A DNA stretch of 64,000 nt. It comes from Candidatus Thiovulum imperiosus (GTDB lineage Bacteria > Campylobacterota > Campylobacteria > Campylobacterales > Thiovulaceae). This document shows positions 1-64,000 of this stretch, piece after piece. How positions within the stretch are numbered: position 1 is the first letter of the stretch; every line of letters starts with the position of its first letter. The notes below the pieces were generated by a model. That model had not been told where the DNA came from. It did no database searches and saw only the letters and a program-made list of their open reading frames with translations. The stretch is from positions 1 through 64,000 of the forward strand of contig JAMJTW010000028.1 of assembly GCA_024281175.1 (NCBI GenBank), read 5' to 3'. The translations under genes were made by a program, and so were the position numbers.

Positions 1-2
1 CA

Positions 3-2963
3 ACTCTCTTGAGTATGGAATTTACAGAAGAAGAGAGAGATTTTATATCAAATCACCCAACTATCCATTTAGCAAGTTCCGATAGCTATCAGCCTTTCCT
101 AATTCAGAATGGTGAAATAGTTGAGGGACATGATATTGAACTCTTAAATCTCATATCTCAAAAAACGGGTTTGAAATTCAAAGTTACTCTTGGAGAGTGG
201 GACGACATACAGAAAAGAGCTATAAATAGAGAGTTTGATGGTCTCTCAACTGCTGGTTATCATGAGAATAGAAATCGATATTACAATCCCTCAAATTCCT
301 ACTTAAAATTTGCTTCATTTGTAATTGTTAAAAAAGGAAATCCAGAAAAAATCGAAACTACTAAAGATTTAAATGGAAAAACTTTTGTAACAGAAGTTGG
401 AAATATACTTTTTGAAAAGATTGCAAAAGAGAGTGGAGCAGAATTTAAAACGATATATGCCAACAATATGGTAAAGATGCTTCAAGATGTTATTTCTGGA
501 AAAGCTGATTTTACAATTCTTGATGAGTCTGTTTTTTATATAGCAAAAGAGTCTGGTTTAATGAATTTGATAGAAGTCTCTTTTACAGTTGGAGAACCTT
601 TTGATGTTCTCTTCTGGTTTAGAAAAGATTATCCTGAACTGGTAACAATTGTAAATAAAGCTCTGAACTCCATACCAATAGATATTAAAATGAAGTTACG
701 AGAAAAGTGGTTCTCTTCAAACGGCACTTCTCTAAATTTGACTATTGAAGAGAAACTTTTTCTTGAAAATGTAGGGAAAATTAGAGCAAATAGTGGAACT
801 GATTGGCCTCCATTTTTTCTTTTAGATAGTAGTGGAAAGTCATCAGGCTACTCTAGTGACTTTTTAAGACTTATTGCTAAGAAACTTGGAATTGAGATAG
901 AGTTTGTTTATACAAAAGGAGAGTGGAAAGATACAGTTCAAGATTTTTGTAATGGAAAAGTAGATATTTTACATCCTATAAATGAGGGGTATATTCGTGA
1001 TTGTGGTATCTACCTCGACTCACCTTATATAAATGATACGGTGGCATTTGTTACAAGAAAACATTTCAAAAGTGTAAAAAAGTTGGAAGATATATTTGGT
1101 TTAAAGGTGGCTCTTCAGAAAGGGTGGGAGATAACAGCTTGGTTTGAAGCTAAATATAGAGATAGAGTTTCTATACACTATGTTGAAAATACAATAGATG
1201 GAATTAAGGCAGTTGCAAAAGGAGATGTTGATGTTGTAATGGATTACAATAGTGTCTTTCACTACTTCATCAAAAAATATGGATATTACAATCTCAAAAT
1301 AGAGGGAGTTTTTCAAGAGTTAGGTGTTATACCTCTAAGTCTTGCTGTAAATGAGAATATGCCTCTGCTTCTTAGTGCAATTCAAAAAGCGAAAGAGAGT
1401 ATTACTCAGAGTGAAATTGCGAAATTAGAAGAGAAGTGGTTGCCAGTAAAAGAGAGGGAGTTCACTTTCTCAAAAGAGGAGAAGAAGTATCTGGAAAATA
1501 AATCTTTTAAAGTCTGTATAAACTCAAATTGGTTTCCTTTTTCAGAAATTGGAGTAGAGATATATAGTTTACTCTCCAAAAAACTTCCAATTGAAATTGT
1601 AAAAACAGAGAGTTTTGAAGAGAGTTTAAAACTACTTGAAATTAAGAAGTGTGATATTTTGGATTTTGCTTTAAAAGATTTTAAAAATATCAGCTTTACA
1701 TCAAGTTTTCTAAAGTCATCTCTAGTGATAGTTACAAAAACAGAAGTTCCATTTATTGAGGATTTCTCAGAGTTAGACAAGAGTATTGGAGTCTCTCCAA
1801 AAATAGAGTTTCCAAATGGAGAAAAGATAGAAGAGAGAGAAGGAGTTGAAAAAGTTGCTGGAGGAGAACTTTTTGGATATGTGGGCGACCTAATTTCTCT
1901 ATCTTATATTTTAAAAAGAGACTCTTTAGAAAATTTAAAAATTAGTGGCAAGATTGATGAGGTGTTTAAAATTGGTAGTGGAGTTAGAAAAGAGGATATT
2001 GAACTTCTCTACATTTTGGAAAAGAGTCTAAATTCAATTCCAAAAGAGAAAATAGATGAAATAGTTAGAAATAGTTTGAATATAGAGTATATTAAAGAGT
2101 TTGATTACACTCTCCTTTTCCAAATTCTGTTTGGAGTTTTACTATTACTTTTCATAATTCTATATAGAGCCTACTACCTTAAAAAATTAAATTTAGACCT
2201 CTCTATAAAACTAGAGAGCAGTGTTTCTGAATTGCGAAAAAGAGATAATCTTATATTTCAGCAGAACAAAATGGCCTCTCTTGGAGAGATGGTTGGAAAT
2301 ATTGCTCATCAATGGAGACAACCTTTAGCTCATATCTCAATGATACACAACTACATAATTTCTCAATTTCAGCAGAAACAAGTTTTTCCTGAAGATATTC
2401 TTGAAGAGATAAATAATGGTCAAGATGTTATTCAATTTATGTCAAAAACAATAAACACTTTTCAAAATTTCTACTCTCAGGATAGTAGAGATGATGTTAG
2501 ATTTGAACTCTCTGAAGTTATTGAGAAAGTTCTTGTAATGTTTAAAGAAGTTGTTCATCTTAACAATATCTCCGTTAGAAAATCTTATGAAAAAGTCTAT
2601 ATTTCTGGAAATATAAATGCCTTTTCTCAAATTATTCTCTCGATTCTTCAAAATAGTGTTGTCTTCTTTAAATTGAGAAAAATCAAAGAACCAAAAATAG
2701 ATATTGTTATTAGTAGTAAAAAAGAGATAGTAAAAATATCTATTCAAGATAATGCTGGAGGAATCAAAGAGGAGAATCTTTTAAAAATATTTGATTATGG
2801 TTTTTCAGAAAGAGAAGAGACCTCATCAACAGGAGTCGGTCTATATATAGTCAAACTTATAATTACTGAAAAGTTTCACGGAGAGATAGAGGCGAAAAAT
2901 AGAGATGGAGGAGCTAAGTTTACAATAGAACTTCCTCTATATGGTAAGGAGGTAACCTTGTGA
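3..2963 (+). CDS. Sensor histidine kinase with three tandem SBP_bac_3 domains (5' end outside window)
   Basis: Membrane sensor kinase that probably binds small solutes in the periplasm and signals by autophosphorylation. Numbering from the TTG at 9, two clear solute-binding (SBP_bac_3) domains span about residues 8-240 and 250-490. A third, degenerate one spans about 495-695. One membrane segment follows at about 701-722, then a short coiled coil, a HisKA domain with H-box HQWRQPL (His767) and an HATPase domain with DNAGGI and STGVGLYIV boxes. The frame is open to the window edge and no signal peptide is visible, so the true start lies upstream. The last 27 bp overlap the response-regulator gene on the other strand. 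The ligand is unknown. Confidence 0.9.
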   Translation, partial: TLLSMEFTEEERDFISNHPTIHLASSDSYQPFLIQNGEIVEGHDIELLNLISQKTGLKFKVTLGEWDDIQKRAINREFDGLSTAGYHENRNRYYNPSNSYLKFASFVIVKKGNPEKIETTKDLNGKTFVTEVGNILFEKIAKESGAEFKTIYANNMVKMLQDVISGKADFTILDESVFYIAKESGLMNLIEVSFTVGEPFDVLFWFRKDYPELVTIVNKALNSIPIDIKMKLREKWFSSNGTSLNLTIEEKLFLENVGKIRANSGTDWPPFFLLDSSGKSSGYSSDFLRLIAKKLGIEIEFVYTKGEWKDTVQDFCNGKVDILHPINEGYIRDCGIYLDSPYINDTVAFVTRKHFKSVKKLEDIFGLKVALQKGWEITAWFEAKYRDRVSIHYVENTIDGIKAVAKGDVDVVMDYNSVFHYFIKKYGYYNLKIEGVFQELGVIPLSLAVNENMPLLLSAIQKAKESITQSEIAKLEEKWLPVKEREFTFSKEEKKYLENKSFKVCINSNWFPFSEIGVEIYSLLSKKLPIEIVKTESFEESLKLLEIKKCDILDFALKDFKNISFTSSFLKSSLVIVTKTEVPFIEDFSELDKSIGVSPKIEFPNGEKIEEREGVEKVAGGELFGYVGDLISLSYILKRDSLENLKISGKIDEVFKIGSGVRKEDIELLYILEKSLNSIPKEKIDEIVRNSLNIEYIKEFDYTLLFQILFGVLLLLFIILYRAYYLKKLNLDLSIKLESSVSELRKRDNLIFQQNKMASLGEMVGNIAHQWRQPLAHISMIHNYIISQFQQKQVFPEDILEEINNGQDVIQFMSKTINTFQNFYSQDSRDDVRFELSEVIEKVLVMFKEVVHLNNISVRKSYEKVYISGNINAFSQIILSILQNSVVFFKLRKIKEPKIDIVISSKKEIVKISIQDNAGGIKEENLLKIFDYGFSEREETSSTGVGLYIVKLIITEKFHGEIEAKNRDGGAKFTIELPLYGKEVTL

Positions 2964-3626
2964 TGAAACTGTTTGCAATATATTTGCTCCTATCTTTTTT
3001 CTCAATTTTGAAATTAAAGTATTAATTGCATTATCTGAAGCGAACTCGCCATCATAAACTTCAAACTCCAACTCATCTTTTGTAACAATCCTATTTCTAT
3101 TTCTAATAAGAAGCTCCAAGAGAGAAATCTCTTTTGGAGTTAAAGAGAGTAAATTTCCATCTTTTACCACTCCCTTTTTTGAGAAAGAGTAACTTGTACT
3201 ACTATTAAAACTTATCTCAAAAACTCCTTTCTCTTCTATCTCTTTTGAAGCCTTTTCAAGAGAAGAGAGAAGTTGGTCAAAATTTATCGGTTTAACAAGG
3301 TAATCTACCAATTTCAAAGATAGAAGCTGTACAAGAATTTCAGGTTCTGTGTAAGCACTAATTGCAATTATTGGTATTTTCTCATCTAATTCTCTCAACT
3401 TAGATGTAAAAGTAGCACCATCCATTAAAGGCATTCTAATATCAGTGATAATGACATTTGGCTTCTCTTTATGATACAACTCAAATGCTTCTTGTCCATT
3501 TTCAGCTTCTACTACTTTTGCTACATAAGATTTAATAGTTTTCTTAAATATGTGTCTTAAGGAGAAATCATCATCTACTAAAAGTATAGTTGATGCATTT
3601 AATATATCTTTATATTTCTGTTCCAT
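2937..3626 (-). CDS. OmpR/PhoB-type response regulator
   Basis: Two-component regulator of 229 residues. The receiver domain (about 12-130) has the acidic cluster DDD at 18-20, phospho-acceptor Asp62 in IITDIRMPLMDG, Ser90 and Lys112 of the KP motif. A winged-helix DNA-binding domain (about 150-229) carries the typical LTPKEISLLELL and LISKLRKKIG stretches. The gene is convergent with the triple-sensor kinase and overlaps its 3' end by 27 bp, which suggests but does not prove that they are partners. The ATG start is the first possible one. An element of the window's repeat family lies about 80 bp upstream. Confidence 0.92.
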   Translation of the reverse strand: MEQKYKDILNASTILLVDDDFSLRHIFKKTIKSYVAKVVEAENGQEAFELYHKEKPNVIITDIRMPLMDGATFTSKLRELDEKIPIIAISAYTEPEILVQLLSLKLVDYLVKPINFDQLLSSLEKASKEIEEKGVFEISFNSSTSYSFSKKGVVKDGNLLSLTPKEISLLELLIRNRNRIVTKDELEFEVYDGEFASDNAINTLISKLRKKIGANILQTVSSQGYLLTI

Positions 3627-3675
3627 AAAGTTTATTTTACAAAAAATATGTGTCTAATTTGTTTCTTAAAGTTTA

Positions 3676-3696
3676 GAAGTGAGTAGTTCTCACTTC
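3676..3696. other. 8-bp perfect hairpin between response regulator and mobile element
   Basis: GAAGTGAG and CTCACTTC are separated by 5 nt. No T-run follows on either strand, so it is not a convincing terminator. It could be an operator of the response-regulator gene, which starts 50 bp away, but nothing else supports that. Confidence 0.4.
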
Positions 3697-3706
3697 CCTA
3701 AAAAAA

Positions 3707-3874
3707 GGGACTGACCAAATAGGGTATTTTTATGCTTGAATAACTTATATGTCATTTCGAACCCTTTTAGGTGAGAAATCTTTTATTTAGTAAAACGATA
3801 AGTTTCCAAGATTTCTCAATCGTTGCGCTCATATCGAAATGACAAGAGAGGCAGAAGTCTATTTGGTCACTCCC
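3707..3874. mobile_element. MITE-like element, copy A (168 bp)
   Basis: The ends are inverted repeats: GGGACTGACCAAATAG on the left and CTATTTGGTCACTCCC on the right, with one mismatch. The interior is a second imperfect palindrome: GTCATTTCGA...GAGAAATC pairs with GATTTCTC...TCGAAATGAC. The flanking octamers TAAAAAAA and TAAAAAGT match at only 6 positions, so a target duplication is uncertain here. It lies between the secA stop and the response-regulator promoter region and has no coding capacity. Confidence 0.85.
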
Positions 3875-3883
3875 TAAAAAGTG

Positions 3884-6535
3884 TTAGTCTGTTGCTAGAA
3901 GTCCTTTTTTCGGACCACTTGCACCACAACACTGTTTATATTTTTTCCCGCTACCACAAGGACAAGGTTCATTTCTTTTTGGTTTTTTCCCAACTTGAAT
4001 AGGTTCTCTCTTATTCTCATTACTTCGAACTTCATCTTGTTTTTGAAGAACTTTCTTCTCTTCCTCTCGTTTTTCAATAAACTCTTTGCTCTCTTTTTCA
4101 GCATTTCCAAATTGGATAAGTTGTAGTTCTTTGATTGTCTCAAATTTGATACGACTGACAAATTCATTGAAAAGATGAAAGCTCTCTTTTTTATACTCAA
4201 CAAGAGGGTCTTTCTGATTGTAGCCTCGAAGTCCAATTCCAGTTTTCATAATATCCATTTGGTGGAGATGTTCTCGCCAAGCTCGGTCTAAAGTTTTTAA
4301 ATAGAACTCTTTCTCTATATTTCCTTTGATAGTTGGATCAAGAATTTTCATCTTTTCTGCATAAGAACTCTCTATTTGAGAAATAACTTTTTCTTCAACT
4401 TCATCTGCTTCAAGATTTTCCAATTCAGAAATAGAAATTTCCAACTTCAGCTCCTCTTTTAAAGCTCCAACAAAACCTTCCAAGTTGTAGTCTTCTTGTG
4501 GCAATCCTGAAAAGATAGAGTACTCTTCTAAAAGAATTCCTAAATACTCTTTACGGTTTTCAGAGAGCTTAGAGGTGATGTCATAATTCCAATCAAGAAG
4601 TTCATTTCTAAATTTGAAGACAACTTTTCTCTGCTCATTTGAGACATCATCATATTGAACAATATGTTTTCTACTTTCAAAATGCATTCCCTCAACTCTC
4701 TTTTGAGCTTTTTCAACAGCACGAGTAACCATCCCAGACTCAATATGTTCACCCTCTTCAATTCCAAGTCTATCCATAATTCTCATAATTCGGTCAGCAC
4801 CAAAAATCCGAAGAAGATTATCTTCCATTGAGAGGAAAAACTGACTTGCTCCAGGGTCTCCTTGTCGTCCAGCTCTACCTCGAAGTTGGTTGTCAATTCT
4901 TCGGTTCTCATGTCTCTCTGTTCCTAAAATAAAGAGACCACCAAGCTCTTTGACACCTTCGCCAAGTTTTATATCAACCCCTCGACCAGCCATATTTGTA
5001 GCAATTGTTACAGCACCTTTTTGACCAGCTTTTTTGATAATTTCACCCTCTTGAGCATGGTTTTTAGCATTCAAGACATTTCGAGCTATCTTTTCAGCTT
5101 TTAAGAGTTTTCCAAGATGTTCACTCTTCTCAATTGAAGCTGTTCCAATAAGAACTGGTTGTCCCTTTTTGTGAAGTTCTCGAATTTTAGAAATTACTGC
5201 ATTGAATTTCTCTCTCTCTGTTTTGTAGATGAGGTCATTTTCATCTTTTCTCTGAATTGGAAGATTTGTTGGAATTGAGACAACATCTAAGTTGTAAATT
5301 TCACCAAATTCAGTAGCTTCAGTTTGAGCTGTTCCTGTCATACCAGCAAGTTTTCCATACATTCGGAAATAGTTCTGAAAAGTAATATCAGCAAGAGTTT
5401 GAGACTCCTCTTTTACTGTTACACCCTCTTTCGCTTCAAGTGCTTGGTGAAGTCCATCGGAGTATCTCCTACCATCTGAAAGTCGTCCTGTAAATTCATC
5501 AACAATTACAATTGCTCCCTCTTTGACAACATAATCAACATCTTTTTCAAAAAGATAATTTGCTTTTAGGGATTGGTCAAGATGGTGTGAAAGAATTGCA
5601 TTATCTGGACTATATAAGTTATCTACTTCAAAAAGTTCTTGAGCTTTCTCAATTCCCTCTTCTGTAATCATCACATTTCTATTTTTCTCATCAACTACAA
5701 AATCACCTGTAAGTTCTTCACTCTCTCCAGCTTTGGCAGGTGGTATTTTTTCACCCTTTTCCAGCTGTTTTGCAACTTTATCAGCTCTTATATAGTTATC
5801 AAGTTTTCGGTCTGTTGGACCAGAGATGATAAGAGGAGTCCTAGCTTCATCAATTAGAATACTATCGACCTCATCAACTATTACAAAATTATGCTCTCTC
5901 TGAACCATTTCACTCTTTGAGTATTTCATATTGTCTCGAAGATAGTCAAAACCAAATTCGTTGTTCGTTCCGTAAGTTATATCAGCTTCATACTGCTGTT
6001 TCTTCTCAAAATCATCTTCTAATTTCTCTGTTACAGTTCCAACTGTGAAACCTAAAAAAGTGTAAAGTGGTTCTAATTCCGTAGCATCTCTCTTTGCAAG
6101 ATAATCATTCACTGTTACAAGATGAACACCTTTTCCACTCATCGCGTTTAAGATAATTGGTAGAGTAGCAACAAGAGTTTTCCCTTCTCCAGTTTTCATT
6201 TCAGCAATTCTTCCATCATGAAGAACCATTCCTCCAATAAGCTGGACATCATGATGTCTCATTCCTAAAACTCTTTTACTAACTTCTCTTGTTATAGCAA
6301 AAGAGTCATGAAGAACCTCATCTAAAACCTTTACTCCAGATTTTACTGCCTCTTTCAATTCTGAAAATTTCTCTTTCAGTTCATCATCACTCATTTTTGA
6401 GTAGCTCTCTTCAAGAGAGTTTATCTCTTCCGCTCTCTTTCGATATCTCTTAAGCTCTCTCTCATTTTGAGTTCCGAAAATCTTTCCAAAAATAAACTGG
6501 AAAAAAAGCAATATTTTTGTAAAAAACTCCATCAA
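3884..6535 (-). CDS. secA: SecA preprotein translocase ATPase
   Basis: Motor ATPase that drives unfolded preproteins through SecYEG. It has 883 residues, in the normal range. Walker A is MKTGEGKT at about 113-120 and the DEVD box is at about 221-224, followed by [11 protein letters not shown]. The second helicase domain contains [13 protein letters not shown] and [11 protein letters not shown]. The C-terminus has the zinc-binding SecB/lipid-contact motif [14 protein letters not shown] basic, acidic-rich linker precedes that tail. Adjacent genes are not functionally linked. The 5' side abuts a degenerate repeat element and the 3' side abuts copy A. Confidence 0.98.
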
Positions 6536-6570
6536 TCCCCTTGATTTTTATATTGGTGAAATCATAACAG

Positions 6571-6711
6571 AAATAGGGGAGTGACTAAGTGGCTATTTCT
6601 CTAAAGAGAGTAGTAGTTTAAATCTCATTTCGAACCTTTTAGGGTGAGAAATCTTGAAAGCATGGAAGATTTCTCGAGTAGTTCGAAATGACGGTAGTTT
6701 TATTCCTATTT
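6571..6711. mobile_element. MITE-like element, copy B (degenerate)
   Basis: A worn copy. The left end reads GGGAGTGACTAAGTGG, and the internal arms CTCATTTCGA...GTGAGAAATC and AAGATTTCTC...TTCGAAATGAC are preserved. The right end survives only as CCTATTT, which pairs with AAATAGG at the left edge. No target duplication is visible. The right edge overlaps the stop codon of the DUF1501 gene, so the insertion may have set the end of that protein. Confidence 0.6.
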
Positions 6712-7953
6712 AAGAATAGATTTTATAGCTATTTCTCCTGTTAAGAGATGAGGATTTTCAATTCCAAAAATTTTCTCTATTGTTGAGGCTATGGAGAAAG
6801 GTTCAAATTTTTCAGAATTTTCAATAGGTTTCATATAGACTCGATTTCCAGAGAGTTCAGGTTTAAATATCTCTGTCTCTCCAACTATTTTGCCCATTTT
6901 CAAGTATGTTGGATTATTGCCAAGAACAAATAAGTTGAAAATATTTCCATGGTCCCAACCTAAACTATCATTCAGATTTACATTTCTTCCAAACTCTGTA
7001 AAAACCCAAATTGAGATTTTTCTATTTCTCTCACTTTTTAGATACTCCACTCCAGAGTGTAGAGCTTCAAAAAGTTGATACATTCTACTTTTGTAATTAT
7101 TCACTGCTCCAGAGTGGTCGTCCCAGCCACCAAATTCTATAAATCCTAATTTACTATTGCTGTTATGAACCATCATTTTTAAAGCACTTTTAATACTATT
7201 TCCATAAATCGTATTTGGAAATGATGTAGAAACCTCTTTTTCAGCAATATCATCAACAAAAGTGGCTAACTCTCTTTTTATCACAAAATTACTACTAGCT
7301 TTTTCAAAAAGTGCATTTTCGGTTTCTAAATTTCTTCTATCCGCAAGAGATTGAAGCATTTCATCTTCACCATCTTCAAGATATCCATTTTTTCTCATTG
7401 AGTAAGGATTGTCTAAATTACTATCAATAGTTGAGAAGTTTAGGTATGAAGGTAAGTTCAAATCTCCTTTATGATAGATGATAGGTGTTCCGCCTGTAAA
7501 AGAGAGAGCAGGAAGAACAACACTTTCGGAAATTGCACTATTTTGATTTAAAATATTCAAAATATCAGCAAAGAAACCGCTTTTTTCTGCATTGAGAGAA
7601 CCTGTCTGATTTTGAACTATCTGAATTCCATGAGAACGAGTATTACTCTCTTCTCCTCTAAATATTGTTCTAACTACTGTTAGCTGTTTTGAAGCTAACA
7701 TCTCTTCCATATCACTACCACCAGCTTCTTTCCAAAATCCATTTTCTGTAACTGTAAAACTGTTTGGATATGAGTTCTCACTTAGTCTATTTATATCTGC
7801 AAAATTTGTTAAATTTCCAGCAAGTTGTGAAGAACCTCCAGGTAGAAAAATAGCTAATACTTGAGCTGAATTTGTTTCAAAAACTGTTTGATTAAATTCT
7901 GAGGCAAAACCCGTTGTAGCTAATACTATTAGTTTTAAAAAACTCTTTTTCAT
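6706..7953 (-). CDS. DUF1501 family secreted protein
   Basis: 415-residue exported protein of the DUF1501 group, which is distantly related to the alkaline phosphatase/sulfatase fold. Recognisable family features are an N-terminal signal peptide (about 1-17), the early LAIFLPGGSS strand and the C-terminal blocks FGGWDDHSG, FTEFGRN and GWDHGNIFNLFVLG. Metal-binding Asp/His residues would lie in the GGWDDH and WDHG motifs. It starts 36 bp downstream of frdC and is probably co-transcribed with it. Members are often paired with a DUF1800 gene, which is not seen here. Function is unknown, and its stop codon lies inside a degenerate repeat element. Confidence 0.75.
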   Translation of the reverse strand: MKKSFLKLIVLATTGFASEFNQTVFETNSAQVLAIFLPGGSSQLAGNLTNFADINRLSENSYPNSFTVTENGFWKEAGGSDMEEMLASKQLTVVRTIFRGEESNTRSHGIQIVQNQTGSLNAEKSGFFADILNILNQNSAISESVVLPALSFTGGTPIIYHKGDLNLPSYLNFSTIDSNLDNPYSMRKNGYLEDGEDEMLQSLADRRNLETENALFEKASSNFVIKRELATFVDDIAEKEVSTSFPNTIYGNSIKSALKMMVHNSNSKLGFIEFGGWDDHSGAVNNYKSRMYQLFEALHSGVEYLKSERNRKISIWVFTEFGRNVNLNDSLGWDHGNIFNLFVLGNNPTYLKMGKIVGETEIFKPELSGNRVYMKPIENSEKFEPFSIASTIEKIFGIENPHLLTGEIAIKSILK

Positions 7954-7989
7954 AATTTACTCCTTCTCAATAAATCGTAATTTCAACTT

Positions 7990-8724
7990 CTATTTTAAGT
8001 ACTTTTCTCCAACAGTACCATTTTCAATATTTCTTAATCCAATTTCTGCATATGCCCAAAGAGTCATTGAGCCGTGGATTATGAAATAAGTAAAAAGTGT
8101 TATAAATAGGAATTTTATTCTACTTCTCACATTTCTATTTTTAAATGAAATCCATTTCACAGAGAGTCGATAAAGTCCTATTGTTCCATGAAGTTCAACA
8201 GCAATAAGTAGAAATATATACAGCAACCACATCATTCCAGAAACTACTCTATCTGATGAAGCCCAAGGACCAATTTCACTAGGATTTACTAATATTATAT
8301 AGAGGTGAACTGAACCCAAAAAGAGTAGTGCAAATCCTGTAACAGCTTGAATAAACCATAAGTTTGTATCACTATGTTTCATCATCTTCATATGGGAACG
8401 ATAAGCCTTATATTTACTATAACTAACGGGCATTTTTCTAATTGCAACTGTTGCATGAACTATGAAAACTATTGTAACTAAAAGTACAAATCCTGAAACG
8501 ATAAGAGGTTCTTCTATCCCAAAAAATGACCCTTCAAAAAATTTTGTAACATCATACATAAATTCTTCGCTCACTAAAATAGTTGATACAAAAAACATAT
8601 GACCCCACATAAAAAGTGCCAAAAATAGTCCTGTTACACTCTGAATAAAATCCAATTTTGCTGGAGTTCTACTCTTGTGTCCATAAACAGTTTTATCAAC
8701 AATTCCTTCTATTATCGAGTTCAT
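7990..8724 (-). CDS. frdC: Fumarate reductase dihaem cytochrome b subunit (isolated)
   Basis: Membrane anchor that passes electrons between menaquinone and fumarate reductase. The 244-residue protein has five hydrophobic segments. His42, His90, His140 and His179 match the spacing of the four haem b ligands known in the Wolinella succinogenes protein (44, 93, 143, 182). AGGAGAG precedes the ATG at a good distance. In Campylobacterota this gene normally heads frdCAB. Here it is followed by a DUF1501 gene, and neither frdA nor frdB is in the window. Confidence 0.93.
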   Translation of the reverse strand: MNSIIEGIVDKTVYGHKSRTPAKLDFIQSVTGLFLALFMWGHMFFVSTILVSEEFMYDVTKFFEGSFFGIEEPLIVSGFVLLVTIVFIVHATVAIRKMPVSYSKYKAYRSHMKMMKHSDTNLWFIQAVTGFALLFLGSVHLYIILVNPSEIGPWASSDRVVSGMMWLLYIFLLIAVELHGTIGLYRLSVKWISFKNRNVRSRIKFLFITLFTYFIIHGSMTLWAYAEIGLRNIENGTVGEKYLK

Positions 8725-8836
8725 AAACTCTCCTTTTTTTCGGAAATAATAACAAATTTACTACACCAAAAATCGAAACAAAACTCTATTTAGTCACTTT
8801 TGATACAATATTCAATTATAAATAGAAAGAAAAAAA

Positions 8837-10672
8837 TTGAATATATTAGAAACTTCAAAACTGTTACAGCTTCTGGATTCAAAAGGGTATTTGCAAATTA
8901 TTGATGATGAATTAGATGTGAACTTGGAGATACCTCATGTCGCTTATGTTGAAATCAAAAAAGTAAATCCAAAAGTTTTATTATTTACAAATCCAATAGA
9001 TAAAAAACTTGGAATCAAATATGAGATTCCAGTTTTAATGAATCTTTTTGGTTCAAATGAACTTATAGAACTCTTTTTTCAAAGAACTCCTGATGAGATT
9101 GGAAAAGAGATAGAGAAACTTTTAAAGATGAAACCTCCAAGTGCATTTGGCGAGAAAGTTGAGTTTTTAAAAGACCTATTTTCTCTGAAATCTGTATTTC
9201 CAAAGAGAAAGAGTAGAGATATAAGTAAAACGCATAAAGAGTTTCATTTAGATTTAGAAAGGCTTCCAATTTTAAAAACTTGGTCTGGAGATGGTGGAAA
9301 GTTTATAACAATGGGGCAAGTTTATGCACACTCTTTAAATGGAGAGGTCTCTAATGTTGGTATGTATCGACTTCAAGTTTACGATAAGACTCACTTAGGA
9401 ATGCATTGGCAAATTCACAAAGATACTTCAAAATTTTTTAAAGAGTATAGTGATGCTAATAAGAAGATGCCTGTTACAGTTGTAGTTGGAGGTGACCCTC
9501 TATACACTTGGGTAGCAACTGCACCAATGCCTTATGGAGTCAATGAGTTGCTTCTTTACGGTTTTGTTAAAAAGAGGAATGCACAACTTATTGAGTCAAA
9601 TACAAATTTTGTTCCTGAAGATGGAGATATTATAATCAATGGTCTTGTAGATGTAGATAAGTTACAAGTTGAAGGACCTTTTGGAGACCACACAGGATAT
9701 TACACTTTAGAAGAAGAGTATCCAGAGATGGAAGTGACAGATATTTGGGTGAAAGAGAACCCTATCTACTATGCTACGGTTGTTGGAAAACCACCAATTG
9801 AAGATAAGTATATGGGTTGGGCAACAGAGAGAATTTTCTTACCTCTACTTCAAACAACAGCACCAGACCTCATCGACTATTCAATGCCTGAAAATGGGGT
9901 ATTTCACAATCTTATTTTAGGAAAAATGAGAGTTCAATATAAAGGACATGCTCAACAATTTATGCACGCATTTTGGGGTGTTGGTCAGATGAGTTTTGTA
10001 AAACATGCTATTTTTGTAGATGAGAATGCACCTCATTTAGAAAGTCCAAAAGAGATAATTCCCTATATCTTAAATAGAATTAGTGAAGATAGACTTCTAA
10101 TTTCTACTGGAATTCTTGATGCTCTTGACCACTCCTCTTCAGAAAAATTGGTTGGAGGCAAACTTGGAATAGATGCTACTGGTGATGAGGTGAAATTACC
10201 AAGATTAAATCCTATTCCTGATGATTTTCTTCTCAAAAAGTTACGAGTAGCTTGTAATGGCTGTGCCGTTCATATTACTGGTGTCAAGACATACTTTCCA
10301 GAAACCCAAAATCCAATTACAGTAATTTCTGTAAATAAGAAATGCGGTCTGAGAGAAAAGCTACCAATTCTTGGAGACTATCGAGAATTTATAAGAATTT
10401 TAGTAATAGTTGATGATGAGAATAACTCAATTGAAAATCCTTATATGCTTCTCTGGAGAGTTGTAAACAACATAGATGCAAAGCGAGATATCTATATCGA
10501 TAGAAATTTTTACGCAATTGATGCTACAAATAAAAATAGAGAGTTGGACGAAAACTTCTCTCGAGAGTGGCCTGATGATGTAGTTTGTGATAGAGATGTT
10601 ATTGAAGATTTACAAAAAAGAGGTGTGATAAATGTTGGTCAAAATTTTATAGACCATTTTGGGATTTTATAA
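8837..10672 (+). CDS. mqnL: UbiD-family menaquinone biosynthesis decarboxylase
   Basis: 611-residue UbiD-type decarboxylase, presumably using prenylated FMN. Full-length similarity is to the large UbiD proteins assigned to the futalosine menaquinone pathway (SCO4490 family) in Campylobacterota. Family landmarks include MGQVYAHSLNG, VGMYRLQVYD, GMHWQIHKD and the EGPFGDHTGYYT block. The start is a TTG. An in-frame TAA lies 18 bp upstream and there is no earlier ATG or GTG, so the TTG is the only sensible choice, with AGAAAG as a weak ribosome site. The 3' end overlaps rsmG on the opposite strand by 26 bp. A terminal-repeat-like scrap of the mobile element lies near 8786-8800. Confidence 0.9.
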   Translation: MNILETSKLLQLLDSKGYLQIIDDELDVNLEIPHVAYVEIKKVNPKVLLFTNPIDKKLGIKYEIPVLMNLFGSNELIELFFQRTPDEIGKEIEKLLKMKPPSAFGEKVEFLKDLFSLKSVFPKRKSRDISKTHKEFHLDLERLPILKTWSGDGGKFITMGQVYAHSLNGEVSNVGMYRLQVYDKTHLGMHWQIHKDTSKFFKEYSDANKKMPVTVVVGGDPLYTWVATAPMPYGVNELLLYGFVKKRNAQLIESNTNFVPEDGDIIINGLVDVDKLQVEGPFGDHTGYYTLEEEYPEMEVTDIWVKENPIYYATVVGKPPIEDKYMGWATERIFLPLLQTTAPDLIDYSMPENGVFHNLILGKMRVQYKGHAQQFMHAFWGVGQMSFVKHAIFVDENAPHLESPKEIIPYILNRISEDRLLISTGILDALDHSSSEKLVGGKLGIDATGDEVKLPRLNPIPDDFLLKKLRVACNGCAVHITGVKTYFPETQNPITVISVNKKCGLREKLPILGDYREFIRILVIVDDENNSIENPYMLLWRVVNNIDAKRDIYIDRNFYAIDATNKNRELDENFSREWPDDVVCDRDVIEDLQKRGVINVGQNFIDHFGIL

Positions 10673-11186
10673 TTAGGTAGTTTCTATTACCTCTTTTTAA
10701 AACATCATATTTCATATCCAATTTCTCAACCTCTTTGGGAAGATTTGAGCCTTTATAAAAAAGAAACTTCCCATTTTCTTTCAAAAGATGTTTTGAAATT
10801 TCAATTAGAGTTTCACTAACTGTAACAGCTCTTGATGTAATTAGGTCTACTTTTTTTATATTAAGCTCTTCAACTCTTTTTGAGTATATCTCAACATTTT
10901 TCAACTCTAGTTCACTTTTCACATAGTGTAGAAAACTGCTCTTCTTTTTTATCGGCTCTACTAAAATCACCTTTTTATCTCTATTCTCTATGGCAATTGG
11001 AATTGCAGGAAAACCAGCACCACTACCAATATCAAGAAGTGTAGAGAACTCTATTTTTGAAATTGGAAAGAGTGCATCTTCAATTGAACTCCAAATTTCC
11101 GAATTCCTCATTCTGGTTAAATTGTGAGTTTTATTCCATCTATTTAAGAGAGATACGAAAGTTTCAAGGTCTCTTTTATCCAACAT
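10647..11186 (-). CDS. rsmG: 16S rRNA (guanine-527-N7)-methyltransferase RsmG
   Basis: SAM-dependent methyltransferase that modifies G527 of 16S rRNA. LLDIGSGAGFPAIPIAI is the SAM-binding motif I and VEPIKKKSSFL is the following family signature. DLITSRAV is the conserved strand before the active-site region. I chose the ATG at 11186 (179 residues) because AAGGA precedes it, rather than a TTG at 11204. It is probably co-transcribed with fliL upstream. Its last 26 bp overlap the end of the convergent decarboxylase gene. Confidence 0.95.
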   Translation of the reverse strand: MLDKRDLETFVSLLNRWNKTHNLTRMRNSEIWSSIEDALFPISKIEFSTLLDIGSGAGFPAIPIAIENRDKKVILVEPIKKKSSFLHYVKSELELKNVEIYSKRVEELNIKKVDLITSRAVTVSETLIEISKHLLKENGKFLFYKGSNLPKEVEKLDMKYDVLKRGNRNYLIIKSQNGL

Positions 11187-11197
11187 TATCCTTAAGG

Positions 11198-11218
11198 TTT
11201 CCAAGCAGAGCTTGGAAA
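11198..11218 (-). other. 9-bp hairpin in the fliL-rsmG junction
   Basis: TTTCCAAGC and GCTTGGAAA form a perfect 9-bp stem with a 3-nt loop, between the fliL stop (11222) and the rsmG ATG (11186). No U-run follows, so it is more likely a processing or translation-tuning hairpin than a terminator. This role is inferred. Confidence 0.5.
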
Positions 11219-11221
11219 ATT

Positions 11222-11761
11222 TTACTGAATTACAAAATCTGTGAAAAAGATGTTGTTGATTTTTCCATCTTTTAGATTTCCATTTATTTCACTAACTATC
11301 TGGTCTTTAAGTTTATCTTTCCCCTGCTCAGTAGAAATCTCTTCTAAAGTTCGAGAACTTGCAATTCTTATAACAATATCTCGAATAACAGGAATTTTCT
11401 GAGTAACTTCTTCTTGTAAATCTAAATCTTCTAACTCAAGATTTACTCTAATTTTAAGGTATCTTCTACCATTCTCACTTTTTAAATTTACGATAAATGT
11501 CTCCATCTCAAACATAGGACCAACATTTATACTACTTTTTCTTCTACTTTGTGCAAAAGATTGAGTTTCACCTCCACCAGCACCAACTGTTGTAGAGCCA
11601 TTTTGCATCATCTCTTGCTCTTCATTACTTCCACCAGATAAAACAAAAGCTAATAACCCACCAACTACAAGAATTAATAAAAATACTCCTGCAATAATAA
11701 TAAGTAGCAGATTACTCTTTTTCTCTTTTTTCTCTTCTTGCTGTTCTGTCTCTTCAGCCAT
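11222..11761 (-). CDS. fliL: Flagellar basal-body protein FliL
   Basis: Inner-membrane protein surrounding the flagellar stator. It has a short cytoplasmic acidic/basic head, one membrane segment (about residues 20-42), a linker rich in Gly, Gln and Ser, and the C-terminal FliL domain with FIVNLKSENGRRYLKIRVNLEL and a terminal NNIFFTDFVIQ. The 179-residue form starts at the ATG at 11761; a GTG nine bases earlier is possible but sits almost on the AAGG ribosome site. It lies directly upstream of rsmG with a hairpin between. No other flagellar rod or hook genes are adjacent. Confidence 0.92.
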   Translation of the reverse strand: MAEETEQQEEKKEKKSNLLLIIIAGVFLLILVVGGLLAFVLSGGSNEEQEMMQNGSTTVGAGGGETQSFAQSRRKSSINVGPMFEMETFIVNLKSENGRRYLKIRVNLELEDLDLQEEVTQKIPVIRDIVIRIASSRTLEEISTEQGKDKLKDQIVSEINGNLKDGKINNIFFTDFVIQ

Positions 11762-11911
11762 AAAGAACACACCTTTTGAAATAAATTTTCAGGAATTCTA
11801 TCATATCAAATTTACTTCTAAATACATCATAAAAATCATAGATTTCTTACCCAAAAGGTTCAAACATTTTTGGATATTATTGCTCAATAAAAATTCAGAC
11901 AAAGAACAAAT

Positions 11912-12232
11912 ATGAAAAAACTTCTATTCCTACTCTTACTATCACCTCTTTTTGCATGTAATGGTGATTGCTTTAGTTGTCATCCACAACTTTTAGAAAA
12001 TTTAGACTCAAATCATAAACCAATGCTGAGTTGTAAAAATTGCCATCTTGGAGGTGGAGTTGCGGCCTGTGGTGCTGACTGCTTTGAGTGTCATAAAATT
12101 GAAAATATTTCATTTGAAATAGTTGAGCATAGAGTAATCGAAAGTTGTCGAGAGTGCCATATGAAAGGTTTGAATATTTTCCAAAACCGTTTTTCACCAG
12201 TTGGAAACTTGAGAGATATTTTAGGAATATAG
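11912..12232 (+). CDS. Small tetrahaem c-type cytochrome
   Basis: A 106-residue periplasmic electron carrier. Four CXXCH haem sites are visible at residues 20-24, 41-45, 57-61 and 79-83. The signal peptide ends in LFAC, which could be a lipobox, so the protein may be membrane-anchored through Cys16. Extra histidines (35, 73) could be distal haem ligands. It stands alone, with no reductase or oxidase gene beside it. The electron donor and acceptor are unknown. Confidence 0.85.
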   Translation: MKKLLFLLLLSPLFACNGDCFSCHPQLLENLDSNHKPMLSCKNCHLGGGVAACGADCFECHKIENISFEIVEHRVIESCRECHMKGLNIFQNRFSPVGNLRDILGI

Positions 12233-12312
12233 ATTTTATTCAAGACTATTTCCATTTCGGGAATTAGCAAAAAAATTTAATTTTAGTTATCCTTACATTT
12301 AATATTTCGATA

Positions 12313-12336
12313 GGAGGTAGGCACTCCCTCCGTGCC
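12313..12336 (+). promoter_or_regulatory. Shine-Dalgarno/start-codon region with two competing hairpins
   Basis: GGAGG (12313-12317) can pair with CCTCC (12327-12331). Alternatively GGCAC (12320-12324) can pair with GTGCC (12332-12336), which contains the GTG start. The two 5-bp stems exclude each other. Each would hide part of the translation start of the PilM-like gene, so translational control is possible but unproven. Confidence 0.35.
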
Positions 12337-13522
12337 AGATAGAATGAAATTAAAGTTTTTAGAGAGGTTTTTTCCGAAGCGTTTTGTGGGAATATGGTTG
12401 AATGGAGACACATATTTTGTATCTACTCAGCGAGTAACTTCGTCAGGTGTATGGAGTAGTGAAAACTATAGTTACAACAAGGAAAGAGATGAGGATTTAC
12501 TCTTCAAACTTCTTGAAAGACTTCAAACAGAAACTATCGTTACATATATAGGTTTTCTTGATAACTCAGATTTTCAAGGAGCAATTCCAACAACCAAAGA
12601 GAGTGAATATCTGAATTATAGTGAAATTGAAGAGTATGAAGAGTTTGATGATATCATCTTTCATAATTATAGAGATAATTGGAGTGTCTACTCACTAATG
12701 AGTAACAATCTCTCTTTTCAAAATAAATTTAAAGCTATTGGTTTTGATTATCTTTTTTCCCCTTTCTTTCTTCCAATAGTTGCTCAAAAGAGAAACAAAC
12801 TTATTCAAAATACTGCTGCATTTGTTATTGTTGAAAGAAATTTAGTAATTTTCACTGTTTTTGATGGAGAAAGAATGCTCTATGGAAAACATATTACAGA
12901 TACAGACTCAAACGAAATTTATATTGAAGATTCTAAAATCGAGATTGAAAATGAGAATTTTGAAGTAGCAACAGAAGAAGAGTTAAATAGAAATATTGAG
13001 AGCAGAGAGCGTCGAAAAAATCAGACAAGTAGTGACTATTTTGAAGATGAGATGGACTTGGGGAATTTAGATGATTTAAATGATTTTATGCCATCTCAAG
13101 ATGGTAAAGATGCTCTTGAAGAAGAGATAACAGACATTGAAATTTTAAATATGGAAGATGATAAATATAGACTCCAAGAAGATAGAAGTTTAGAAACAGA
13201 AGTCGATTTTGACAAATCATTTCATGAGGACGATGATTTTTTAGAAGAGGAAGAGTCTGTAAGTGTAGATACAGATACAAATGATATAAACTATAAATTT
13301 ATATATCAAGTTATTAAAAAAAGTGTAAATGAATTTTACAATAACTCTCTTTATCAGTCAGATTTTATAGAGAGTTGTTATCTTATTTCAAGTATGCATA
13401 TTAGTACAAGTTTTATCAAACGAGTTGAAGATGAGCTAAGTTTTCCAACTGAGAAGATAATGATAGAGATAGCAGAATTGATAGTTGAACTTGTAAGAGA
13501 GGAGGTTGAACATGAAATATAG
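12332..13522 (+). CDS. PilM/GspL-like acidic protein, first gene of a pilus/competence-type cluster
   Basis: 396 residues, with no signal peptide. The N-terminal half resembles the actin-like fold of PilM/GspL cytoplasmic proteins: FVGIWLNGDTYFVSTQ at the start, then LFSPFFLPIVAQ and AAFVIVERNLVIFTVFDG. The similarity is weak and based on pattern only. Residues about 190-310 are a strongly acidic, low-complexity linker. The GTG at 12332 and the ATG at 12344 are both possible starts; the AGGAGG site lies 12 bp before the GTG. It overlaps the next gene by 11 bp. That neighbour is PilN-like, which supports a PilM role. Alternatively it is an uncharacterised Campylobacterota protein. Confidence 0.55.
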   Translation: MPDRMKLKFLERFFPKRFVGIWLNGDTYFVSTQRVTSSGVWSSENYSYNKERDEDLLFKLLERLQTETIVTYIGFLDNSDFQGAIPTTKESEYLNYSEIEEYEEFDDIIFHNYRDNWSVYSLMSNNLSFQNKFKAIGFDYLFSPFFLPIVAQKRNKLIQNTAAFVIVERNLVIFTVFDGERMLYGKHITDTDSNEIYIEDSKIEIENENFEVATEEELNRNIESRERRKNQTSSDYFEDEMDLGNLDDLNDFMPSQDGKDALEEEITDIEILNMEDDKYRLQEDRSLETEVDFDKSFHEDDDFLEEEESVSVDTDTNDINYKFIYQVIKKSVNEFYNNSLYQSDFIESCYLISSMHISTSFIKRVEDELSFPTEKIMIEIAELIVELVREEVEHEI

Positions 13523-14039
13523 TTATATTGAGGCACGAAAAAAATCTATTATCTCTTCTGAAGTTGGACTTGTTCTCTCTTTCTTTGGAGTTATATTTCT
13601 ATTTGTCATTGGAGTAATTTTATATCTATCTTTTAAAATAGATACTTTTGAGCAAAATAAGTTAGCTTATGAACATAAAATAAAACAGGTTGAGTATCAG
13701 ACATCAAAAGTTGATGAGGACATAGAGATAATTGAAAATAGTATTCAAAAAAGCGAAGAAATTCATAAGAAAAATATCTTCTTCTTAACTTCTATTCAAA
13801 ATTTATTGGAAATGGTTCCTGATAAAATTACACTTTCAAAAGTTGAATTAGAGAGTGAAAAATTAACTCTTTATGGTGTTACTCCAACTAAAGATTTATA
13901 CAATCTGCTTCTTTTAGCACCTCTCAAATCTATCTTTGACAAAAGCTATACAAGTTTCTATTTGCAACAGAATGGTTGGTATAAATTTGTCTCTTATAAC
14001 TCTATGGATAACAATATGACTATCTTTAGGAATAAATAG
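13512..14039 (+). CDS. PilN-like bitopic membrane protein
   Basis: 175 residues with one membrane segment (about 20-42), a periplasmic coiled coil (about 45-90) and a C-terminal ferredoxin-like region with VPDKITLSKVEL and LTLYGVTPTKDLYNLL, the usual look of the PilN/GspL assembly domain. In Campylobacter a similarly sized membrane protein, CtsX, works in natural transformation; equivalence is a guess. I chose the ATG at 13512 because GAGGAGGT lies 6 bp upstream. The gene overlaps the preceding acidic protein, and its TAG shares one base with the next GTG, so the three genes form one operon. Confidence 0.65.
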   Translation: MKYSYIEARKKSIISSEVGLVLSFFGVIFLFVIGVILYLSFKIDTFEQNKLAYEHKIKQVEYQTSKVDEDIEIIENSIQKSEEIHKKNIFFLTSIQNLLEMVPDKITLSKVELESEKLTLYGVTPTKDLYNLLLLAPLKSIFDKSYTSFYLQQNGWYKFVSYNSMDNNMTIFRNK

Positions 14040-14719
14040 TGAAATTTATATCTATATTTCTACTTCTTTCCTCTTACCTCATCAGCTTTGAAACAGAGAT
14101 AGTGTCAGTTTTTGGAAATAGTGGCAAAATTAGACACATTCTTCCAAAAGGAAGTACAGGTATTGTTATAAAAAAGATAGATGAAAATTTTGAAGCTATT
14201 GTCTCCTACTGTGAAGTCACTTCAAAAAATGGGAAAGTACAATTTTCAAAATTTAAGACTCTAATTCAAGACTCTTTACCTTATGGAAATTGGACTCCTC
14301 AAGTTGGAGATAAAGTAATTTTTGAAAACAATTACAAAAGAGCTTCTATTCTCGCAAAAAATTTTGATGATTACAACACAATTAGAAGAAGTTTCAAGAG
14401 AGAGTGGGTGCACCCTGATATCTTTACAGCTACTTTAAATAGTATTGGTCATACATCTCCATTGCTTGAGGACTTTCAATATCTTTGTAAAGAACACTCT
14501 ATTGGACTAATATATATTGGTTTTAAAGAGAGTGTGAAAGTAGTAGACTGCTTAAGTATGAAGGAAATTGAAGAGAAGAAGATAATACTCTCTGTTGGAA
14601 AATCTATTCAGAAGCCATTTTATAGTCGAATTAAAAAAATAGAAGCCAATTGGTTTGGTGAAGGTGTAGAAGAAATTAGAAATTTTGAGAGTTACTATAA
14701 AGGTATATTGGAGAGATAA
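14039..14719 (+). CDS. Secreted protein with plasminogen-binding (PgbA/PgbB) N-terminal domain
   Basis: 226 residues with an N-terminal signal peptide (about 1-17). The body matches the N-terminal domain of the Helicobacter PgbA/PgbB proteins: LPKGSTGIVI, SLPYGNWTPQVGDKVIF, NYKRASILA, EWVHPDIFTA and GLIYIGFKESVKVVDC. This domain is widespread in Campylobacterota, including free-living ones, so plasminogen binding is unlikely to be its original role; a periplasmic structural role is more plausible. It begins at a GTG overlapping the TAG of the PilN-like gene and ends 6 bp before the phosphatase gene. Confidence 0.75.
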   Translation: MKFISIFLLLSSYLISFETEIVSVFGNSGKIRHILPKGSTGIVIKKIDENFEAIVSYCEVTSKNGKVQFSKFKTLIQDSLPYGNWTPQVGDKVIFENNYKRASILAKNFDDYNTIRRSFKREWVHPDIFTATLNSIGHTSPLLEDFQYLCKEHSIGLIYIGFKESVKVVDCLSMKEIEEKKIILSVGKSIQKPFYSRIKKIEANWFGEGVEEIRNFESYYKGILER

Positions 14720-14725
14720 TCCTAG

Positions 14726-15883
14726 ATGGTGGAAAACTTAATTACAGATTACCTTTTAAAAGATGTGAAAGATTATAATATTTTAGAGAAGATAGAAAAT
14801 GTCACTGTTTTTGCTAAAAACTTATTAAATGCAGATAGTGTTATCGTATGGTTTGAGAGTGAAGATAGAACAACATTTTGGAGTTTAAATGAAAGTAGAC
14901 AAATTTATCTTGAAAAAGATAGAATTGAACCTCTATTTTATAAATCTACTGATGTCTATTTAACAAAAAGTGAACATTTAGGTTTTATAAAAGAGATGGA
15001 GCTTATCTCCCATAAAGAGATAGCAAATACAATGCTCCACAAAATAGAGTGTAAAGAGTGCGGACACTCTATTATAATTCAGACTTTAAATCTTCATGAT
15101 GAGGTTCAGAGCTTTTCAAGAAGTGTTGAAGATGTTCTTCAAATACTCTCTATTTTTATCTCTCAAACTGTAAAAATGAGGGATATATCAAATTTAGCAA
15201 AATACTATTTTGAAGAACAAGAGAAAGCGTATCAGAAACAGAAAACAGTTATAAAAAATGATTTTGACAATTTAGAAAATCCTCTTTTTGATATTGATAT
15301 ATTTTACCAACCATCTGATATTTTATCAGGAGATAGCTACTCAATTCTTCAAGCAAATAATGGAGATATTCTTGTTTATATAGTTGATGCAATGGGACAC
15401 GGAATAGGACCATCTTTAACTGCTTACTCTATTTCAGCAATTATTCAACATCAGATAAAAAATACAAATAATTTTAGTGAACTTATGCATACTATAATGA
15501 ATAATGTTCAATATATTCTGACAGATGAAGAGCAACTAACTTGCGGATTTTTCTGGTTTTCAGCAAATTTTAGTAGGGTTGAATATATAGTTGCTGGAAT
15601 GTATGCACCAATGATACTTGATGGAAATGAAATTATTTCAGCAAAAGCAAATAATATCCCTTTTATGAATTTTGCTTTTGACTTCTCTGTTACAACTATT
15701 GAACTTCAAGATTTTAAAAGATTTCTAATTTTTACAGATGGTCTTATTGAAGATACTCAAAATTTGACAATAGATTTAGAAAAGATGTTGATACAGAAAG
15801 AGTATAGTAAAGATATATTCAATAAGTTAGAGTATATAGATTTAGAAGATGATACAACAATTGTGTTGATTTCTAAAAAATGA
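14726..15883 (+). CDS. SpoIIE/PP2C-type serine phosphatase with N-terminal sensory region
   Basis: 385 residues, cytoplasmic. The C-terminal half (about 185-385) is a PPM-type phosphatase domain with the metal-binding acidic motifs SGDSY, VDAMGHGIGP, FTDGLIEDT and DDTTIV. The N-terminal half (about 1-160) is probably a GAF-like sensor, with a CKECGHS segment that could bind a metal. Such enzymes usually act on anti-sigma-factor antagonists, but no STAS or anti-sigma gene is nearby. It overlaps mgtE by four bases (ATGA). Confidence 0.8.
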   Translation: MVENLITDYLLKDVKDYNILEKIENVTVFAKNLLNADSVIVWFESEDRTTFWSLNESRQIYLEKDRIEPLFYKSTDVYLTKSEHLGFIKEMELISHKEIANTMLHKIECKECGHSIIIQTLNLHDEVQSFSRSVEDVLQILSIFISQTVKMRDISNLAKYYFEEQEKAYQKQKTVIKNDFDNLENPLFDIDIFYQPSDILSGDSYSILQANNGDILVYIVDAMGHGIGPSLTAYSISAIIQHQIKNTNNFSELMHTIMNNVQYILTDEEQLTCGFFWFSANFSRVEYIVAGMYAPMILDGNEIISAKANNIPFMNFAFDFSVTTIELQDFKRFLIFTDGLIEDTQNLTIDLEKMLIQKEYSKDIFNKLEYIDLEDDTTIVLISKK

Positions 15884-17238
15884 AAAAGAGATTTAAAGAA
15901 TTAAAACCACTTTTTGAAGAGTGGATTGAAAACCCTAAAAATACGACTCTTCACTCAAGTGAAATAGCTTATGTTTTAAAATATATAAATAAGAAATTTG
16001 GATATGAAGAGTTTATATATAGTGCAAATAGAATAGATAGCTCTTTTTTAGGAGAGATTATTCTTGAAGCTTCAGAGAAAATTAGAACTCTACTAATAGA
16101 GAATTTTCCTTCTGAAGAACTTGCAAAAGCGGTAGAAAAACTTGAGTCTGATGATGCAACAGATTTAATTCATGCTATTGAGTTCATAGATGAAGATAAG
16201 TCGATAGAGGTTCTCTCTTCTCTCAATAGAGGAAATAAAGCTGAAATAGAAGTTCTTAGAAAATATGATGAGTATGAAGCTGGTGCATGGATGCAAACAG
16301 AGTTCTTTTACGCTTTTCATATTGAAACTGTGGCTCAAGCTGTAGAGAGACTGAAAAGATTGAAAAGTAGTGGAGAACTTCTTGAAGTTTATCAACTTTA
16401 TATTGTGAATAGTCAATTTGAATTTATAGGAACTATAAAAATTGATGAACTTTTGATACGAAGTCGAAGAGAGCTACTTTCAGATATTTTAATGGAGTTT
16501 AGAGAGACACAAGTAACAGTCAATTTAAGAGACAATATCAAAACTGTTTATAAAACATTTGAAGATTACAACCTTCAAGCAATTCCAGTTGTAAATGATA
16601 AGAACAAGATAGTTGGTCGAATTACTTCTGATGATGTTTTAGAAATTGCTGAAGATATTACAACTGAACAAGTCTACAATATGGCTGGAGTTGATGAGGT
16701 TGAAGATGACAAAAAACTATCTGAAATAGTTAGAAATAGAGTCTACTGGTTGGGTTTAAATTTACTTACAGCAATTCTAGCTTCCCTTGTTATCGGTATT
16801 TTTGATACAACTCTCCAAGCCCTAATTCCATTAGCTATTTTAATGCCTATTGTCGCTTCAATGGGAGGAAATGCTGGAACTCAAACTCTTACAGTTGTTG
16901 TTCGACAAATTGCTTTAGATGAAATTGAGTTTGAAGATGGAATAGAGACAATTAAAAAAGAGGTGATTATCTCTCTCATAAATGGATTTATATTCGCCAT
17001 TCTTATATCTATAATCACTTATATCTGGTTTGGAGAAGAGCTTTTAGGTCTTGTCATCGGAGTTGCTATGGTTGTAAACCTTTTTATTGCTGGTTTTTTT
17101 GGTTCAGCAATTCCTCTTATTCTGAAAAAGTTTGGAATAGACCCTGCAATTGGAAGCACTGTTTTACTTACAACCGCTACGGATATTTTTGGCTTTTTTG
17201 TTTTTCTTGGCTTGGCTCAAATGATAATTCTAAACTAG
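15880..17238 (+). CDS. mgtE: MgtE magnesium transporter
   Basis: 452-residue Mg2+ channel with the standard order: N-terminal superhelical MgtE_N domain (about 30-130), two CBS domains (about 135-260), a plug helix, and five membrane helices (about 285-450). PIVASMGGNAGTQTLTVVVR is the conserved pore motif and IDPAIGSTVLLTTATDIFGF is the final pore helix. The acidic N and CBS domains are the usual Mg2+ sensors. It starts inside the phosphatase stop codon and is the last gene of the operon that begins at the PilM-like gene. Confidence 0.96.
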   Translation: MKKRFKELKPLFEEWIENPKNTTLHSSEIAYVLKYINKKFGYEEFIYSANRIDSSFLGEIILEASEKIRTLLIENFPSEELAKAVEKLESDDATDLIHAIEFIDEDKSIEVLSSLNRGNKAEIEVLRKYDEYEAGAWMQTEFFYAFHIETVAQAVERLKRLKSSGELLEVYQLYIVNSQFEFIGTIKIDELLIRSRRELLSDILMEFRETQVTVNLRDNIKTVYKTFEDYNLQAIPVVNDKNKIVGRITSDDVLEIAEDITTEQVYNMAGVDEVEDDKKLSEIVRNRVYWLGLNLLTAILASLVIGIFDTTLQALIPLAILMPIVASMGGNAGTQTLTVVVRQIALDEIEFEDGIETIKKEVIISLINGFIFAILISIITYIWFGEELLGLVIGVAMVVNLFIAGFFGSAIPLILKKFGIDPAIGSTVLLTTATDIFGFFVFLGLAQMIILN

Positions 17239-17269
17239 AACTATGATTTCAAGAAATGGAAATTACAAA

Positions 17270-17322
17270 TTCGTTTTTGATATGAACAAAGTGATTGAGA
17301 AATCTTGGAAACTTATCGTTTC
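17270..17322. repeat. Remnant of the MITE-like family (copy H)
   Basis: About 50 bp closely match the inner arm of the longer copies in reverse orientation, including GTGATTGAGAAATCTTGG and AAACTTATCGTTT. Both terminal repeats are gone. It lies just after the mgtE stop. Confidence 0.7.
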
Positions 17323-17401
17323 ATATAAAAGTTTTTGTTTAAGATATTGAATTTAGCTAGAATGTAAAAATAAAAATTACTATTGAGGATAGGTGCTTCG
17401 T

Positions 17402-17944
17402 ATGACTCCTATGGATTTAAAATTAATAAAAATTGTAAACAAGCCATACTATGTAAAAGAGAGAGCGACGGTTAATAAAATAAGTTATAATAACAGAACG
17501 TTCTTTGATAAATTTCGTAAAGTTGATAAGAACCTAACACAGCAAGTTATAAAACAGCATCTTAATAAAGAGATAGTTGTTGCACATCAATTGGCTAACA
17601 AAATGAGTAAAGTTGAAAATATAGTTTTTGATTATAATGGAACAGACCCTCAAAGATTTTATCATCGAGCTCAGCTTATGTTGAGAGAAGAGGGATTTAT
17701 AAATTTTACTGCTTTTGAGACTAGAACAAGAGGACACCTCCATCTTTATGTCCACAAAGGACACACAACTCTTGCTGAAGCGTATCAACTTGGAAAGACT
17801 CTTTCTATGAAACTTGGTTCGCGAATGCCAAAACAGTGGAAGATGTTTCCAAATCCAGACTTACCACCTGAATTCAATATTTTGATACTTCCTTATGAAG
17901 TCTATGCTAAAGAGCGGGGTGCTTCTTGGTCTAAACACTTATAA
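17402..17944 (+). CDS. DUF1882 domain protein
   Basis: A protein of unknown function typical of Campylobacterota. Conserved features are MDLKLIKI at the start, TFFDKFRKVD, VENIVFDYNGTDPQRFYHRAQ, GHLHLYVHKGHTTLAEA, and the C-terminal YEVYAKERGASWSKH. The DYNG and HLHLYVHKGH stretches look like conserved active-site or nucleic-acid-contact positions, but I do not know an assigned activity. Related proteins begin at the ATG used here; a GTG nine bases upstream is also possible. It lies 21 bp before the SPOR gene and is probably co-transcribed with it. Confidence 0.85.
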   Translation: MTPMDLKLIKIVNKPYYVKERATVNKISYNNRTFFDKFRKVDKNLTQQVIKQHLNKEIVVAHQLANKMSKVENIVFDYNGTDPQRFYHRAQLMLREEGFINFTAFETRTRGHLHLYVHKGHTTLAEAYQLGKTLSMKLGSRMPKQWKMFPNPDLPPEFNILILPYEVYAKERGASWSKHL

Positions 17945-17965
17945 AAACTACAAAGGGGTTTTTAA

Positions 17966-18691
17966 ATGAAAGATAATAAGTATAGTGAAGAGAGTTTAAG
18001 CGATATCGCAAGTTTTGATAGTGAAAATGAGAATGGTGAAAAAACAAAGAAAATACTCTTTGTTGCAATTATTGCAGCTGTTATTTTAGTAATACTATTT
18101 GTTGTCATATCTTCTTTCACATCTGAAGATGAAATTAGCGATAATATCGCAACAGAATTTATAGAAGATGATAGTGAACCGTTTTTTATGGACTCTCCAG
18201 CCGATGGGTTAGAGCCTATTGAGGAAGAGGTCGATGAAGAAGTTGTCTTAGAAGAAGATAGTAATGATGGTTTTATTGAACCTATTGATAGTGTTGAACC
18301 TGTTGAAATTGTTGAAGATGGCAATGATATAGTTGTTGAAGAAGAGTTACCTTCACTACCAACTATTCCAGACCCAATGCTTCCAGCCCCAACACCTTCT
18401 CTTGAAAATACTCCAACCGTAGAGCATCCTAGAGCTTTAGTTGAAATTAAAAGACACTACATTCAAACTGGAACTTTCTTAAAAAATCAGCCAAATGAGA
18501 AATATCTTCAGAAAATTAAAGATTTAGGTTTTGACTACTACATAGATACTTACATAACTTCAAGTGGAAAAGAGATAACTAGAGTTCTTGTTGGTCCTTT
18601 TGCAACTCTTGAAGAGGGAGAGAGTAGTTTACAAAAAGTTAAAGACGGTATTGAAGAGTCTTCATTTCTAATTACAACAAGACTTCATTAA
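17966..18691 (+). CDS. SPOR-domain membrane protein
   Basis: 241 residues: a cytoplasmic head, one membrane helix (about 27-49), a long acidic and Pro-rich periplasmic linker (about 52-150), and a C-terminal SPOR domain (about 160-238) with RHYIQTGTF and ITRVLVGPFATLEEGESSLQKV. SPOR domains bind denuded glycan at division septa, so a role in cell division or envelope maintenance is likely. It follows the DUF1882 gene after 21 bp, and a truncated repeat element begins just past its stop. Confidence 0.85.
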   Translation: MKDNKYSEESLSDIASFDSENENGEKTKKILFVAIIAAVILVILFVVISSFTSEDEISDNIATEFIEDDSEPFFMDSPADGLEPIEEEVDEEVVLEEDSNDGFIEPIDSVEPVEIVEDGNDIVVEEELPSLPTIPDPMLPAPTPSLENTPTVEHPRALVEIKRHYIQTGTFLKNQPNEKYLQKIKDLGFDYYIDTYITSSGKEITRVLVGPFATLEEGESSLQKVKDGIEESSFLITTRLH

Positions 18692-18699
18692 GTTATAAG

Positions 18700-18849
18700 A
18701 GTCTTTTATGTTATTTCGAACCCTTTTGGGTGAGAAATCTTTTATTTAGTAAAATGATAAGTTTTCAAGATTTCTTAATCACTTCGCTCATGTCGAAAAC
18801 GAAGTTTCACTAAATGACAAGAGAGGTAGAAACCTATTTGGTCGTCTCC
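18700..18849. mobile_element. MITE-like element, copy C (left end lost)
   Basis: The right terminal repeat CTATTTGGTCGTCTCC and both inner arms (TTATTTCGAACCC...GTGAGAAATC and AAGATTTCTTAATC...) are present. The left terminal repeat is not recognisable, so the left edge is approximate. As in copy E, an extra segment GAAAACGAAGTTTCACTAAA interrupts the right inner arm. Confidence 0.7.
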
Positions 18850-18854
18850 TCTTT

Positions 18855-19295
18855 TTAGACTCTTTCTAAATAGCTATTTTTTAGTCTTTGTAAAAACTCT
18901 ATAACTCTCTGCTGATAAACTCTATTCTCTTCTTCATCAGTACAGTTTCTAAGTTCTTCAAGATGTTCTAAATTTATTTTCTTAGCAAATCTGTTTTTGA
19001 ATTTTAAATTCTTTTCAATATCATAGATAAGTTCATCAACACCCAAGCCATTTGGCTCTTTAACTTTACTTATATACTCTTCAACTACTAGAATTAGGGA
19101 TTTTTGGCGAGAAATAGAGTCTGAATATATTTCAGACGCTATCTCTTCCAACTTTTTAATTTCACACTCTTCAAACTCTCCAGTAGCCATTATCATAATA
19201 GTATAAATTTTTGCACGAAACTCAAGTGAGTCATGATTATGTAAAAGAAGTTCTCTAAATGTTTTGATAAACCTATCTAGTATAGAGTGGTTCAA
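18855..19295 (-). CDS. Small helical protein, possibly TerB-like
   Basis: 146 residues, acidic, all-helical in appearance and without membrane segments. IMIMATGEFEECEIKKLEEIA has the look of the first helices of TerB/DjlA-N domains, but a firm assignment needs a profile search. Its ATG overlaps the end of lepB by four bases, so it is the third gene of a folD-lepB operon. Function unknown. Confidence 0.6.
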   Translation of the reverse strand: MNHSILDRFIKTFRELLLHNHDSLEFRAKIYTIMIMATGEFEECEIKKLEEIASEIYSDSISRQKSLILVVEEYISKVKEPNGLGVDELIYDIEKNLKFKNRFAKKINLEHLEELRNCTDEEENRVYQQRVIEFLQRLKNSYLERV

Positions 19296-20050
19296 TTCCC
19301 AACTTCCATCTGAAGAGTATCAATATTTCTAAACATTCTATCCCATCGAACAGTATAATTTTCATCTAATGAAAAGTAGATAGCCCAAGGAGTTCCCTCT
19401 ATATTTTCATAAGGTACACTGCCCCAGAAACGGCTATCGTGTGAATGGTCTCGATTGTCTCCAACCATAAAAAAGTGGTCATCTTCTATTCTTGTTGGAG
19501 GCATGTAAAATAGTTGTCTATTTTCACCATTGTAAACAACCTCATCATCATGATGAACACCTGGATAGACTCCTTTATATGGATTTTGAACCCAGAGTTG
19601 TCCAGAGATAGTTACAATTTTATCTTCTGGATAGTTCTCTTTTATATATGGGTCTCCAGCAAAAGGTCTAAGATATAAATTCTTCTCCACAAACATTATC
19701 ATATCTCCACTAACTGCTACACATCTTTTAACAAAGTGAACTTGCTCATCTCCAGGTTTTCTAAAAACAACAATATCACCTCTCTCTGGTCTATCTCCAT
19801 CAATAAGTTTAAGACCAACTCCAGGAATGAGAGGAATTTCTAACCAAGGAATGTGAGGAGTGGCAATGCCATAAGCAAACTTCTTTACAAAGAGGTAATC
19901 ACCAACAAGTAGAGTTCTCTTCATTGAACCACTTGGAATTACAAAAGATTGAGCAATAAAAAATATTGTGAAAAGAACAATGACGATTGCCCCTTTCCAA
20001 GTTGTTGTCCAGTAGTAGAATTTACCTAAAAGTGAAAGTGCTTTTTTCAT
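19292..20050 (-). CDS. lepB: Signal peptidase I
   Basis: Membrane protease that removes signal peptides from exported proteins. It is 252 residues long, with one membrane segment (about 19-36). The catalytic pair is Ser42 in FVIPSGSMKRTL and Lys108 in VHFVKRCVAVSGD. The late motif FFMVGDNRDHSHDSRFWG is complete. The gene overlaps folD upstream and the small helical gene downstream by four bases each. The folD-lepB order is common in Campylobacterota. Confidence 0.97.
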   Translation of the reverse strand: MKKALSLLGKFYYWTTTWKGAIVIVLFTIFFIAQSFVIPSGSMKRTLLVGDYLFVKKFAYGIATPHIPWLEIPLIPGVGLKLIDGDRPERGDIVVFRKPGDEQVHFVKRCVAVSGDMIMFVEKNLYLRPFAGDPYIKENYPEDKIVTISGQLWVQNPYKGVYPGVHHDDEVVYNGENRQLFYMPPTRIEDDHFFMVGDNRDHSHDSRFWGSVPYENIEGTPWAIYFSLDENYTVRWDRMFRNIDTLQMEVGN

Positions 20051-20880
20051 CTATCTCTTCTTTTTGCTGATTTTAATGTATTTTTGAGAAGCATAGCAAT
20101 TGTCATTGGTCCAACACCACCAGGAACTGGAGTTATGTAAGATGCTTTTTTGGAAACGGCATCAAAATCTACATCTCCAACTATCTTATTTCCAACCTTA
20201 TTTATTCCAACATCTAAAATTACAACACCCTCTTTTACCATATCAGCGGTGATGAGGTTTGCTTTTCCAACTGCTACTACTAATATATCAGCTTTTAAAG
20301 TATGTTCTTTCAAATTTTCTGTGTAAATATGACAAATTTCAACTGTGGCATTTCTATTAAGAAGCAGTGAAGCTATCGGTTTTCCAACTATATTACTAGC
20401 TCCAACAACAACTACATTTTTGCCTTGAATATCTATCTCATATTTATCTAAAAGTTCAACCATTCCTACTGGTGTACAGGGTGCGAATGTGTCAAGTCCA
20501 GAAAGAACTCCACCAACATTATAAGGGTGAAAACCGTCTACATCTTTTTCTGGAGATACAATCTCTAATATTTTATTACTATCAATATGATTTGGTAGTG
20601 GAAGTTGAACAAGAATTCCATCAACTTTAGAATTAGTATTCAATTTTTCTATTTCAGAAATAAGTTTTTCTTCTGAAATATCTTCTGGAAATTGTAGAGA
20701 TATTGACTCCATTCCAACATATTCAGTAGCTTTTTTTTTCATAGAAACATAAAGATGACTGGCTTGATCCTCCCCGACTAAAACAACAGCTAACCCTATT
20801 TTTCTATGGTAAGAAGAGATTTCCTCTTTTAAATTATCTTTTATTTCGTTTGCTAAACTTTTTCCATTGAGTAAAATCAT
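20047..20880 (-). CDS. folD: FolD methylenetetrahydrofolate dehydrogenase/cyclohydrolase
   Basis: Bifunctional enzyme interconverting methylene- and formyl-tetrahydrofolate with NADP. It has 277 residues. Landmarks are VGEDQASHLYVSMKKKA containing the catalytic lysine region, VDGILVQLPLP, PEKDVDGFHPYNVG, the nucleotide-binding GASNIVGKPIASLLL and TPVPGGVGPMTIAMLLKNT. It supplies formyl-folate, the substrate of the purU product encoded about 10 kb away. First gene of the folD-lepB operon; its ATG begins the transcript side facing a divergent cytochrome gene. Confidence 0.97.
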   Translation of the reverse strand: MILLNGKSLANEIKDNLKEEISSYHRKIGLAVVLVGEDQASHLYVSMKKKATEYVGMESISLQFPEDISEEKLISEIEKLNTNSKVDGILVQLPLPNHIDSNKILEIVSPEKDVDGFHPYNVGGVLSGLDTFAPCTPVGMVELLDKYEIDIQGKNVVVVGASNIVGKPIASLLLNRNATVEICHIYTENLKEHTLKADILVVAVGKANLITADMVKEGVVILDVGINKVGNKIVGDVDFDAVSKKASYITPVPGGVGPMTIAMLLKNTLKSAKRRDR

Positions 20881-20943
20881 TGAGATTTTGAGCCTTTAAA
20901 CTTTCTGTTATGATAACAAATATTTTCAGCTTATAAAGGAAAT

Positions 20944-21309
20944 TTGAATTTGAAAAGATTTATTCTTTTCCTACTTTTAACAAACTCTCTGTTTTCAGAA
21001 AATAATAGCTCAAATCTTTTTATTACAAATGAAGAGTACGCTGAAATGCTCTATTTTGAACCAAGAGGTATATCTTGTGCAATATGTCATGGAGTAAATG
21101 GAAGAAAAAGTTACTCTTATGATTATGTATATAGAAGTTATAGTGGAAAAAGGTACAGAAAGAAAATATTTGTAAAACCGATATACAAACTTAGCTTACA
21201 AAGATTTCTTGATGCCTTTTCAAAAAATCAGAGATTTATGCCAAAGTATAGACTCTCTAAAAGAGAAATCTATCTTATACAGCAGTATCTTCAGAAAGTA
21301 AATAAGTAA
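20944..21309 (+). CDS. Small monohaem c-type cytochrome
   Basis: 121 residues with a signal peptide (about 1-18) and one haem site, CAICH, in RGISCAICHGVNG. The later RFMPKYRLS could supply the Met axial ligand. A very basic loop (about 60-75) separates them, which suggests docking to an acidic partner. The start is probably the TTG at 20944 after AAAGGA; a second TTG two codons on is possible. It is divergent from folD and has no obvious partner gene. Confidence 0.75.
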   Translation: MNLKRFILFLLLTNSLFSENNSSNLFITNEEYAEMLYFEPRGISCAICHGVNGRKSYSYDYVYRSYSGKRYRKKIFVKPIYKLSLQRFLDAFSKNQRFMPKYRLSKREIYLIQQYLQKVNK

Positions 21310-21310
21310 T

Positions 21311-21931
21311 CTACTTGTTCGTATTTCCTATTGTAAATTGTGGCTGTGCTCTATCTTTCTCAATCTGAACTCTCGCTTCTCTTTCAGCTTTAATTGTCTC
21401 TCTCAACTCAGCAATAGTCTCATTTAAAAATTCAATTCTCTCTTTCAAAGAACTATTTTCAGCTTCTGTTGTTGCCGATTTTACTTCAAATTCCGATTTT
21501 ACTTTGTTCATCTCAATAAAATGAGCATCTTTTAAAGTTTTACTACTCTCTTCAACAGCTTTTTTGACAGCTTCAGTTTCGCTATTTTCAGCACTTTCTA
21601 ACTTTTGAACAAGAGATTTATACTCTTCTGTATCAACTCCACTCATTTTTCGAGTTTCAAGAAGTTTTGTAAGAATCTCACCCTCTTTTTCTTGAACTTT
21701 TAAGTTGAAATCTATCTCAAATTGCCTTATCTTATTACTGTACTCTTCGGAAAGATTTGCCAACTCAGATTTTTTCAAATCTATATCTGCAACAAGAGAA
21801 GTCAGAGCTTCTTCATGTTTATCAATACCATCAAACATTTTTTTTAAATCTTTTGTAACTTGCTCAATTTTCTTGATTTGACTTGCTGTTTCAACTGAAG
21901 CCGATTTTATATTTTGTGCAGTTGTTGCCAT
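21311..21931 (-). CDS. Coiled-coil protein of unknown function
   Basis: 206 residues, nearly all heptad-like helix from about 15 to 190, rich in Glu, Lys and Ala, with no signal or membrane segment. I do not recognise a family. It starts 8 bp after the Nif3-family gene and is probably co-transcribed with it. In many Campylobacterota a zinc-ribbon coiled-coil gene sits beside the Nif3 gene, but this protein has no cysteines and cannot be that one. Confidence 0.7.
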   Translation of the reverse strand: MATTAQNIKSASVETASQIKKIEQVTKDLKKMFDGIDKHEEALTSLVADIDLKKSELANLSEEYSNKIRQFEIDFNLKVQEKEGEILTKLLETRKMSGVDTEEYKSLVQKLESAENSETEAVKKAVEESSKTLKDAHFIEMNKVKSEFEVKSATTEAENSSLKERIEFLNETIAELRETIKAEREARVQIEKDRAQPQFTIGNTNK

Positions 21932-21939
21932 TTTTTTCC

Positions 21940-22677
21940 TTAAATTATAGAAATTGGATTTTCAGAATTTAAAATTTCTGTTTCGATTCCAAATTTTTCG
22001 AGTTCTTTTTGAAGAGATTCCCCAAAAAATATTTCACTATTATAGTGTCCTATATCTAAAACACCTAAACCTATTGACTTTGCCTCCATAAAAGTATGAT
22101 ATTTCAAATCGCCAGTTAGAAAAATATCGACACTATTTCCAATTTCAGAGAGAAGAGAACCTCCAGAACCTGTTGTTAAAGCTATTTTAGAAACTCTTTT
22201 TGGAAGATGCTTTGAAGCAGTTAGAATTTCCAATTTAAATTTCTCTTTTACAACTTTTAGAAACTCTTCTAGCTCCATATCTATCTCTGATACCAATACA
22301 AAGTCTCCTATCTTACCACTCTCTTCAAAACCTAAAATCTCTTTTAAAACAAATCTATTCAAAACAAACTTATCATAATTTGTGTGAAGAGAGATTATTT
22401 TTAAATTTTTCTGAATAGCTTTCTGTATAAGATTTGATGGATAAGTTTCCCAATTCAACTTTTTTAAACCTCCAAAAATTAGAGGGTGATGAGTCAAAAT
22501 TAGAGAGTTCTCTTCACTATTTTCTAAAACAGTATCATCAATTTCTAAACCAATATACATCTTTGAGAACTCCTCTTTCAGAGAACCAACTTGAACTCCA
22601 GAATTGTCCCAACTCTCCTGAAATGAGAAAGGAGCTATCTCATTTAAAATATTCAAAATATCTTGAACTGAATTCAT
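21940..22677 (-). CDS. Nif3-like dinuclear metal centre protein
   Basis: 245 residues of the NIF3/YbgI (formerly GTP cyclohydrolase I type 2) family, cytosolic and of unsettled function. Family motifs are ESWDNSGVQVG, LTHHPLIFGGLKKL, ISLHTNYDKF and, late, FLTGDLKYHTFMEA and DIGHYNSEIFF. The histidines and acids in these motifs form the two-metal site. I chose the ATG at 22677 because AAGGATAAG precedes it; an upstream TTG lacks a ribosome site. MITE copy D lies about 45 bp upstream. Confidence 0.9.
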   Translation of the reverse strand: MNSVQDILNILNEIAPFSFQESWDNSGVQVGSLKEEFSKMYIGLEIDDTVLENSEENSLILTHHPLIFGGLKKLNWETYPSNLIQKAIQKNLKIISLHTNYDKFVLNRFVLKEILGFEESGKIGDFVLVSEIDMELEEFLKVVKEKFKLEILTASKHLPKRVSKIALTTGSGGSLLSEIGNSVDIFLTGDLKYHTFMEAKSIGLGVLDIGHYNSEIFFGESLQKELEKFGIETEILNSENPISII

Positions 22678-22721
22678 TCTTATCCTTTTTTTCAAAAAAA
22701 TTTATTTTATACTAATTTTTA

Positions 22722-22896
22722 AGGACTGACTAAATAGGCTTCTGTCTCTCTTGTCATTTCGATATGAGCGTAGCGATTGAGAAATCTTGGAAACTTATCG
22801 TTTTACTCGAAGTGATGTAAAAGATTTCTCACCCTAAAGGGTTCGAAATGACATATAAGTTATTAAAGCATAAAAATACTCTATTTGGTCAGTCCC
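22722..22896. mobile_element. MITE-like element, copy D (175 bp, perfect target duplication)
   Basis: The most complete copy, inverted relative to copy A. The ends are AGGACTGACTAAATAG and CTATTTGGTCAGTCCC. The inner arms CTTGTCATTTCGATATGAGC...GATTGAGAAATC and GATTTCTCACCC...GTTCGAAATGAC pair. The octamer AATTTTTA lies immediately outside both ends (22714-22721 and 22897-22904), a perfect 8-bp target duplication. It lies between two divergent genes. Confidence 0.9.
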
Positions 22897-22930
22897 AATT
22901 TTTAGTCGATGTGAATTAAAAATTTTTGAA

Positions 22931-22936
22931 TATAAT
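22931..22936 (+). promoter_or_regulatory. Promoter -10 box for the envelope protein gene
   Basis: TATAAT preceded by TTGAA, about 26 bp before the ATG, in an AT-rich stretch. No clear -35 box is seen, as is usual for sigma-70 promoters in this phylum. It lies just outside the right end of MITE copy D. Confidence 0.55.
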
Positions 22937-22962
22937 GTTTTAAAAAATTTGGAGAGTTTATT

Positions 22963-24684
22963 ATGAAAATTTGGTCTCTTGTTTTGATTCTCTCTTCCAG
23001 TTTAGTTTGGGGTGGAGCTGAAGAATCTCAAAAAGTAACTGTTATATCTCTTGATGCAGTTGGAACTGGAGAGACTTCTATATCATTACCTATTTATGAT
23101 TGTGTGGGTCGTTGTTCTCAAGATAAAGCATGGACAATCTCTGTTCCAAAAAGAGTTTTAAAAACTACAAAAGAGGAAGTTGAAAAAGATTTTCTAAATT
23201 CAGAGTTTGACTACATTAAACAGATAGGTGATACGCTACTTTTTGAAATCAAAGAGAGAAGTTTTTCAGGAGTTGTTGAGAAACGAGAAAGTATATTTCG
23301 AGAACCTATTTCAGGAGAAGTTTTCAAAAGTGCAATTTTAAATTACATAAATCGAGATGGATTTAAAAATCCAACTAAGAAACTTCTTATCGATTCTCTT
23401 TCAACAAAAGTTTCTGGAAATTTGAAACTAGATCAGAGTGCAAGAACTAGAGTTTTGAATAGAACTTATCTATTAGTTCCATATCTTGAGAAGTTGGAAG
23501 GGGAGTTTTACATAATAGGAAGTCGGAAAGATGGTGGATATAAACTTGAATTAAAACTAAACACTATTTTAAGAGTCTCTCTTTTTAAGTATGATACAGC
23601 TAGAGGTTTTTTACACTTTGGAGATTTTGTAGGAGAGAGTTTTGAGATAGATGATAGTGATACATTCTCTTATGTTTATGGGATAAACTATTTTGATAGT
23701 GAGTTTCAGGAAATTCCAAAAAAGAGAGATGGAGAAGAGTTGTTAAAAGAGAATGTTTCTAAATCTTTTGGAAAGGCTTATAAAAATGCACTTTTAAAGA
23801 TAAGAGATTTAGAGGATTTCAAAGTTTTTCAACAAGTTGAAGATATTGAAGGTAGAGTTGCTTATTTCACCTCATCAGAAAATATAGCAATAGATACACC
23901 ACTATACTTTTATAACAACGAGAAAGAGTATTTAGGTTGGGGAAAAATTTATGACAAAGATAGAAATAGTTCAACTTATGAAACTAAACTTCTCTCTGCT
24001 GATGAGGTTGCTCCCGAAACTTTCATATCTCCTTATGATTGGAGTGGCTATCTCTTTGGAATTGAACTTCGAAAATACTATTCTAGTGTAACCTATTTTG
24101 GATATGACTACTTTGATATCGATGGTACAACTCTTGCTTTAACTGGAAAAGCCGATATTGCGAACTTCTTAGATTGGAAAATAGTTTCTGAATTTTGGAT
24201 AACTGCTTCTCTCTACACAGGTTTTGAAACTGTTTCTGGAACTGCAATAGGATATCTTCTTGATGCCGACTTTGAATATCTTTACGGATATGAAATTGGA
24301 TTGGAGTATAGATACTATCTCTTTTCACCACTCTATTTTACGGCTGGTGGAGATTTTGGAAGTCGATATTCAAAATATAAGATATTCTTCTTTAACCAAG
24401 TTTATAAAAATAATTTAGGTGGTGAACATTATGGAGATGGATATCTAATAAATATATCTCACTACTTAAGACCAAAAGCTGGAGTTGGCTACTCTTTCTC
24501 TCCAAACCTAGAACTTTTTGGAGAAGTAGGATACACACTACCGATGTTCCAAAGCAACTCTATTCAAAATAGTGGAGGTTATGAATTAAATATTGGTACG
24601 ATTTCAACTTCAGAATTTGAATTAAAAGATTATTTATCTTTCTCTTTTGGATTTCTCTTTCACTATGATTATCTGAATGAATAG
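22963..24684 (+). CDS. Outer-membrane protein with C-terminal beta-barrel region
   Basis: 573 residues with a signal peptide (about 1-17). The N-terminal 350 residues are a mixed domain I do not recognise, with a CVGRC pair near residue 47. The C-terminal part (about 360-573) has alternating aromatic strands such as YFGYDYFDIDG, YEIGLEYRYYLFSP and FSFGFLFHYDY, as expected for an outer-membrane barrel. It overlaps the ftsI start by 8 bp, so the two are co-transcribed. Function unknown. Confidence 0.7.
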   Translation: MKIWSLVLILSSSLVWGGAEESQKVTVISLDAVGTGETSISLPIYDCVGRCSQDKAWTISVPKRVLKTTKEEVEKDFLNSEFDYIKQIGDTLLFEIKERSFSGVVEKRESIFREPISGEVFKSAILNYINRDGFKNPTKKLLIDSLSTKVSGNLKLDQSARTRVLNRTYLLVPYLEKLEGEFYIIGSRKDGGYKLELKLNTILRVSLFKYDTARGFLHFGDFVGESFEIDDSDTFSYVYGINYFDSEFQEIPKKRDGEELLKENVSKSFGKAYKNALLKIRDLEDFKVFQQVEDIEGRVAYFTSSENIAIDTPLYFYNNEKEYLGWGKIYDKDRNSSTYETKLLSADEVAPETFISPYDWSGYLFGIELRKYYSSVTYFGYDYFDIDGTTLALTGKADIANFLDWKIVSEFWITASLYTGFETVSGTAIGYLLDADFEYLYGYEIGLEYRYYLFSPLYFTAGGDFGSRYSKYKIFFFNQVYKNNLGGEHYGDGYLINISHYLRPKAGVGYSFSPNLELFGEVGYTLPMFQSNSIQNSGGYELNIGTISTSEFELKDYLSFSFGFLFHYDYLNE

Positions 24685-26446
24685 TAACTCAAATAAAGTT
24701 GTAGTTATATATATTTTTTTTCTATTCCTTCTTGGAATAGTTCTTGTAAGATACGGTTCTGTCGGTTTAGGAAAAATTGAAAATGAGACAAATACAGTTC
24801 GAAAAGTTCGAGAAAAATCAAAAAGAGGCTCTATTGTTAGTGCTGATGGCTACCATCTTGCATACACAACAAAATCTTATACAGCGGAAGTAAATACTAA
24901 AGAGATACCAGTCGAAAATAGAAATCTCTTTGCAAGAATGTTCTCTCTCTATAGTGGGGAAGCAGAGGGAGATATTTTAAGAAAAATCAGTAGTCGAAAT
25001 GGTCATGTTGTTTTAGCAAAGAATTTGACTTTTCAACAGTATCAAAATATAAAAGAGCTTTCTCGCGAATTTACAAGTTTGAAAATTCTTACTAGACATA
25101 AAGATAGACGAGGTCGAAGTGTATTTCATGGTTTGAGTATTTATGAAAGTGGAGCGAAAAGAAACTATCCTTATGGAAACTCTGTTACACCTGTTATAGG
25201 CTATACAAATAAATATGAAGAGAATAGATATACTCAAGTTAAAGGTGTAAAAGGTATTGAGCGAAGATTTGAGGAGTATCTAAAACCTGGGGAAGATGGT
25301 TATCTTTTAGGTAGTAAAGATGCAAGGGGTGATGTAATTCTAAATAGCAATTTACGAAAAAGATTTCCAGAAGATGGTTCAGATATACACCTAAATATCA
25401 ATTTAGAACTTCAAAGAAAAATTGAAATTATGCTTGACAAATTTAAAGAGAAATTTGAAGCAAAAGAGATAATGAGTGGTGTTATAGAGAGTGAAACAGG
25501 TAAAGTTCTTTCAATGGCAACAAGCAACAGATTTATTAGAAGTAGGCTTAAAAGTGAGGAAATTGGTTACCTTCAAGTCAAATCTGCTGAGTATATTTTT
25601 GAACCTGGTTCAGTTGTAAAACCGATAGTTTATGCTCTACTTCTTGACAAAAAGATGATAAGAAGAGGTCAATATGTAAATTGTGAAAATGGTAGATATA
25701 AGGTTGGACGAAAAGTTATCACTGATGAACATAAAATGAAAAATGTTCCTGCTGAAGAGATAATTATTCACTCAAGCAATATTGGAATGATAAAAATTAC
25801 AGAAAATTATGCTCCAGTAGATTTCCATAATGGTCTTAAACAGTTTGGCTTGGGTCTTAGTAGTGGTTTAGAAGTCTCAAAAGAGAACCCTGGAAGATTG
25901 AATACTATTCAAGAGTTGAAAAGTAAAGTGTATAGAGCAACAGCATCTTTTGGACACGGCTTTTTAACAAATTTCTCCCAACTTCTTAAAGCATTTAATA
26001 TATTTAATAACGATGGAAAGATAGTCTCTCCAAAACTTGTTGCATATATAAAACATCCTGACGGAAAGATTGAAGCTCCTGAAAGAGAGTACACAATTCC
26101 AGAAAATAAACAGGTACTTTCTGTTTCAACTAGTAGAAAGATGAAAAATATTCTTGTTCAAACAGTAAAAAAAGGTACTGGACAGGGTACAGATATATTG
26201 GGACTTGAAATAGGTGGTAAAACTGGTACAGCACACATTGCAAAAGGTAGTGGATATATAAATGAGTATCACTCATCATTCTTTGGATTTGTAAATGGGA
26301 AAAAGAGAAAATATACAATTGGAGTAACAGTTGTTGAACCTCAAACTGTTTACTTCGCATCTCAAACAGCAGTTCCTGTTTTTAAAGAGATAATTGAAAT
26401 TTTAGTTGATACAGGATTTCTTGAAAAGAGATATTATAAAAAATAG
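24677..26446 (+). CDS. ftsI: Penicillin-binding protein 2/3 family transpeptidase (FtsI-like)
   Basis: Septal or elongation peptidoglycan transpeptidase, 589 residues. One N-terminal membrane helix (about 8-28) is followed by the pedestal domain with KRGSIVSADG. The transpeptidase domain has the three active-site motifs: Ser312-V-V-Lys315, Ser366-Ser-Asn368 and Lys515-Thr-Gly. The length and the KRGSI motif fit the class B enzymes FtsI/Pbp2. I favour FtsI because there is no rodA or mreC nearby and the protein is under 600 residues. It begins within the 3' end of the outer-membrane protein gene. Confidence 0.85.
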   Translation: MNSNSNKVVVIYIFFLFLLGIVLVRYGSVGLGKIENETNTVRKVREKSKRGSIVSADGYHLAYTTKSYTAEVNTKEIPVENRNLFARMFSLYSGEAEGDILRKISSRNGHVVLAKNLTFQQYQNIKELSREFTSLKILTRHKDRRGRSVFHGLSIYESGAKRNYPYGNSVTPVIGYTNKYEENRYTQVKGVKGIERRFEEYLKPGEDGYLLGSKDARGDVILNSNLRKRFPEDGSDIHLNINLELQRKIEIMLDKFKEKFEAKEIMSGVIESETGKVLSMATSNRFIRSRLKSEEIGYLQVKSAEYIFEPGSVVKPIVYALLLDKKMIRRGQYVNCENGRYKVGRKVITDEHKMKNVPAEEIIIHSSNIGMIKITENYAPVDFHNGLKQFGLGLSSGLEVSKENPGRLNTIQELKSKVYRATASFGHGFLTNFSQLLKAFNIFNNDGKIVSPKLVAYIKHPDGKIEAPEREYTIPENKQVLSVSTSRKMKNILVQTVKKGTGQGTDILGLEIGGKTGTAHIAKGSGYINEYHSSFFGFVNGKKRKYTIGVTVVEPQTVYFASQTAVPVFKEIIEILVDTGFLEKRYYKK

Positions 26447-26452
26447 ACTTCT

Positions 26453-26458
26453 TATAAT
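26453..26458 (+). promoter_or_regulatory. Probable -10 box upstream of the SUMF1-like lipoprotein
   Basis: TATAAT, 36 bp before the ATG at 26494, in the short gap after ftsI. No -35 box is evident. Confidence 0.45.
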
Positions 26459-26493
26459 TGGATAGAATTCAGAAAAATCTTTGAGGATATTTT

Positions 26494-27372
26494 ATGCAAT
26501 ATATCTTTTTACCACTTCTGTTTCTCTTTTCAAGTTGCTCTTTTCAAGAAGAAGTTGTTGAAATTCCAGCTCCACAGGAAGAGCCTATAAAAGAGGATAA
26601 AATTAAACCTCTTGTTGAAACTTTTATTCCAGTTTCTGTTATTGATGGTCTAATTGAGATGGAAAGTGAAAATAGAGGTGACTACACTGTTCCTGCAATG
26701 GTGCTTATTTCAAAAGGAAAATTTGTCATGGGTGATGCTATTGGTGTTGGAGATAGTAGTGAAAGACCAATTCATGCTGTAAATATAAATTATGAATTTT
26801 TCATTGGAAAGTATGAAGTTACATTTAACGAGTATGATAAATTTGCAAAAGATACAGGTAGACCATTGCCAGATGATGGTGGTTTTGGACGCAGAGAAAA
26901 TCCTGTAATAAATGTCAGTTTTGAAGATGCAACAGCTTATGCTCAATGGCTGAGTGGAAAAACAGGTGACAATTATCGACTTCCAACAGAAGCTGAATGG
27001 GAGTTTGTAGCTAGAGCTGGTAGTGAAGACCGCTTCTTTTTTGGAGATAGCACAAAAGATTTGAAGAGATATGGTTGGTATTGGGCAAACTCAAACGAGA
27101 CAATTCAACCTGTTGGACAGAAACTTCCAAATATGTGGAATGTTCATGATATGATTGGAAATGTTTGGGAGTGGTGTCAAGATTGGTATGTTGAAAATTA
27201 CGATAATGCCACAAATGATGGAACTCCTTATAGTATAAAAGGTGAAGCTAGAGTTGTCAGAGGCGGTTCTTGGAACGATGAAGAAAACAGTATGAGACTC
27301 TCTATTCGAACTGGCTACCCTCCAACTGTAAAAATGAACGATACAGGTTTTAGACTTGTAATGGATTATTAA
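26494..27372 (+). CDS. Lipoprotein with formylglycine-generating-enzyme-like (SUMF1) domain
   Basis: 292 residues. The lipobox FSSC puts the mature N-terminus at about Cys15. The FGE/SUMF1 domain covers about 65-290, with the typical GKYEVTFNEYDKFA, RLPTEAEWEFVARAG, NVWEWCQDWY, RVVRGGSWNDEE and the final TGFRLVMDY. The paired catalytic cysteines of true FGE enzymes near the RGGSW region are absent, so it is probably a non-enzymatic, ligand-binding or structural member. A sulfatase substrate is therefore unlikely. No partner gene is obvious. Confidence 0.85.
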   Translation: MQYIFLPLLFLFSSCSFQEEVVEIPAPQEEPIKEDKIKPLVETFIPVSVIDGLIEMESENRGDYTVPAMVLISKGKFVMGDAIGVGDSSERPIHAVNINYEFFIGKYEVTFNEYDKFAKDTGRPLPDDGGFGRRENPVINVSFEDATAYAQWLSGKTGDNYRLPTEAEWEFVARAGSEDRFFFGDSTKDLKRYGWYWANSNETIQPVGQKLPNMWNVHDMIGNVWEWCQDWYVENYDNATNDGTPYSIKGEARVVRGGSWNDEENSMRLSIRTGYPPTVKMNDTGFRLVMDY

Positions 27373-27375
27373 ATT

Positions 27376-27414
27376 TTTAGAGTGGCTAAATAGAACTTCT
27401 TTAGTCACTCCTCT
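27376..27414. repeat. Two terminal repeats of the MITE family back to back (hairpin)
   Basis: TAGAGTGGCTAAATAG is followed after a few bases by CTTTAGTCACTCCTCT. These resemble the left and right ends of the mobile element with the middle removed. Together they form a stem that may serve as a terminator for the SUMF1-like gene. Confidence 0.55.
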
Positions 27415-27447
27415 AAATCTTCAAAAGTAATAAAATAAAGGAAATTT

Positions 27448-28539
27448 ATGAAGTGGATATTCTCAATTCTCCCGCTACTTTTTATATCTTGTGAAACAGA
27501 TACAGATAGTAGTAAGAGACACGAAATTTTACAAGCTATTGATGATGGGAACTTTCAGAAAGCACTAAATGAATTAGATGGTTGTGAAGTAGAGAGCTAT
27601 TTTACATCAGAAGAGTGTCAGATAAATCGGGGAATGACCTATTTTGGTCTTGCTGGTTATGATATAGTTTCTATTGGTGAAGAGTTATATAGAGCTTATG
27701 TTGATGATACTCTTTCTGAAGATGAAAGAGATACAGAAATTATGACAATAGTTTTTGAGAAATTGAAAGACCCCAATGCTCTTTTGGGTGTTCAGGAGTT
27801 TAAAAAGGCTCTTGGTTCAGCTGGATATAGTGAAGATATCTGTATTTATAACATATTTCTCTCTCTACCAACTCTTATGCAACAGTCCTGTTCTGCTATA
27901 AATCCAACTCTTCTTTTAGAGAGTCTTGATACAGATGTATATATTACAAATAATTATAGTGTGGATTTGGAAAACCTCATCTCACTTGAAGAGAGTATTC
28001 AAGGTGTTGTTCCAACTATTGAGACAAGAGATTTAGTTGAGATGTTAAATGGTGATGAGGTTTCTGAAGAGAATAAAAATGAACTGGACGCTTCAACTTG
28101 TTTGATAAGTCCAAATGTCTGCTCCTCTTTAGGATTTTCAGAACCAAGCTGTTTTGAAGAGAAGTATAAGGAGTTGGAAATTTGTCTCCTTCAAAAGGGT
28201 GATTTTCAAACACTCCGTTTAAGAGATAGTATCGGCTCTTTGGTCTTAGTCGAAGATAGTTATATAACACATTATGATACAGTTTGCTACACACCCGATT
28301 ATCTTAATGGAACATGTTTTCCAAAACCAGTTGATGGCGAACAAACACTACTAACTGAAGTTGTTGATAAGTTAAATGAAGATGATAGCTATCTAAATTC
28401 TATTGCAATTTTTAGTGATGTAGATGATACAGAGAACTCTGAAGAGAAAGTAGAAGAATTTAAATCTGATATTTGTGGATATAAAGATTGTGAAGTGACA
28501 GAAGACAATCTAATTGATTACCTAAATTGGAGTATATAA
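27448..28539 (+). CDS. Cys-rich lipoprotein with TPR-like start
   Basis: 363 residues. The signal peptide ends in lipobox FISC (mature Cys15). Residues 25-55 read like one TPR unit (EILQAIDDGNFQKALNELDG). Many cysteines, about 14, are spread through the mature protein and suggest periplasmic disulfides. The rest is acidic and not assignable. It is translationally linked to the next outer-membrane protein through a TAATG junction, so the two probably act together at the outer membrane. Confidence 0.7.
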   Translation: MKWIFSILPLLFISCETDTDSSKRHEILQAIDDGNFQKALNELDGCEVESYFTSEECQINRGMTYFGLAGYDIVSIGEELYRAYVDDTLSEDERDTEIMTIVFEKLKDPNALLGVQEFKKALGSAGYSEDICIYNIFLSLPTLMQQSCSAINPTLLLESLDTDVYITNNYSVDLENLISLEESIQGVVPTIETRDLVEMLNGDEVSEENKNELDASTCLISPNVCSSLGFSEPSCFEEKYKELEICLLQKGDFQTLRLRDSIGSLVLVEDSYITHYDTVCYTPDYLNGTCFPKPVDGEQTLLTEVVDKLNEDDSYLNSIAIFSDVDDTENSEEKVEEFKSDICGYKDCEVTEDNLIDYLNWSI

Positions 28540-29639
28540 TGAGAATAGTTCTATTTCTACTTCCAATTTCTCTAATTTCTAGTGAGTTTTATCAGGTTCA
28601 TAAAGATATACACATTATGAGAAGTGGTGGAACAAATGTTGGTATTGGTGGTAGTGGAGCATCATATTTCTACAACCCAGCAGGACTCTCTACTATGAAT
28701 AGAGATAGTGGAGGTGAAACTAAAATCTTAAATGTAACCTCATCAATAAATAAGAATTTGATAGATAGTGGTACAGATTTTATCTCTGATATTGAAGAAG
28801 TTGATGATGAAGATGAGCGAAATATCGAGACAATCAAACTTGCAAAAGAGCATTTAGGAGAAAATAACCATTTAGGAATTTCAGACTTTACCTATTTTGC
28901 AAATCATAAATTTATTTTGGGTGCTTTAGGTAGTTTAAATGCGAACTTTGAGACTCATAGAGGTTTTGGTACAGAGGGTTTTGCTTCAATTGATGGTTTA
29001 GTTCTTGGAGGTGCTGTTTTTGGTGGTGCTTACAACTATGATGATAAAATCGCTTTAGGTTTAGGAATTAAATATTTCACTTACTCATCTGTTGATAGAG
29101 ATTTCACTTTACGAGAACTTGTTGCAAACTCAGATGATATAGAGAATTATGTTTTTGATGAGGTTGCTGAAAGTGGTGAAAGCATAGTTTTTGACTTAGG
29201 ACTTTTGTACCATTTTGGAAATAGTAGAGAGTATCACCTTGGAGTTAGTGGTATAAATATTGGAGGTATTGGAAAAGAGAGCCACTCAACTTACATTCCA
29301 GAAACTTTAAATATTGGTGCTGGATACTCTAAAAAAATTGAAAAGAGATTTCTTCATAGTCTGAAATTTGGAATTGACTATACAGATTTAACAGAAGAGT
29401 ATGAAGAGTCAGATAATGTTAAGAAAATTCGGGCTGGTATAGACCTTTCTATTGTAGATAGTAGCTGGATAACTTTCAAAATTGGTGCTGGACTCTATCA
29501 AGGATATCCAACTGCTGGATTAAATTTTAGAGTGGCTCTATTGGATTTCGCATTTACAACTTATGCTGAAGAGATTGGAGTCTATTCTGGACAAGAAGAG
29601 GATAGGAGATATATGGCAAACTTTACATTTGGTTGGTAG
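28539..29639 (+). CDS. FadL/TraF-like outer-membrane beta-barrel protein
   Basis: 366 residues after choosing the ATG at 28539, which follows TTGGAG by 6 bp and is directly preceded by the upstream stop (TAATG). The signal peptide covers about 1-15. RSGGTNVGIGGSGASYFYNPAGL is the typical start of the TraF_2/FadL-type barrel families. Repeated strand pairs such as NHKFILGALGSLNANF, IALGLGIKYFTYSS and LGAGLYQGYPTAGLNF follow, ending in FTFGW with a terminal aromatic residue, as barrel proteins do. Likely an outer-membrane partner of the preceding lipoprotein. Substrate unknown. Confidence 0.75.
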   Translation: MRIVLFLLPISLISSEFYQVHKDIHIMRSGGTNVGIGGSGASYFYNPAGLSTMNRDSGGETKILNVTSSINKNLIDSGTDFISDIEEVDDEDERNIETIKLAKEHLGENNHLGISDFTYFANHKFILGALGSLNANFETHRGFGTEGFASIDGLVLGGAVFGGAYNYDDKIALGLGIKYFTYSSVDRDFTLRELVANSDDIENYVFDEVAESGESIVFDLGLLYHFGNSREYHLGVSGINIGGIGKESHSTYIPETLNIGAGYSKKIEKRFLHSLKFGIDYTDLTEEYEESDNVKKIRAGIDLSIVDSSWITFKIGAGLYQGYPTAGLNFRVALLDFAFTTYAEEIGVYSGQEEDRRYMANFTFGW

Positions 29640-29708
29640 TTTCTCTTTTTTAGGTAAGGAGTTTTTCGATAGAATATTTAAAATATATAACATATAAAAA
29701 AGTGAAAA

Positions 29709-31328
29709 ATGAGTAGTAGTCAAGATTTAGAGTTTGACCATAAAATTCTTGTGGTTGAAGCAGAGATAAAAAGGGCAAAAAATATTACATATGTTTTAGA
29801 TGGTCTATACGAAACTAAATTAGTAAATTCAGCAGAAAATGCGATTGCATATTTAGAAGAGACAGAAAAATATCCTGACCTAATTTTAAGCAATACAAAT
29901 TTTATATCAGCTGATGATTATCTCCAAGATTTAGAGAAGTTAGATGGTCTCTCTTTTGTTAAATATTTAAAAAATAGTGCAAATTTAAAAAATATTCCAG
30001 TTATATTTTTAACTTCCAATGAAGATAGTATATACATCTCAAGACTCTTTAATGAGGGTGCTTCTGATGTTGTTCCACTACCTCATGACAACCTTGATAT
30101 TTTTGCAAGAATTGAAACCAGAATAGAAAAAGAAAAAGAGAGAAATGAGCTTTCATCATCTTTCCAAGACCTTATGGAAGATATGAAAAGTAGAAATAAG
30201 AAAAATTTGGATTTTAGAAGTCAGCTCTTTGCAAAACATAGAGAGTCTATCTCAAAATATGAAGCAAAAATAACAAAACTTCGAGAACTTCTAATTGATA
30301 GAAATAAAGAGATAGAGTTCTTAAAAGATAAAGTTATGAACCTCTCTCAAGAAAATGGTAATCTTCAAAGTGATATCAAATATCTTAAAGTGAAACTTTA
30401 CTCAAGTCAGCAGATAGAACACACCGTGGATGCAGTCTCCTCTATAAATAATATGTCTGAAGCTGAATTAGTAGTAATAGAAGACATATTCAATCATTTA
30501 AATCAAGAGTATCTTTTTGAAGAAGAGCTAATTCGAACAATTTCCAAAAAAATCTTAGTTTCAGATATAGATTTTAAAAAGATAGATAATTTCTCATTTA
30601 TAAAGGGAGTTACAAAATCTATAAAAAAACATACAAAAAGAGAATTTTTTCAAGTTGTTGATGAACAAAATTTAAGAAAACAGATAGCATCTAATATAGA
30701 TAATCTTTTAGATTATATATTGAAAAACTATATAAATAAGTTTCTCTTCTTTTTTGCTATAAATCTTTTAGAAAATGTTGGAACTAAATCTGAAAATGCA
30801 ATTAGATTTTTAAGATTTTATGATGGTAGAGTTGAGATTGACCCAAATGGAGTTCGATATCAGAAACCGACAATAAGTAGTGCTGAAGGTTCTTGGAACA
30901 TGGTTACTATAATACAAATCATAAATCAGAGAACCAATGGATACTCTATAATAAAAAAGCAAGAAGAGACTATTCAGAGATATAAAGAGTCTATGGATAG
31001 GACATATAAGAATTTTGTGGAACTTGCTTCAACTTATAAAGTGGAGTTGGACAAAACAGAACCTATTGTAGAGCAGTTTATTCATACTGAAAATATCTTG
31101 AAAGAGATGAGAGATGAGAGTAAAAATTTAGCTGAAAAAGAGAAGTGCAACCACGATATTGAAAAAATTGAGGTTTTTAGAATGGATTATGAGAAGCTAA
31201 GAACTCAAAAAGACTCTTTCGTCTCAAAGTATGCCAAACAGGTTACATACTATAAACCAACAGAAGAGAAGTTTACAAAAATAGCTCTTTCAGTTGCTAA
31301 AATTCTGTTAAAAGTGAAAGTTGTTTAG
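29709..31328 (+). CDS. Pseudo-receiver coiled-coil signalling protein
   Basis: 539 residues, cytoplasmic. The N-terminal 140 residues have the receiver fold pattern (KILVVEAEI, PDLILSNTNF, IPVIFLTSNED, GASDVVPLPHD), but the phospho-acceptor is Asn62, the acidic pocket reads VEAE and the KP lysine is missing. A coiled coil follows at about 150-240. A helical region I do not recognise covers about 260-400 and a second coiled coil about 410-505. It is probably a phosphorylation-independent scaffold. Its TAG overlaps the GTG start of purU by one base. Confidence 0.75.
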   Translation: MSSSQDLEFDHKILVVEAEIKRAKNITYVLDGLYETKLVNSAENAIAYLEETEKYPDLILSNTNFISADDYLQDLEKLDGLSFVKYLKNSANLKNIPVIFLTSNEDSIYISRLFNEGASDVVPLPHDNLDIFARIETRIEKEKERNELSSSFQDLMEDMKSRNKKNLDFRSQLFAKHRESISKYEAKITKLRELLIDRNKEIEFLKDKVMNLSQENGNLQSDIKYLKVKLYSSQQIEHTVDAVSSINNMSEAELVVIEDIFNHLNQEYLFEEELIRTISKKILVSDIDFKKIDNFSFIKGVTKSIKKHTKREFFQVVDEQNLRKQIASNIDNLLDYILKNYINKFLFFFAINLLENVGTKSENAIRFLRFYDGRVEIDPNGVRYQKPTISSAEGSWNMVTIIQIINQRTNGYSIIKKQEETIQRYKESMDRTYKNFVELASTYKVELDKTEPIVEQFIHTENILKEMRDESKNLAEKEKCNHDIEKIEVFRMDYEKLRTQKDSFVSKYAKQVTYYKPTEEKFTKIALSVAKILLKVKVV

Positions 31329-32170
31329 TGAAGAAAACTTATAGAGTCTTGATAGAGGCAAAAGATGAACAGGGTTTAGTTTACAAAATATCTAAAATAT
31401 TTTCAGATATGAATCTCAATATCATTTCAAATAGTGAATTTGTAGATAGAGATAAAAAGCTATTTTTTATGAGAAGTGAAATCTCTGGTGATGAGGTAGA
31501 GATGAAAAAGCTACAAAAAGAGATTTTTTCTTCTCTGCCAGAAAAGTCAAGTGTAAAAATTGTAGATAGTTCAGTTCGAAAAAAGATAGTTGTTCTAGTA
31601 ACAAAAGAGGCCCACTGTTTAGGTGATATTCTTATTAGAAGTGTTGATAATGAGTTAGATGCTGATATAGTAGAAGTTATTGGAAACTACTCTCATCTTG
31701 AAAAATTAGTTGAGAAATTTGATATACACTTTGCAGAAGTTTCGCATGTTGGAAATGATAGAGAGACTCATGCAAATATTATAAAAGCAAGATTAGACAA
31801 ATTGGAATTTGATTACATTGTTTTGGCAAAATATATGCGAATTCTACCGCCCTCTTTTGTTGCCAACTACAAAAATAGAATTATAAATATTCACCACTCT
31901 TTTCTACCAGCTTTTATCGGTGCAAATCCTTACAAACAGGCTCATGAAAGAGGTGTCAAAATTATAGGTGCTACGGCTCACTTTGTAACCGATGATTTAG
32001 ATGAAGGTCCTATCATTGTTCAAGATGTAACTAAAGTGGACCACTCTCACAACTGGAAAGAGATGCAGAAAACTGGAAAAGATATTGAGAAAATTGTTCT
32101 TTCAAAAGCTCTTAAATATGTTTTAGAAGATAGAGTTTTTGTCTACTCAAATCGAACAGTAATTTTTTAA
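31328..32170 (+). CDS. purU: Formyltetrahydrofolate deformylase
   Basis: Releases formate from 10-formyl-tetrahydrofolate to balance one-carbon pools. It has 280 residues. An N-terminal ACT domain (about 4-75) is followed by the formyltransferase fold. The active-site block is INIHHSFLPAFIGANPYKQAHERG and the later HFVTDDLDEGPIIVQD holds the catalytic Asp. The start is a GTG overlapping the upstream TAG, so it is co-translated with the pseudo-receiver protein, an unusual partner. A short palindrome follows the stop. Confidence 0.95.
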   Translation: MKKTYRVLIEAKDEQGLVYKISKIFSDMNLNIISNSEFVDRDKKLFFMRSEISGDEVEMKKLQKEIFSSLPEKSSVKIVDSSVRKKIVVLVTKEAHCLGDILIRSVDNELDADIVEVIGNYSHLEKLVEKFDIHFAEVSHVGNDRETHANIIKARLDKLEFDYIVLAKYMRILPPSFVANYKNRIINIHHSFLPAFIGANPYKQAHERGVKIIGATAHFVTDDLDEGPIIVQDVTKVDHSHNWKEMQKTGKDIEKIVLSKALKYVLEDRVFVYSNRTVIF

Positions 32171-32180
32171 AAATTATTTT

Positions 32181-32202
32181 ACTCTTCGCATTCGCTCAGA
32201 GT
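32181..32202. repeat. Palindrome shared with the type-2 mobile element
   Basis: ACTCT and AGAGT flank TCGCATTCGCTC. The 20-base core is the exact reverse complement of a segment in the type-2 element near 35882-35901. It could be a remnant of another copy or a purU terminator; no T-run follows. Confidence 0.5.
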
Positions 32203-32242
32203 TAAAATTCAAAGTAAAATATATTTTTACTATTGGAGAAAT

Positions 32243-32881
32243 ATGAAAAAGTCTTTAATTTCTGAATTTTTAGGAACTTATATTCTAGTTTTTGCTGGAA
32301 CTGGAGCAATTATTATTGACTCTATAACTGGTTCGATTGGTCATATTGGAATTGCCTTAACTTTTGGAATGGTTGTTGCCGTTTTAATTTACAGTTTTGG
32401 ACATATATCTGGTGCACATTTCAATCCAGCTGTCTCAATCGCTTTTGCTGTTATGAAAGAGTTTGAGTGGAGAAAAGTATTTCCTTATATAGTAGCTCAA
32501 ATTTTAGGCGGAGTTTCTGCTAGTCTAACTCTGCTACTTCTATTTGGAAATAGAGCTAACTTAGGAGCAACTTTACCAAAATATTGTGAAATTCAAAGTT
32601 TTGTTTTGGAATTTATTCTGACATTTATCTTGATGCTTATCATCTCTCTTTCAGCTATCCACTCAAAAGCGATAAAAAGTTTTGCTGGTCTATCAATTGG
32701 TTTTACAGTTGGACTTGAAGCGATGTTTGGAGGTCCAATTTCTGGAGCAAGTATGAACCCTGTTCGCTCTTTTGCTCCTGCGGTTGTATCAGGAAACTTA
32801 GAACATCTATGGGTCTATCTTTTTGCAACAACGCTTGGTGCAATATCTTCTGTTTTTGTCTATAAAATTTTGAAAGAGTAG
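32243..32881 (+). CDS. Aquaporin/glycerol facilitator family channel
   Basis: 212 residues with six membrane helices. The first half-helix motif is HFNPAVSIAF. The second is SMNPVRSFAPA, where NPV replaces the usual NPA. The Arg of the selectivity filter is present directly after it (NPVRS). The short length and GISGA/GPISGAS loops fit bacterial AqpZ-type channels rather than glycerol facilitators, but substrate cannot be decided by eye. It is convergent with the cytochrome bd operon and its stop lies 25 bp from the end of the small CydX-like gene. Confidence 0.9.
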   Translation: MKKSLISEFLGTYILVFAGTGAIIIDSITGSIGHIGIALTFGMVVAVLIYSFGHISGAHFNPAVSIAFAVMKEFEWRKVFPYIVAQILGGVSASLTLLLLFGNRANLGATLPKYCEIQSFVLEFILTFILMLIISLSAIHSKAIKSFAGLSIGFTVGLEAMFGGPISGASMNPVRSFAPAVVSGNLEHLWVYLFATTLGAISSVFVYKILKE

Positions 32882-32906
32882 GTCGCTACTCTTTCTAAGA
32901 AAGTTT

Positions 32907-33008
32907 CTATTTATCAAGTTTCATTGCATTTCTAACACTAAGTTTCAAAGCAATAAAAATAGTTAGTGGCCAAAGAGAGTACCAGCCAATTGATGCTATA
33001 TATTCCAT
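32907..33008 (-). CDS. CydX-like small third subunit of cytochrome bd oxidase (33 aa)
   Basis: A short reading frame starting 8 bp after the cydB stop on the same strand. TTAGGAGAAACA precedes the ATG, giving a strong ribosome site. The product has 33 residues and one hydrophobic helix (about 8-24), with WYSLWPLTIFIAL and a basic C-terminus. Small single-helix subunits (CydX, CydH, CydS) stabilise the haems of bd oxidases and their genes follow cydB. Position, size and ribosome site support the call. Sequence identity to CydX itself is not evident. Confidence 0.75.
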   Translation of the reverse strand: MEYIASIGWYSLWPLTIFIALKLSVRNAMKLDK

Positions 33009-33016
33009 TGTTTCTC

Positions 33017-34150
33017 CTAATAGTTGTGTGCGTCAGGAGCTTCAATCTCCTCTTTTGTAAGCTTTTCTCTATCCATTGAGTACCAAGCGTAACCGATGTA
33101 TCCAAGAACAAAAGGTATCATAATTGATGCGTAACTCATAACAGTAAGAGTGTAATGGCTTCCAGAACTATTCATAATAGTTAGAGAACTCTGCATATCA
33201 GTTGTTGAAGGGTAATAAACAGTATTGTTGAAACCGACACTGACGATTAGTGCTGCAACAGTCATCACAATACCAACTCCAGCAGTCTTGATACAGCAAG
33301 TTTTCTCATAGTGAATAGTTTTGAATACGGCAACAATTACCATGCCAACACCAATGATAAAAAGAGCTGATACAATTGGCATATCAATAAAATTGTTGAA
33401 ATATTTATATTGCTCTATAAAAACAACACCATTTTCATCAACTCCAAAACCATCTTTTGTAAATATCCAAATCATAAAACCGAGATAAGTTATAAGGAAC
33501 ATAGGCATATGACCCTTGATTGAGAGAATAGCTTTTTGCCTAATAGGTTCATAATCTATATTGTTGATGAGGTATAAAGCACCACTAATTTTTGTTAAGA
33601 AAATAAGTGCAAGACCCAATAGCCAATTATACGGATTTAGTAGAGCTTCTAATCCTCTTAAATCATTTTGCCAATGAGAGAAGTTGTTCTCATCAACAAT
33701 AAATTCACTACCACTAAAAAATGTAGCAATAGCAACTCCAAGTAAAAATGAACCAACATCTCCATTTATTCTCAAAAAGATTTCATAAGTTCTCTTTCCT
33801 AAAAAGTTGTTTGGTTTGCTTCTATACTCATAACTTACTGCTTGAATAATAAATGAAAATAGAATTGCCAGCCACAACCAGTATGCTCCACCAAAAGATG
33901 CTGAGTAGAAGAGTGGAAAAGCAGAGAAGAGAGTTCCTCCAAAAAGAACTAGAGTTGTAAAACCTAACTCCCATTTTCTACCAATCGAATTTATAATCAT
34001 TGTCTTTTCAGTCTCATTGTGAGAGAGAAAATCTATCATTGTCTGTCCACCTTGAACAAACATCATGAAAACAAAGAGTCCACCAAGTAGAGAGAAGATA
34101 ATCCACCAATATTGCTGTAAAGTTAAAAGTTCTAAATCACCAAATCCCAT
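33017..34150 (-). CDS. cydB: Cytochrome bd oxidase subunit II
   Basis: Second integral subunit of the quinol oxidase, 377 residues with about eight or nine membrane helices. The N-terminal LQQYWWIIFSLLGGLFVFM, with MFVQGGQTM in place of the more usual DGFDLG motif, and the late SGSHYTLTVMSYASIMIPFVLGYIGYAWY are characteristic of CydB. It begins 2 bp after the cydA stop and is followed by the CydX-like gene. The complex reduces O2 with electrons from menaquinol with high affinity. Confidence 0.95.
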   Translation of the reverse strand: MGFGDLELLTLQQYWWIIFSLLGGLFVFMMFVQGGQTMIDFLSHNETEKTMIINSIGRKWELGFTTLVLFGGTLFSAFPLFYSASFGGAYWLWLAILFSFIIQAVSYEYRSKPNNFLGKRTYEIFLRINGDVGSFLLGVAIATFFSGSEFIVDENNFSHWQNDLRGLEALLNPYNWLLGLALIFLTKISGALYLINNIDYEPIRQKAILSIKGHMPMFLITYLGFMIWIFTKDGFGVDENGVVFIEQYKYFNNFIDMPIVSALFIIGVGMVIVAVFKTIHYEKTCCIKTAGVGIVMTVAALIVSVGFNNTVYYPSTTDMQSSLTIMNSSGSHYTLTVMSYASIMIPFVLGYIGYAWYSMDREKLTKEEIEAPDAHNY

Positions 34151-34152
34151 TT

Positions 34153-35682
34153 TTAGTGTGCCTCCTCTGGTCCCATTGCTATCTGTTTTGTCATAATCTT
34201 AACTTCAGCAATAAGTAGAATTGTAAATAGTACTGCAAACATAAAGAATGAAATCATTACATTTGTTGTAGAGATATCTGTTACAGCAACTCCAACAGGC
34301 ATAAGGTCTTGAATAGCCCACGGTTGTCGCCCAACTTCTGCAACAATCCAACCAGCTTCAGCCGCAATATATCCTAATGGAATTGACAACACTGCACTTA
34401 GTAAAATAAGTTTCTGTTTTACAATATCTTTATTGAATATAAAGAAGAAGAGAACTATTCCAAAAAGAGTTAAAAACCAACCACCAAGAGTAACCATGAT
34501 GTGAAAACTGTAAAATGTGAGTGAAATTGGAGGAACAATATCTTCTGGTTTTTCTAAATGACCATAACCAAAATATTGCATATTTGCATCTAATTTAGCT
34601 TTTGCTTCAGCCATACCAACCTCATCAGCATTTCTTTTTGCCTCTTTATAATCTCTAAGAGCCTGTACTGCTATCTTTCCTTTTTCCATCTTTGAAATTG
34701 CACTCTCAATTCCTCTCTCCTCATTACCATAAACAAGGTCTTTCAATCCAGGAACAAATGCAAAAGGGTCGTGATAGCCAAGTAGCGAAAGAGCATACGG
34801 AATTTCAAATTCAAAGTGGTAAACTTCCTCATCATTTTCTAAAGTTTTCTCTTCATTCAAAATACCAACAGCAACAATTCCAGCTCCCTCTTTTCCTTCA
34901 TACAGACCCTCCATTGCAGCAAGTTTTACAGGCTGTTTTTGAGCAACTTGATGTGCAGACTCATCACCACTTAAAAAGAGAAAAAGAGATGCAACCAATC
35001 CAAATGTAGCCCCCACAACCATAGACCTTTTTGCAAAAATTGTGTCCCGCTCTTTTAAAAGATACCAAGCACTAATTCCAACTACAAAAAGAGCTGAAAT
35101 CACATAGCCACTACCAATTGTGTGGAGAAATTTACTTACAGCCACTGGAGAGAAAAATATCGCCCAAAAATCAACCATCTCATTTCGAACGGTGTCTGGA
35201 TTGAATTCAACTCCTATTGGAAATTGCATCCACCCATTTGCTACCAAAATCCACATAGCAGAGAGATTTGAACCTACTGCAACAAGCCAAGTTGAGAGAA
35301 GGTGAAACTTTTTTCCAACTTTATTCCAGCCAAAAAACATAACTGCAAAGAATGCTGACTCCATAAAAAATGCTAAAATTCCCTCTATTGCAAGTGGTGC
35401 TCCAAAAATATCACCAACAAACCAACTGTAATTAGCCCAGTTTGTCCCAAATTCGAATTCCATAATAATTCCAGTAGCTACCCCAATTGCAAAATTTATT
35501 GCAAAAAGTGTCATCCAGAACTTGGTTATCTTTTTCCACTCTAAACTACCAGTTTTGACATAAATTGTCTCCATAATTGCTACGATAAATCCTAGCCCTA
35601 GCGTAAGTGGAACAAATAAAAAGTGATATAGAGCTGTCAATGCAAATTGAGCTCGACTCCAATCAACTAAATGCTCTTCCAT
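34153..35682 (-). CDS. cydA: Cytochrome bd oxidase subunit I
   Basis: Haem-bearing subunit, 509 residues. His20 and His187 match the E. coli ligands of haem b595 and b558. SFHIMVTLGGW holds the Met ligand, and Glu100 and Glu108 match the proton-path glutamates. The quinol-binding GWIVAEVGRQPW motif is intact. The Q-loop (about 225-375) is long. First gene of cydAB-cydX. A 17-bp perfect inverted repeat lies 20 bp upstream of the ATG, a likely regulatory site. Confidence 0.97.
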   Translation of the reverse strand: MEEHLVDWSRAQFALTALYHFLFVPLTLGLGFIVAIMETIYVKTGSLEWKKITKFWMTLFAINFAIGVATGIIMEFEFGTNWANYSWFVGDIFGAPLAIEGILAFFMESAFFAVMFFGWNKVGKKFHLLSTWLVAVGSNLSAMWILVANGWMQFPIGVEFNPDTVRNEMVDFWAIFFSPVAVSKFLHTIGSGYVISALFVVGISAWYLLKERDTIFAKRSMVVGATFGLVASLFLFLSGDESAHQVAQKQPVKLAAMEGLYEGKEGAGIVAVGILNEEKTLENDEEVYHFEFEIPYALSLLGYHDPFAFVPGLKDLVYGNEERGIESAISKMEKGKIAVQALRDYKEAKRNADEVGMAEAKAKLDANMQYFGYGHLEKPEDIVPPISLTFYSFHIMVTLGGWFLTLFGIVLFFFIFNKDIVKQKLILLSAVLSIPLGYIAAEAGWIVAEVGRQPWAIQDLMPVGVAVTDISTTNVMISFFMFAVLFTILLIAEVKIMTKQIAMGPEEAH

Positions 35683-35701
35683 TAATTTCCTTGTATAACT
35701 A

Positions 35702-35750
35702 TTATTTAAAATACTTATAAAAGTATATATTTCATAAGTATTTTAAATAA
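35702..35750 (-). promoter_or_regulatory. 17-bp perfect inverted repeat upstream of cydA
   Basis: TTATTTAAAATACTTAT (35702-35718) and its exact complement (35734-35750) are separated by 15 nt. The near edge is 20 bp from the cydA ATG. It may be a transcription-factor operator or a stable leader hairpin controlling the oxidase. It does not match FNR, Fur or ArcA consensus sites that I know. Confidence 0.6.
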
Positions 35751-35853
35751 GAGAGAAATCTTAACAGGGAAATATAAAATTCTTGTAGGAAAAGAGATTG
35801 CAAATCTATTTGTAAGAAAAATTTTATTATCTTCTAATTTAAATAGAAAGGAA

Positions 35854-35978
35854 GGGACTGACCAAATATAGTAGAATTTCCACTCTGAGCGAATGCGAAG
35901 AGTCTATAAATTGTAGACTCTTCAGTCGCTTTGCTTCTTCGGAGTGTGTTGCCCAAAAAAAGCTATTTGGTCTCTCCC
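35854..35978. mobile_element. MITE-like element, type 2 (125 bp, perfect target duplication)
   Basis: The ends GGGACTGACCAAATA and CTATTTGGTCTCTCCC match the family, but the interior differs from the type-1 copies. Its core is GAAGAGTCTA - 7 nt - TAGACTCTTC, within a longer imperfect palindrome. The octamer GAAAGGAA stands immediately outside each end (35846-35853 and 35979-35986). It fills most of the 307-bp gap between cydA and the DUF4492 gene. The right-hand duplicate is the Shine-Dalgarno region of that gene. Confidence 0.9.
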
Positions 35979-35989
35979 GAAAGGAAAAT

Positions 35990-36199
35990 ATGTCTTATAT
36001 GAAATCAATTTTTATGTTTTATATAGATGGCTTTAGAAATATGAAATTGGGTAGAACTCTCTGGAAAATTATTTTGTTGAAGTTAGCAATAATTCTTCTC
36101 TTTTTAAACTACTTTATTTATGACAAATCTATAAAGTCTGAATATAAAAGTGAAAAGGAAAAATCTGAATTTGTTTATAACAATCTTGTTAAAGAGTAG
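35990..36199 (+). CDS. DUF4492 small membrane protein, cytochrome bd-associated
   Basis: 69 residues with one membrane helix (about 22-42) and a charged tail. MKSIFMFYIDGFRNMKLGRTLWKII matches the start of DUF4492 proteins, which are usually encoded next to cydA in Bacteroidetes and Campylobacterota. Here it is divergent from cydA. Ribosome site AAAGGA lies 5 bp before the ATG and belongs to the right target duplicate of the mobile element. A role in assembly of the bd oxidase is inferred from location only. Confidence 0.85.
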   Translation: MSYMKSIFMFYIDGFRNMKLGRTLWKIILLKLAIILLFLNYFIYDKSIKSEYKSEKEKSEFVYNNLVKE

Positions 36200-36222
36200 A
36201 AAGAAGAGTCCAAGAGACTCCT

Positions 36223-37611
36223 CTATATCTTTTCCCAAAGAGTTCCTGAAGCTGTATCCATAATTTGAATACTCATCTTTCCCAACTTTTCTCGAACCTC
36301 ATCAGCTTTCTGAAATTTTTTCTCTTTTTTTGCTTCACTTCTAATAGAGATGAGTTTCTCAATTTCTATCTTCTCATTTTCAGAAACACCAAATTGGAAA
36401 TATTGGAAAGCATCACTACCTCCAATTCCAAGAGTGGAATTTAGAAACTCTATATTTCCTAAAATCTCTCTTTTTTCAACTTTTGAGACTTTTCCAGAGT
36501 CCAACTTCTCATTTGTCTCAGAAACAAATTTGTCCAAAACTGAGAATGCTATGGAAGTATTTAAATCATCTTGAAGTGCATTTAAAATCTCTTCTCGGAA
36601 TTTAGGATTTGCCTCTCCAACTTTTCCACCATAAACCCTCTTTTTAATTCGATACAACTTGTCAAGTCTCTTTTTAGAATTCAAAAGTTCTGTGTCTGAA
36701 AAGTCGAAATCTTGTCGATAGTTAGTTGAGAGAAGATAGAAACGGATAACTTCACCAGAGTAGAGTTTTAGAACATCTTTTAGAAAGAAGCTATTTCCAA
36801 GAGACTTACTCATCTTTTCACCATCAATTTTGACAAAACCGTTATGCATCCAATATTTAGCCAACTCTTTTCCAGTAGAACAGCGACTTTGAGAAGCCTC
36901 ATTTTCATGGTGTGGAAAAAGCAGGTCTGCACCTCCACCGTGAATGTCGATGGAATAATCTCCACTTTTATAAGCTAAATGTTCATCAACCATTGCTGAA
37001 CACTCAATATGCCAACCTGGACGACCGACAAATCTCTTTCCAAACCTTACACCATCTTTTGCACTTTTCCAGAGAATAAAATCCGTAGGGTTTCTCTTTT
37101 CTACAACTTCTCCAATTCGACTTTCTGTATCCTCCTGTTTTCTATTAGAGAGTGAAAGGTACTTAGAGTCTTTACTTGTGTCAAAATAGATGTCGCCCGA
37201 TGAGGTTTGATAAGCGAAGCCATCTTCTAAAAGTTTTAAAACCATTTTCTCCATAGCTTCAATATTTTCAGTAGCTTTTGGTTCTAAGTCTGGAGTTAAA
37301 ACATTTAGAGCTTTCATATCAGAGTTGTAAGAGGAGATATATCGAGAAGTGATAGTTTCTAAATCTTCTCCACTTTTTGCCATTTTGTCTAAAATCTTAT
37401 CATCTACATCTGTAAAATTTCTTCCAAATGTAACAGAGTATCCAGACTCTTGTAAAACTCTTCTTAGCAAGTCGAAACTTACAGCACTTCGAGCGTGTCC
37501 AAGATGAGCATCATCATAAACTGTTGGGCCACAAACATAGATTTTTACACTGTTTCCAGAAATTGGGGAAAAAGGGAGTTTATCCCTTTTAACTGAGTCG
37601 AAAATTTTCAT
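36223..37611 (-). CDS. cysS: Cysteinyl-tRNA synthetase
   Basis: Class I synthetase charging tRNA-Cys, 462 residues from the ATG at 37611 (a TTG one codon earlier is less likely). CGPTVYDDAHLGHARSAVSFD contains the HIGH-type motif and a zinc Cys. GWHIECSAM and HGGGADLLFPHHENE hold further zinc ligands, and KMSKSLGN is the KMSKS loop. Its ATG overlaps the TGA of the upstream lipoprotein gene by one base. Normal length, no oddities. Confidence 0.97.
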   Translation of the reverse strand: MKIFDSVKRDKLPFSPISGNSVKIYVCGPTVYDDAHLGHARSAVSFDLLRRVLQESGYSVTFGRNFTDVDDKILDKMAKSGEDLETITSRYISSYNSDMKALNVLTPDLEPKATENIEAMEKMVLKLLEDGFAYQTSSGDIYFDTSKDSKYLSLSNRKQEDTESRIGEVVEKRNPTDFILWKSAKDGVRFGKRFVGRPGWHIECSAMVDEHLAYKSGDYSIDIHGGGADLLFPHHENEASQSRCSTGKELAKYWMHNGFVKIDGEKMSKSLGNSFFLKDVLKLYSGEVIRFYLLSTNYRQDFDFSDTELLNSKKRLDKLYRIKKRVYGGKVGEANPKFREEILNALQDDLNTSIAFSVLDKFVSETNEKLDSGKVSKVEKREILGNIEFLNSTLGIGGSDAFQYFQFGVSENEKIEIEKLISIRSEAKKEKKFQKADEVREKLGKMSIQIMDTASGTLWEKI

Positions 37612-39068
37612 CAATCTTCAGAGATATTTAAACCAGCTTTTGTGATGTTACTACTCATTTGAGTACCATCTAACGCCTCCACCTCTTTTCGAATTAAAAG
37701 TTCACAACTTGTATCAAAATCAGCTGGATAGTCTGCCCAAGTTCTATCAGCTACAAAGTTGAAAACTCTAACTTCAGCACTAGAAAAGCTGTATGAGATA
37801 TATCCCATAACAAAATTCCCTTCACACTGAAGAATTACAGAACTCTCATTTACAGTTGTTGGGTTCATCGGTTCTGAGAAAGTGAAAGGAATTGAGTTAT
37901 CGTTTGGAGTTCCAACTGTTACAGTCAATGTTTGGTCAGGTTCTCCATAAGAGCAGACAGTCGTTACAATTTCGGCTCCGTCAGTACCACTATCATAAGT
38001 TCCATTCTCATTTGTATCCATAAAACTGTGAATTCGAAGTCCACCATATCGACATAAATCTCCAGCATCAATCTCTTCAACTACTGTTGTTTCTCTATCT
38101 GGAATTTCTGGAAGTTGGACTGTTGGTGCTGACTCATTTAAATCTCCAGCTTTACTTGAAGAGAGGTAGAGTCCTCCATTAGAAGAGACTTTAATATCCA
38201 TCTGTACATCTGAAACACTCTTTCCATTACAGATAGAGTAACTTGTATCATTTGGTTCATCTATAATGTACATTCCACCAACACCCTCACAATGAGTCTG
38301 ATTACCCTCTAAAATTTTTATCACACTTACAGAAGTTCCATCACAAACAGTATGATTTACATCATCAACATCTATGATAGTTACACAACCTGTACCATTT
38401 AAATCAGCATCATAAACTTCTGGAGATTGCCCATGTTTGATTGTTACACTTTCAGCATTTGCATCACCATTTACAATTGTAAGAGTTGCACCCTCTTTAT
38501 TCTCTTGAAAATCTATATATAGATTTCTACTACCACAAAGAGCTGTAAATTTCTGAACCTCATCGATATCAAGTTCACCATCACTATCTATATCTTTCCC
38601 AACAGAGAGAACTACTCCACCATAAAGAGTACCATTCTCTTCTGAAATATCGAAACCACAAGTTTGGTAAAGAATAGTTTCAAACTCAACTTGCTTAACA
38701 GCACCAAACTCTTCTAAAGCTATCTGACCAACAAGTGTATCAATACCATCATCTCCATCAAGACCATCAGTACCGTTACATATAGCCTGAGTTGCATTTT
38801 TATCAACTTCATCATACTCATATTTAACTGATAAAAATTTGTCTCCATTTTTATCATATCCCGTTACAATTGCGTAACCACCATCTCTACCACACTCATT
38901 GTAGATAAAGTCTGAAGCGTTGAAATCTGTAAACTTACTAGCACGGTCACTTGATACAAGTGCTGTCATCGGAGTTCCATAAGAACCTGTTGTGATATTT
39001 GTTGTTGCATCTTCTTGACAACCAACAAAGAGTAGAGCTAAAAGCAAAATAGCAATAGAACTTTTCAT
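37611..39068 (-). CDS. Large surface lipoprotein with repeated Cys-(Asn/Asp)-Gly modules
   Basis: 485 residues. The lipobox FVGC gives a mature Cys17. The body has several short modules ending in a hydrophobic stretch and Cys-Asn/Asp-Gly (QAICNGTDG, HTVCDGTSV, YSICNGKSV). A collagen-like GTDGLDGDDGID stretch and Ca-binding-looking DIDSDGELDIDE and DTNENGTYDSGTDG segments also occur. The C-terminal 110 residues resemble an Ig-like (Big_5/SbsA) domain with IPFTFSEPMNPTTV. It is probably exposed on the cell surface. It is joined to cysS by a one-base overlap, with no functional link. Confidence 0.7.
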   Translation of the reverse strand: MKSSIAILLLALLFVGCQEDATTNITTGSYGTPMTALVSSDRASKFTDFNASDFIYNECGRDGGYAIVTGYDKNGDKFLSVKYEYDEVDKNATQAICNGTDGLDGDDGIDTLVGQIALEEFGAVKQVEFETILYQTCGFDISEENGTLYGGVVLSVGKDIDSDGELDIDEVQKFTALCGSRNLYIDFQENKEGATLTIVNGDANAESVTIKHGQSPEVYDADLNGTGCVTIIDVDDVNHTVCDGTSVSVIKILEGNQTHCEGVGGMYIIDEPNDTSYSICNGKSVSDVQMDIKVSSNGGLYLSSSKAGDLNESAPTVQLPEIPDRETTVVEEIDAGDLCRYGGLRIHSFMDTNENGTYDSGTDGAEIVTTVCSYGEPDQTLTVTVGTPNDNSIPFTFSEPMNPTTVNESSVILQCEGNFVMGYISYSFSSAEVRVFNFVADRTWADYPADFDTSCELLIRKEVEALDGTQMSSNITKAGLNISED

Positions 39069-39106
39069 AATAAATCTCCTATTAAGTTTCGAAAAAATCG
39101 GTTTAT

Positions 39107-39637
39107 TTAAACTCTTTTTGAAATAGAATTTACTATTTCAGAAACAGTTTTATTTAAGTTTGTGGGAATAACTTCTAGTCTTAGGTTTGACTGGGAGAGA
39201 TATATCTCTTTTCGACTCTCATATATCTCTCTAGCTCTTTTTAAGTCTTGAAGAAGAGGTCTCTTCTCCAACTCATCTGGATATTTCGATATTTCTGAAA
39301 GCATAATATCAAAATCGATATCAAGATAGATAACAAAACCCAACTCTTTCAAATTTGAAACAGCAGTTGGAAAACCACCTCCAAGTGAAATTACAGAATT
39401 TGAAATTGAACTCTTTATCTGTTCTCCAAACTCTACTTCTAAATTTCTAAAGTAAGATTCTCCATCAGATTTGAAAATATCGAGAATCTTACGATTTTCT
39501 CGAGATTCTAAAATCAAATCGGAATCTAAAAAAAGTTTGCCTGTTTTTTTAGAAACAGCTCTACCAATTTGACTTTTTCCAGAACCCATAAAACCTATGA
39601 ATAGAATGTTTTTATCGCTGTGTACACTCAATTTCAT
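39107..39637 (-). CDS. aroK: Shikimate kinase
   Basis: Phosphorylates shikimate in chorismate synthesis, 176 residues from the ATG at 39637, which follows GAGGG. The P-loop is GFMGSGKSQIGRA, FLDSDLILE is the Mg/shikimate acid pair, ESYFRNLE is the shikimate-binding Arg region and SLGGGFP is the Walker B-like glycine motif. The start lies inside the 3' end of the AMIN-domain gene, a 26-bp overlap. Chorismate from this pathway feeds trpE nearby. Confidence 0.95.
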   Translation of the reverse strand: MKLSVHSDKNILFIGFMGSGKSQIGRAVSKKTGKLFLDSDLILESRENRKILDIFKSDGESYFRNLEVEFGEQIKSSISNSVISLGGGFPTAVSNLKELGFVIYLDIDFDIMLSEISKYPDELEKRPLLQDLKRAREIYESRKEIYLSQSNLRLEVIPTNLNKTVSEIVNSISKRV

Positions 39638-40529
39638 AACCCTCTTTAATTCTAGTAAGTTTATATCGATATCCATCTTCAATATAGATTGTAATTCGAT
39701 ATGAGTCACTACCGTTTGAAGAGAGTTTCATCTCTTTAAAAATTCCTTGTTCAATTTTGAAAGTTTGGTTAGGCAGAGTAACTTCTCTGAAAAAATCGAT
39801 AATAATTCGATTTGGACGAACTAACATAAAGTGTCTCTTTTTACTATCTTCAGTTTTGATAACAACTCTATCTTGACCTGGAAGAAATTCAAAATTTGAT
39901 ATCTCTGGAGTTCCAATTTTTATATTTGTTTTGGTATCTATTGGAATATCATTTTTCTTCTTTTTCTCTTCTTTAACTGTATTACTTCCCCAGTTTACAC
40001 CACCACCTCGATTGTTCCAGTCCCAACCACTGTTCTGTTTTTTTGTTTCAACTTGGTGAGTGATGGCCACCTCTTTTTCAGGAACTTTCTCTAAAGTTTT
40101 CTCTTCAACCTCTTTTTTTTCCTCTTTTTTTGTATAGACAATTCTGTCATCGATAGTCTGTTTAACTCTCTTTTTGATGATTTTTGTAACTATACTTTTC
40201 CCTTTAGGTTTTTTCGGTTTTATAACTTTAGGAATATCAGAGTTGTAGAGTAGAGTGAATTTCTTTTTCCAATCTACACTCTTGTCCACAGGAACTTTTT
40301 TTCTTGAGATAGAACCATCAATATTTTGATAAACAACTTCTATGGACTCAATAATTCTTGCTGTTTCAGGTAAATTGAACTGCTCTTTTTTAAATTGTGC
40401 TGGAGGTTGAATATAGTTATTTGCGATTGGTATATCTTGTGCATTGGGAACAGCACTAAAAGGGTTGCTTCTTCCAAAAAGAGATAGAGAAGTTGCAAAA
40501 ATTAGAAGTAAGATTTTAGTACTCTTCAT
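39612..40529 (-). CDS. AMIN-domain periplasmic protein
   Basis: 305 residues with a signal peptide (about 1-20), a long charged linker rich in Lys, Glu and Pro (about 90-200) with a GWDWNNRGGGVNWG patch, and a C-terminal AMIN domain (about 205-305; PNRIIIDFFREV, ITIYIEDGYRYKL). AMIN domains target amidases and secretins to septal peptidoglycan. No amidase domain is present. It overlaps the FtsB-like gene by 14 bp and aroK by 26 bp. This trio is a usual Campylobacterota arrangement and points to a role in cell division. Confidence 0.85.
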   Translation of the reverse strand: MKSTKILLLIFATSLSLFGRSNPFSAVPNAQDIPIANNYIQPPAQFKKEQFNLPETARIIESIEVVYQNIDGSISRKKVPVDKSVDWKKKFTLLYNSDIPKVIKPKKPKGKSIVTKIIKKRVKQTIDDRIVYTKKEEKKEVEEKTLEKVPEKEVAITHQVETKKQNSGWDWNNRGGGVNWGSNTVKEEKKKKNDIPIDTKTNIKIGTPEISNFEFLPGQDRVVIKTEDSKKRHFMLVRPNRIIIDFFREVTLPNQTFKIEQGIFKEMKLSSNGSDSYRITIYIEDGYRYKLTRIKEGYEIECTQR

Positions 40530-40818
40530 TTCCAACTTCCCCTCTTGTAACTTTTAAATTGAAGTAACTTTTTTGAAGTCTCTCATTGCTTTTCTGAAGT
40601 TCAGATATCTCTCTTTCTAACTCCCTCTTCTCCATCTCTAACTCCTTAACAAGTGAATATGAATTTGTTCCAAAAAGAATGGTGTATCCATACCAAGTAG
40701 AAAGTGATACAAAAACTGCTACAGCTAATAGTTGTGCAAGTGTCCATTCAGACATAACTTTCCGACTGTTCTCTTGAACTTTTTTGTCTATCTCCTTATA
40801 TACATCTTCTATCTGCAA
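40516..40818 (-). CDS. FtsB/DivIC-like septum formation protein
   Basis: 100 residues: a cytoplasmic N-terminus, one membrane helix (about 27-48) and a periplasmic leucine-zipper coiled coil (about 55-90). This architecture matches FtsB/DivIC proteins, which join FtsL and FtsQ in the divisome. The start is a TTG; the nearby ATG is out of frame and stops soon. It is the first gene of the ftsB-AMIN-aroK run. Confidence 0.8.
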   Translation of the reverse strand: MQIEDVYKEIDKKVQENSRKVMSEWTLAQLLAVAVFVSLSTWYGYTILFGTNSYSLVKELEMEKRELEREISELQKSNERLQKSYFNLKVTRGEVGNEEY

Positions 40819-40870
40819 TGGTCATTCTCTTCTTTTGTGGAATATAATTTAAATTGTAACATATAGGAGA

Positions 40871-42232
40871 CTATATCGATTTTTCCAAATCTGAAAGAGA
40901 GGATAGAAGAGCATTCATCTTATTTTTAACTTCCAGAAGTTCTAACTCCTCTTTGCTATCAGCAACAACTCCAGCACCAGATTGAAGATAAACTTTACCC
41001 TCTTTAAAAAGTGCCGTTCGAATTGTGATTGCACTATCCATATTTCCATCAAATCCGAAATATCCAATAACACCACTGTAAAAATTTCGCTTTATCTTCT
41101 CATATTCAGAGATGAGTTCCATTGCTCTAATTTTGGGAGCTCCAGTCATTGTTCCAGCAGTAAAAGATGCTTTGAGTAAATCAAACATATCATACTGCTC
41201 ATCTATTTCAGCTCTGATATCTGAAACCATGTGCATAACATGAGAATATTTCTCAACTCGAAACATATTTGGAACTTTTACTGTACCACTCTTTGCAACT
41301 CGACCAACATCATTTCTTCCTAAATCAACTAACATAAGATGTTCAGCTCTCTCTTTTGGGTCATTCAACATCTCCTCTTCCAACTCTCTATCTCTTTTGG
41401 AGTTTTTACCTCTTTTTCGAGTTCCAGCAATTGGTCGAAGTAGTATTTCACCATCAACAAGATTTACCATAACTTCAGGAGAACTTCCAACTATTTGAAA
41501 ATCTTTATAGTTCATATAGAACATATAGGGAGATGGATTTTTAGAGCGAAGAACTCTATAAAATGAGAATGGGTCTATTTCGGAATACTCTTTTGTGTAG
41601 CGATTTGAGATGAGGATTTGGAACACATCACCACTTCGTATCATCTTTTTAGACTCTTTTACAAGATTTGCAAACTCCTCTTTAGAGTATCTAAACTTTC
41701 CCTCTACACTCACAACTGCTTTCTGAAGAGGAAGATATTTGGTGTCTGAATTTAAGAGTTCTCTAATTGCTCCAAACTTCTCATTACTCTCTGAAATTAG
41801 AAATATTCTACTCTGTTTATGAGAGTAAGCTATTGTGATTTTTGGGCTGATGAGGTCCAAATCTGGAATTTCTATCTCATCTTCTAACTTATCTATATAT
41901 CTCTTTAAAGTTGGTTCAAAAAGTGGAATTGCATCATATCCGATATATCCGATAAAACCGTCAATAAATGGAACTCCCAACTCTTCTCTCTTCTTTTTAT
42001 AGAACTCCTTATCTAACTTAGCATACCTACTTTTCAAAACTTCAAAAGGATTTCCAGCATCTCCATTGCGATAAGTAATTCTCTCTTTCGCTCCAACTAT
42101 TATAAAACTGAAATCTCCACTTTCGGCACTCTCAAAAAGAAAAGATACCTCATCAGAATATTTTGAAGAGATTTTTGAATAAATTTCTACTGGGGTTATC
42201 TGGTCTAAAATAAAATCTATTGAATAAAGCAT
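40871..42232 (-). CDS. trpE: Anthranilate synthase component I
   Basis: Chorismate-using enzyme of tryptophan synthesis, 453 residues. The chorismate-binding domain contains PIAGTRKRG, DPKERAEHLMLVDLGRND, AGTMTGAPKIRAME and GVIGYFGFDGNMDSAITIRT. The early FLFESAE corresponds to the LLES tryptophan-feedback motif, which favours TrpE over PabB. The glutamine amidotransferase partner (trpG) is not in the window. It lies 13 bp downstream of the exonuclease-RNase H gene on the same strand. Confidence 0.88.
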   Translation of the reverse strand: MLYSIDFILDQITPVEIYSKISSKYSDEVSFLFESAESGDFSFIIVGAKERITYRNGDAGNPFEVLKSRYAKLDKEFYKKKREELGVPFIDGFIGYIGYDAIPLFEPTLKRYIDKLEDEIEIPDLDLISPKITIAYSHKQSRIFLISESNEKFGAIRELLNSDTKYLPLQKAVVSVEGKFRYSKEEFANLVKESKKMIRSGDVFQILISNRYTKEYSEIDPFSFYRVLRSKNPSPYMFYMNYKDFQIVGSSPEVMVNLVDGEILLRPIAGTRKRGKNSKRDRELEEEMLNDPKERAEHLMLVDLGRNDVGRVAKSGTVKVPNMFRVEKYSHVMHMVSDIRAEIDEQYDMFDLLKASFTAGTMTGAPKIRAMELISEYEKIKRNFYSGVIGYFGFDGNMDSAITIRTALFKEGKVYLQSGAGVVADSKEELELLEVKNKMNALLSSLSDLEKSI

Positions 42233-42245
42233 ATTTCTCTTTTAT

Positions 42246-43244
42246 TTAAATATTACCAGATTTTTCAGCACCGATTTTTGAAAGAGAATCTGCCAAACTG
42301 TTTTTCTCTCTTTTTATCCAAATCAGCTCTGAATTTGGAATCTGGCTCAAAAACTCTTTTGCTCTTTTCTGAAATGGCTTTAAATGTTCTGCTTTAATTT
42401 TCCACTCTCCATTTACCTGCTTCACTACCAGACTTGAATCTCCAAAAACTCTTAATTTCTGAACTCCACTTTTGACAGCCGTTTCTAAAAGATAGATAAG
42501 TGCCATATATTCAGCTTCATTGTTTGTTCCAACTCCAATATACTCACCTCTCTTATGAACAACTCTACCATCACCTTCTGCAATAGCGAAGCCAACTCCC
42601 ATATCTCCGGGATTTCCAAGAGAAGCTCCATCAAAAAAGCCGTAATACTGCTTATCTTCTAAATCTATTTCTTCTATCTCTATACTTTTCAATTTCTTTT
42701 TTCTCCTATTCCAACTCATTATCTTTTCCACATCTAAAATATCTTCTGGTAAATCTTCTACAATTTTTGAAAATATCTTATATGAGAGTAGAGCATCTTG
42801 ATATCCTCGATGTTTCTCTTTAACTTCAAAACCGAAAAAATCTGATATAGATTTTAAATTGTATTTCTCAAGTAGAAAACTCTTTTGAGCCAGTTTGAAT
42901 GTACATATTTTCAAGTTTTCTACATCGGGAAATTCGTTCTCTAAAGTTCTAATATCATTATTGATATCATGAGCTACAAGAACTGTATCCTCAATAAATA
43001 TGTGAAATTGCAGTAAAACCTCATCTCGCTTTTCTCCACATTTCAACTCATTTTCAGTAATACCTGTAAGTTCTGTAACAATTGGGTCAAGAGGTTTATC
43101 ACATCTAATTACTTTATCAAACTCTTCAATCACTCTACCATTCTGAATTTTAATTGCACCAATTTCGATTATATAAGTACTCTTTTCATAAGTGTTCCAT
43201 TCTAAATCGAAAATTGTAAAAACAACATCTTTAAACCGTTTCAA
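42246..43244 (-). CDS. DnaQ-like 3'-5' exonuclease fused to RNase HI
   Basis: 332 residues with two catalytic domains. Residues 7-165 are a DEDDh exonuclease: Asp13 and Glu15 in FDLEWN, the Asp in HDINND, and HRGYQD near the end. Residues about 195-328 are RNase HI: FFDGASLGNPG, NNEAEYMALI, FGDSSLVVKQVNGEW and NSLADSLSK supply the four acidic residues. Both active sites look intact. It would trim DNA ends and remove RNA from hybrids in replication or repair. It sits 2 bp from def. Confidence 0.9.
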   Translation of the reverse strand: MKRFKDVVFTIFDLEWNTYEKSTYIIEIGAIKIQNGRVIEEFDKVIRCDKPLDPIVTELTGITENELKCGEKRDEVLLQFHIFIEDTVLVAHDINNDIRTLENEFPDVENLKICTFKLAQKSFLLEKYNLKSISDFFGFEVKEKHRGYQDALLSYKIFSKIVEDLPEDILDVEKIMSWNRRKKKLKSIEIEEIDLEDKQYYGFFDGASLGNPGDMGVGFAIAEGDGRVVHKRGEYIGVGTNNEAEYMALIYLLETAVKSGVQKLRVFGDSSLVVKQVNGEWKIKAEHLKPFQKRAKEFLSQIPNSELIWIKREKNSLADSLSKIGAEKSGNI

Positions 43245-43246
43245 CT

Positions 43247-43753
43247 CTAATTTTCTCTACCTCTCCTTTTCCACTCTTTTTCAAACTTCTTTCTCTTCAT
43301 ATAACTCACTCTCTCTACAAAAAGTTTTCCGTTTAAGTGGTCAAGTTCATGTTGAAACGCAACAGCATTTAAACCGTGCAAAGTACTATTCTGCTCCTCT
43401 CCATACCTATTTTGATAAGAGACATTTATCGTTTCTGCTCTATCCACCTTCTCAAAATATGATGGAATACTTAAACACCCCTCTTCATAACTTAAAACTC
43501 CACTTTCAGCTAATATCTTTGGGTTTATAAACTCTGTAAGAGTTGGCTCTGTATCTTCTCCATTCTGTATATAAGTTATAAATACCCGTTTTGGAACTCC
43601 AATTTGTATACCAGCTAAACCAATACCTTCTCTACTATTCATCGTATCAAACATATTATCTAATAGAGTATGAAGTTTTTCATCAAACTTTTCAACTTCT
43701 TTACTCTTCCCTTTGAGTCTTTTATCTGGATGTGTAACAATCTCTAAAATCAA
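43247..43753 (-). CDS. def: Peptide deformylase
   Basis: Removes the formyl group from nascent proteins. It has 168 residues and all three motifs: GIGLAGIQIG, EGCLSIP with the metal Cys, and QHELDHLNG with the HExxH histidines. It is upstream of the exonuclease gene with a 2-bp gap and probably heads the def-exo-trpE run. The folD and purU products in this window act on the same formyl-folate pool, although not as an operon. Confidence 0.97.
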   Translation of the reverse strand: MILEIVTHPDKRLKGKSKEVEKFDEKLHTLLDNMFDTMNSREGIGLAGIQIGVPKRVFITYIQNGEDTEPTLTEFINPKILAESGVLSYEEGCLSIPSYFEKVDRAETINVSYQNRYGEEQNSTLHGLNAVAFQHELDHLNGKLFVERVSYMKRKKFEKEWKRRGREN

Positions 43754-43830
43754 AACTTATCTCCAAAATTATTTTGTGAAAGGTCTAATTTTACAATTTT
43801 TGGAAACTAAAAAAGAGAGAAGTGAATTTG

Positions 43831-43856
43831 AAGAGTCTCTAATTTTGAAGACTCTT
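43831..43856 (-). terminator. Hairpin downstream of lepA
   Basis: AAGAGTCT and AGACTCTT form an 8-bp stem with a 10-nt loop, 20 bp after the lepA stop. The U-run is weak on the lepA strand. The same stem sequence is used after the ZnuD-like gene and in the core of the type-2 mobile element. Confidence 0.5.
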
Positions 43857-43876
43857 TGTATCTAATTTTATTGGAC

Positions 43877-45667
43877 TTACTCTCCACCACTTCCAATTTT
43901 CAGAACACTTAAAAATGCCTCTTGAGGAAGTTCAACTTTTCCAATAGCTTTCATTCGCTTTTTACCCTCTTTCTGCTTTTCAAGAAGTTTTCTTTTTCGG
44001 GTAATATCTCCACCGTAACACTTTGCAGTAACATTTTTTCCCATCGATTTCACAGTTTCCCGTGCAATGATTTTATTTCCAACTGTTGCCTGAATTGCCA
44101 CTTCAAAAAGTTGTCTTGGAACTATCTCTTTCATATGTTTTACTAAAGCTCGACCTCGTCTTTCTGCATGGTCTCTTGGAACAATTAGAGATAGAGCATC
44201 AACAACATCTCCAGCAACCAAGATGTCCATTTTTACTAAATCTCCGACTCGATACTCTATCGGTTCGTAATCGAAACTTGCATACCCTTTTGTAGAACTT
44301 TTCAGAACATCATAGAAATCCAAGATGATTTCGTTCATTGGAAGTGAGTATTCTAAAAGCACTCGCTCTTCATTTATATAATCCATCTTCTCTTGAACAC
44401 CTCGACGATTTGTCATAAGAGTTATGACATTTCCAAGAAACTCTGTTGGAGTTAGAATTGTTGCTTTTACATAAGGCTCTTCAATAGAGTCTATCTTTTG
44501 AACAGGTGGAAATTCACTTGGATTTTCAATTTGGATACTTTCACCATCAGTCATATTTATAGTGTAGACAACAGAAGGAGCAGTGGCGATAAGGTCTAAT
44601 TTGAATTCTCTCTCCAATCTCTCCTTAATTACCTCCATGTGCAACATTCCTAAGAAACCTGTTCGGAAACCGAAACCTAAAGCGATAGAGGTTTCAGGTT
44701 CATAAGAGAGTGAAGAGTCATTTAATTTCAGCTTTTCAAGAGCATCTCTTAAATCCTCAAATCGGTCTGTCTCAATTGGATAAAGACCTGCGAAAACAAA
44801 AGGTTTAGCTGGTTTGAAATCAGAAACTGGATTTGGAGCAGGAAATTTAGCGTCTGTAATTGTATCTCCAACATGGATAGTTGAAAGTGTTTTTACTCCA
44901 AGAACAACTATTCCAATCTCTCCCGCAGAAATCTTCTCTGTTTCAAGTTTTCGTTTTGGGTGTGGATAGTGTAGAGAGAGAACTTTATGTTCCTCTTTAG
45001 AACTCATAAGTTTTACAGTCTGTCCAACTTCTATTTTGCCATCAAAAACTCGAACAAGAGCTAAAGCACCAAGATAGTTATCAAACCAAGAGTCGTAAAT
45101 CAGAGCTTTCGTTTCCCCCTCTGGATTTCCCTCTGGAGCTGGAACAGTTTCAACTATTCTTTCTAAAAGTTCTGAAATTCCAATTCCACTCTTTGCACTA
45201 ACTTGTAGAGCATCTGTGCAATCGATACCTATTGTATTTTCAACTTCTTCAGCAACTCGGTCTGGGTCAGCAGCGGGTAAATCTATCTTATTTAAAACTG
45301 GAATTAGTTCTAAGTCGTTATCAAGAGCAATATAGACATTTGCAATTGTTTGAGCTTCAACACCTTGAGAAGCATCTACAACAAGTAAAGCTCCCTCACT
45401 AGAAGCAAGAGATTTGCTAACTTCATAACTAAAATCAACATGTCCTGGAGTGTCGATGAGGTTCAAAATGTAGTCTCCATACTGAAGTCTTACACTTTGT
45501 GCCTTAATTGTGATACCTCGCTCCTGCTCAATATCCATTGTATCCATCATCTGCTTTGAAAGTTCTCTCTCTTCAACTGCGCCACACTCTTGAATAAGTC
45601 GGTCAGCAAGAGTAGACTTTCCATGGTCAATATGAGCAATTATGGAGAAATTTCTTATATTTTTCAT
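43877..45667 (-). CDS. lepA: Elongation factor 4 (LepA)
   Basis: Ribosome-associated GTPase, 596 residues, normal length. G1 is [15 protein letters not shown]2 lies at [10 protein letters not shown]3 is DTPGHVDF, G4 is NKIDLP and G5 lies near SAKSG. The C-terminal GYASFDYE and [22 protein letters not shown] are specific to LepA. Monocistronic, with a hairpin after its stop. Confidence 0.98.
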
Positions 45668-45803
45668 TTTTTACTTTTTCTCAAAGTTTATCGTAACTTC
45701 GAACTTACTAAATGGAGTTTGTGGAGAATAGCTAAATAGCTTTTTCAGGGTAAAATACTTTGAGTGGGAACCTCTACTCTTTAGAAATCTAAGGAATTGA
45801 TTT

Positions 45804-46664
45804 ATGTATAAAATTGTAAATGGAAGATTTATCTCAAAATATGATGGTTTTCAAAATATAGATTTTTTCACAATTTTAAAGTGGCAACTTTCGAAAATTG
45901 GAAAGAGAAAAGCAGAGAATTATAAATTAGAAATTTTAAAAGAGAAGTTACCAACCTCATCAAACTTTATATCTTGGTTGGGACACTCTACTCTTCTAAT
46001 TCAAATAGATGGAGTTAGAGTTCTTACAGACCCTGTTTTTGGAGATATTCCATTTTTTAAAAGAAGAGTTGAGTTTCCATATAGTTTAGAAGAGTTAGGA
46101 AAGATAGATTACACTCTGATTTCACATTCTCATTATGACCATTTGGATTTAAACTCTCTGAAAAAGTTGGATAGCAAAATAGTTGCTCCCTTAAATATGG
46201 GAAAATATTTAAAAGGTTTGGATTTTGTAGAACTAGATTGGTTTGAAAGTTTGCCAGATTTTCCTATCACTCTACTTCCTGCTAAACATTGGGGTAGAAG
46301 AACTGCATTTGATACAAATAGAACTTTATGGGGAAGTTATCTAATTAGAGATATCTATTTTGCTGGAGACACATCTTATAGCGACCACTTTTTAGAAATT
46401 GGAAAAAAGTTTGATATCAAAATAGCTCTTATGCCAATTGGAGCTTATAAACCTGAAAAGATAATGAGAAATAATCATATAAATCCAAAAGAGGCTGTTC
46501 AAGGAAGTTTAGATTTAAAAGCCGAATTCATGATACCAATTCATTATGGAACTTTCAAATTGAGTGATGAACCGATGGCAGAACCTTTAGAGTGGGCTAG
46601 AAAAGAGGCTGTTAAAGTAAATTTAAAAGCTCTAAAGATTGGTGAAGTTTTAATGATACCTTAA
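45804..46664 (+). CDS. Metallo-beta-lactamase-fold hydrolase, NAPE-PLD/UlaG-like
   Basis: 286 residues. SHSHYDHLD is the HxHxDH zinc motif, and PAKHWGRRT, FAGDTSYSDHF and PIHYGTFKLSDEP supply the remaining ligands. ISWLGHSTLLIQIDGVRVLTDPVF is the typical start of the NAPE-PLD-like branch. That branch hydrolyses phosphodiester lipids in animals; the bacterial substrate is usually unknown. It is divergent from lepA. Its stop lies 17 bp from the operator-like site of the zinc operon, so a zinc enzyme stands next to a zinc-uptake unit, which may be chance. Confidence 0.85.
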   Translation: MYKIVNGRFISKYDGFQNIDFFTILKWQLSKIGKRKAENYKLEILKEKLPTSSNFISWLGHSTLLIQIDGVRVLTDPVFGDIPFFKRRVEFPYSLEELGKIDYTLISHSHYDHLDLNSLKKLDSKIVAPLNMGKYLKGLDFVELDWFESLPDFPITLLPAKHWGRRTAFDTNRTLWGSYLIRDIYFAGDTSYSDHFLEIGKKFDIKIALMPIGAYKPEKIMRNNHINPKEAVQGSLDLKAEFMIPIHYGTFKLSDEPMAEPLEWARKEAVKVNLKALKIGEVLMIP

Positions 46665-46680
46665 ATGCTTGAGTGTATAG

Positions 46681-46697
46681 ATGCGACTTAGTTGCAT
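46681..46697 (+). promoter_or_regulatory. Candidate Zur/Fur-family operator
   Basis: ATGCGACTTAGTTGCAT is a 7-3-7 palindrome with one mismatch. An outer inverted repeat, TTAAATGC (46661-46668) and GCATTTAA (46694-46701), frames it. It lies 28 bp before the ATG of the Fur-family gene and overlaps the expected promoter, next to TAATAC at 46710-46715. Autoregulation of the operon is inferred. Confidence 0.5.
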
Positions 46698-46724
46698 TTA
46701 AACCTTGTCTAATACTATTTCAAC

Positions 46725-47075
46725 ATGAATTTCATTAAAAACCTTAAAGAGAGTGGTTTGAAAGCCACTCCAAAAAGAGTAGCACTTTTAGAATATCTCT
46801 ATTCTCAAAACTCTCCACAAAGTTATGAAGATATGAGAAGAATTTTTTCCATGGATAAAGCAACTTTTTATAGAAATATGCATAGCTTTGAAGATGCTGG
46901 TTTTGTGAAGTGTGTTGAGACTTCAGAACGGCGATATTATGAGTATATTAGAACAGAACACCCTCACTTCTTATGTCTACATTGTGGAGAAGTTGAGTGT
47001 TTAAAAGAAGCCTCTTTTTTAAATGGTTATGAAATCCAAACAGTTCAAGGACGGTGTCCTAAATGCAAGGAATAA
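46725..47075 (+). CDS. zur: Fur-family metalloregulator, probably Zur
   Basis: 116 residues, a short member. The winged helix covers about 1-80, with KATPKRVALLEYLY and KATFYRNMHSFEDAGFVKCV. The metal regions include HPHFLCLHCGEVEC and CPKC, the two CxxC pairs of the structural zinc site. The gene is the first of an operon with a His-rich lipoprotein and a ZnuD-like receptor, which points to zinc rather than iron. The C-terminal dimerisation domain is shorter than in Fur. Ferric regulation remains possible. Confidence 0.75.
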   Translation: MNFIKNLKESGLKATPKRVALLEYLYSQNSPQSYEDMRRIFSMDKATFYRNMHSFEDAGFVKCVETSERRYYEYIRTEHPHFLCLHCGEVECLKEASFLNGYEIQTVQGRCPKCKE

Positions 47076-47076
47076 A

Positions 47077-47964
47077 ATGAAGAGATTAAGTTTAGTTTTA
47101 ATTCTACTTTTTGCTGGTTGCGACTCATCAGATAGTGATGAGAGTTCTAGTTCTCTAGAAATTGAGGGTGATAAGACTCTTATCTTTTACAACAGTAACA
47201 CTCAAAACCAGTATGTCTACTTTACAGAAACTGGAGAAGTTCAGAATTTGAATTTAGACTCTGAAAGTAACTTCTACATGCCAAATAAGGATAGAGGAAC
47301 TATGTTCTACTGGGCTGATGAGTATACAGATGGTGAAGTTGATGAGAAAGTTGTAATGCTCAAAGAAAGTTTTGAGGGAAATATCTCTTATCAAAATCTA
47401 ATATATATTGGACATTTTCACGATACAGAACTTGCTTCTCACTCTCCAGATGAGTTTGCTCCTGAAAATATAAGTGAAGCAAAAGTGAATGCTCTAATTC
47501 GTCTCAACGACTATCTTACAGAACAGAAAGAGATAGAAGGGGAGATTTCTGAAGCTCTAAGTGAAGAGAATGAAACTCTCTGTAACTTCTTTGTCCCTTT
47601 TCACGAAGAGCATGAAGAAACAGGGGAAGAAGAGGAACATGAGGAAGTTCCACACTTTGCACTTTCAGAAACTGGAAAACTTTACATTTTTACAGAAGAG
47701 GAGAGTGGACTTCAGAAGATACAAGCTCCAGTAGTTCTTGATGGTGTTACAGAGTGTTCAAAAAGTGGTAGTGGTATCACCTCATCACCAGAAGGGGTTT
47801 TTATTTTCTCAGAAGAGACTCAAAAACTCTATCTTGTAGATGCTCACGGTATGGATTACCATCAACACAGTCAATGGTCACTAAGTGAATTTCTTCCAAA
47901 CAGTTTTGAAGCTACACAGATGATTGGATTTGGTTTAGGAGAAGATGCGAACCATACTCATTAG
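47077..47964 (+). CDS. His/Glu-rich lipoprotein of the zinc operon
   Basis: 295 residues from the ATG at 47077, which follows AAGGA; a longer frame would run into the regulator gene. The lipobox FAGC gives a mature Cys17 or so. Metal-binding-looking clusters are HFHDTELASHSPDE, PFHEEHEETGEEEEHEE, HGMDYHQHSQ and the terminal NHTH. No known fold is evident. It sits between a Zur-like gene and the ZnuD-like receptor, overlapping the receptor by 20 bp, so it probably captures zinc at the cell surface or in the periplasm. This is inference. Confidence 0.7.
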   Translation: MKRLSLVLILLFAGCDSSDSDESSSSLEIEGDKTLIFYNSNTQNQYVYFTETGEVQNLNLDSESNFYMPNKDRGTMFYWADEYTDGEVDEKVVMLKESFEGNISYQNLIYIGHFHDTELASHSPDEFAPENISEAKVNALIRLNDYLTEQKEIEGEISEALSEENETLCNFFVPFHEEHEETGEEEEHEEVPHFALSETGKLYIFTEEESGLQKIQAPVVLDGVTECSKSGSGITSSPEGVFIFSEETQKLYLVDAHGMDYHQHSQWSLSEFLPNSFEATQMIGFGLGEDANHTH

Positions 47965-49861
47965 TCTAATTCTCTTTTCCCCTCTTTTTGGGGTTCAGGT
48001 AGATTTAGAGAGCATTACTGTTCAGAGTGAAAAGGAAGTTGCAAAAAAACTCTCTTCCGAACTAGCTTTAGAGTCAGAAGGTGAAACACTTGGAGACTTT
48101 CTACAAAATGAAACTTTCATAGACTCTGCAACTTATGGTTCAGCAGTTGGAAGACCTGTTGTAAAAGGGCTTGACGGATATCGAGTTGGAATTACACAAG
48201 GTAATGTAGTTCTCAATGACCTTTCAGCAATGAGTCAAGACCATGCAGTTGGAACAGCACCTCGAGTTTCTGAAAGAATAGAGTTTGTCAAAGGCTCTTC
48301 CTCTCTACTTTATGGAAATTATAGTGGTGGAGTGGTTAGAGTTGAGGGAGCAGAGCATCAAAGAGAGACTTTCCAAGGATTTCGAGGAAATGGTGAAATT
48401 TCAAATTTTGGTTGGCTTCTTGGTGGAAGTTTGGGAGTTTCAAAAAATGACTTCTCTCTACAAGCTGATACATACTTTCATGAAGCTGATGATGATATTT
48501 CTGATATTACAACTTTTCAAAATCACTTTGTTTTTGGATATAGATTTGGAGATAGTATTTTGAAGTTGTATGGAGATTTTCTTCGAAATGACTACTCTAT
48601 TCCAAATCGTTCAGCTGAAGAGACTCGAATTGATATGGAGCAGGAGAAATTTGGAGCTGTTTGGCATTTTGGAAAACATCAATTTGAAATTCAGAAAAGT
48701 GATTATCTCCATTATGAAACAGAGGGTGGTCGAAAAGATGGACTCTTTGGTCAAGAGCAGAGTTCTGTTTCTGCCCTACTAAATTTTACTTCTGGAGATT
48801 GGGAACATAAAGTTCATTTACAATATCTTCAGAGTGAGTTGCAAGTTTGTCATGAGCATGGAAAGTGTGATAGTTTCTATGATGCACCTCGAACAGAAGT
48901 TGTAGATGGTATTTCACTTGGTAGCGAAATACCTTTTTCTCATGGTCATCCAATGCCAAACAGTAGTGAAAGAAATCTAGTTCTTGCATTCTCTCCAAAA
49001 TTAACTCTTTTAGATGATGAGGTAGGATTTGGAGTTAGAATTCAAAATCGGGAAATCGATTTGGACTCCAAAAATATACAGGAGCAGTGGTTACAAAATA
49101 GAGATTATTACAACTCAATTTCAGATACAGCTTTTAGCTTCTCTACTGATTGGAAAAGATACTTTGGTCTTCACTTTTTTCAACTCTCTCTCGGATATTT
49201 GGAAAGGCTTCCCGCAAGTAGTGAACTCTATTGGAACGGTTTTCACCACGCAACAGAGAGTTATATCTTAGGAGATGCTGAACTTGACTCTGAAACTTCT
49301 CTAAATTTTGATGCAGATTTACATCTCCATTTTGGAAATTGGGAAACAGAAATTGCTGGATACCATTACCATTTTTGGAACTATATCTACCAATCTCCCC
49401 TCCAAGATATAAAAGACCCTTTTCACGGTTCACCTGTCTGGATAATGCGTGGAGTTCCTGCAGATATTTACGGTTTCTCTTTCCAAGAAAAGTATAGAAA
49501 AGAGATAGAGAAACATAAGCTCCAAATCTCTTTTGGTTTAGAAACAATTCGAGGCGAAACTTCCGATGGAAATCTACCTCGTATCTCTCCTTGGAACACT
49601 TTTGTAGAAATTGAAGATAAGTATGGAAATTTTCAAGGAAGTCTAAAATATAAGTATATAGACAAGAGCAGATTTGAAGCTAAAAATGAGAGTAGCACAA
49701 GCGGATACAGCTGGTTGAGTGGTAGACTCTCTTATAAAAACTTCTATCTAAAAGGCGAAAACCTCCTAGATGTAGAAGCTCGAAACCATCTCTCATTTCT
49801 AAAAGAGACAGCACAACTTCCTGGAAGAGAAATCTCTTTTGGATTTGAAACCTCTTTTTAA
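47945..49861 (+). CDS. znuD: TonB-dependent receptor, ZnuD-like
   Basis: 638-residue outer-membrane receptor. The signal peptide covers about 1-16. The plug (about 40-150) has VGRPVVKGLDGYRV, AMSQDHAVGTAP and ERIEFVKGSSSLLYGNYSGG, the pattern of the zinc receptor ZnuD. Two barrel loops carry CHEHGKCDS and SHGHPMP, like the His/Cys zinc-capture loops of ZnuD. The C-terminus ends in SFGFETSF with a terminal Phe. No TonB gene is in the window. The 5' end overlaps the lipoprotein gene, and a strong terminator follows. Confidence 0.85.
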   Translation: MRTILISLILFSPLFGVQVDLESITVQSEKEVAKKLSSELALESEGETLGDFLQNETFIDSATYGSAVGRPVVKGLDGYRVGITQGNVVLNDLSAMSQDHAVGTAPRVSERIEFVKGSSSLLYGNYSGGVVRVEGAEHQRETFQGFRGNGEISNFGWLLGGSLGVSKNDFSLQADTYFHEADDDISDITTFQNHFVFGYRFGDSILKLYGDFLRNDYSIPNRSAEETRIDMEQEKFGAVWHFGKHQFEIQKSDYLHYETEGGRKDGLFGQEQSSVSALLNFTSGDWEHKVHLQYLQSELQVCHEHGKCDSFYDAPRTEVVDGISLGSEIPFSHGHPMPNSSERNLVLAFSPKLTLLDDEVGFGVRIQNREIDLDSKNIQEQWLQNRDYYNSISDTAFSFSTDWKRYFGLHFFQLSLGYLERLPASSELYWNGFHHATESYILGDAELDSETSLNFDADLHLHFGNWETEIAGYHYHFWNYIYQSPLQDIKDPFHGSPVWIMRGVPADIYGFSFQEKYRKEIEKHKLQISFGLETIRGETSDGNLPRISPWNTFVEIEDKYGNFQGSLKYKYIDKSRFEAKNESSTSGYSWLSGRLSYKNFYLKGENLLDVEARNHLSFLKETAQLPGREISFGFETSF

Positions 49862-49869
49862 GAAGTAGT

Positions 49870-49897
49870 GAAGAGTCTATTTAGAGACTCTTCTTTT
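49870..49897. terminator. Rho-independent terminator after the zinc operon
   Basis: GAAGAGTCT and AGACTCTTC form a 9-bp stem with a 6-nt loop followed by TTTT. It lies between the convergent receptor and McrB-like genes and overlaps the stop of the latter, so it may act in both directions. Confidence 0.8.
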
Positions 49898-51398
49898 ACA
49901 TAAAACTTGTATAGCCGATAAGCTGGAGATTATTCATCATCTGTTTTATCTTTTTAGTTGTGTGAAGCAGACCATTATTTTCTGTAAATTCTAAAAGGTC
50001 ATCAAAGACACTTTCGAGTTTATCTCTTGTACCATGAAATTTTGGGAGTATTTTCATTTTAATAGCTAAATCGAATGCTTCTCGATTATCAATAAATGAT
50101 AAAATGGAATTTTCTGAGTTGTAAATAAATGAGATGATTTCGTCAAAAACCCTATATCCAAATTTCAAATTTGTTGGTAGTAGAGAATTTATCTGCTCTA
50201 AATCTTCGAAATATTGGTTAGCAATCTCTATAAAAATATCATCTTTTGTAATTTGTGTATAGTAGCTATCATTTATAAAATCTCTTTTCAATTTCTTCAG
50301 AAACTCTGAAGGTAGAGTGTAATCTTTCTCATAACTATCGTGAAGAAAATCTATATATTTCTGAAAACCATCAATTTTAAACTCTATTGTAAAGGCTCTA
50401 TCTAAAACTTTTGGAGAGAACATATGAGTTGTCTCATCTATATTTACACTGCCAACAAAATAGATATTTGGAGGAAGTTTTATCTCTTTTGGAACTCCTT
50501 GTTGTCGAACTTTATCACTAATACTGTTGTGAAGTTGGATACTTTGAGTTGTAAAACCTTTATCATCTCTTTTTGACTCTATAACACTTAAAAAATCTGC
50601 AAAATAGTATTCAACTCTTGCAAGGTTCATCTCATCAAAGAGAACAAAATAGGGGTTTTTTAAATTTTGCTGTTGAGAAGCTCTTATAATAAGTTCTAAA
50701 AGAGGTGTTGTTTGATACTCTTCTGCTAATGGATTGTAAAACCCCAATAGAGATTTTGCATCTCGAAAGTCTGGTCTTACTGGAACAAAAAGCGAGTTAT
50801 CTACTGGAAAGTTTTTAACAAAGTTTTCAAATATTTTTGTCTTTCCAATTCCACTAATTCCTGCAAGAATTACAAAACCTTTACTTTTTAAGGCGTTATA
50901 AAAAGAGCTTTTCAACTCGTCGGTTAAAAATAGGTCTCCAAAAATAGCATCTACATTTATATCTCTTTTTTGAGAAGTTGTTTTTTGTGCTTTTAATGTA
51001 TTATCAAATTCAATATTATTTATTTTACTTTTTTCAGAATAGACAAGTTCTCCTCTCTTATTTTCTAAAACAAACGGGTTCTGATTTGCAATTTCTTTAT
51101 ATTTATCTTTCGCTTCTGTTATTGTTTTGAACTTAAAATTCTCTCTTAAAAGGTAGTTTTTTAACTCTCCTAATCTTGCTAAGAGCTGTTTATCAATCAC
51201 ATTATAATCATTTATATTTAGTGATAGCTCAAGCTCTGTATCGATATTTCTTCTTACATCTATTACAAAGTATTGTGAGTGATACCAATCGTTTTTATGG
51301 GGTGCCATCCAGATATAATCTGGTCCATTCTTTTTCACAATTGTTAAATACTCTCTCTTAAAACTCTCTATTGTCTCTTCAAACTCTGGTAGTGTCAA
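49896..51398 (-). CDS. McrB-like AAA+ ATPase/GTPase without McrC
   Basis: 500 residues. The AAA+ module (about 165-400) has Walker A GISGIGKT, Walker B YFVLFDEMNLARVEYYFADF and the sensor block GSVNIDETTHMFSPKVLDRA typical of McrB-type proteins. The N-terminal 130 residues, with YIWMAPHKNDWYHSQYFVID, probably form a specificity or substrate-binding domain of unknown type. The start is a TTG after AGGAG. It is the third gene of pflB-comEC-mcrB with an 8-bp gap. No mcrC nuclease is adjacent: the downstream neighbour is the convergent receptor. Confidence 0.8.
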   Translation of the reverse strand: MTLPEFEETIESFKREYLTIVKKNGPDYIWMAPHKNDWYHSQYFVIDVRRNIDTELELSLNINDYNVIDKQLLARLGELKNYLLRENFKFKTITEAKDKYKEIANQNPFVLENKRGELVYSEKSKINNIEFDNTLKAQKTTSQKRDINVDAIFGDLFLTDELKSSFYNALKSKGFVILAGISGIGKTKIFENFVKNFPVDNSLFVPVRPDFRDAKSLLGFYNPLAEEYQTTPLLELIIRASQQQNLKNPYFVLFDEMNLARVEYYFADFLSVIESKRDDKGFTTQSIQLHNSISDKVRQQGVPKEIKLPPNIYFVGSVNIDETTHMFSPKVLDRAFTIEFKIDGFQKYIDFLHDSYEKDYTLPSEFLKKLKRDFINDSYYTQITKDDIFIEIANQYFEDLEQINSLLPTNLKFGYRVFDEIISFIYNSENSILSFIDNREAFDLAIKMKILPKFHGTRDKLESVFDDLLEFTENNGLLHTTKKIKQMMNNLQLIGYTSFM

Positions 51399-51406
51399 GA
51401 ACTCTC

Positions 51407-52615
51407 CTATCTTAATTTTTGCAATTTAGATAATATCGAAATTTTCGAGAGTAATAGAGAAAAAATTATATATGGAACTAAAACATATATTGAAACTTCT
51501 AACTCCATCTTTTCCCCCAACTCTATCTCTAAAAAAAGTTCTAAAATAGGATTTAACAAATCTCCAAATCCAACAGTATGTAGTAGTGCTGAAAGTGGAT
51601 AGAACAGCAAAAATAGAATTGTCCAAATTGGAGATAGAAGTTGTGAAAAATAGAACTCTGGAAAGATAAAATGCACTATTGGAATCATTGCAAAAAAGAC
51701 CCATAAATTTATAAGAATCAAATCCCAAAACCCAAATTTGAAAAGTTGAAGATATAAAATTATGTAATATACACCAGAAACTGAAAACCAGAATCCAATT
51801 GAGAAAAAGAGTTTTGGTTGAAAAGCTAAGAGAATCAAAACAGTGATTCCAAGAGTTTCAAAAGGTGCTTTTAAAATATTTCTATCAAAAAAGAGAAATC
51901 CAACTATTGCCATTCCAACAGCTCTAAAGAAAGATGGAGGGAAATCTAAAAAGATGAGGTAGAGAACTGCTATCATAAGGGAAAAGAGTAGAGTATCTCG
52001 AAGTCGATTTCGGTAAGGAAAGTATCTTTTGTGAAGTGGAAAATAGAGAAATTTAGAAATTAGAAAAAGAGTTCCAAGAATGAATGAGATATGGAACCCA
52101 CTCAAAACAGCAAGATGATTTACTCCCAATCTGGTCAAATCTTCTCGAAGTTCTTTACCAACTGGAGTAGCTAAAAATAGTGCTGAGTAGAGTTCTCCAA
52201 TCTTTTGAGGGTGAAGTTCTAAAATATTTTGAGAGATTCTATATCTGAAAATGGGAGTTTCTGAAGAGAGTTCCAAATCTCTATGAAAGAGGAAAGTTCC
52301 AGAAAGGTAGTTTAGAAATGAGAACTCTACTGGAATTTGGACTACCAAATCTACCTTATATCCTCTCAAATCTCTTATCTTCTCTTTAGAAACTGTATAA
52401 AACTCAAAACCATTTGAAGACCTCATCAGCAAAATGAAGTTTCCTTTTTTCCTATATTGATTTAAGACTAGAACTTCTAAATTTGAAGTGGTAAATTTGG
52501 AAATTTCTAAATAGTTACGATACTCAAAAATTAGGGAAATCGTGGTGATGAGGTTTATTAGAGCAAGAAAAAGAAGCCACTCTTTTCTATTTTTAAGTAG
52601 CTTCTGTTTCTCCAT
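51407..52615 (-). CDS. comEC: ComEC-type DNA uptake channel (competence domain only)
   Basis: 402 residues, about ten membrane helices. The competence-domain signature is GVNHLAVLSGFHISFILG, followed by the SFFRAVGMAIVGF helix. The N-terminal OB-like region (about 40-130) is short, and the C-terminal metallo-hydrolase domain of longer ComEC proteins is absent, as is usual in this phylum. The channel moves single-stranded DNA across the inner membrane in natural transformation. It starts 3 bp after the pflB-like gene and is followed by the McrB-like gene. Relevant to the GATGAGGT word. Confidence 0.9.
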   Translation of the reverse strand: MEKQKLLKNRKEWLLFLALINLITTISLIFEYRNYLEISKFTTSNLEVLVLNQYRKKGNFILLMRSSNGFEFYTVSKEKIRDLRGYKVDLVVQIPVEFSFLNYLSGTFLFHRDLELSSETPIFRYRISQNILELHPQKIGELYSALFLATPVGKELREDLTRLGVNHLAVLSGFHISFILGTLFLISKFLYFPLHKRYFPYRNRLRDTLLFSLMIAVLYLIFLDFPPSFFRAVGMAIVGFLFFDRNILKAPFETLGITVLILLAFQPKLFFSIGFWFSVSGVYYIILYLQLFKFGFWDLILINLWVFFAMIPIVHFIFPEFYFSQLLSPIWTILFLLFYPLSALLHTVGFGDLLNPILELFLEIELGEKMELEVSIYVLVPYIIFSLLLSKISILSKLQKLR

Positions 52616-52618
52616 TTA

Positions 52619-55060
52619 CTATATTTCTGGTCTTGCTATATTGAAGTCAAAGAAATCAGAAAAGAATTTCGCATTAAATCTTTTTAGTTGAATTCCTGCT
52701 GCTTCATAATTTTTAATTTGAAGATAGAGAAGTCCAAGTGCATATCGAGTCTCTAAGTTTAGAACATTCTTAATTTTTGCCAACTCAAAAAGTGCTACGG
52801 CATTTGGATAATCCTTTGCACCAAATGCTGAAACTCCACCAAGAAATACTGTTCGAGAGTCATCAGCTTTATGTTTGTCTATAAGTTCATTGTAGATATC
52901 AAATGCTTCACTAAAGTTTTGATTGTAAATCTTTGTAAGTGCTAGAGCTTGGAGAATTCCTTCTGGATTTACTATCTCAACTTTTCGGAAATGTTCCAAT
53001 TTCTTCTCCAATTCATTCAAATATCCAGTTAAAAGATGGAACTTTATAAAAAACTCTTGAGTAATTCTTGGACCATAATAGAAATCATAAAGAGGAAGTT
53101 TATGAGTTTGGAAATGGTGTATCACATATTTTGAAAACTCTTTAATATCTAAATCTTTAAAATTGGAGTACATATAAAGCATATTCACCATAATATCATC
53201 AGGCAGTTTTGAGTATATCTTTTTTGCAAAAATTTTATTCTGCTCAACATCTTCAAAAACGATAGTTCCGAGATAAGCCAAACTTAGGTGAAAGAGGTCT
53301 TTTTTACTCTCTTTACTCATATTATCAATCCACTCTTTTAAAAGAGGTGTTGAGTTTCTCTTAAAATCTAAAATAGCTAGAATAAAAGCCTTCTCATTAC
53401 TATCTGGTTCAAAAGAGAGATTTTCATTCAAAACTTCTCCAAGCTGTTTGAAATCTTTTCCAGCCAGTTCACCTGCAAGAAGTGCCAATGCACCTGAAAG
53501 ATAATCCCTAGAATTTAAGTGAAAACTTCTAACAAAGTGGTCTGAAGCTGAAGCCATATCTCCAAGTTGTGCATAAGTTAGAGCTAAATTGTAGTGAAGA
53601 ATTGCATGTTTCGGATTTTCTTCAATCATCTCTTTTAAAATCCTGTTTGCCATTCGAAGTCTCTTTTTCAAAACTTCTTGAATTGCAAGAACTATATTCT
53701 TATTTACATCAGAACTTCTTGCTCCATCGATGAGGTAGTTTTGAGCCTCATCACTATCTCCAATAGCGATATTTGCACTACCTTTTTTAATTTCATTTAT
53801 ACTCTTTTTTGCGTCAAAAACTTTGTATGGTGCAAAATAGAAGAGAATTTGATAAGACTGCATCTTTACAAATTGCAACTCTTTTCTAAAATGTTCTTGA
53901 GCTTTCTGAACATCAAACAGATCCTCTTTTAAAGATAGGTCTAAATCGTAGTGTGGAGAGATGTTTTCATCTCCATACTCTCCATAAAGAGCGTGAATTG
54001 AGCTACCAGCTAAACCAACATTCCCAAGTTTTGTATCAATTAAAGCTAAAGCGTATCGATTTCTTATATACTCATCTGTTCCACTATCTAATCTTCTCTC
54101 TATCGCATCTTGCAACTTCTTTTTAGCGACTTCCAAATCTCCTAAATTTGCGTAAATAAGTCCAAGAGATGCAATATCTTCATTCTGTACAGATTTCTCG
54201 AGAGAGTCGGCACTATGGCTATAATTTTCATAAAGAAGATTTACTCTTGTCTCCATCATATTTTTACTATCTTCAAAATGTTCTGAAGTTCTATGTTGTA
54301 GAGATGAGAACGCCTCAAAATAGTTCCCTCGATAGTACGCAATTAGAGAGTAATAGTAGCTATATAATGATGAGTCCAACTCTTCAGGTAGGTGTTTATA
54401 GGCTAAATCTAAATAGGCTTTCATCTCATTTGGTCTATGCAACTCTTTACTGCAAACAGCCGCATTTATTGCACTTGGAGTTATATGTTCTCGATTTTGA
54501 ATAGCTCTATCAAAAGCATCAATTGCCTCTTCACACTGCCCTTTTTTTATTCGAGAAACACCCAAATTGTAGTAAGAGAGAGAGGCATTATAAGTTGCAA
54601 TTCTTCCATACAGTTTTAAAGCGTCTTCTCTATTTCCACTCTGGTATAAGAAGTTTGCTTTCTGAACAAGCTCTTCAACTTGACTCTCTTTACTTTTTGG
54701 AAGCTGACTCTGTTTAAAAGCTATATCTGTATAGAGTTTAAAATCATCTCCACCACCACTATTCCAATCAGACTTCTCTTCATCATCACCAATCATAAAT
54801 ACAAGTATCATGATGAAAAATAGAGAGACAAGAGAGAGAAGTGCTAGACCATAAATCTTCACTCCATCTTTATTGCTAGTTATCTTATTTGTTAGTTTGT
54901 CTTTCTGCTCTTTTAAAATCTCTTTTGGATTAGGTACTGATATCTGTAATCTATTCTTCTCTTCTGGTTTAGAGACTCCCTTTTCTTCAGGCTCACCCTC
55001 TTTTAAAGTTACAACTTTGTCTTCTGCGAAATCTAGCTCTTTATCGAAATTTTCAGCCAT
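52619..55060 (-). CDS. pflB: PflB-like flagellar motor scaffold, TPR protein
   Basis: 813 residues: a charged cytoplasmic head (1-68), one membrane helix (about 70-90), and a long periplasmic array of TPR units from about 125 to 800, for example NREDALKLYGRIATYNASLSYYNLG and HAILHYNLALTYAQLGDMASASDHF. Length and layout match PflB, which builds the medial scaffold holding stators in the wide motors of Campylobacter. The assignment depends on architecture rather than specific motifs. It heads an operon with comEC and the McrB-like gene. Confidence 0.7.
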   Translation of the reverse strand: MAENFDKELDFAEDKVVTLKEGEPEEKGVSKPEEKNRLQISVPNPKEILKEQKDKLTNKITSNKDGVKIYGLALLSLVSLFFIMILVFMIGDDEEKSDWNSGGGDDFKLYTDIAFKQSQLPKSKESQVEELVQKANFLYQSGNREDALKLYGRIATYNASLSYYNLGVSRIKKGQCEEAIDAFDRAIQNREHITPSAINAAVCSKELHRPNEMKAYLDLAYKHLPEELDSSLYSYYYSLIAYYRGNYFEAFSSLQHRTSEHFEDSKNMMETRVNLLYENYSHSADSLEKSVQNEDIASLGLIYANLGDLEVAKKKLQDAIERRLDSGTDEYIRNRYALALIDTKLGNVGLAGSSIHALYGEYGDENISPHYDLDLSLKEDLFDVQKAQEHFRKELQFVKMQSYQILFYFAPYKVFDAKKSINEIKKGSANIAIGDSDEAQNYLIDGARSSDVNKNIVLAIQEVLKKRLRMANRILKEMIEENPKHAILHYNLALTYAQLGDMASASDHFVRSFHLNSRDYLSGALALLAGELAGKDFKQLGEVLNENLSFEPDSNEKAFILAILDFKRNSTPLLKEWIDNMSKESKKDLFHLSLAYLGTIVFEDVEQNKIFAKKIYSKLPDDIMVNMLYMYSNFKDLDIKEFSKYVIHHFQTHKLPLYDFYYGPRITQEFFIKFHLLTGYLNELEKKLEHFRKVEIVNPEGILQALALTKIYNQNFSEAFDIYNELIDKHKADDSRTVFLGGVSAFGAKDYPNAVALFELAKIKNVLNLETRYALGLLYLQIKNYEAAGIQLKRFNAKFFSDFFDFNIARPEI

Positions 55061-55126
55061 ACCCCTTATCCCTCTATTAAATGGTGCAATTTTACCAAAT
55101 AGCTTTTCTTGTCACCTCGTAATCTT

Positions 55127-55306
55127 GGGACTGACAAAATAGAGTATTTTTATACTTCAATAATTTATATCTCATTTCGAACCCTTTAAGGTGAGAAATC
55201 TTTTATTTAGTAAAACGGTAAGTTTCCAAGATTTCTCAATCACTTCGTTCATTTCGAAAACGAAGTTTCACTAAATGACAATAAAGACGGAAGCCTATTA
55301 CCCCCC
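55127..55306. mobile_element. MITE-like element, copy E (about 180 bp)
   Basis: Same orientation as copy A and very similar inside. The left end is GGGACTGACAAAATAG. The right end has decayed to CTATTACCCCCC. The right inner arm has an extra GAAAACGAAGTTTCACTAAA, as in copy C. No target duplication is visible. It lies upstream of the pflB-like gene. Confidence 0.8.
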
Positions 55307-55308
55307 TA

Positions 55309-55830
55309 TCAGAATTTTATACCTAAAGATAGCTCCATTGTAAGATAGTTATAAGGGATATATCCATCATAATCCATTGTTCCTTCAGAAGAGTGAAGCT
55401 CTATATCTTTGGTAAAATTTTCGGCATATCCAATACCCGTCTGCATAAAGAAGTTTTCAGAAGTGTATTGGAGACCAAAAGTTAGACTATAAGCAAGACC
55501 ATAAAGAGTCTCTGTATACTCTACTCTTCTCTCTTCCCAAAATGTGTGTTCATAGACTTCTCCAGAAAATTCGTGATAAATAAGATGTAGTGATGTTTTA
55601 AAAAAAGGCGAAATTTCTCTTTTAGAAAAATAGTAATATCCTGAAAGAGCAATAGCTTTTGTATCAACATCTACTTCATTACTTCTTTCAAACTCAACAC
55701 CAAGACCTAATTTATCAACAACATATTCGAAACCAACACCACTACCTTGAGAAAATACTCTTGCTTTATATTTAAACTCTTCAGCAAAAGAGAAAGATAG
55801 TAAAAAGAGGGATAGAGTTATAAATCTCAT
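55309..55830 (-). CDS. Small outer-membrane beta-barrel protein
   Basis: 173 residues with a signal peptide (about 1-16). Alternating strands such as YKARVFSQGSGVGFEYVVD, KAIALSGYYYFS and LYGLAYSLTFGLQYTSENF, ending in LTMELSLGIKF with a terminal Phe, point to an eight-stranded barrel. It overlaps the LVIVD lipoprotein gene by 4 bp and is the last of a three-gene run. Function unknown. Confidence 0.65.
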   Translation of the reverse strand: MRFITLSLFLLSFSFAEEFKYKARVFSQGSGVGFEYVVDKLGLGVEFERSNEVDVDTKAIALSGYYYFSKREISPFFKTSLHLIYHEFSGEVYEHTFWEERRVEYTETLYGLAYSLTFGLQYTSENFFMQTGIGYAENFTKDIELHSSEGTMDYDGYIPYNYLTMELSLGIKF

Positions 55831-56558
55831 TCTCCGACTCCTATTTTGCTTAAGATTTCAAAATCTTCTGTACTATAATCTATCTGATAGATACCATCTT
55901 CTGCTGTGGCGATGAGGTTGTTTTCTATTGGAATTACATCTTTACAATCTATTTCAAATAGAGACTCGATTTGAGAAACAGAACCGTCATCTATTTCAAA
56001 AATTTTCAATCCAGCACTACCATCACAAATAAAGAGCATATTTCCATCAACTCCTAAACCTTTGGGTTCCCACATTGGGTAACTATTTAGTAGAGTTGGA
56101 TATTCTGGATTTGATACATCTAAAACTTCTAATCTATTTGCACCATTTTCAAACCAACATCTATTATTTGTATGTAGAGTAACAAAAGCTATATCTTCCG
56201 AAACTACAACAGGGTCACAGCTTCTCATATGAGTAAATTTCGAGATATATTCCAAGCTATTTTTATAAATATATACTCCACTTTCAGCACCTAAAAAGAG
56301 ATACTCTTTATAAGCAAAAAGTGTTTGAACATCAAAAGGAACATAAACTTGAGTCAAAGGAGTTGGATATTCTGCTTCTGACACATCAAAAAGTTTTAAA
56401 TTTTCAGAGTCTAAAATATAGAGATTATCATCAACAATTGTAAATTTTGCTGTTGAGCCACCAGTTCCAATTTGTGAAACAGAATAGCTTGAGTCACTAC
56501 TACTACCACATGAAAATAGAAAAAATAGAGGTATAAAACTAATAACAATCCGAACCAT
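55827..56558 (-). CDS. LVIVD-repeat lipoprotein
   Basis: 243 residues from the ATG at 56558, which follows AGGAG. Lipobox LFSC gives a mature Cys16 or so. LVIVD-type beta-propeller repeats include LKLFDVSEAEYPTPLTQVYV, LEVLDVSNPEYPTLLNSYP and LKIFEIDDGS. These form cell-surface propellers of unknown ligand. It overlaps the genes on both sides by 20 and 4 bp. Confidence 0.75.
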   Translation of the reverse strand: MVRIVISFIPLFFLFSCGSSSDSSYSVSQIGTGGSTAKFTIVDDNLYILDSENLKLFDVSEAEYPTPLTQVYVPFDVQTLFAYKEYLFLGAESGVYIYKNSLEYISKFTHMRSCDPVVVSEDIAFVTLHTNNRCWFENGANRLEVLDVSNPEYPTLLNSYPMWEPKGLGVDGNMLFICDGSAGLKIFEIDDGSVSQIESLFEIDCKDVIPIENNLIATAEDGIYQIDYSTEDFEILSKIGVGE

Positions 56559-57336
56559 TTTTAATCTCCTTATATCCAATTACAACTCCTTTACTAACAT
56601 CAATTTCATCTCTAAACCACACCTCATCACCAAGCATCTCCCTATAATCATAAGAGAATATATCTTCTAATCTATTCACCTCTTTAAAATCTTCTATATC
56701 TACAACAACTAAATCCACTAAACTATCAAGATAGAGATAACCATCTTTTACAGCCATATCTCTATTTCCAATAACTTTTAAAAACCCTATATTTTTTGGA
56801 TTTCTCTTATCGCTATTTTCAAAAATATGGACTCCAATTTTCGGCTCATTCACAAAAAGTAAATCTTTATAAACATATATTTTCCCACTATCTTCAATCT
56901 GTTTTGGCTCTTCTAATTTCACACTTTCTCTAAACTCCTCATAAGAGATATAGAGAGGTTCATAATCAATACTAGCATCACAATAGTATGAACCTGTTGT
57001 TAAAAGAGTTCCTGAAATTAGTGGAATTACAAAAAAAGTTTTTCTAGGCTCTTTGAAAATTCTTAAAATCAGAATAGATGTAAAGAGACCTAAAACTAAA
57101 GCAAGAACATCGAAATTATCATAAGTTCCAAGAGATATTTCAAAAATTAAATCTATCCCAAACCAAAGAAAAGGTATTTTCCAAATAAAATTTTTACTTG
57201 AAGTTAGCAGAGAAAATGCAACTATATGAAAAAAAGATGGCAAGTAAAATAGAAGTTCTGTATAGAGAAATTCAACTCTTAGAAAATATGTAGCCACTCC
57301 AAAAGAGAGAAAAATTAGACCAATAATAAATCTCAT
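56539..57336 (-). CDS. Membrane protein with C-terminal LVIVD-like repeats
   Basis: 265 residues. The N-terminal half has four or five hydrophobic helices (about 3-125). The C-terminal half has LVIVD-like units (GVHIFENSDKRNPKNIGFL, LVVVDIEDFKEVNRLEDIF). It is not a full propeller alone, and the adjacent LVIVD lipoprotein may complete or pair with it. A YCDAS stretch opens the periplasmic part. First gene of the three-gene run. Function unknown. Confidence 0.65.
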   Translation of the reverse strand: MRFIIGLIFLSFGVATYFLRVEFLYTELLFYLPSFFHIVAFSLLTSSKNFIWKIPFLWFGIDLIFEISLGTYDNFDVLALVLGLFTSILILRIFKEPRKTFFVIPLISGTLLTTGSYYCDASIDYEPLYISYEEFRESVKLEEPKQIEDSGKIYVYKDLLFVNEPKIGVHIFENSDKRNPKNIGFLKVIGNRDMAVKDGYLYLDSLVDLVVVDIEDFKEVNRLEDIFSYDYREMLGDEVWFRDEIDVSKGVVIGYKEIKNGSDCY

Positions 57337-57346
57337 GTAGTGTACC

Positions 57347-58486
57347 TTAAATTAAATTTGCACAAGTTATAGCAGAACTAAATGCGAATTGAAAATTATA
57401 TCCGCCAAGTTCTCCTGTAACATTAAGAGCTTCTCCTAAAAAATAGAGATTTTTTTGTAATTTGCTTTCCATTGTTTGAGAATTCACCTCATCAGTAGAT
57501 ATTCCACCTTTTGTAACTTCAGCTTTAGAGTAGCCAAAATTTCCAGCAGGAGAAAACTGATAGTTCTGGAGAGTTTTCAATTTCTCAAGTTCAGCTTCTG
57601 AAATCTTATTTGCAGGTTTATCTTTTAAATCTACTGAATTTAGAAATTCTAAAATAAATTTTTTTGGTAATGGAAGCAGTGTTGAGATATTTTTTTTTCC
57701 AATTAAAATATTCTCCAATTTTTGATGAGGTAGAAAGTTCAAAACTATTTTTCCCTTTTGCCAATAGAGAGATGAATTTAAAATTAGAGGACCTGAACAC
57801 CCTTTATGAGTAAATAGAATATCTCCAAAAAGCTCCTTTTCTCCAATTCGAGCTTTTGCTTGTAGAGAGACTCCGCTTAAATTTTTAAACCAAAACTGCT
57901 CTTTCTGAACAGTGAAACCGACAAGAGCAGGAGCTAAGTTTTCTATTTTATGACCAAATTTCTCTCCAATTTTAAAAGCGATGTTTGAAGCTCCTAAGTT
58001 TGGAAATGATAAACCTCCAGAAGCAACAACAACTTTTTTAGCTTTAATACTCTCTAAAGAAGTTGAAATTGTAAAAATCTCTTTTGAAAATTCCACATCT
58101 AAAACTTCTCTACTTAAAAACTTTGGAACTCTTTTCAGCTCTTTTTCAAACATTGAGATTACATCTTTTGATGATTTGCAAAAATAACTTCCACTCACAC
58201 TTCTATTTTCTACTTTTGGAAATAGGTTTCTATTTTTACAAAAACTGAGAAGCTCCTTTTCTGAAAAGTTCTCTAATATCGGTTTTATAAAATTCTTATC
58301 TCCAAGATATTTTTCAGAAGAGATATTTCTATTTGTAATGTTGCACCGTCCTCCACCAGAAACTTTTATCTTTGCTCCAATTTCTGAATTCTTATCAATT
58401 AGACAGATATCTCTCTTTAAAATTGAAGCTAACATCAATCCACTTGCACCTGCACCAATAATTGCTATATCGTAAACTTTTTTCAC
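57347..58486 (-). CDS. HI0933/BaiN-like flavoprotein oxidoreductase
   Basis: 379 residues from the GTG at 58486. A longer frame reaches into the metY promoter and has no support. IAIIGAGASGLMLA is the FAD-binding Rossmann motif, and GAKIKVSGGGRCNITN and VVASGGLSFPNLGAS are signatures of the HI0933 family. EALNVTGELGGYNFQFAFSSA is the C-terminal flavin motif. Members are FAD enzymes of mostly unknown substrate. Divergent from metY with a 74-bp shared promoter region. Confidence 0.9.
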   Translation of the reverse strand: MKKVYDIAIIGAGASGLMLASILKRDICLIDKNSEIGAKIKVSGGGRCNITNRNISSEKYLGDKNFIKPILENFSEKELLSFCKNRNLFPKVENRSVSGSYFCKSSKDVISMFEKELKRVPKFLSREVLDVEFSKEIFTISTSLESIKAKKVVVASGGLSFPNLGASNIAFKIGEKFGHKIENLAPALVGFTVQKEQFWFKNLSGVSLQAKARIGEKELFGDILFTHKGCSGPLILNSSLYWQKGKIVLNFLPHQKLENILIGKKNISTLLPLPKKFILEFLNSVDLKDKPANKISEAELEKLKTLQNYQFSPAGNFGYSKAEVTKGGISTDEVNSQTMESKLQKNLYFLGEALNVTGELGGYNFQFAFSSAITCANLI

Positions 58487-58560
58487 ACTTTTCCAATTCA
58501 AAATTTCTTGAAAAATTTTACAGATATAATTTGGAATTCTAAAATAGCGGAGAAAACTGT

Positions 58561-59829
58561 ATGAAAAAAGAGACCTTAGCACTACATGCTGGTTATAAAA
58601 AAGATAGTCACAAAACAATGGCAGTTCCAATTTATCAGACAACTGCTTATGAGTTTAGAGATGTTGAACATGCTGGAAACCTCTTTGCACTCAAAGAGCT
58701 TGGAAATATCTATACAAGATTAAACAATCCAACAACAGATGTTTTTGAGCAGAGATTGGCTGCAATTGAAGGTGGTGTTGCAGGAGTTGCTACGGCAAGT
58801 GGAATGAGTGCAATCACATTCTCTATTTTGAATTTGGTTGAAGCTGGTGGAAATATTATTGCATCTTCTCAACTTTATGGAGGTACTGTAACTCTATTTA
58901 CTCATACTCTTAAGAGATTAGGTATTGAAGTCCGATTTTTTGATGTTGAAAAACCTGAAGAGATAGAGAACCTCATCGACAATAGAACAGGAGCTATCTT
59001 TTTTGAGTCTCTCTCAAATCCAAGTATTGCTGTTGCTGATATTGAAGCTATTGCAAAAATTGGAGAGAAGCATGGAATTATCACAATTGTAGACAATACA
59101 GTAGCTACACCTATTCTCTGCAATCCTATCGAGTTTGGTGCTGACATAGTAGTTCATAGTGCTTCTAAATATATTACTGGACAAGGTTTAGCAATTGGAG
59201 GAATTTTAGTTGAAAGAGAGGAAGTAAATAGTAAACTCAAAACAAATATCAGATATCCACAATTCAACTTGCCAGATGAAAGCTATCACGGTCTTGTCTA
59301 TGCTGATGTTGTTGATGAGCTACCAATATTTTCACTTCGAGTAAGAATTGCTCTACTTCGAGATATGGGAGCAACACTATCTCCTTTTAACTCTTGGCTC
59401 TATATTCAAGGTGTAGAAACTCTCTCTTTGAGAATGAAACAGCACTCTGAAACAGCACTCAAAGTGGCTCAATTTTTAGAAAGTCGTGATGAGGTTCTAA
59501 AAGTAAACTATCCAAAATTAGAAAGTTTTAACAACTTTGAAATTTCTAAGAAATATCTTAAAGATGGTGGTTCTGGTCTACTCTCTTTTGAAGTCTCCTC
59601 TTTTGAGAAAGCAAAAAAAATTGTAGATGCTGTTTCGATTTTCTCTCTTGTAGCAAATATCGGAGATAGTAAATCTATTATCACTCACCCAGCTTCAACA
59701 ACTCATCAACAACTTTCAAAAAGTGAATTGGAAAATGCTGGAGTCTCTGAAGGACTTATCAGACTCTCTATTGGGCTTGAAAACTCTGAAGATTTAATTG
59801 AAGATTTAAAAACTGCTTTAGATATTTAG
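58561..59829 (+). CDS. metY: O-acetylhomoserine aminocarboxypropyltransferase (MetY-type)
   Basis: PLP enzyme making homocysteine from O-acetylhomoserine and sulfide. It has 422 residues. Lys203 in VVHSASKYITGQG binds PLP, YTRLNNPTTDVFEQRLAAIEGG is the N-terminal signature and ITHPASTTHQQLS the C-terminal one. Length over 420 and the NIYTRLNNPT form favour MetY over cystathionine lyases. A TATAAT box lies at 58525-58530 and GGAG 9 bp before the ATG. Direct sulfide use would suit a sulfur-oxidising lifestyle. Confidence 0.92.
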   Translation: MKKETLALHAGYKKDSHKTMAVPIYQTTAYEFRDVEHAGNLFALKELGNIYTRLNNPTTDVFEQRLAAIEGGVAGVATASGMSAITFSILNLVEAGGNIIASSQLYGGTVTLFTHTLKRLGIEVRFFDVEKPEEIENLIDNRTGAIFFESLSNPSIAVADIEAIAKIGEKHGIITIVDNTVATPILCNPIEFGADIVVHSASKYITGQGLAIGGILVEREEVNSKLKTNIRYPQFNLPDESYHGLVYADVVDELPIFSLRVRIALLRDMGATLSPFNSWLYIQGVETLSLRMKQHSETALKVAQFLESRDEVLKVNYPKLESFNNFEISKKYLKDGGSGLLSFEVSSFEKAKKIVDAVSIFSLVANIGDSKSIITHPASTTHQQLSKSELENAGVSEGLIRLSIGLENSEDLIEDLKTALDI

Positions 59830-59834
59830 TAGTT

Positions 59835-59873
59835 GAAAAGAGTTTCTTAAAAACCAATATAGAAACTCTTTTC
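59835..59873. terminator. Bidirectional terminator after metY
   Basis: GAAAAGAGTTTCT and AGAAACTCTTTTC form a perfect 13-bp stem with a 13-nt loop. The stem contains the stop codon of the small lipoprotein gene on the other strand, so one structure serves both converging transcripts. Confidence 0.75.
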
Positions 59874-60083
59874 TCCACTATTACTTGTAACCACAGTTCC
59901 AATATCATTATACTCTATGATGTTTTCATCACACTTGTTGTGATATATACCCCGTGAGTCATAATAGTGACTACAATCGTTGTAGTAGCTAGAGGAGACA
60001 CCTCTACTATTTGGAAAGAGGCAACCTTGAAAAATTGTTGCAACAGAAACAGTTACTATTGAAATAAAAAAAGACTTTTTCAA
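59847..60083 (-). CDS. Small lipoprotein of unknown function
   Basis: 78 residues with a signal peptide and lipobox FQGC (mature Cys21). The mature part is Tyr- and Ser-rich, with two further cysteines in NDCSHYYD and HNKCDEN. I do not recognise a family. Its last codons lie inside the terminator stem, which constrains the C-terminus. Its gene lies downstream of the motE-like gene on the opposite side of a 58-bp gap and is transcribed in the same direction. Confidence 0.6.
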   Translation of the reverse strand: MKKSFFISIVTVSVATIFQGCLFPNSRGVSSSYYNDCSHYYDSRGIYHNKCDENIIEYNDIGTVVTSNSGEKSFYIGF

Positions 60084-60141
60084 AAGCGAAACCTCTCAAT
60101 ATAATTCCCTCTATTTTATGAAAAAAATGCTTAAATAGAGT

Positions 60142-60744
60142 TTACTTCTCTTTATCTTTTTCTGATAGCAGTTTTGTAAGTTGAGAAGCACTCTCTGGCT
60201 TCATCTTTGCAAAGATGTTTGCTAAAGTTTTTGGCTTGATATTTAGAATTATAGGCAGAGCTTCTCTCGGTTCTAAAACTTCCAAAATTTTTGCAGCAGA
60301 TTTTGCTTTCATCTTTGAATAAGTTGTTGAGATTTTTGTCATCTTTAACTCTTTTATCTCTTCCAAAAGTTTTTTATTCTCTTCAACTAACTTTTCAATT
60401 CTAGCTTCTCTCTCTTTAACTTCAGAAAGTTTAGAGTTCACTTCAGCTTCTTGCTCTTGAAGTTTCTTTTTTTTCTTCTGAAGTAGAACATTTGTAGCCT
60501 CTTTTAAAGACCCTAAATAACTCTCTTCAGCTTTTATTCTCTCAAGCTCAGATAGTAACTCACCCTTTCTCTGGTCAAAAATTTTATTACACTCAAAAAT
60601 CTTACTCTCATCTTTAATTGCTAACTCTCTTCGAATATCTTTCTCAAGTTCTCTTCTCTTCTCCTCGAAAATCTGATTACACTCAAAAGTTGTTTCAGCA
60701 AATGCAATTGAAGATAGTAGCAGTATTAAAAAATAGAATCTCAC
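60142..60744 (-). CDS. motE: MotE-like periplasmic flagellar chaperone
   Basis: 200 residues with a signal peptide (about 1-16), a long coiled coil (about 60-135) and a C-terminal MgtE-N-like domain (about 140-195; MKAKSAAKILEVLEPREALPIILNIKPKTLANIFAKMKPE). This fits MotE, which stabilises the motor protein MotC/PflA in this phylum. The N-terminal part has an internal duplication, FECNQIFEEKRRELE and FECNKIFDQRKGELL, each with one Cys. It stands alone, divergent from the PH-domain gene. Confidence 0.75.
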   Translation of the reverse strand: MRFYFLILLLSSIAFAETTFECNQIFEEKRRELEKDIRRELAIKDESKIFECNKIFDQRKGELLSELERIKAEESYLGSLKEATNVLLQKKKKKLQEQEAEVNSKLSEVKEREARIEKLVEENKKLLEEIKELKMTKISTTYSKMKAKSAAKILEVLEPREALPIILNIKPKTLANIFAKMKPESASQLTKLLSEKDKEK

Positions 60745-60793
60745 CCTTTTCCTTTTCTATAAATTTTAAAAAGATTGTAACAAAAACTTAAGT

Positions 60794-60811
60794 TATAATT
60801 TTTACTATAAT
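60794..60811 (+). promoter_or_regulatory. Two tandem -10 boxes before the PH-domain gene
   Basis: TATAAT occurs at 60794-60799 and again at 60806-60811, 22 bp before the ATG at 60833. One or both could be used. No -35 box is clear. Confidence 0.5.
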
Positions 60812-60832
60812 CAAAAAAAATTGGAGAGAGAC

Positions 60833-61207
60833 ATGAGTTTTTTAAGTCGAATTCTGGACAACGCTTCTGAAGTTGATAAAGAGGAGTTAGCAGAAGAGTT
60901 TCAAAATGTGTTAGCTGATGATGAAGAGATTGAAGAGGCTTTTATTCTAATAAGAGACTTGGTAGTTTTTACATCAAAAAGAGTTGTTCTTGTTGATAAA
61001 CAGGGGATTACAGGAAAAAAGAGAGAGTACTACTCAATACCATATAGACACATTTACGAATTTTCTGTTGAGACCAGTGGTCATTTTGATATGGACTCTG
61101 AACTTACTCTTTACACTGCTGGAAACAGCAATCCGAGAAAGATAGAGTTTAAAGGTGGCGATGGCATTGTTAAAGTTCAAAAGATATTAGCATCTCATAT
61201 AAAATGA
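60833..61207 (+). CDS. Bacterial PH-domain protein
   Basis: 124 residues from the ATG at 60833, which follows GGAGAGAG; a TTG four codons earlier overlaps that site. The core FILIRDLVVFTSKRVVLVDKQG, YYSIPYRHIYEFSVE, SELTLYTAG and KIEFKGG matches the YvbH/bPH_2 type of pleckstrin-homology domain, a cytosolic ligand- or stress-related fold. It overlaps the next gene by four bases (ATGA), so the two are co-expressed. Confidence 0.8.
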   Translation: MSFLSRILDNASEVDKEELAEEFQNVLADDEEIEEAFILIRDLVVFTSKRVVLVDKQGITGKKREYYSIPYRHIYEFSVETSGHFDMDSELTLYTAGNSNPRKIEFKGGDGIVKVQKILASHIK

Positions 61208-62349
61208 GAACTTTAGTAATACTACTACTTTTAAGCCCTCTTTACGGAGGGTGGCTAGACCCTTTTACAAATATATTTCAAAATAGAGCCTGTTTTGAAG
61301 ACAACAGCTCTTATCAAATAAAAGAGAGTTGGGGTGATTTTACTTCACTTTCAACAGATGCATTAAAGAAATTTGATGAGATGGAGAGTGAAAAAGAGAG
61401 TTCTTGGATACCATTTGCTTCAACAAAAGAGAGTCTTCGAGAGGATTTTAATGACATCTTAGACGATTTGGTTTTAGCTTTAACAGATGATAATTCGGTG
61501 ATGAGGTGTCTCCGAGAGATGCGAAACATAGCTAAAAAAATCGCAAAAGAGAAACGAGAAATAGCAGAAATTAAAGAGAAAGCTATGCTCGATTTAGATG
61601 AAGACGATAAGAAGAAGATAGCAAAAATAGAGAGCAAGATTTTAAAACTTCAAACAGAAGGTAGGGAGATAAGAGCTTACATTTTGCATAGACTTCAATC
61701 TCTAAATATGAACCTTTCCGAAAGTGAATTGAATGCTCTTTTAGTTCGAATAGACTCTGACAATATTTTACAGATGATGCTAATTTTCGATATTTCTAAG
61801 AAAATGGTGATACAACTTCAAGAACTTCTTTTAGCAAGTTCAGGAGATATAAAACTCTCAAAAAGATATTATGGAATGAATTTAGTTCTTTCTGAAATTG
61901 CACTCTACATTCAAGAGAGATACATTTTCAAAATTGAAAGAAGATATATTCCTAAACTTAAAATTATGATTTCTAGAATTCAGAGTTTAAAAGCTAAAAC
62001 TCGAGACCTAATTCACAATAGTAAAAGTGAATATGAGAAAAATATCTACCAAAACAATCTAAAATCTCAAGAACTAACTCTTAAGACTGCTAAACTCTAC
62101 ATAAAGAATTTAGAGAAACAGAAAAAACAAGTTGAAATTGCAAAAGAGAAATCTATCTCAAATTTAAATTTGACTAGAAACTCATATAGAACTTTACAAG
62201 TTGGAGCAAATTTAGTTGAACTTATAAATACGACTCAAAAAAACTTCTCAAGAGTTATGAGTATCCAGTTTCCAGAGATAATACCTTTTCAAAACTCTGC
62301 TGTTGAGAGAGAGTATCAGAAACTTACAGAAGAGTTGCGAGACGAATAA
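61204..62349 (+). CDS. Exported helical coiled-coil protein
   Basis: 381 residues with a signal peptide (about 1-16). The rest is almost wholly helical, with coiled coils at about 110-150 and 250-325. Two cysteines (about 30 and 100) might form a disulfide. No family recognised. Its TAA lies inside the 8-bp target duplication of MITE copy F, so the insertion was at the very end of the gene without changing the protein. Confidence 0.65.
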   Translation: MRTLVILLLLSPLYGGWLDPFTNIFQNRACFEDNSSYQIKESWGDFTSLSTDALKKFDEMESEKESSWIPFASTKESLREDFNDILDDLVLALTDDNSVMRCLREMRNIAKKIAKEKREIAEIKEKAMLDLDEDDKKKIAKIESKILKLQTEGREIRAYILHRLQSLNMNLSESELNALLVRIDSDNILQMMLIFDISKKMVIQLQELLLASSGDIKLSKRYYGMNLVLSEIALYIQERYIFKIERRYIPKLKIMISRIQSLKAKTRDLIHNSKSEYEKNIYQNNLKSQELTLKTAKLYIKNLEKQKKQVEIAKEKSISNLNLTRNSYRTLQVGANLVELINTTQKNFSRVMSIQFPEIIPFQNSAVEREYQKLTEELRDE

Positions 62350-62352
62350 AAT

Positions 62353-62458
62353 AGGATTGACCAAATAGACTTCTGCCTCTCTTGTCATTTCGATATGAGC
62401 GTAGCGATTGAGAAATCTTGGAAACTTATCGTTTTACTCGAAGTGATGTATCAGTCCC
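62353..62458. mobile_element. MITE-like element, copy F (106 bp, internal deletion, perfect target duplication)
   Basis: Nearly identical to copy D over its first 95 bp, then cut directly to the terminal TCAGTCCC, losing about 70 bp including one inner arm. The ends are AGGATTGACCAAATAG and TCAGTCCC. The octamer AATAAAAT lies immediately outside both ends (62345-62352 and 62459-62466). The near identity to copy D suggests recent activity. Confidence 0.85.
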
Positions 62459-62511
62459 AATAAAATAGAACCAGAGCTAAAGCTTTGGTTTCAAATCTGC
62501 ACTATAACAGC

Positions 62512-62517
62512 TATAAT
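62512..62517 (+). promoter_or_regulatory. -10 box for the phosphoribosyltransferase gene
   Basis: TATAAT, 25 bp before the ATG at 62543, downstream of MITE copy F. TTGGAG lies at a normal ribosome-site distance. Confidence 0.5.
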
Positions 62518-62542
62518 ACGAAAAAACATTTGGAGTTATTAA

Positions 62543-62995
62543 ATGGATAGAGAATTTTACAGCTATCAAAAGTTTGTAAAAGATATAGAAACTCTCACTC
62601 CAACACTTTCAAGAAAAAACTTTGACGGAATAGTTGCAATTTCAAGAGGCGGTTTAACATTGGCACACTTTCTTTCTGAAAAACTGGATATTAGAAGAGT
62701 TTTCTCTATTGGAGCTATCTCTTATGAAAAAGAGAAGCAGTTAGAGAATCTCAGTATTTTTGGAGTTCCAGATTTAAGAGAATTTCAAAAAGTTCTTATT
62801 GTCGATGATATTTCAGATAGTGGAAGAACTTTAAACGGTGTCTCTCTAAATTTACAAAGCTCTTTTCCAGAAGTAGAGTTTCAAACTCTATCCATATTTT
62901 ACAAAACCTCATCAGCACATAAACCAGACTACTATCTGCACCAAACAGAAAATTGGATAGATTTTTTCTGGTCAGGAGAAATAGATGGTATATAA
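62543..62995 (+). CDS. Purine phosphoribosyltransferase (Gpt-like)
   Basis: 150 residues, type I PRTase fold. The PRPP-binding loop is VLIVDDISDSGRTL, and GIVAISRGGLTLAHFL is the early PP-binding loop. The C-terminal PDYYLHQTENWIDFFW resembles xanthine/guanine PRTases (WIDFPW motif). It salvages purine bases. It overlaps ispE by 11 bp. Confidence 0.88.
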   Translation: MDREFYSYQKFVKDIETLTPTLSRKNFDGIVAISRGGLTLAHFLSEKLDIRRVFSIGAISYEKEKQLENLSIFGVPDLREFQKVLIVDDISDSGRTLNGVSLNLQSSFPEVEFQTLSIFYKTSSAHKPDYYLHQTENWIDFFWSGEIDGI

Positions 62996-63743
62996 ATCAC
63001 CAGCAAAAGTAAATCTATTTTTAAAGATAGTTGGGAAAAGAGGAAATTATCATGAACTTATTTCAAGATTTTTAAGAGTAGACTCTCTTTATGACAAAAT
63101 GTGGTTTGAAAGTGGGAGTGGTTTCGAAATAGATGGGTTTTCATTTCCAAAAGAGAAAAATATTATATATAAAACTTATCTTTCTCTTTTAGAGAACTTA
63201 GAAAAGAGGGAAAGAGAAAAAATAGTGGAGTTTCTAAATTCTAAGACTTTAGTTGTAGAGAAGAGAATTCCGATGATGGCTGGTCTTGGTGGTGGAAGTT
63301 CAAATTCTGCTACTTTCCTAAAAATGGTTGATGAGGTTCTAAATTTGGAAATTTCAAAAGAGAAAGCGTTCCAAATACTTTCTCCTATCGGTTCTGATAT
63401 TCTATTTTTCTACTCAGATTTCTTTTCAGCAAATGTGAGTGGAACTGGAGAGATTGTTGAAAAGTTTGAAGAAACTCCATTTGAAATAGAAGTTTTTACA
63501 CCTCCAATATCTTGTAATACTAAAGAGGTTTATCAAAACTTTTCTGGTAACTTCTCAAATTTACAAGATAGTGTAGAACTTTTCAAAAAGGACTCAAAAG
63601 AGCTTTTCCAAAAATTGGAATTGGAAATTGCAAATGACCTTTTCACTCCTGCACTAAAAGTTTGTCCAGATTTAGAAAACTTTTTAAAAGATGGTTTTCT
63701 TTTCTCAGGTAGCGGTAGCTCCCTTTTTAAAATTAGGAATTAG
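62985..63743 (+). CDS. ispE: 4-diphosphocytidyl-2-C-methyl-D-erythritol kinase
   Basis: GHMP kinase of the MEP isoprenoid pathway, 252 residues. SPAKVNLFLKIVGKRGNYHEL is the IspE N-terminal motif, and RIPMMAGLGGGSSNSATFLK is the ATP-binding glycine loop. SPIGSDILFFYSD holds the catalytic Asp and FSGSGSSLFKI the third GHMP motif. It lies between the PRTase and a TPR gene; the usual csrA and smpB neighbours of this phylum are missing. Confidence 0.95.
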   Translation: MVYKSPAKVNLFLKIVGKRGNYHELISRFLRVDSLYDKMWFESGSGFEIDGFSFPKEKNIIYKTYLSLLENLEKREREKIVEFLNSKTLVVEKRIPMMAGLGGGSSNSATFLKMVDEVLNLEISKEKAFQILSPIGSDILFFYSDFFSANVSGTGEIVEKFEETPFEIEVFTPPISCNTKEVYQNFSGNFSNLQDSVELFKKDSKELFQKLELEIANDLFTPALKVCPDLENFLKDGFLFSGSGSSLFKIRN

Positions 63744-63745
63744 AT

Positions 63746-64000
63746 ATGTTTGGTCTGTTTAAAAAGAAGCCTGAAGATTTAATTGAGAATGGAGATAGTG
63801 AAATTGAGAGAGGTGATGTTGAAAGTGCCATAGATTACTATCTTGAAGCTCTGAAATTAGATAAAGATATCCAAGCAGTTTTTGAAAAACTTGGAGACGC
63901 CTACTTCAGTACAAAAGATTTTGGAAACTCTATTAAAAATTTTACAAAAGCTATCCGTTTTTCTCCTTATGATTATCTGCTCTATGAAAAGAGAGGTGAC
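63746..64000 (+). CDS. TPR protein (3' end outside window)
   Basis: The first 85 codons are present and the frame is open at the window edge. The product starts with a basic MFGLFKKK and then runs into TPR units: EIERGDVESAIDYYLEALKLDK and AVFEKLGDAYFSTKDFGNSI, followed by another. The start lies 2 bp after the ispE stop with ATTAGGAATTAG as a possible ribosome site. Function unknown. Confidence 0.75.
   Translation, partial: MFGLFKKKPEDLIENGDSEIERGDVESAIDYYLEALKLDKDIQAVFEKLGDAYFSTKDFGNSIKNFTKAIRFSPYDYLLYEKRGD

Follow-up and report, generated by a model that had tools for sequence, protein, structure and literature searches.

The operon and its boundaries

The window, by which we mean the whole stretch of 64,000 nucleotides of Candidatus Thiovulum imperiosus DNA that was analysed, contains on its plus strand an operon of three open reading frames (46725-49861), in which the gene of a regulator is followed by that of a lipoprotein and then by that of a ZnuD-like receptor. 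The first gene (46725..47075, plus strand) encodes a short Fur-family, Zur-like regulator of 116 aa. The second (47077..47964, plus strand) encodes a His/Glu-rich lipoprotein of 295 aa, counted from the ATG at 47077, and the third (47945..49861, plus strand) encodes a TonB-dependent receptor of 638 aa. A reading made from the sequence alone had described these genes as abutting or overlapping and as ending at a strong terminator, and our analysis agreed with it on both points. That is, the gap between the regulator and lipoprotein genes is 1 base, and the lipoprotein and receptor genes overlap by 20 bases; AAGGA ahead of the lipoprotein gene and AGGAG ahead of the receptor gene are Shine-Dalgarno-like. 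The intrinsic terminator hairpin (49870..49893, plus strand) has a 9-bp stem followed by TTTT. The folding energy of this region was -15.1 kcal/mol, and none of 200 shuffled sequences folded as well (z-score -3.17). The hairpin is probably common to both converging transcripts.

The sequence-only reading had placed the operon at 46661-49897. The three genes lie within this span, but its start has to be moved, because 46661-46664 is the 3' end of an upstream gene whose product has a metallo-beta-lactamase fold. The operon proper begins with a candidate Zur operator, the palindrome ATGCGACTTAGTTGCAT (46681..46697, plus strand). A scan for a sigma-70 promoter 5' of the regulator gene found none. 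Elsewhere in the window, a single open reading frame (42246-43244) combines a DnaQ-like exonuclease domain with an RNase H domain (Pfam RNase_T and RVT_3).

Conserved residues of the receptor, the lipoprotein and the regulator

The receptor possesses a Plug domain (PF07715) and a TonB barrel (PF00593), both above the Pfam cut-offs. Its top NCBIfam model was ZnuD (2.8e-44) and its sole sequence match in the PDB was also ZnuD (4rdr, 1.3e-21), as expected from the earlier claim of a ZnuD-like receptor. The score of the receptor with NF038289 was 151.8 bits, which does not reach the cut-off of 950; this model is of the 'exception' type in NCBIfam and hence narrow. We therefore call the receptor 'ZnuD-like' rather than ZnuD.

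According to the structure paper on neisserial ZnuD (PMC4557270), the zinc ligands of its high-affinity site are Asp99, His100, Glu340 and His499. In the PDB alignment these ligands correspond to D99, H100, E258 and H434 of the receptor, and they are conserved in all 13 relatives compared. The placement of E258 depends on a short, low-scoring segment of the alignment, yet its motif, DYxHxE, is plain. Two further motifs, VCHEHGxC (301-308) and HxHPMP (333-338), are nearly or fully invariant in the receptors of 23 genomes. The receptor thus shares with ZnuD of Neisseria meningitidis the fold, the four zinc ligands and the His/Cys-rich motifs of the extracellular loops, and judging from its sequence we infer that it imports zinc. 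It differs from ZnuD in its low score (about 150 bits against the cut-off of 950 of the NCBI model) and in being obligately paired with a lipoprotein, a partner that is not named in the accessible parts of the ZnuD structure paper and of a review on Zur.

The lipobox cysteine of the lipoprotein is C15. Four His-rich patches and the lack of a known family had been noticed from the sequence alone; we located all four patches (113-122, 176-193, 257-264 and 293-295), and the protein had no match in Pfam or NCBIfam, by which membership of a known family was ruled out. The protein belongs, as far as sequence comparison can tell, to an undescribed family with testable putative zinc-binding residues. 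C15, H113, H122, C169, C227, D255, H257, H262 and H264 are invariant in all 23 genomes, and H115 is kept in 22 of them. The loop near 176-193 and the C-terminus are rich in His and Glu and vary in length among the members, and it is in this same loop and tail that stretches of His, Asp and Glu grow; one gammaproteobacterial member (L096) has long DHDHDG-type runs in its His/Glu-rich variable region. The protein also has an HG hairpin (H257-G258), and most members have a His tail. These features suggest that the lipoprotein may bind zinc.

The AlphaFold model of the lipoprotein was of fairly high confidence, its mean pLDDT being 80.8. The fold matches of this model in the PDB were mostly beta-propellers, but with TM-scores of 0.2-0.3, and one member of the family weakly matched the propeller repeat model PD40 (0.0011). 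From these weak matches, a propeller fold seems likely. In E. coli, Asp at position +2 favours retention of lipoproteins in the inner membrane; the lipoprotein of the window has Asp at +2, and its relatives mostly have Gly. Slam, a surface-export factor, was absent in 18 of the 19 carriers, and export of the lipoprotein to the surface by Slam was rejected on this ground. Exposure on the surface would therefore proceed without a known route.

The regulator matched Pfam FUR (PF01475, 1.9e-14). Its best NCBIfam models were PerR and Fur, all of them far below the cut-off, and there was no Zur model among its NCBIfam matches. C84, C87, C111 and C114, which form a CxxC...CxxC arrangement, are invariant in 12 relatives together with H79, H81 and C92. 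The predicted structure is a Fur fold, in which a winged helix is joined to an all-beta domain, and its C-terminal domain is shortened and free of helix; the Foldseek matches were Fur, PerR, Mur and Zur. The regulator is shorter than standard Fur proteins, and the short form is kept in the 12 relatives. This shortness is not unique, since the short cyanobacterial Zur 7ne9 (118 residues) was among the top fold matches. Close relatives of the regulator adjoin znuA in G012, G031, G083, G091 and L051. The designation 'Zur-like' in the sequence-only reading thus held by the genomic context, that is, the znuA neighbours and the operators, but not by sequence alone, by which the protein can be assigned to the Fur family. 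It resembles Zur in its fold, its two CxxC pairs and its zinc-uptake neighbours and operators, and it differs in its length of 116 aa, in the helix-free C-terminal domain of the predicted structure and in its operator, which is unlike that of the gammaproteobacterial Zur.

Pairing, distribution and zinc context

Whether the genes co-occur in other genomes had been proposed beforehand as a check. In each of the 23 genomes examined, of which 13 are Campylobacterota and 10 are Gammaproteobacteria, the lipoprotein gene was found directly upstream of the receptor gene on the same strand with a spacing of -50 to +251, about 20 of these 23 loci being independent because of the close pairs L053/L054, L088/L089 and L090/L091. 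In an even sample of 397 genomes of the phylum, each gene was present in 4, and these were the same 4 for both; of 100 related genomes, the same 5 contained the lipoprotein and a strong match to the receptor. A search of genome contigs with a pattern from the single lipoprotein sequence gave no match, whereas an alignment-based scan of GTDB contigs gave 13 loci, two of them in Gammaproteobacteria. In the order of Thiomicrorhabdus marina, 8 of 63 genomes carry the lipoprotein, as do 3 of the 369 genomes that were sampled from its class. The divergences of the lipoprotein and the receptor are correlated (r = 0.89, a value reached in none of 2000 permutations), as is partly expected from shared descent. 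The occurrence of the same pair in two distant bacterial groups suggests that the lipoprotein and the receptor work together. We also considered carriage of the module by a plasmid or virus and rejected it, as no such carriage of the pair was found.

The palindrome ATGCRACTWAGTYGCAT is present before the operon of the window, before the operon of G001 and, elsewhere, between zur-like and znuA genes; it is also present before the lipoprotein or receptor genes in L050 and L051. In 154 kb there were 12 sites with at least 13 of 14 matching positions, compared with 0.0 in shuffled sequences; the first two supplied the consensus and are therefore not independent, and the other ten are independent. 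We consider this common palindrome a candidate Zur operator for the Campylobacterota, and the accessible part of the Zur review makes no mention of Campylobacter or Helicobacter. Together with the relatives beside znuA, the shared operator points to control of zinc-uptake genes by the regulator. In the organism's own genome, 46681-46697 is the sole exact copy; further copies were limited to sites with 2 mismatches, which were not above the reversed-pattern control. This genome has ZnuA and ZnuB, and no operator was found near either gene, so that the regulon here may consist of this operon alone. In L047, L048, L053, L057, L058 and L059, either no regulator gene adjoins the pair or no operator can be recognised.

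In two gammaproteobacterial loci, L055 from the culturable Thiomicrorhabdus marina and L056, the gene order is zur, zigA, lipoprotein and receptor, and the ZigA proteins scored above the equivalog cut-off. Classical gammaproteobacterial Zur boxes, defined by a consensus from general knowledge, numbered 10 against 1.7 expected, and they sit in the spaces ahead of zigA, of the lipoprotein gene or of the small neighbour of the lipoprotein gene. The context indicates that the metal is zinc and not iron or nickel. The function in zinc acquisition proposed from the sequence alone therefore gained support from the conserved ZnuD ligands, from the znuA, zur and zigA neighbours and from the common Zur-type operators.

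Several other genes were observed near the pair. In many loci, although not in the window or in G001, a small His-containing membrane protein precedes the lipoprotein (L047 3470-3826, L053 3024-3365, L057 5529-5879, L058 5655-5927, L059 5515-5817, L088 4794-5108 and L090 3830-4192). Some of these proteins have a weak likeness to DUF2607/DUF2946, and they are possibly a further zinc-related part. A dense zinc-related island at 575-9000 of L049 encodes a ZnuA-type binding protein, a DksA-like protein, a CobW-type GTPase and two Fur-family regulators, followed by the lipoprotein and the receptor. A second TonB receptor without a lipoprotein of its own lies beside the pair in L047 (1105-3225), L051 (3563-5704) and L087 (1-1527). 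The second receptors of L047 and L051 match haem, siderophore and ZnuD models, and that of L051 comes with a separate copy of the palindrome. In the zinc operon of L086, zur and zigA have been separated by the insertion of transposase-like genes (5983-7214).

A putative zinc-import module and its alternatives

We think it rather probable that the operon encodes a Zur-controlled module for zinc import, whose lipoprotein is a zinc-binding protein of the outer membrane that exchanges the metal, in one direction or the other, with the receptor. When zinc in the cytoplasm is low, the Zur-like repressor would dissociate from the palindrome (46681-46697), and the whole operon, the repressor gene included, would then be expressed. 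The lipidated Cys15 would anchor the lipoprotein in the outer membrane. Its variable His/Glu-rich loop and its His tail may collect loosely held zinc, and two clusters of His, H113/H115/H122 and H257/H262/H264 with D255, may hold the metal. The lipoprotein would deliver zinc to the site formed by D99, H100, E258 and H434 of the ZnuD-like receptor for TonB-driven import, and ZnuABC would carry it on into the cytoplasm. Points that speak against this reading are the Asp at +2 of the window's lipoprotein, the near-complete lack of Slam, the loci in which a regulator or operator is missing, and the absence of the operator from znuA and znuB of the same genome.

Among the lipoproteins that partner TonB receptors, the best-studied ones capture the substrate and load it. 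For this reason, and because the variable His loops have the look of collectors, we favour capture and loading, and we consider it plausible that the lipoprotein would hand zinc over to the receptor. For the two directions of transfer there are two precedents, BtuG and AztD. BtuG is a beta-propeller surface lipoprotein that loads the TonB receptor BtuB (PMC10404256). As in the BtuB-BtuG system for vitamin B12 in Bacteroides, the TonB receptor and the lipoprotein are here encoded in one operon, and the lipoprotein is encoded with its receptor in 23 of 23 genomes. The two systems differ in substrate, phylum and sequence; BtuG is a substrate-binding propeller, whereas the likeness of the window lipoprotein to a propeller is weak and its surface location is only putative.

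AztD is a periplasmic zinc-binding beta-propeller, in which a C-terminal His and a conserved disulfide take part in a His-Gly hairpin site (PMC6689063). The window lipoprotein resembles AztD in its zinc context, its richness in His, its possible propeller, which in AztD has eight blades, and its His-Gly hairpin, so that it might instead be periplasmic, where it would take zinc from the receptor and either store it or deliver it to ZnuA, much as AztD delivers zinc to AztC. The HG hairpin, the His tail of most members, the two invariant Cys, the weakly propeller-like model and the absence of Slam in 18 of 19 carriers all agree with such a direction. However, a PDB search with a profile of 13 lipoproteins matched none of the AztD chains, even with E values up to 10, and on this result we rejected the identity of the lipoprotein with AztD. 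The lipoprotein is moreover lipidated, and in every genome its partner is an outer-membrane TonB receptor and not an ABC transporter such as AztABC. We regard transfer in the AztD direction as somewhat unlikely, and yet as a serious rival of capture and loading. Import of another metal or of a metal-chelator complex (copper, nickel, cobalt or a zincophore) seems improbable to us. TonB receptors do differ in substrate, DUF2946/DUF2607-like small His proteins lie upstream in some loci, and nearby second receptors match haem, siderophore and copper models besides ZnuD; nevertheless, all four zinc ligands of ZnuD are kept, the pair is surrounded by ZigA, Zur, ZnuA and Zur boxes, and no metallophore genes were noticed in the flanks inspected. 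We think it very improbable that the lipoprotein serves the receptor in its structure or assembly and has His residues that merely stabilise it, because the invariance is centred on His in two clusters and the runs of His, Asp and Glu grow in unconserved loops, as would suit the collection of metal, although obligate pairing with overlapping genes would suit any physical partner.

In a more specific form, which we put forward only tentatively, the zinc-import module would be a two-part outer-membrane receptor, in which a propeller-like surface lipoprotein captures zinc and forms a lid on the ZnuD-type receptor. It would be a metal counterpart of BtuG-BtuB, common to sulfur-associated Campylobacterota and Gammaproteobacteria. 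Each element resembles something known, and the literature searched, which was thin in subscription journals, yielded no description of a lipoprotein linked to zinc and encoded next to a TonB receptor; within that literature the obligate combination of this lipoprotein with a ZnuD-type receptor is apparently new. The way in which bacteria concentrate free zinc at their surface, ahead of its uptake by a receptor, is poorly understood. If our proposal is true, the obligate lipoprotein partner would extend lipoprotein-assisted TonB import to bare metal ions.
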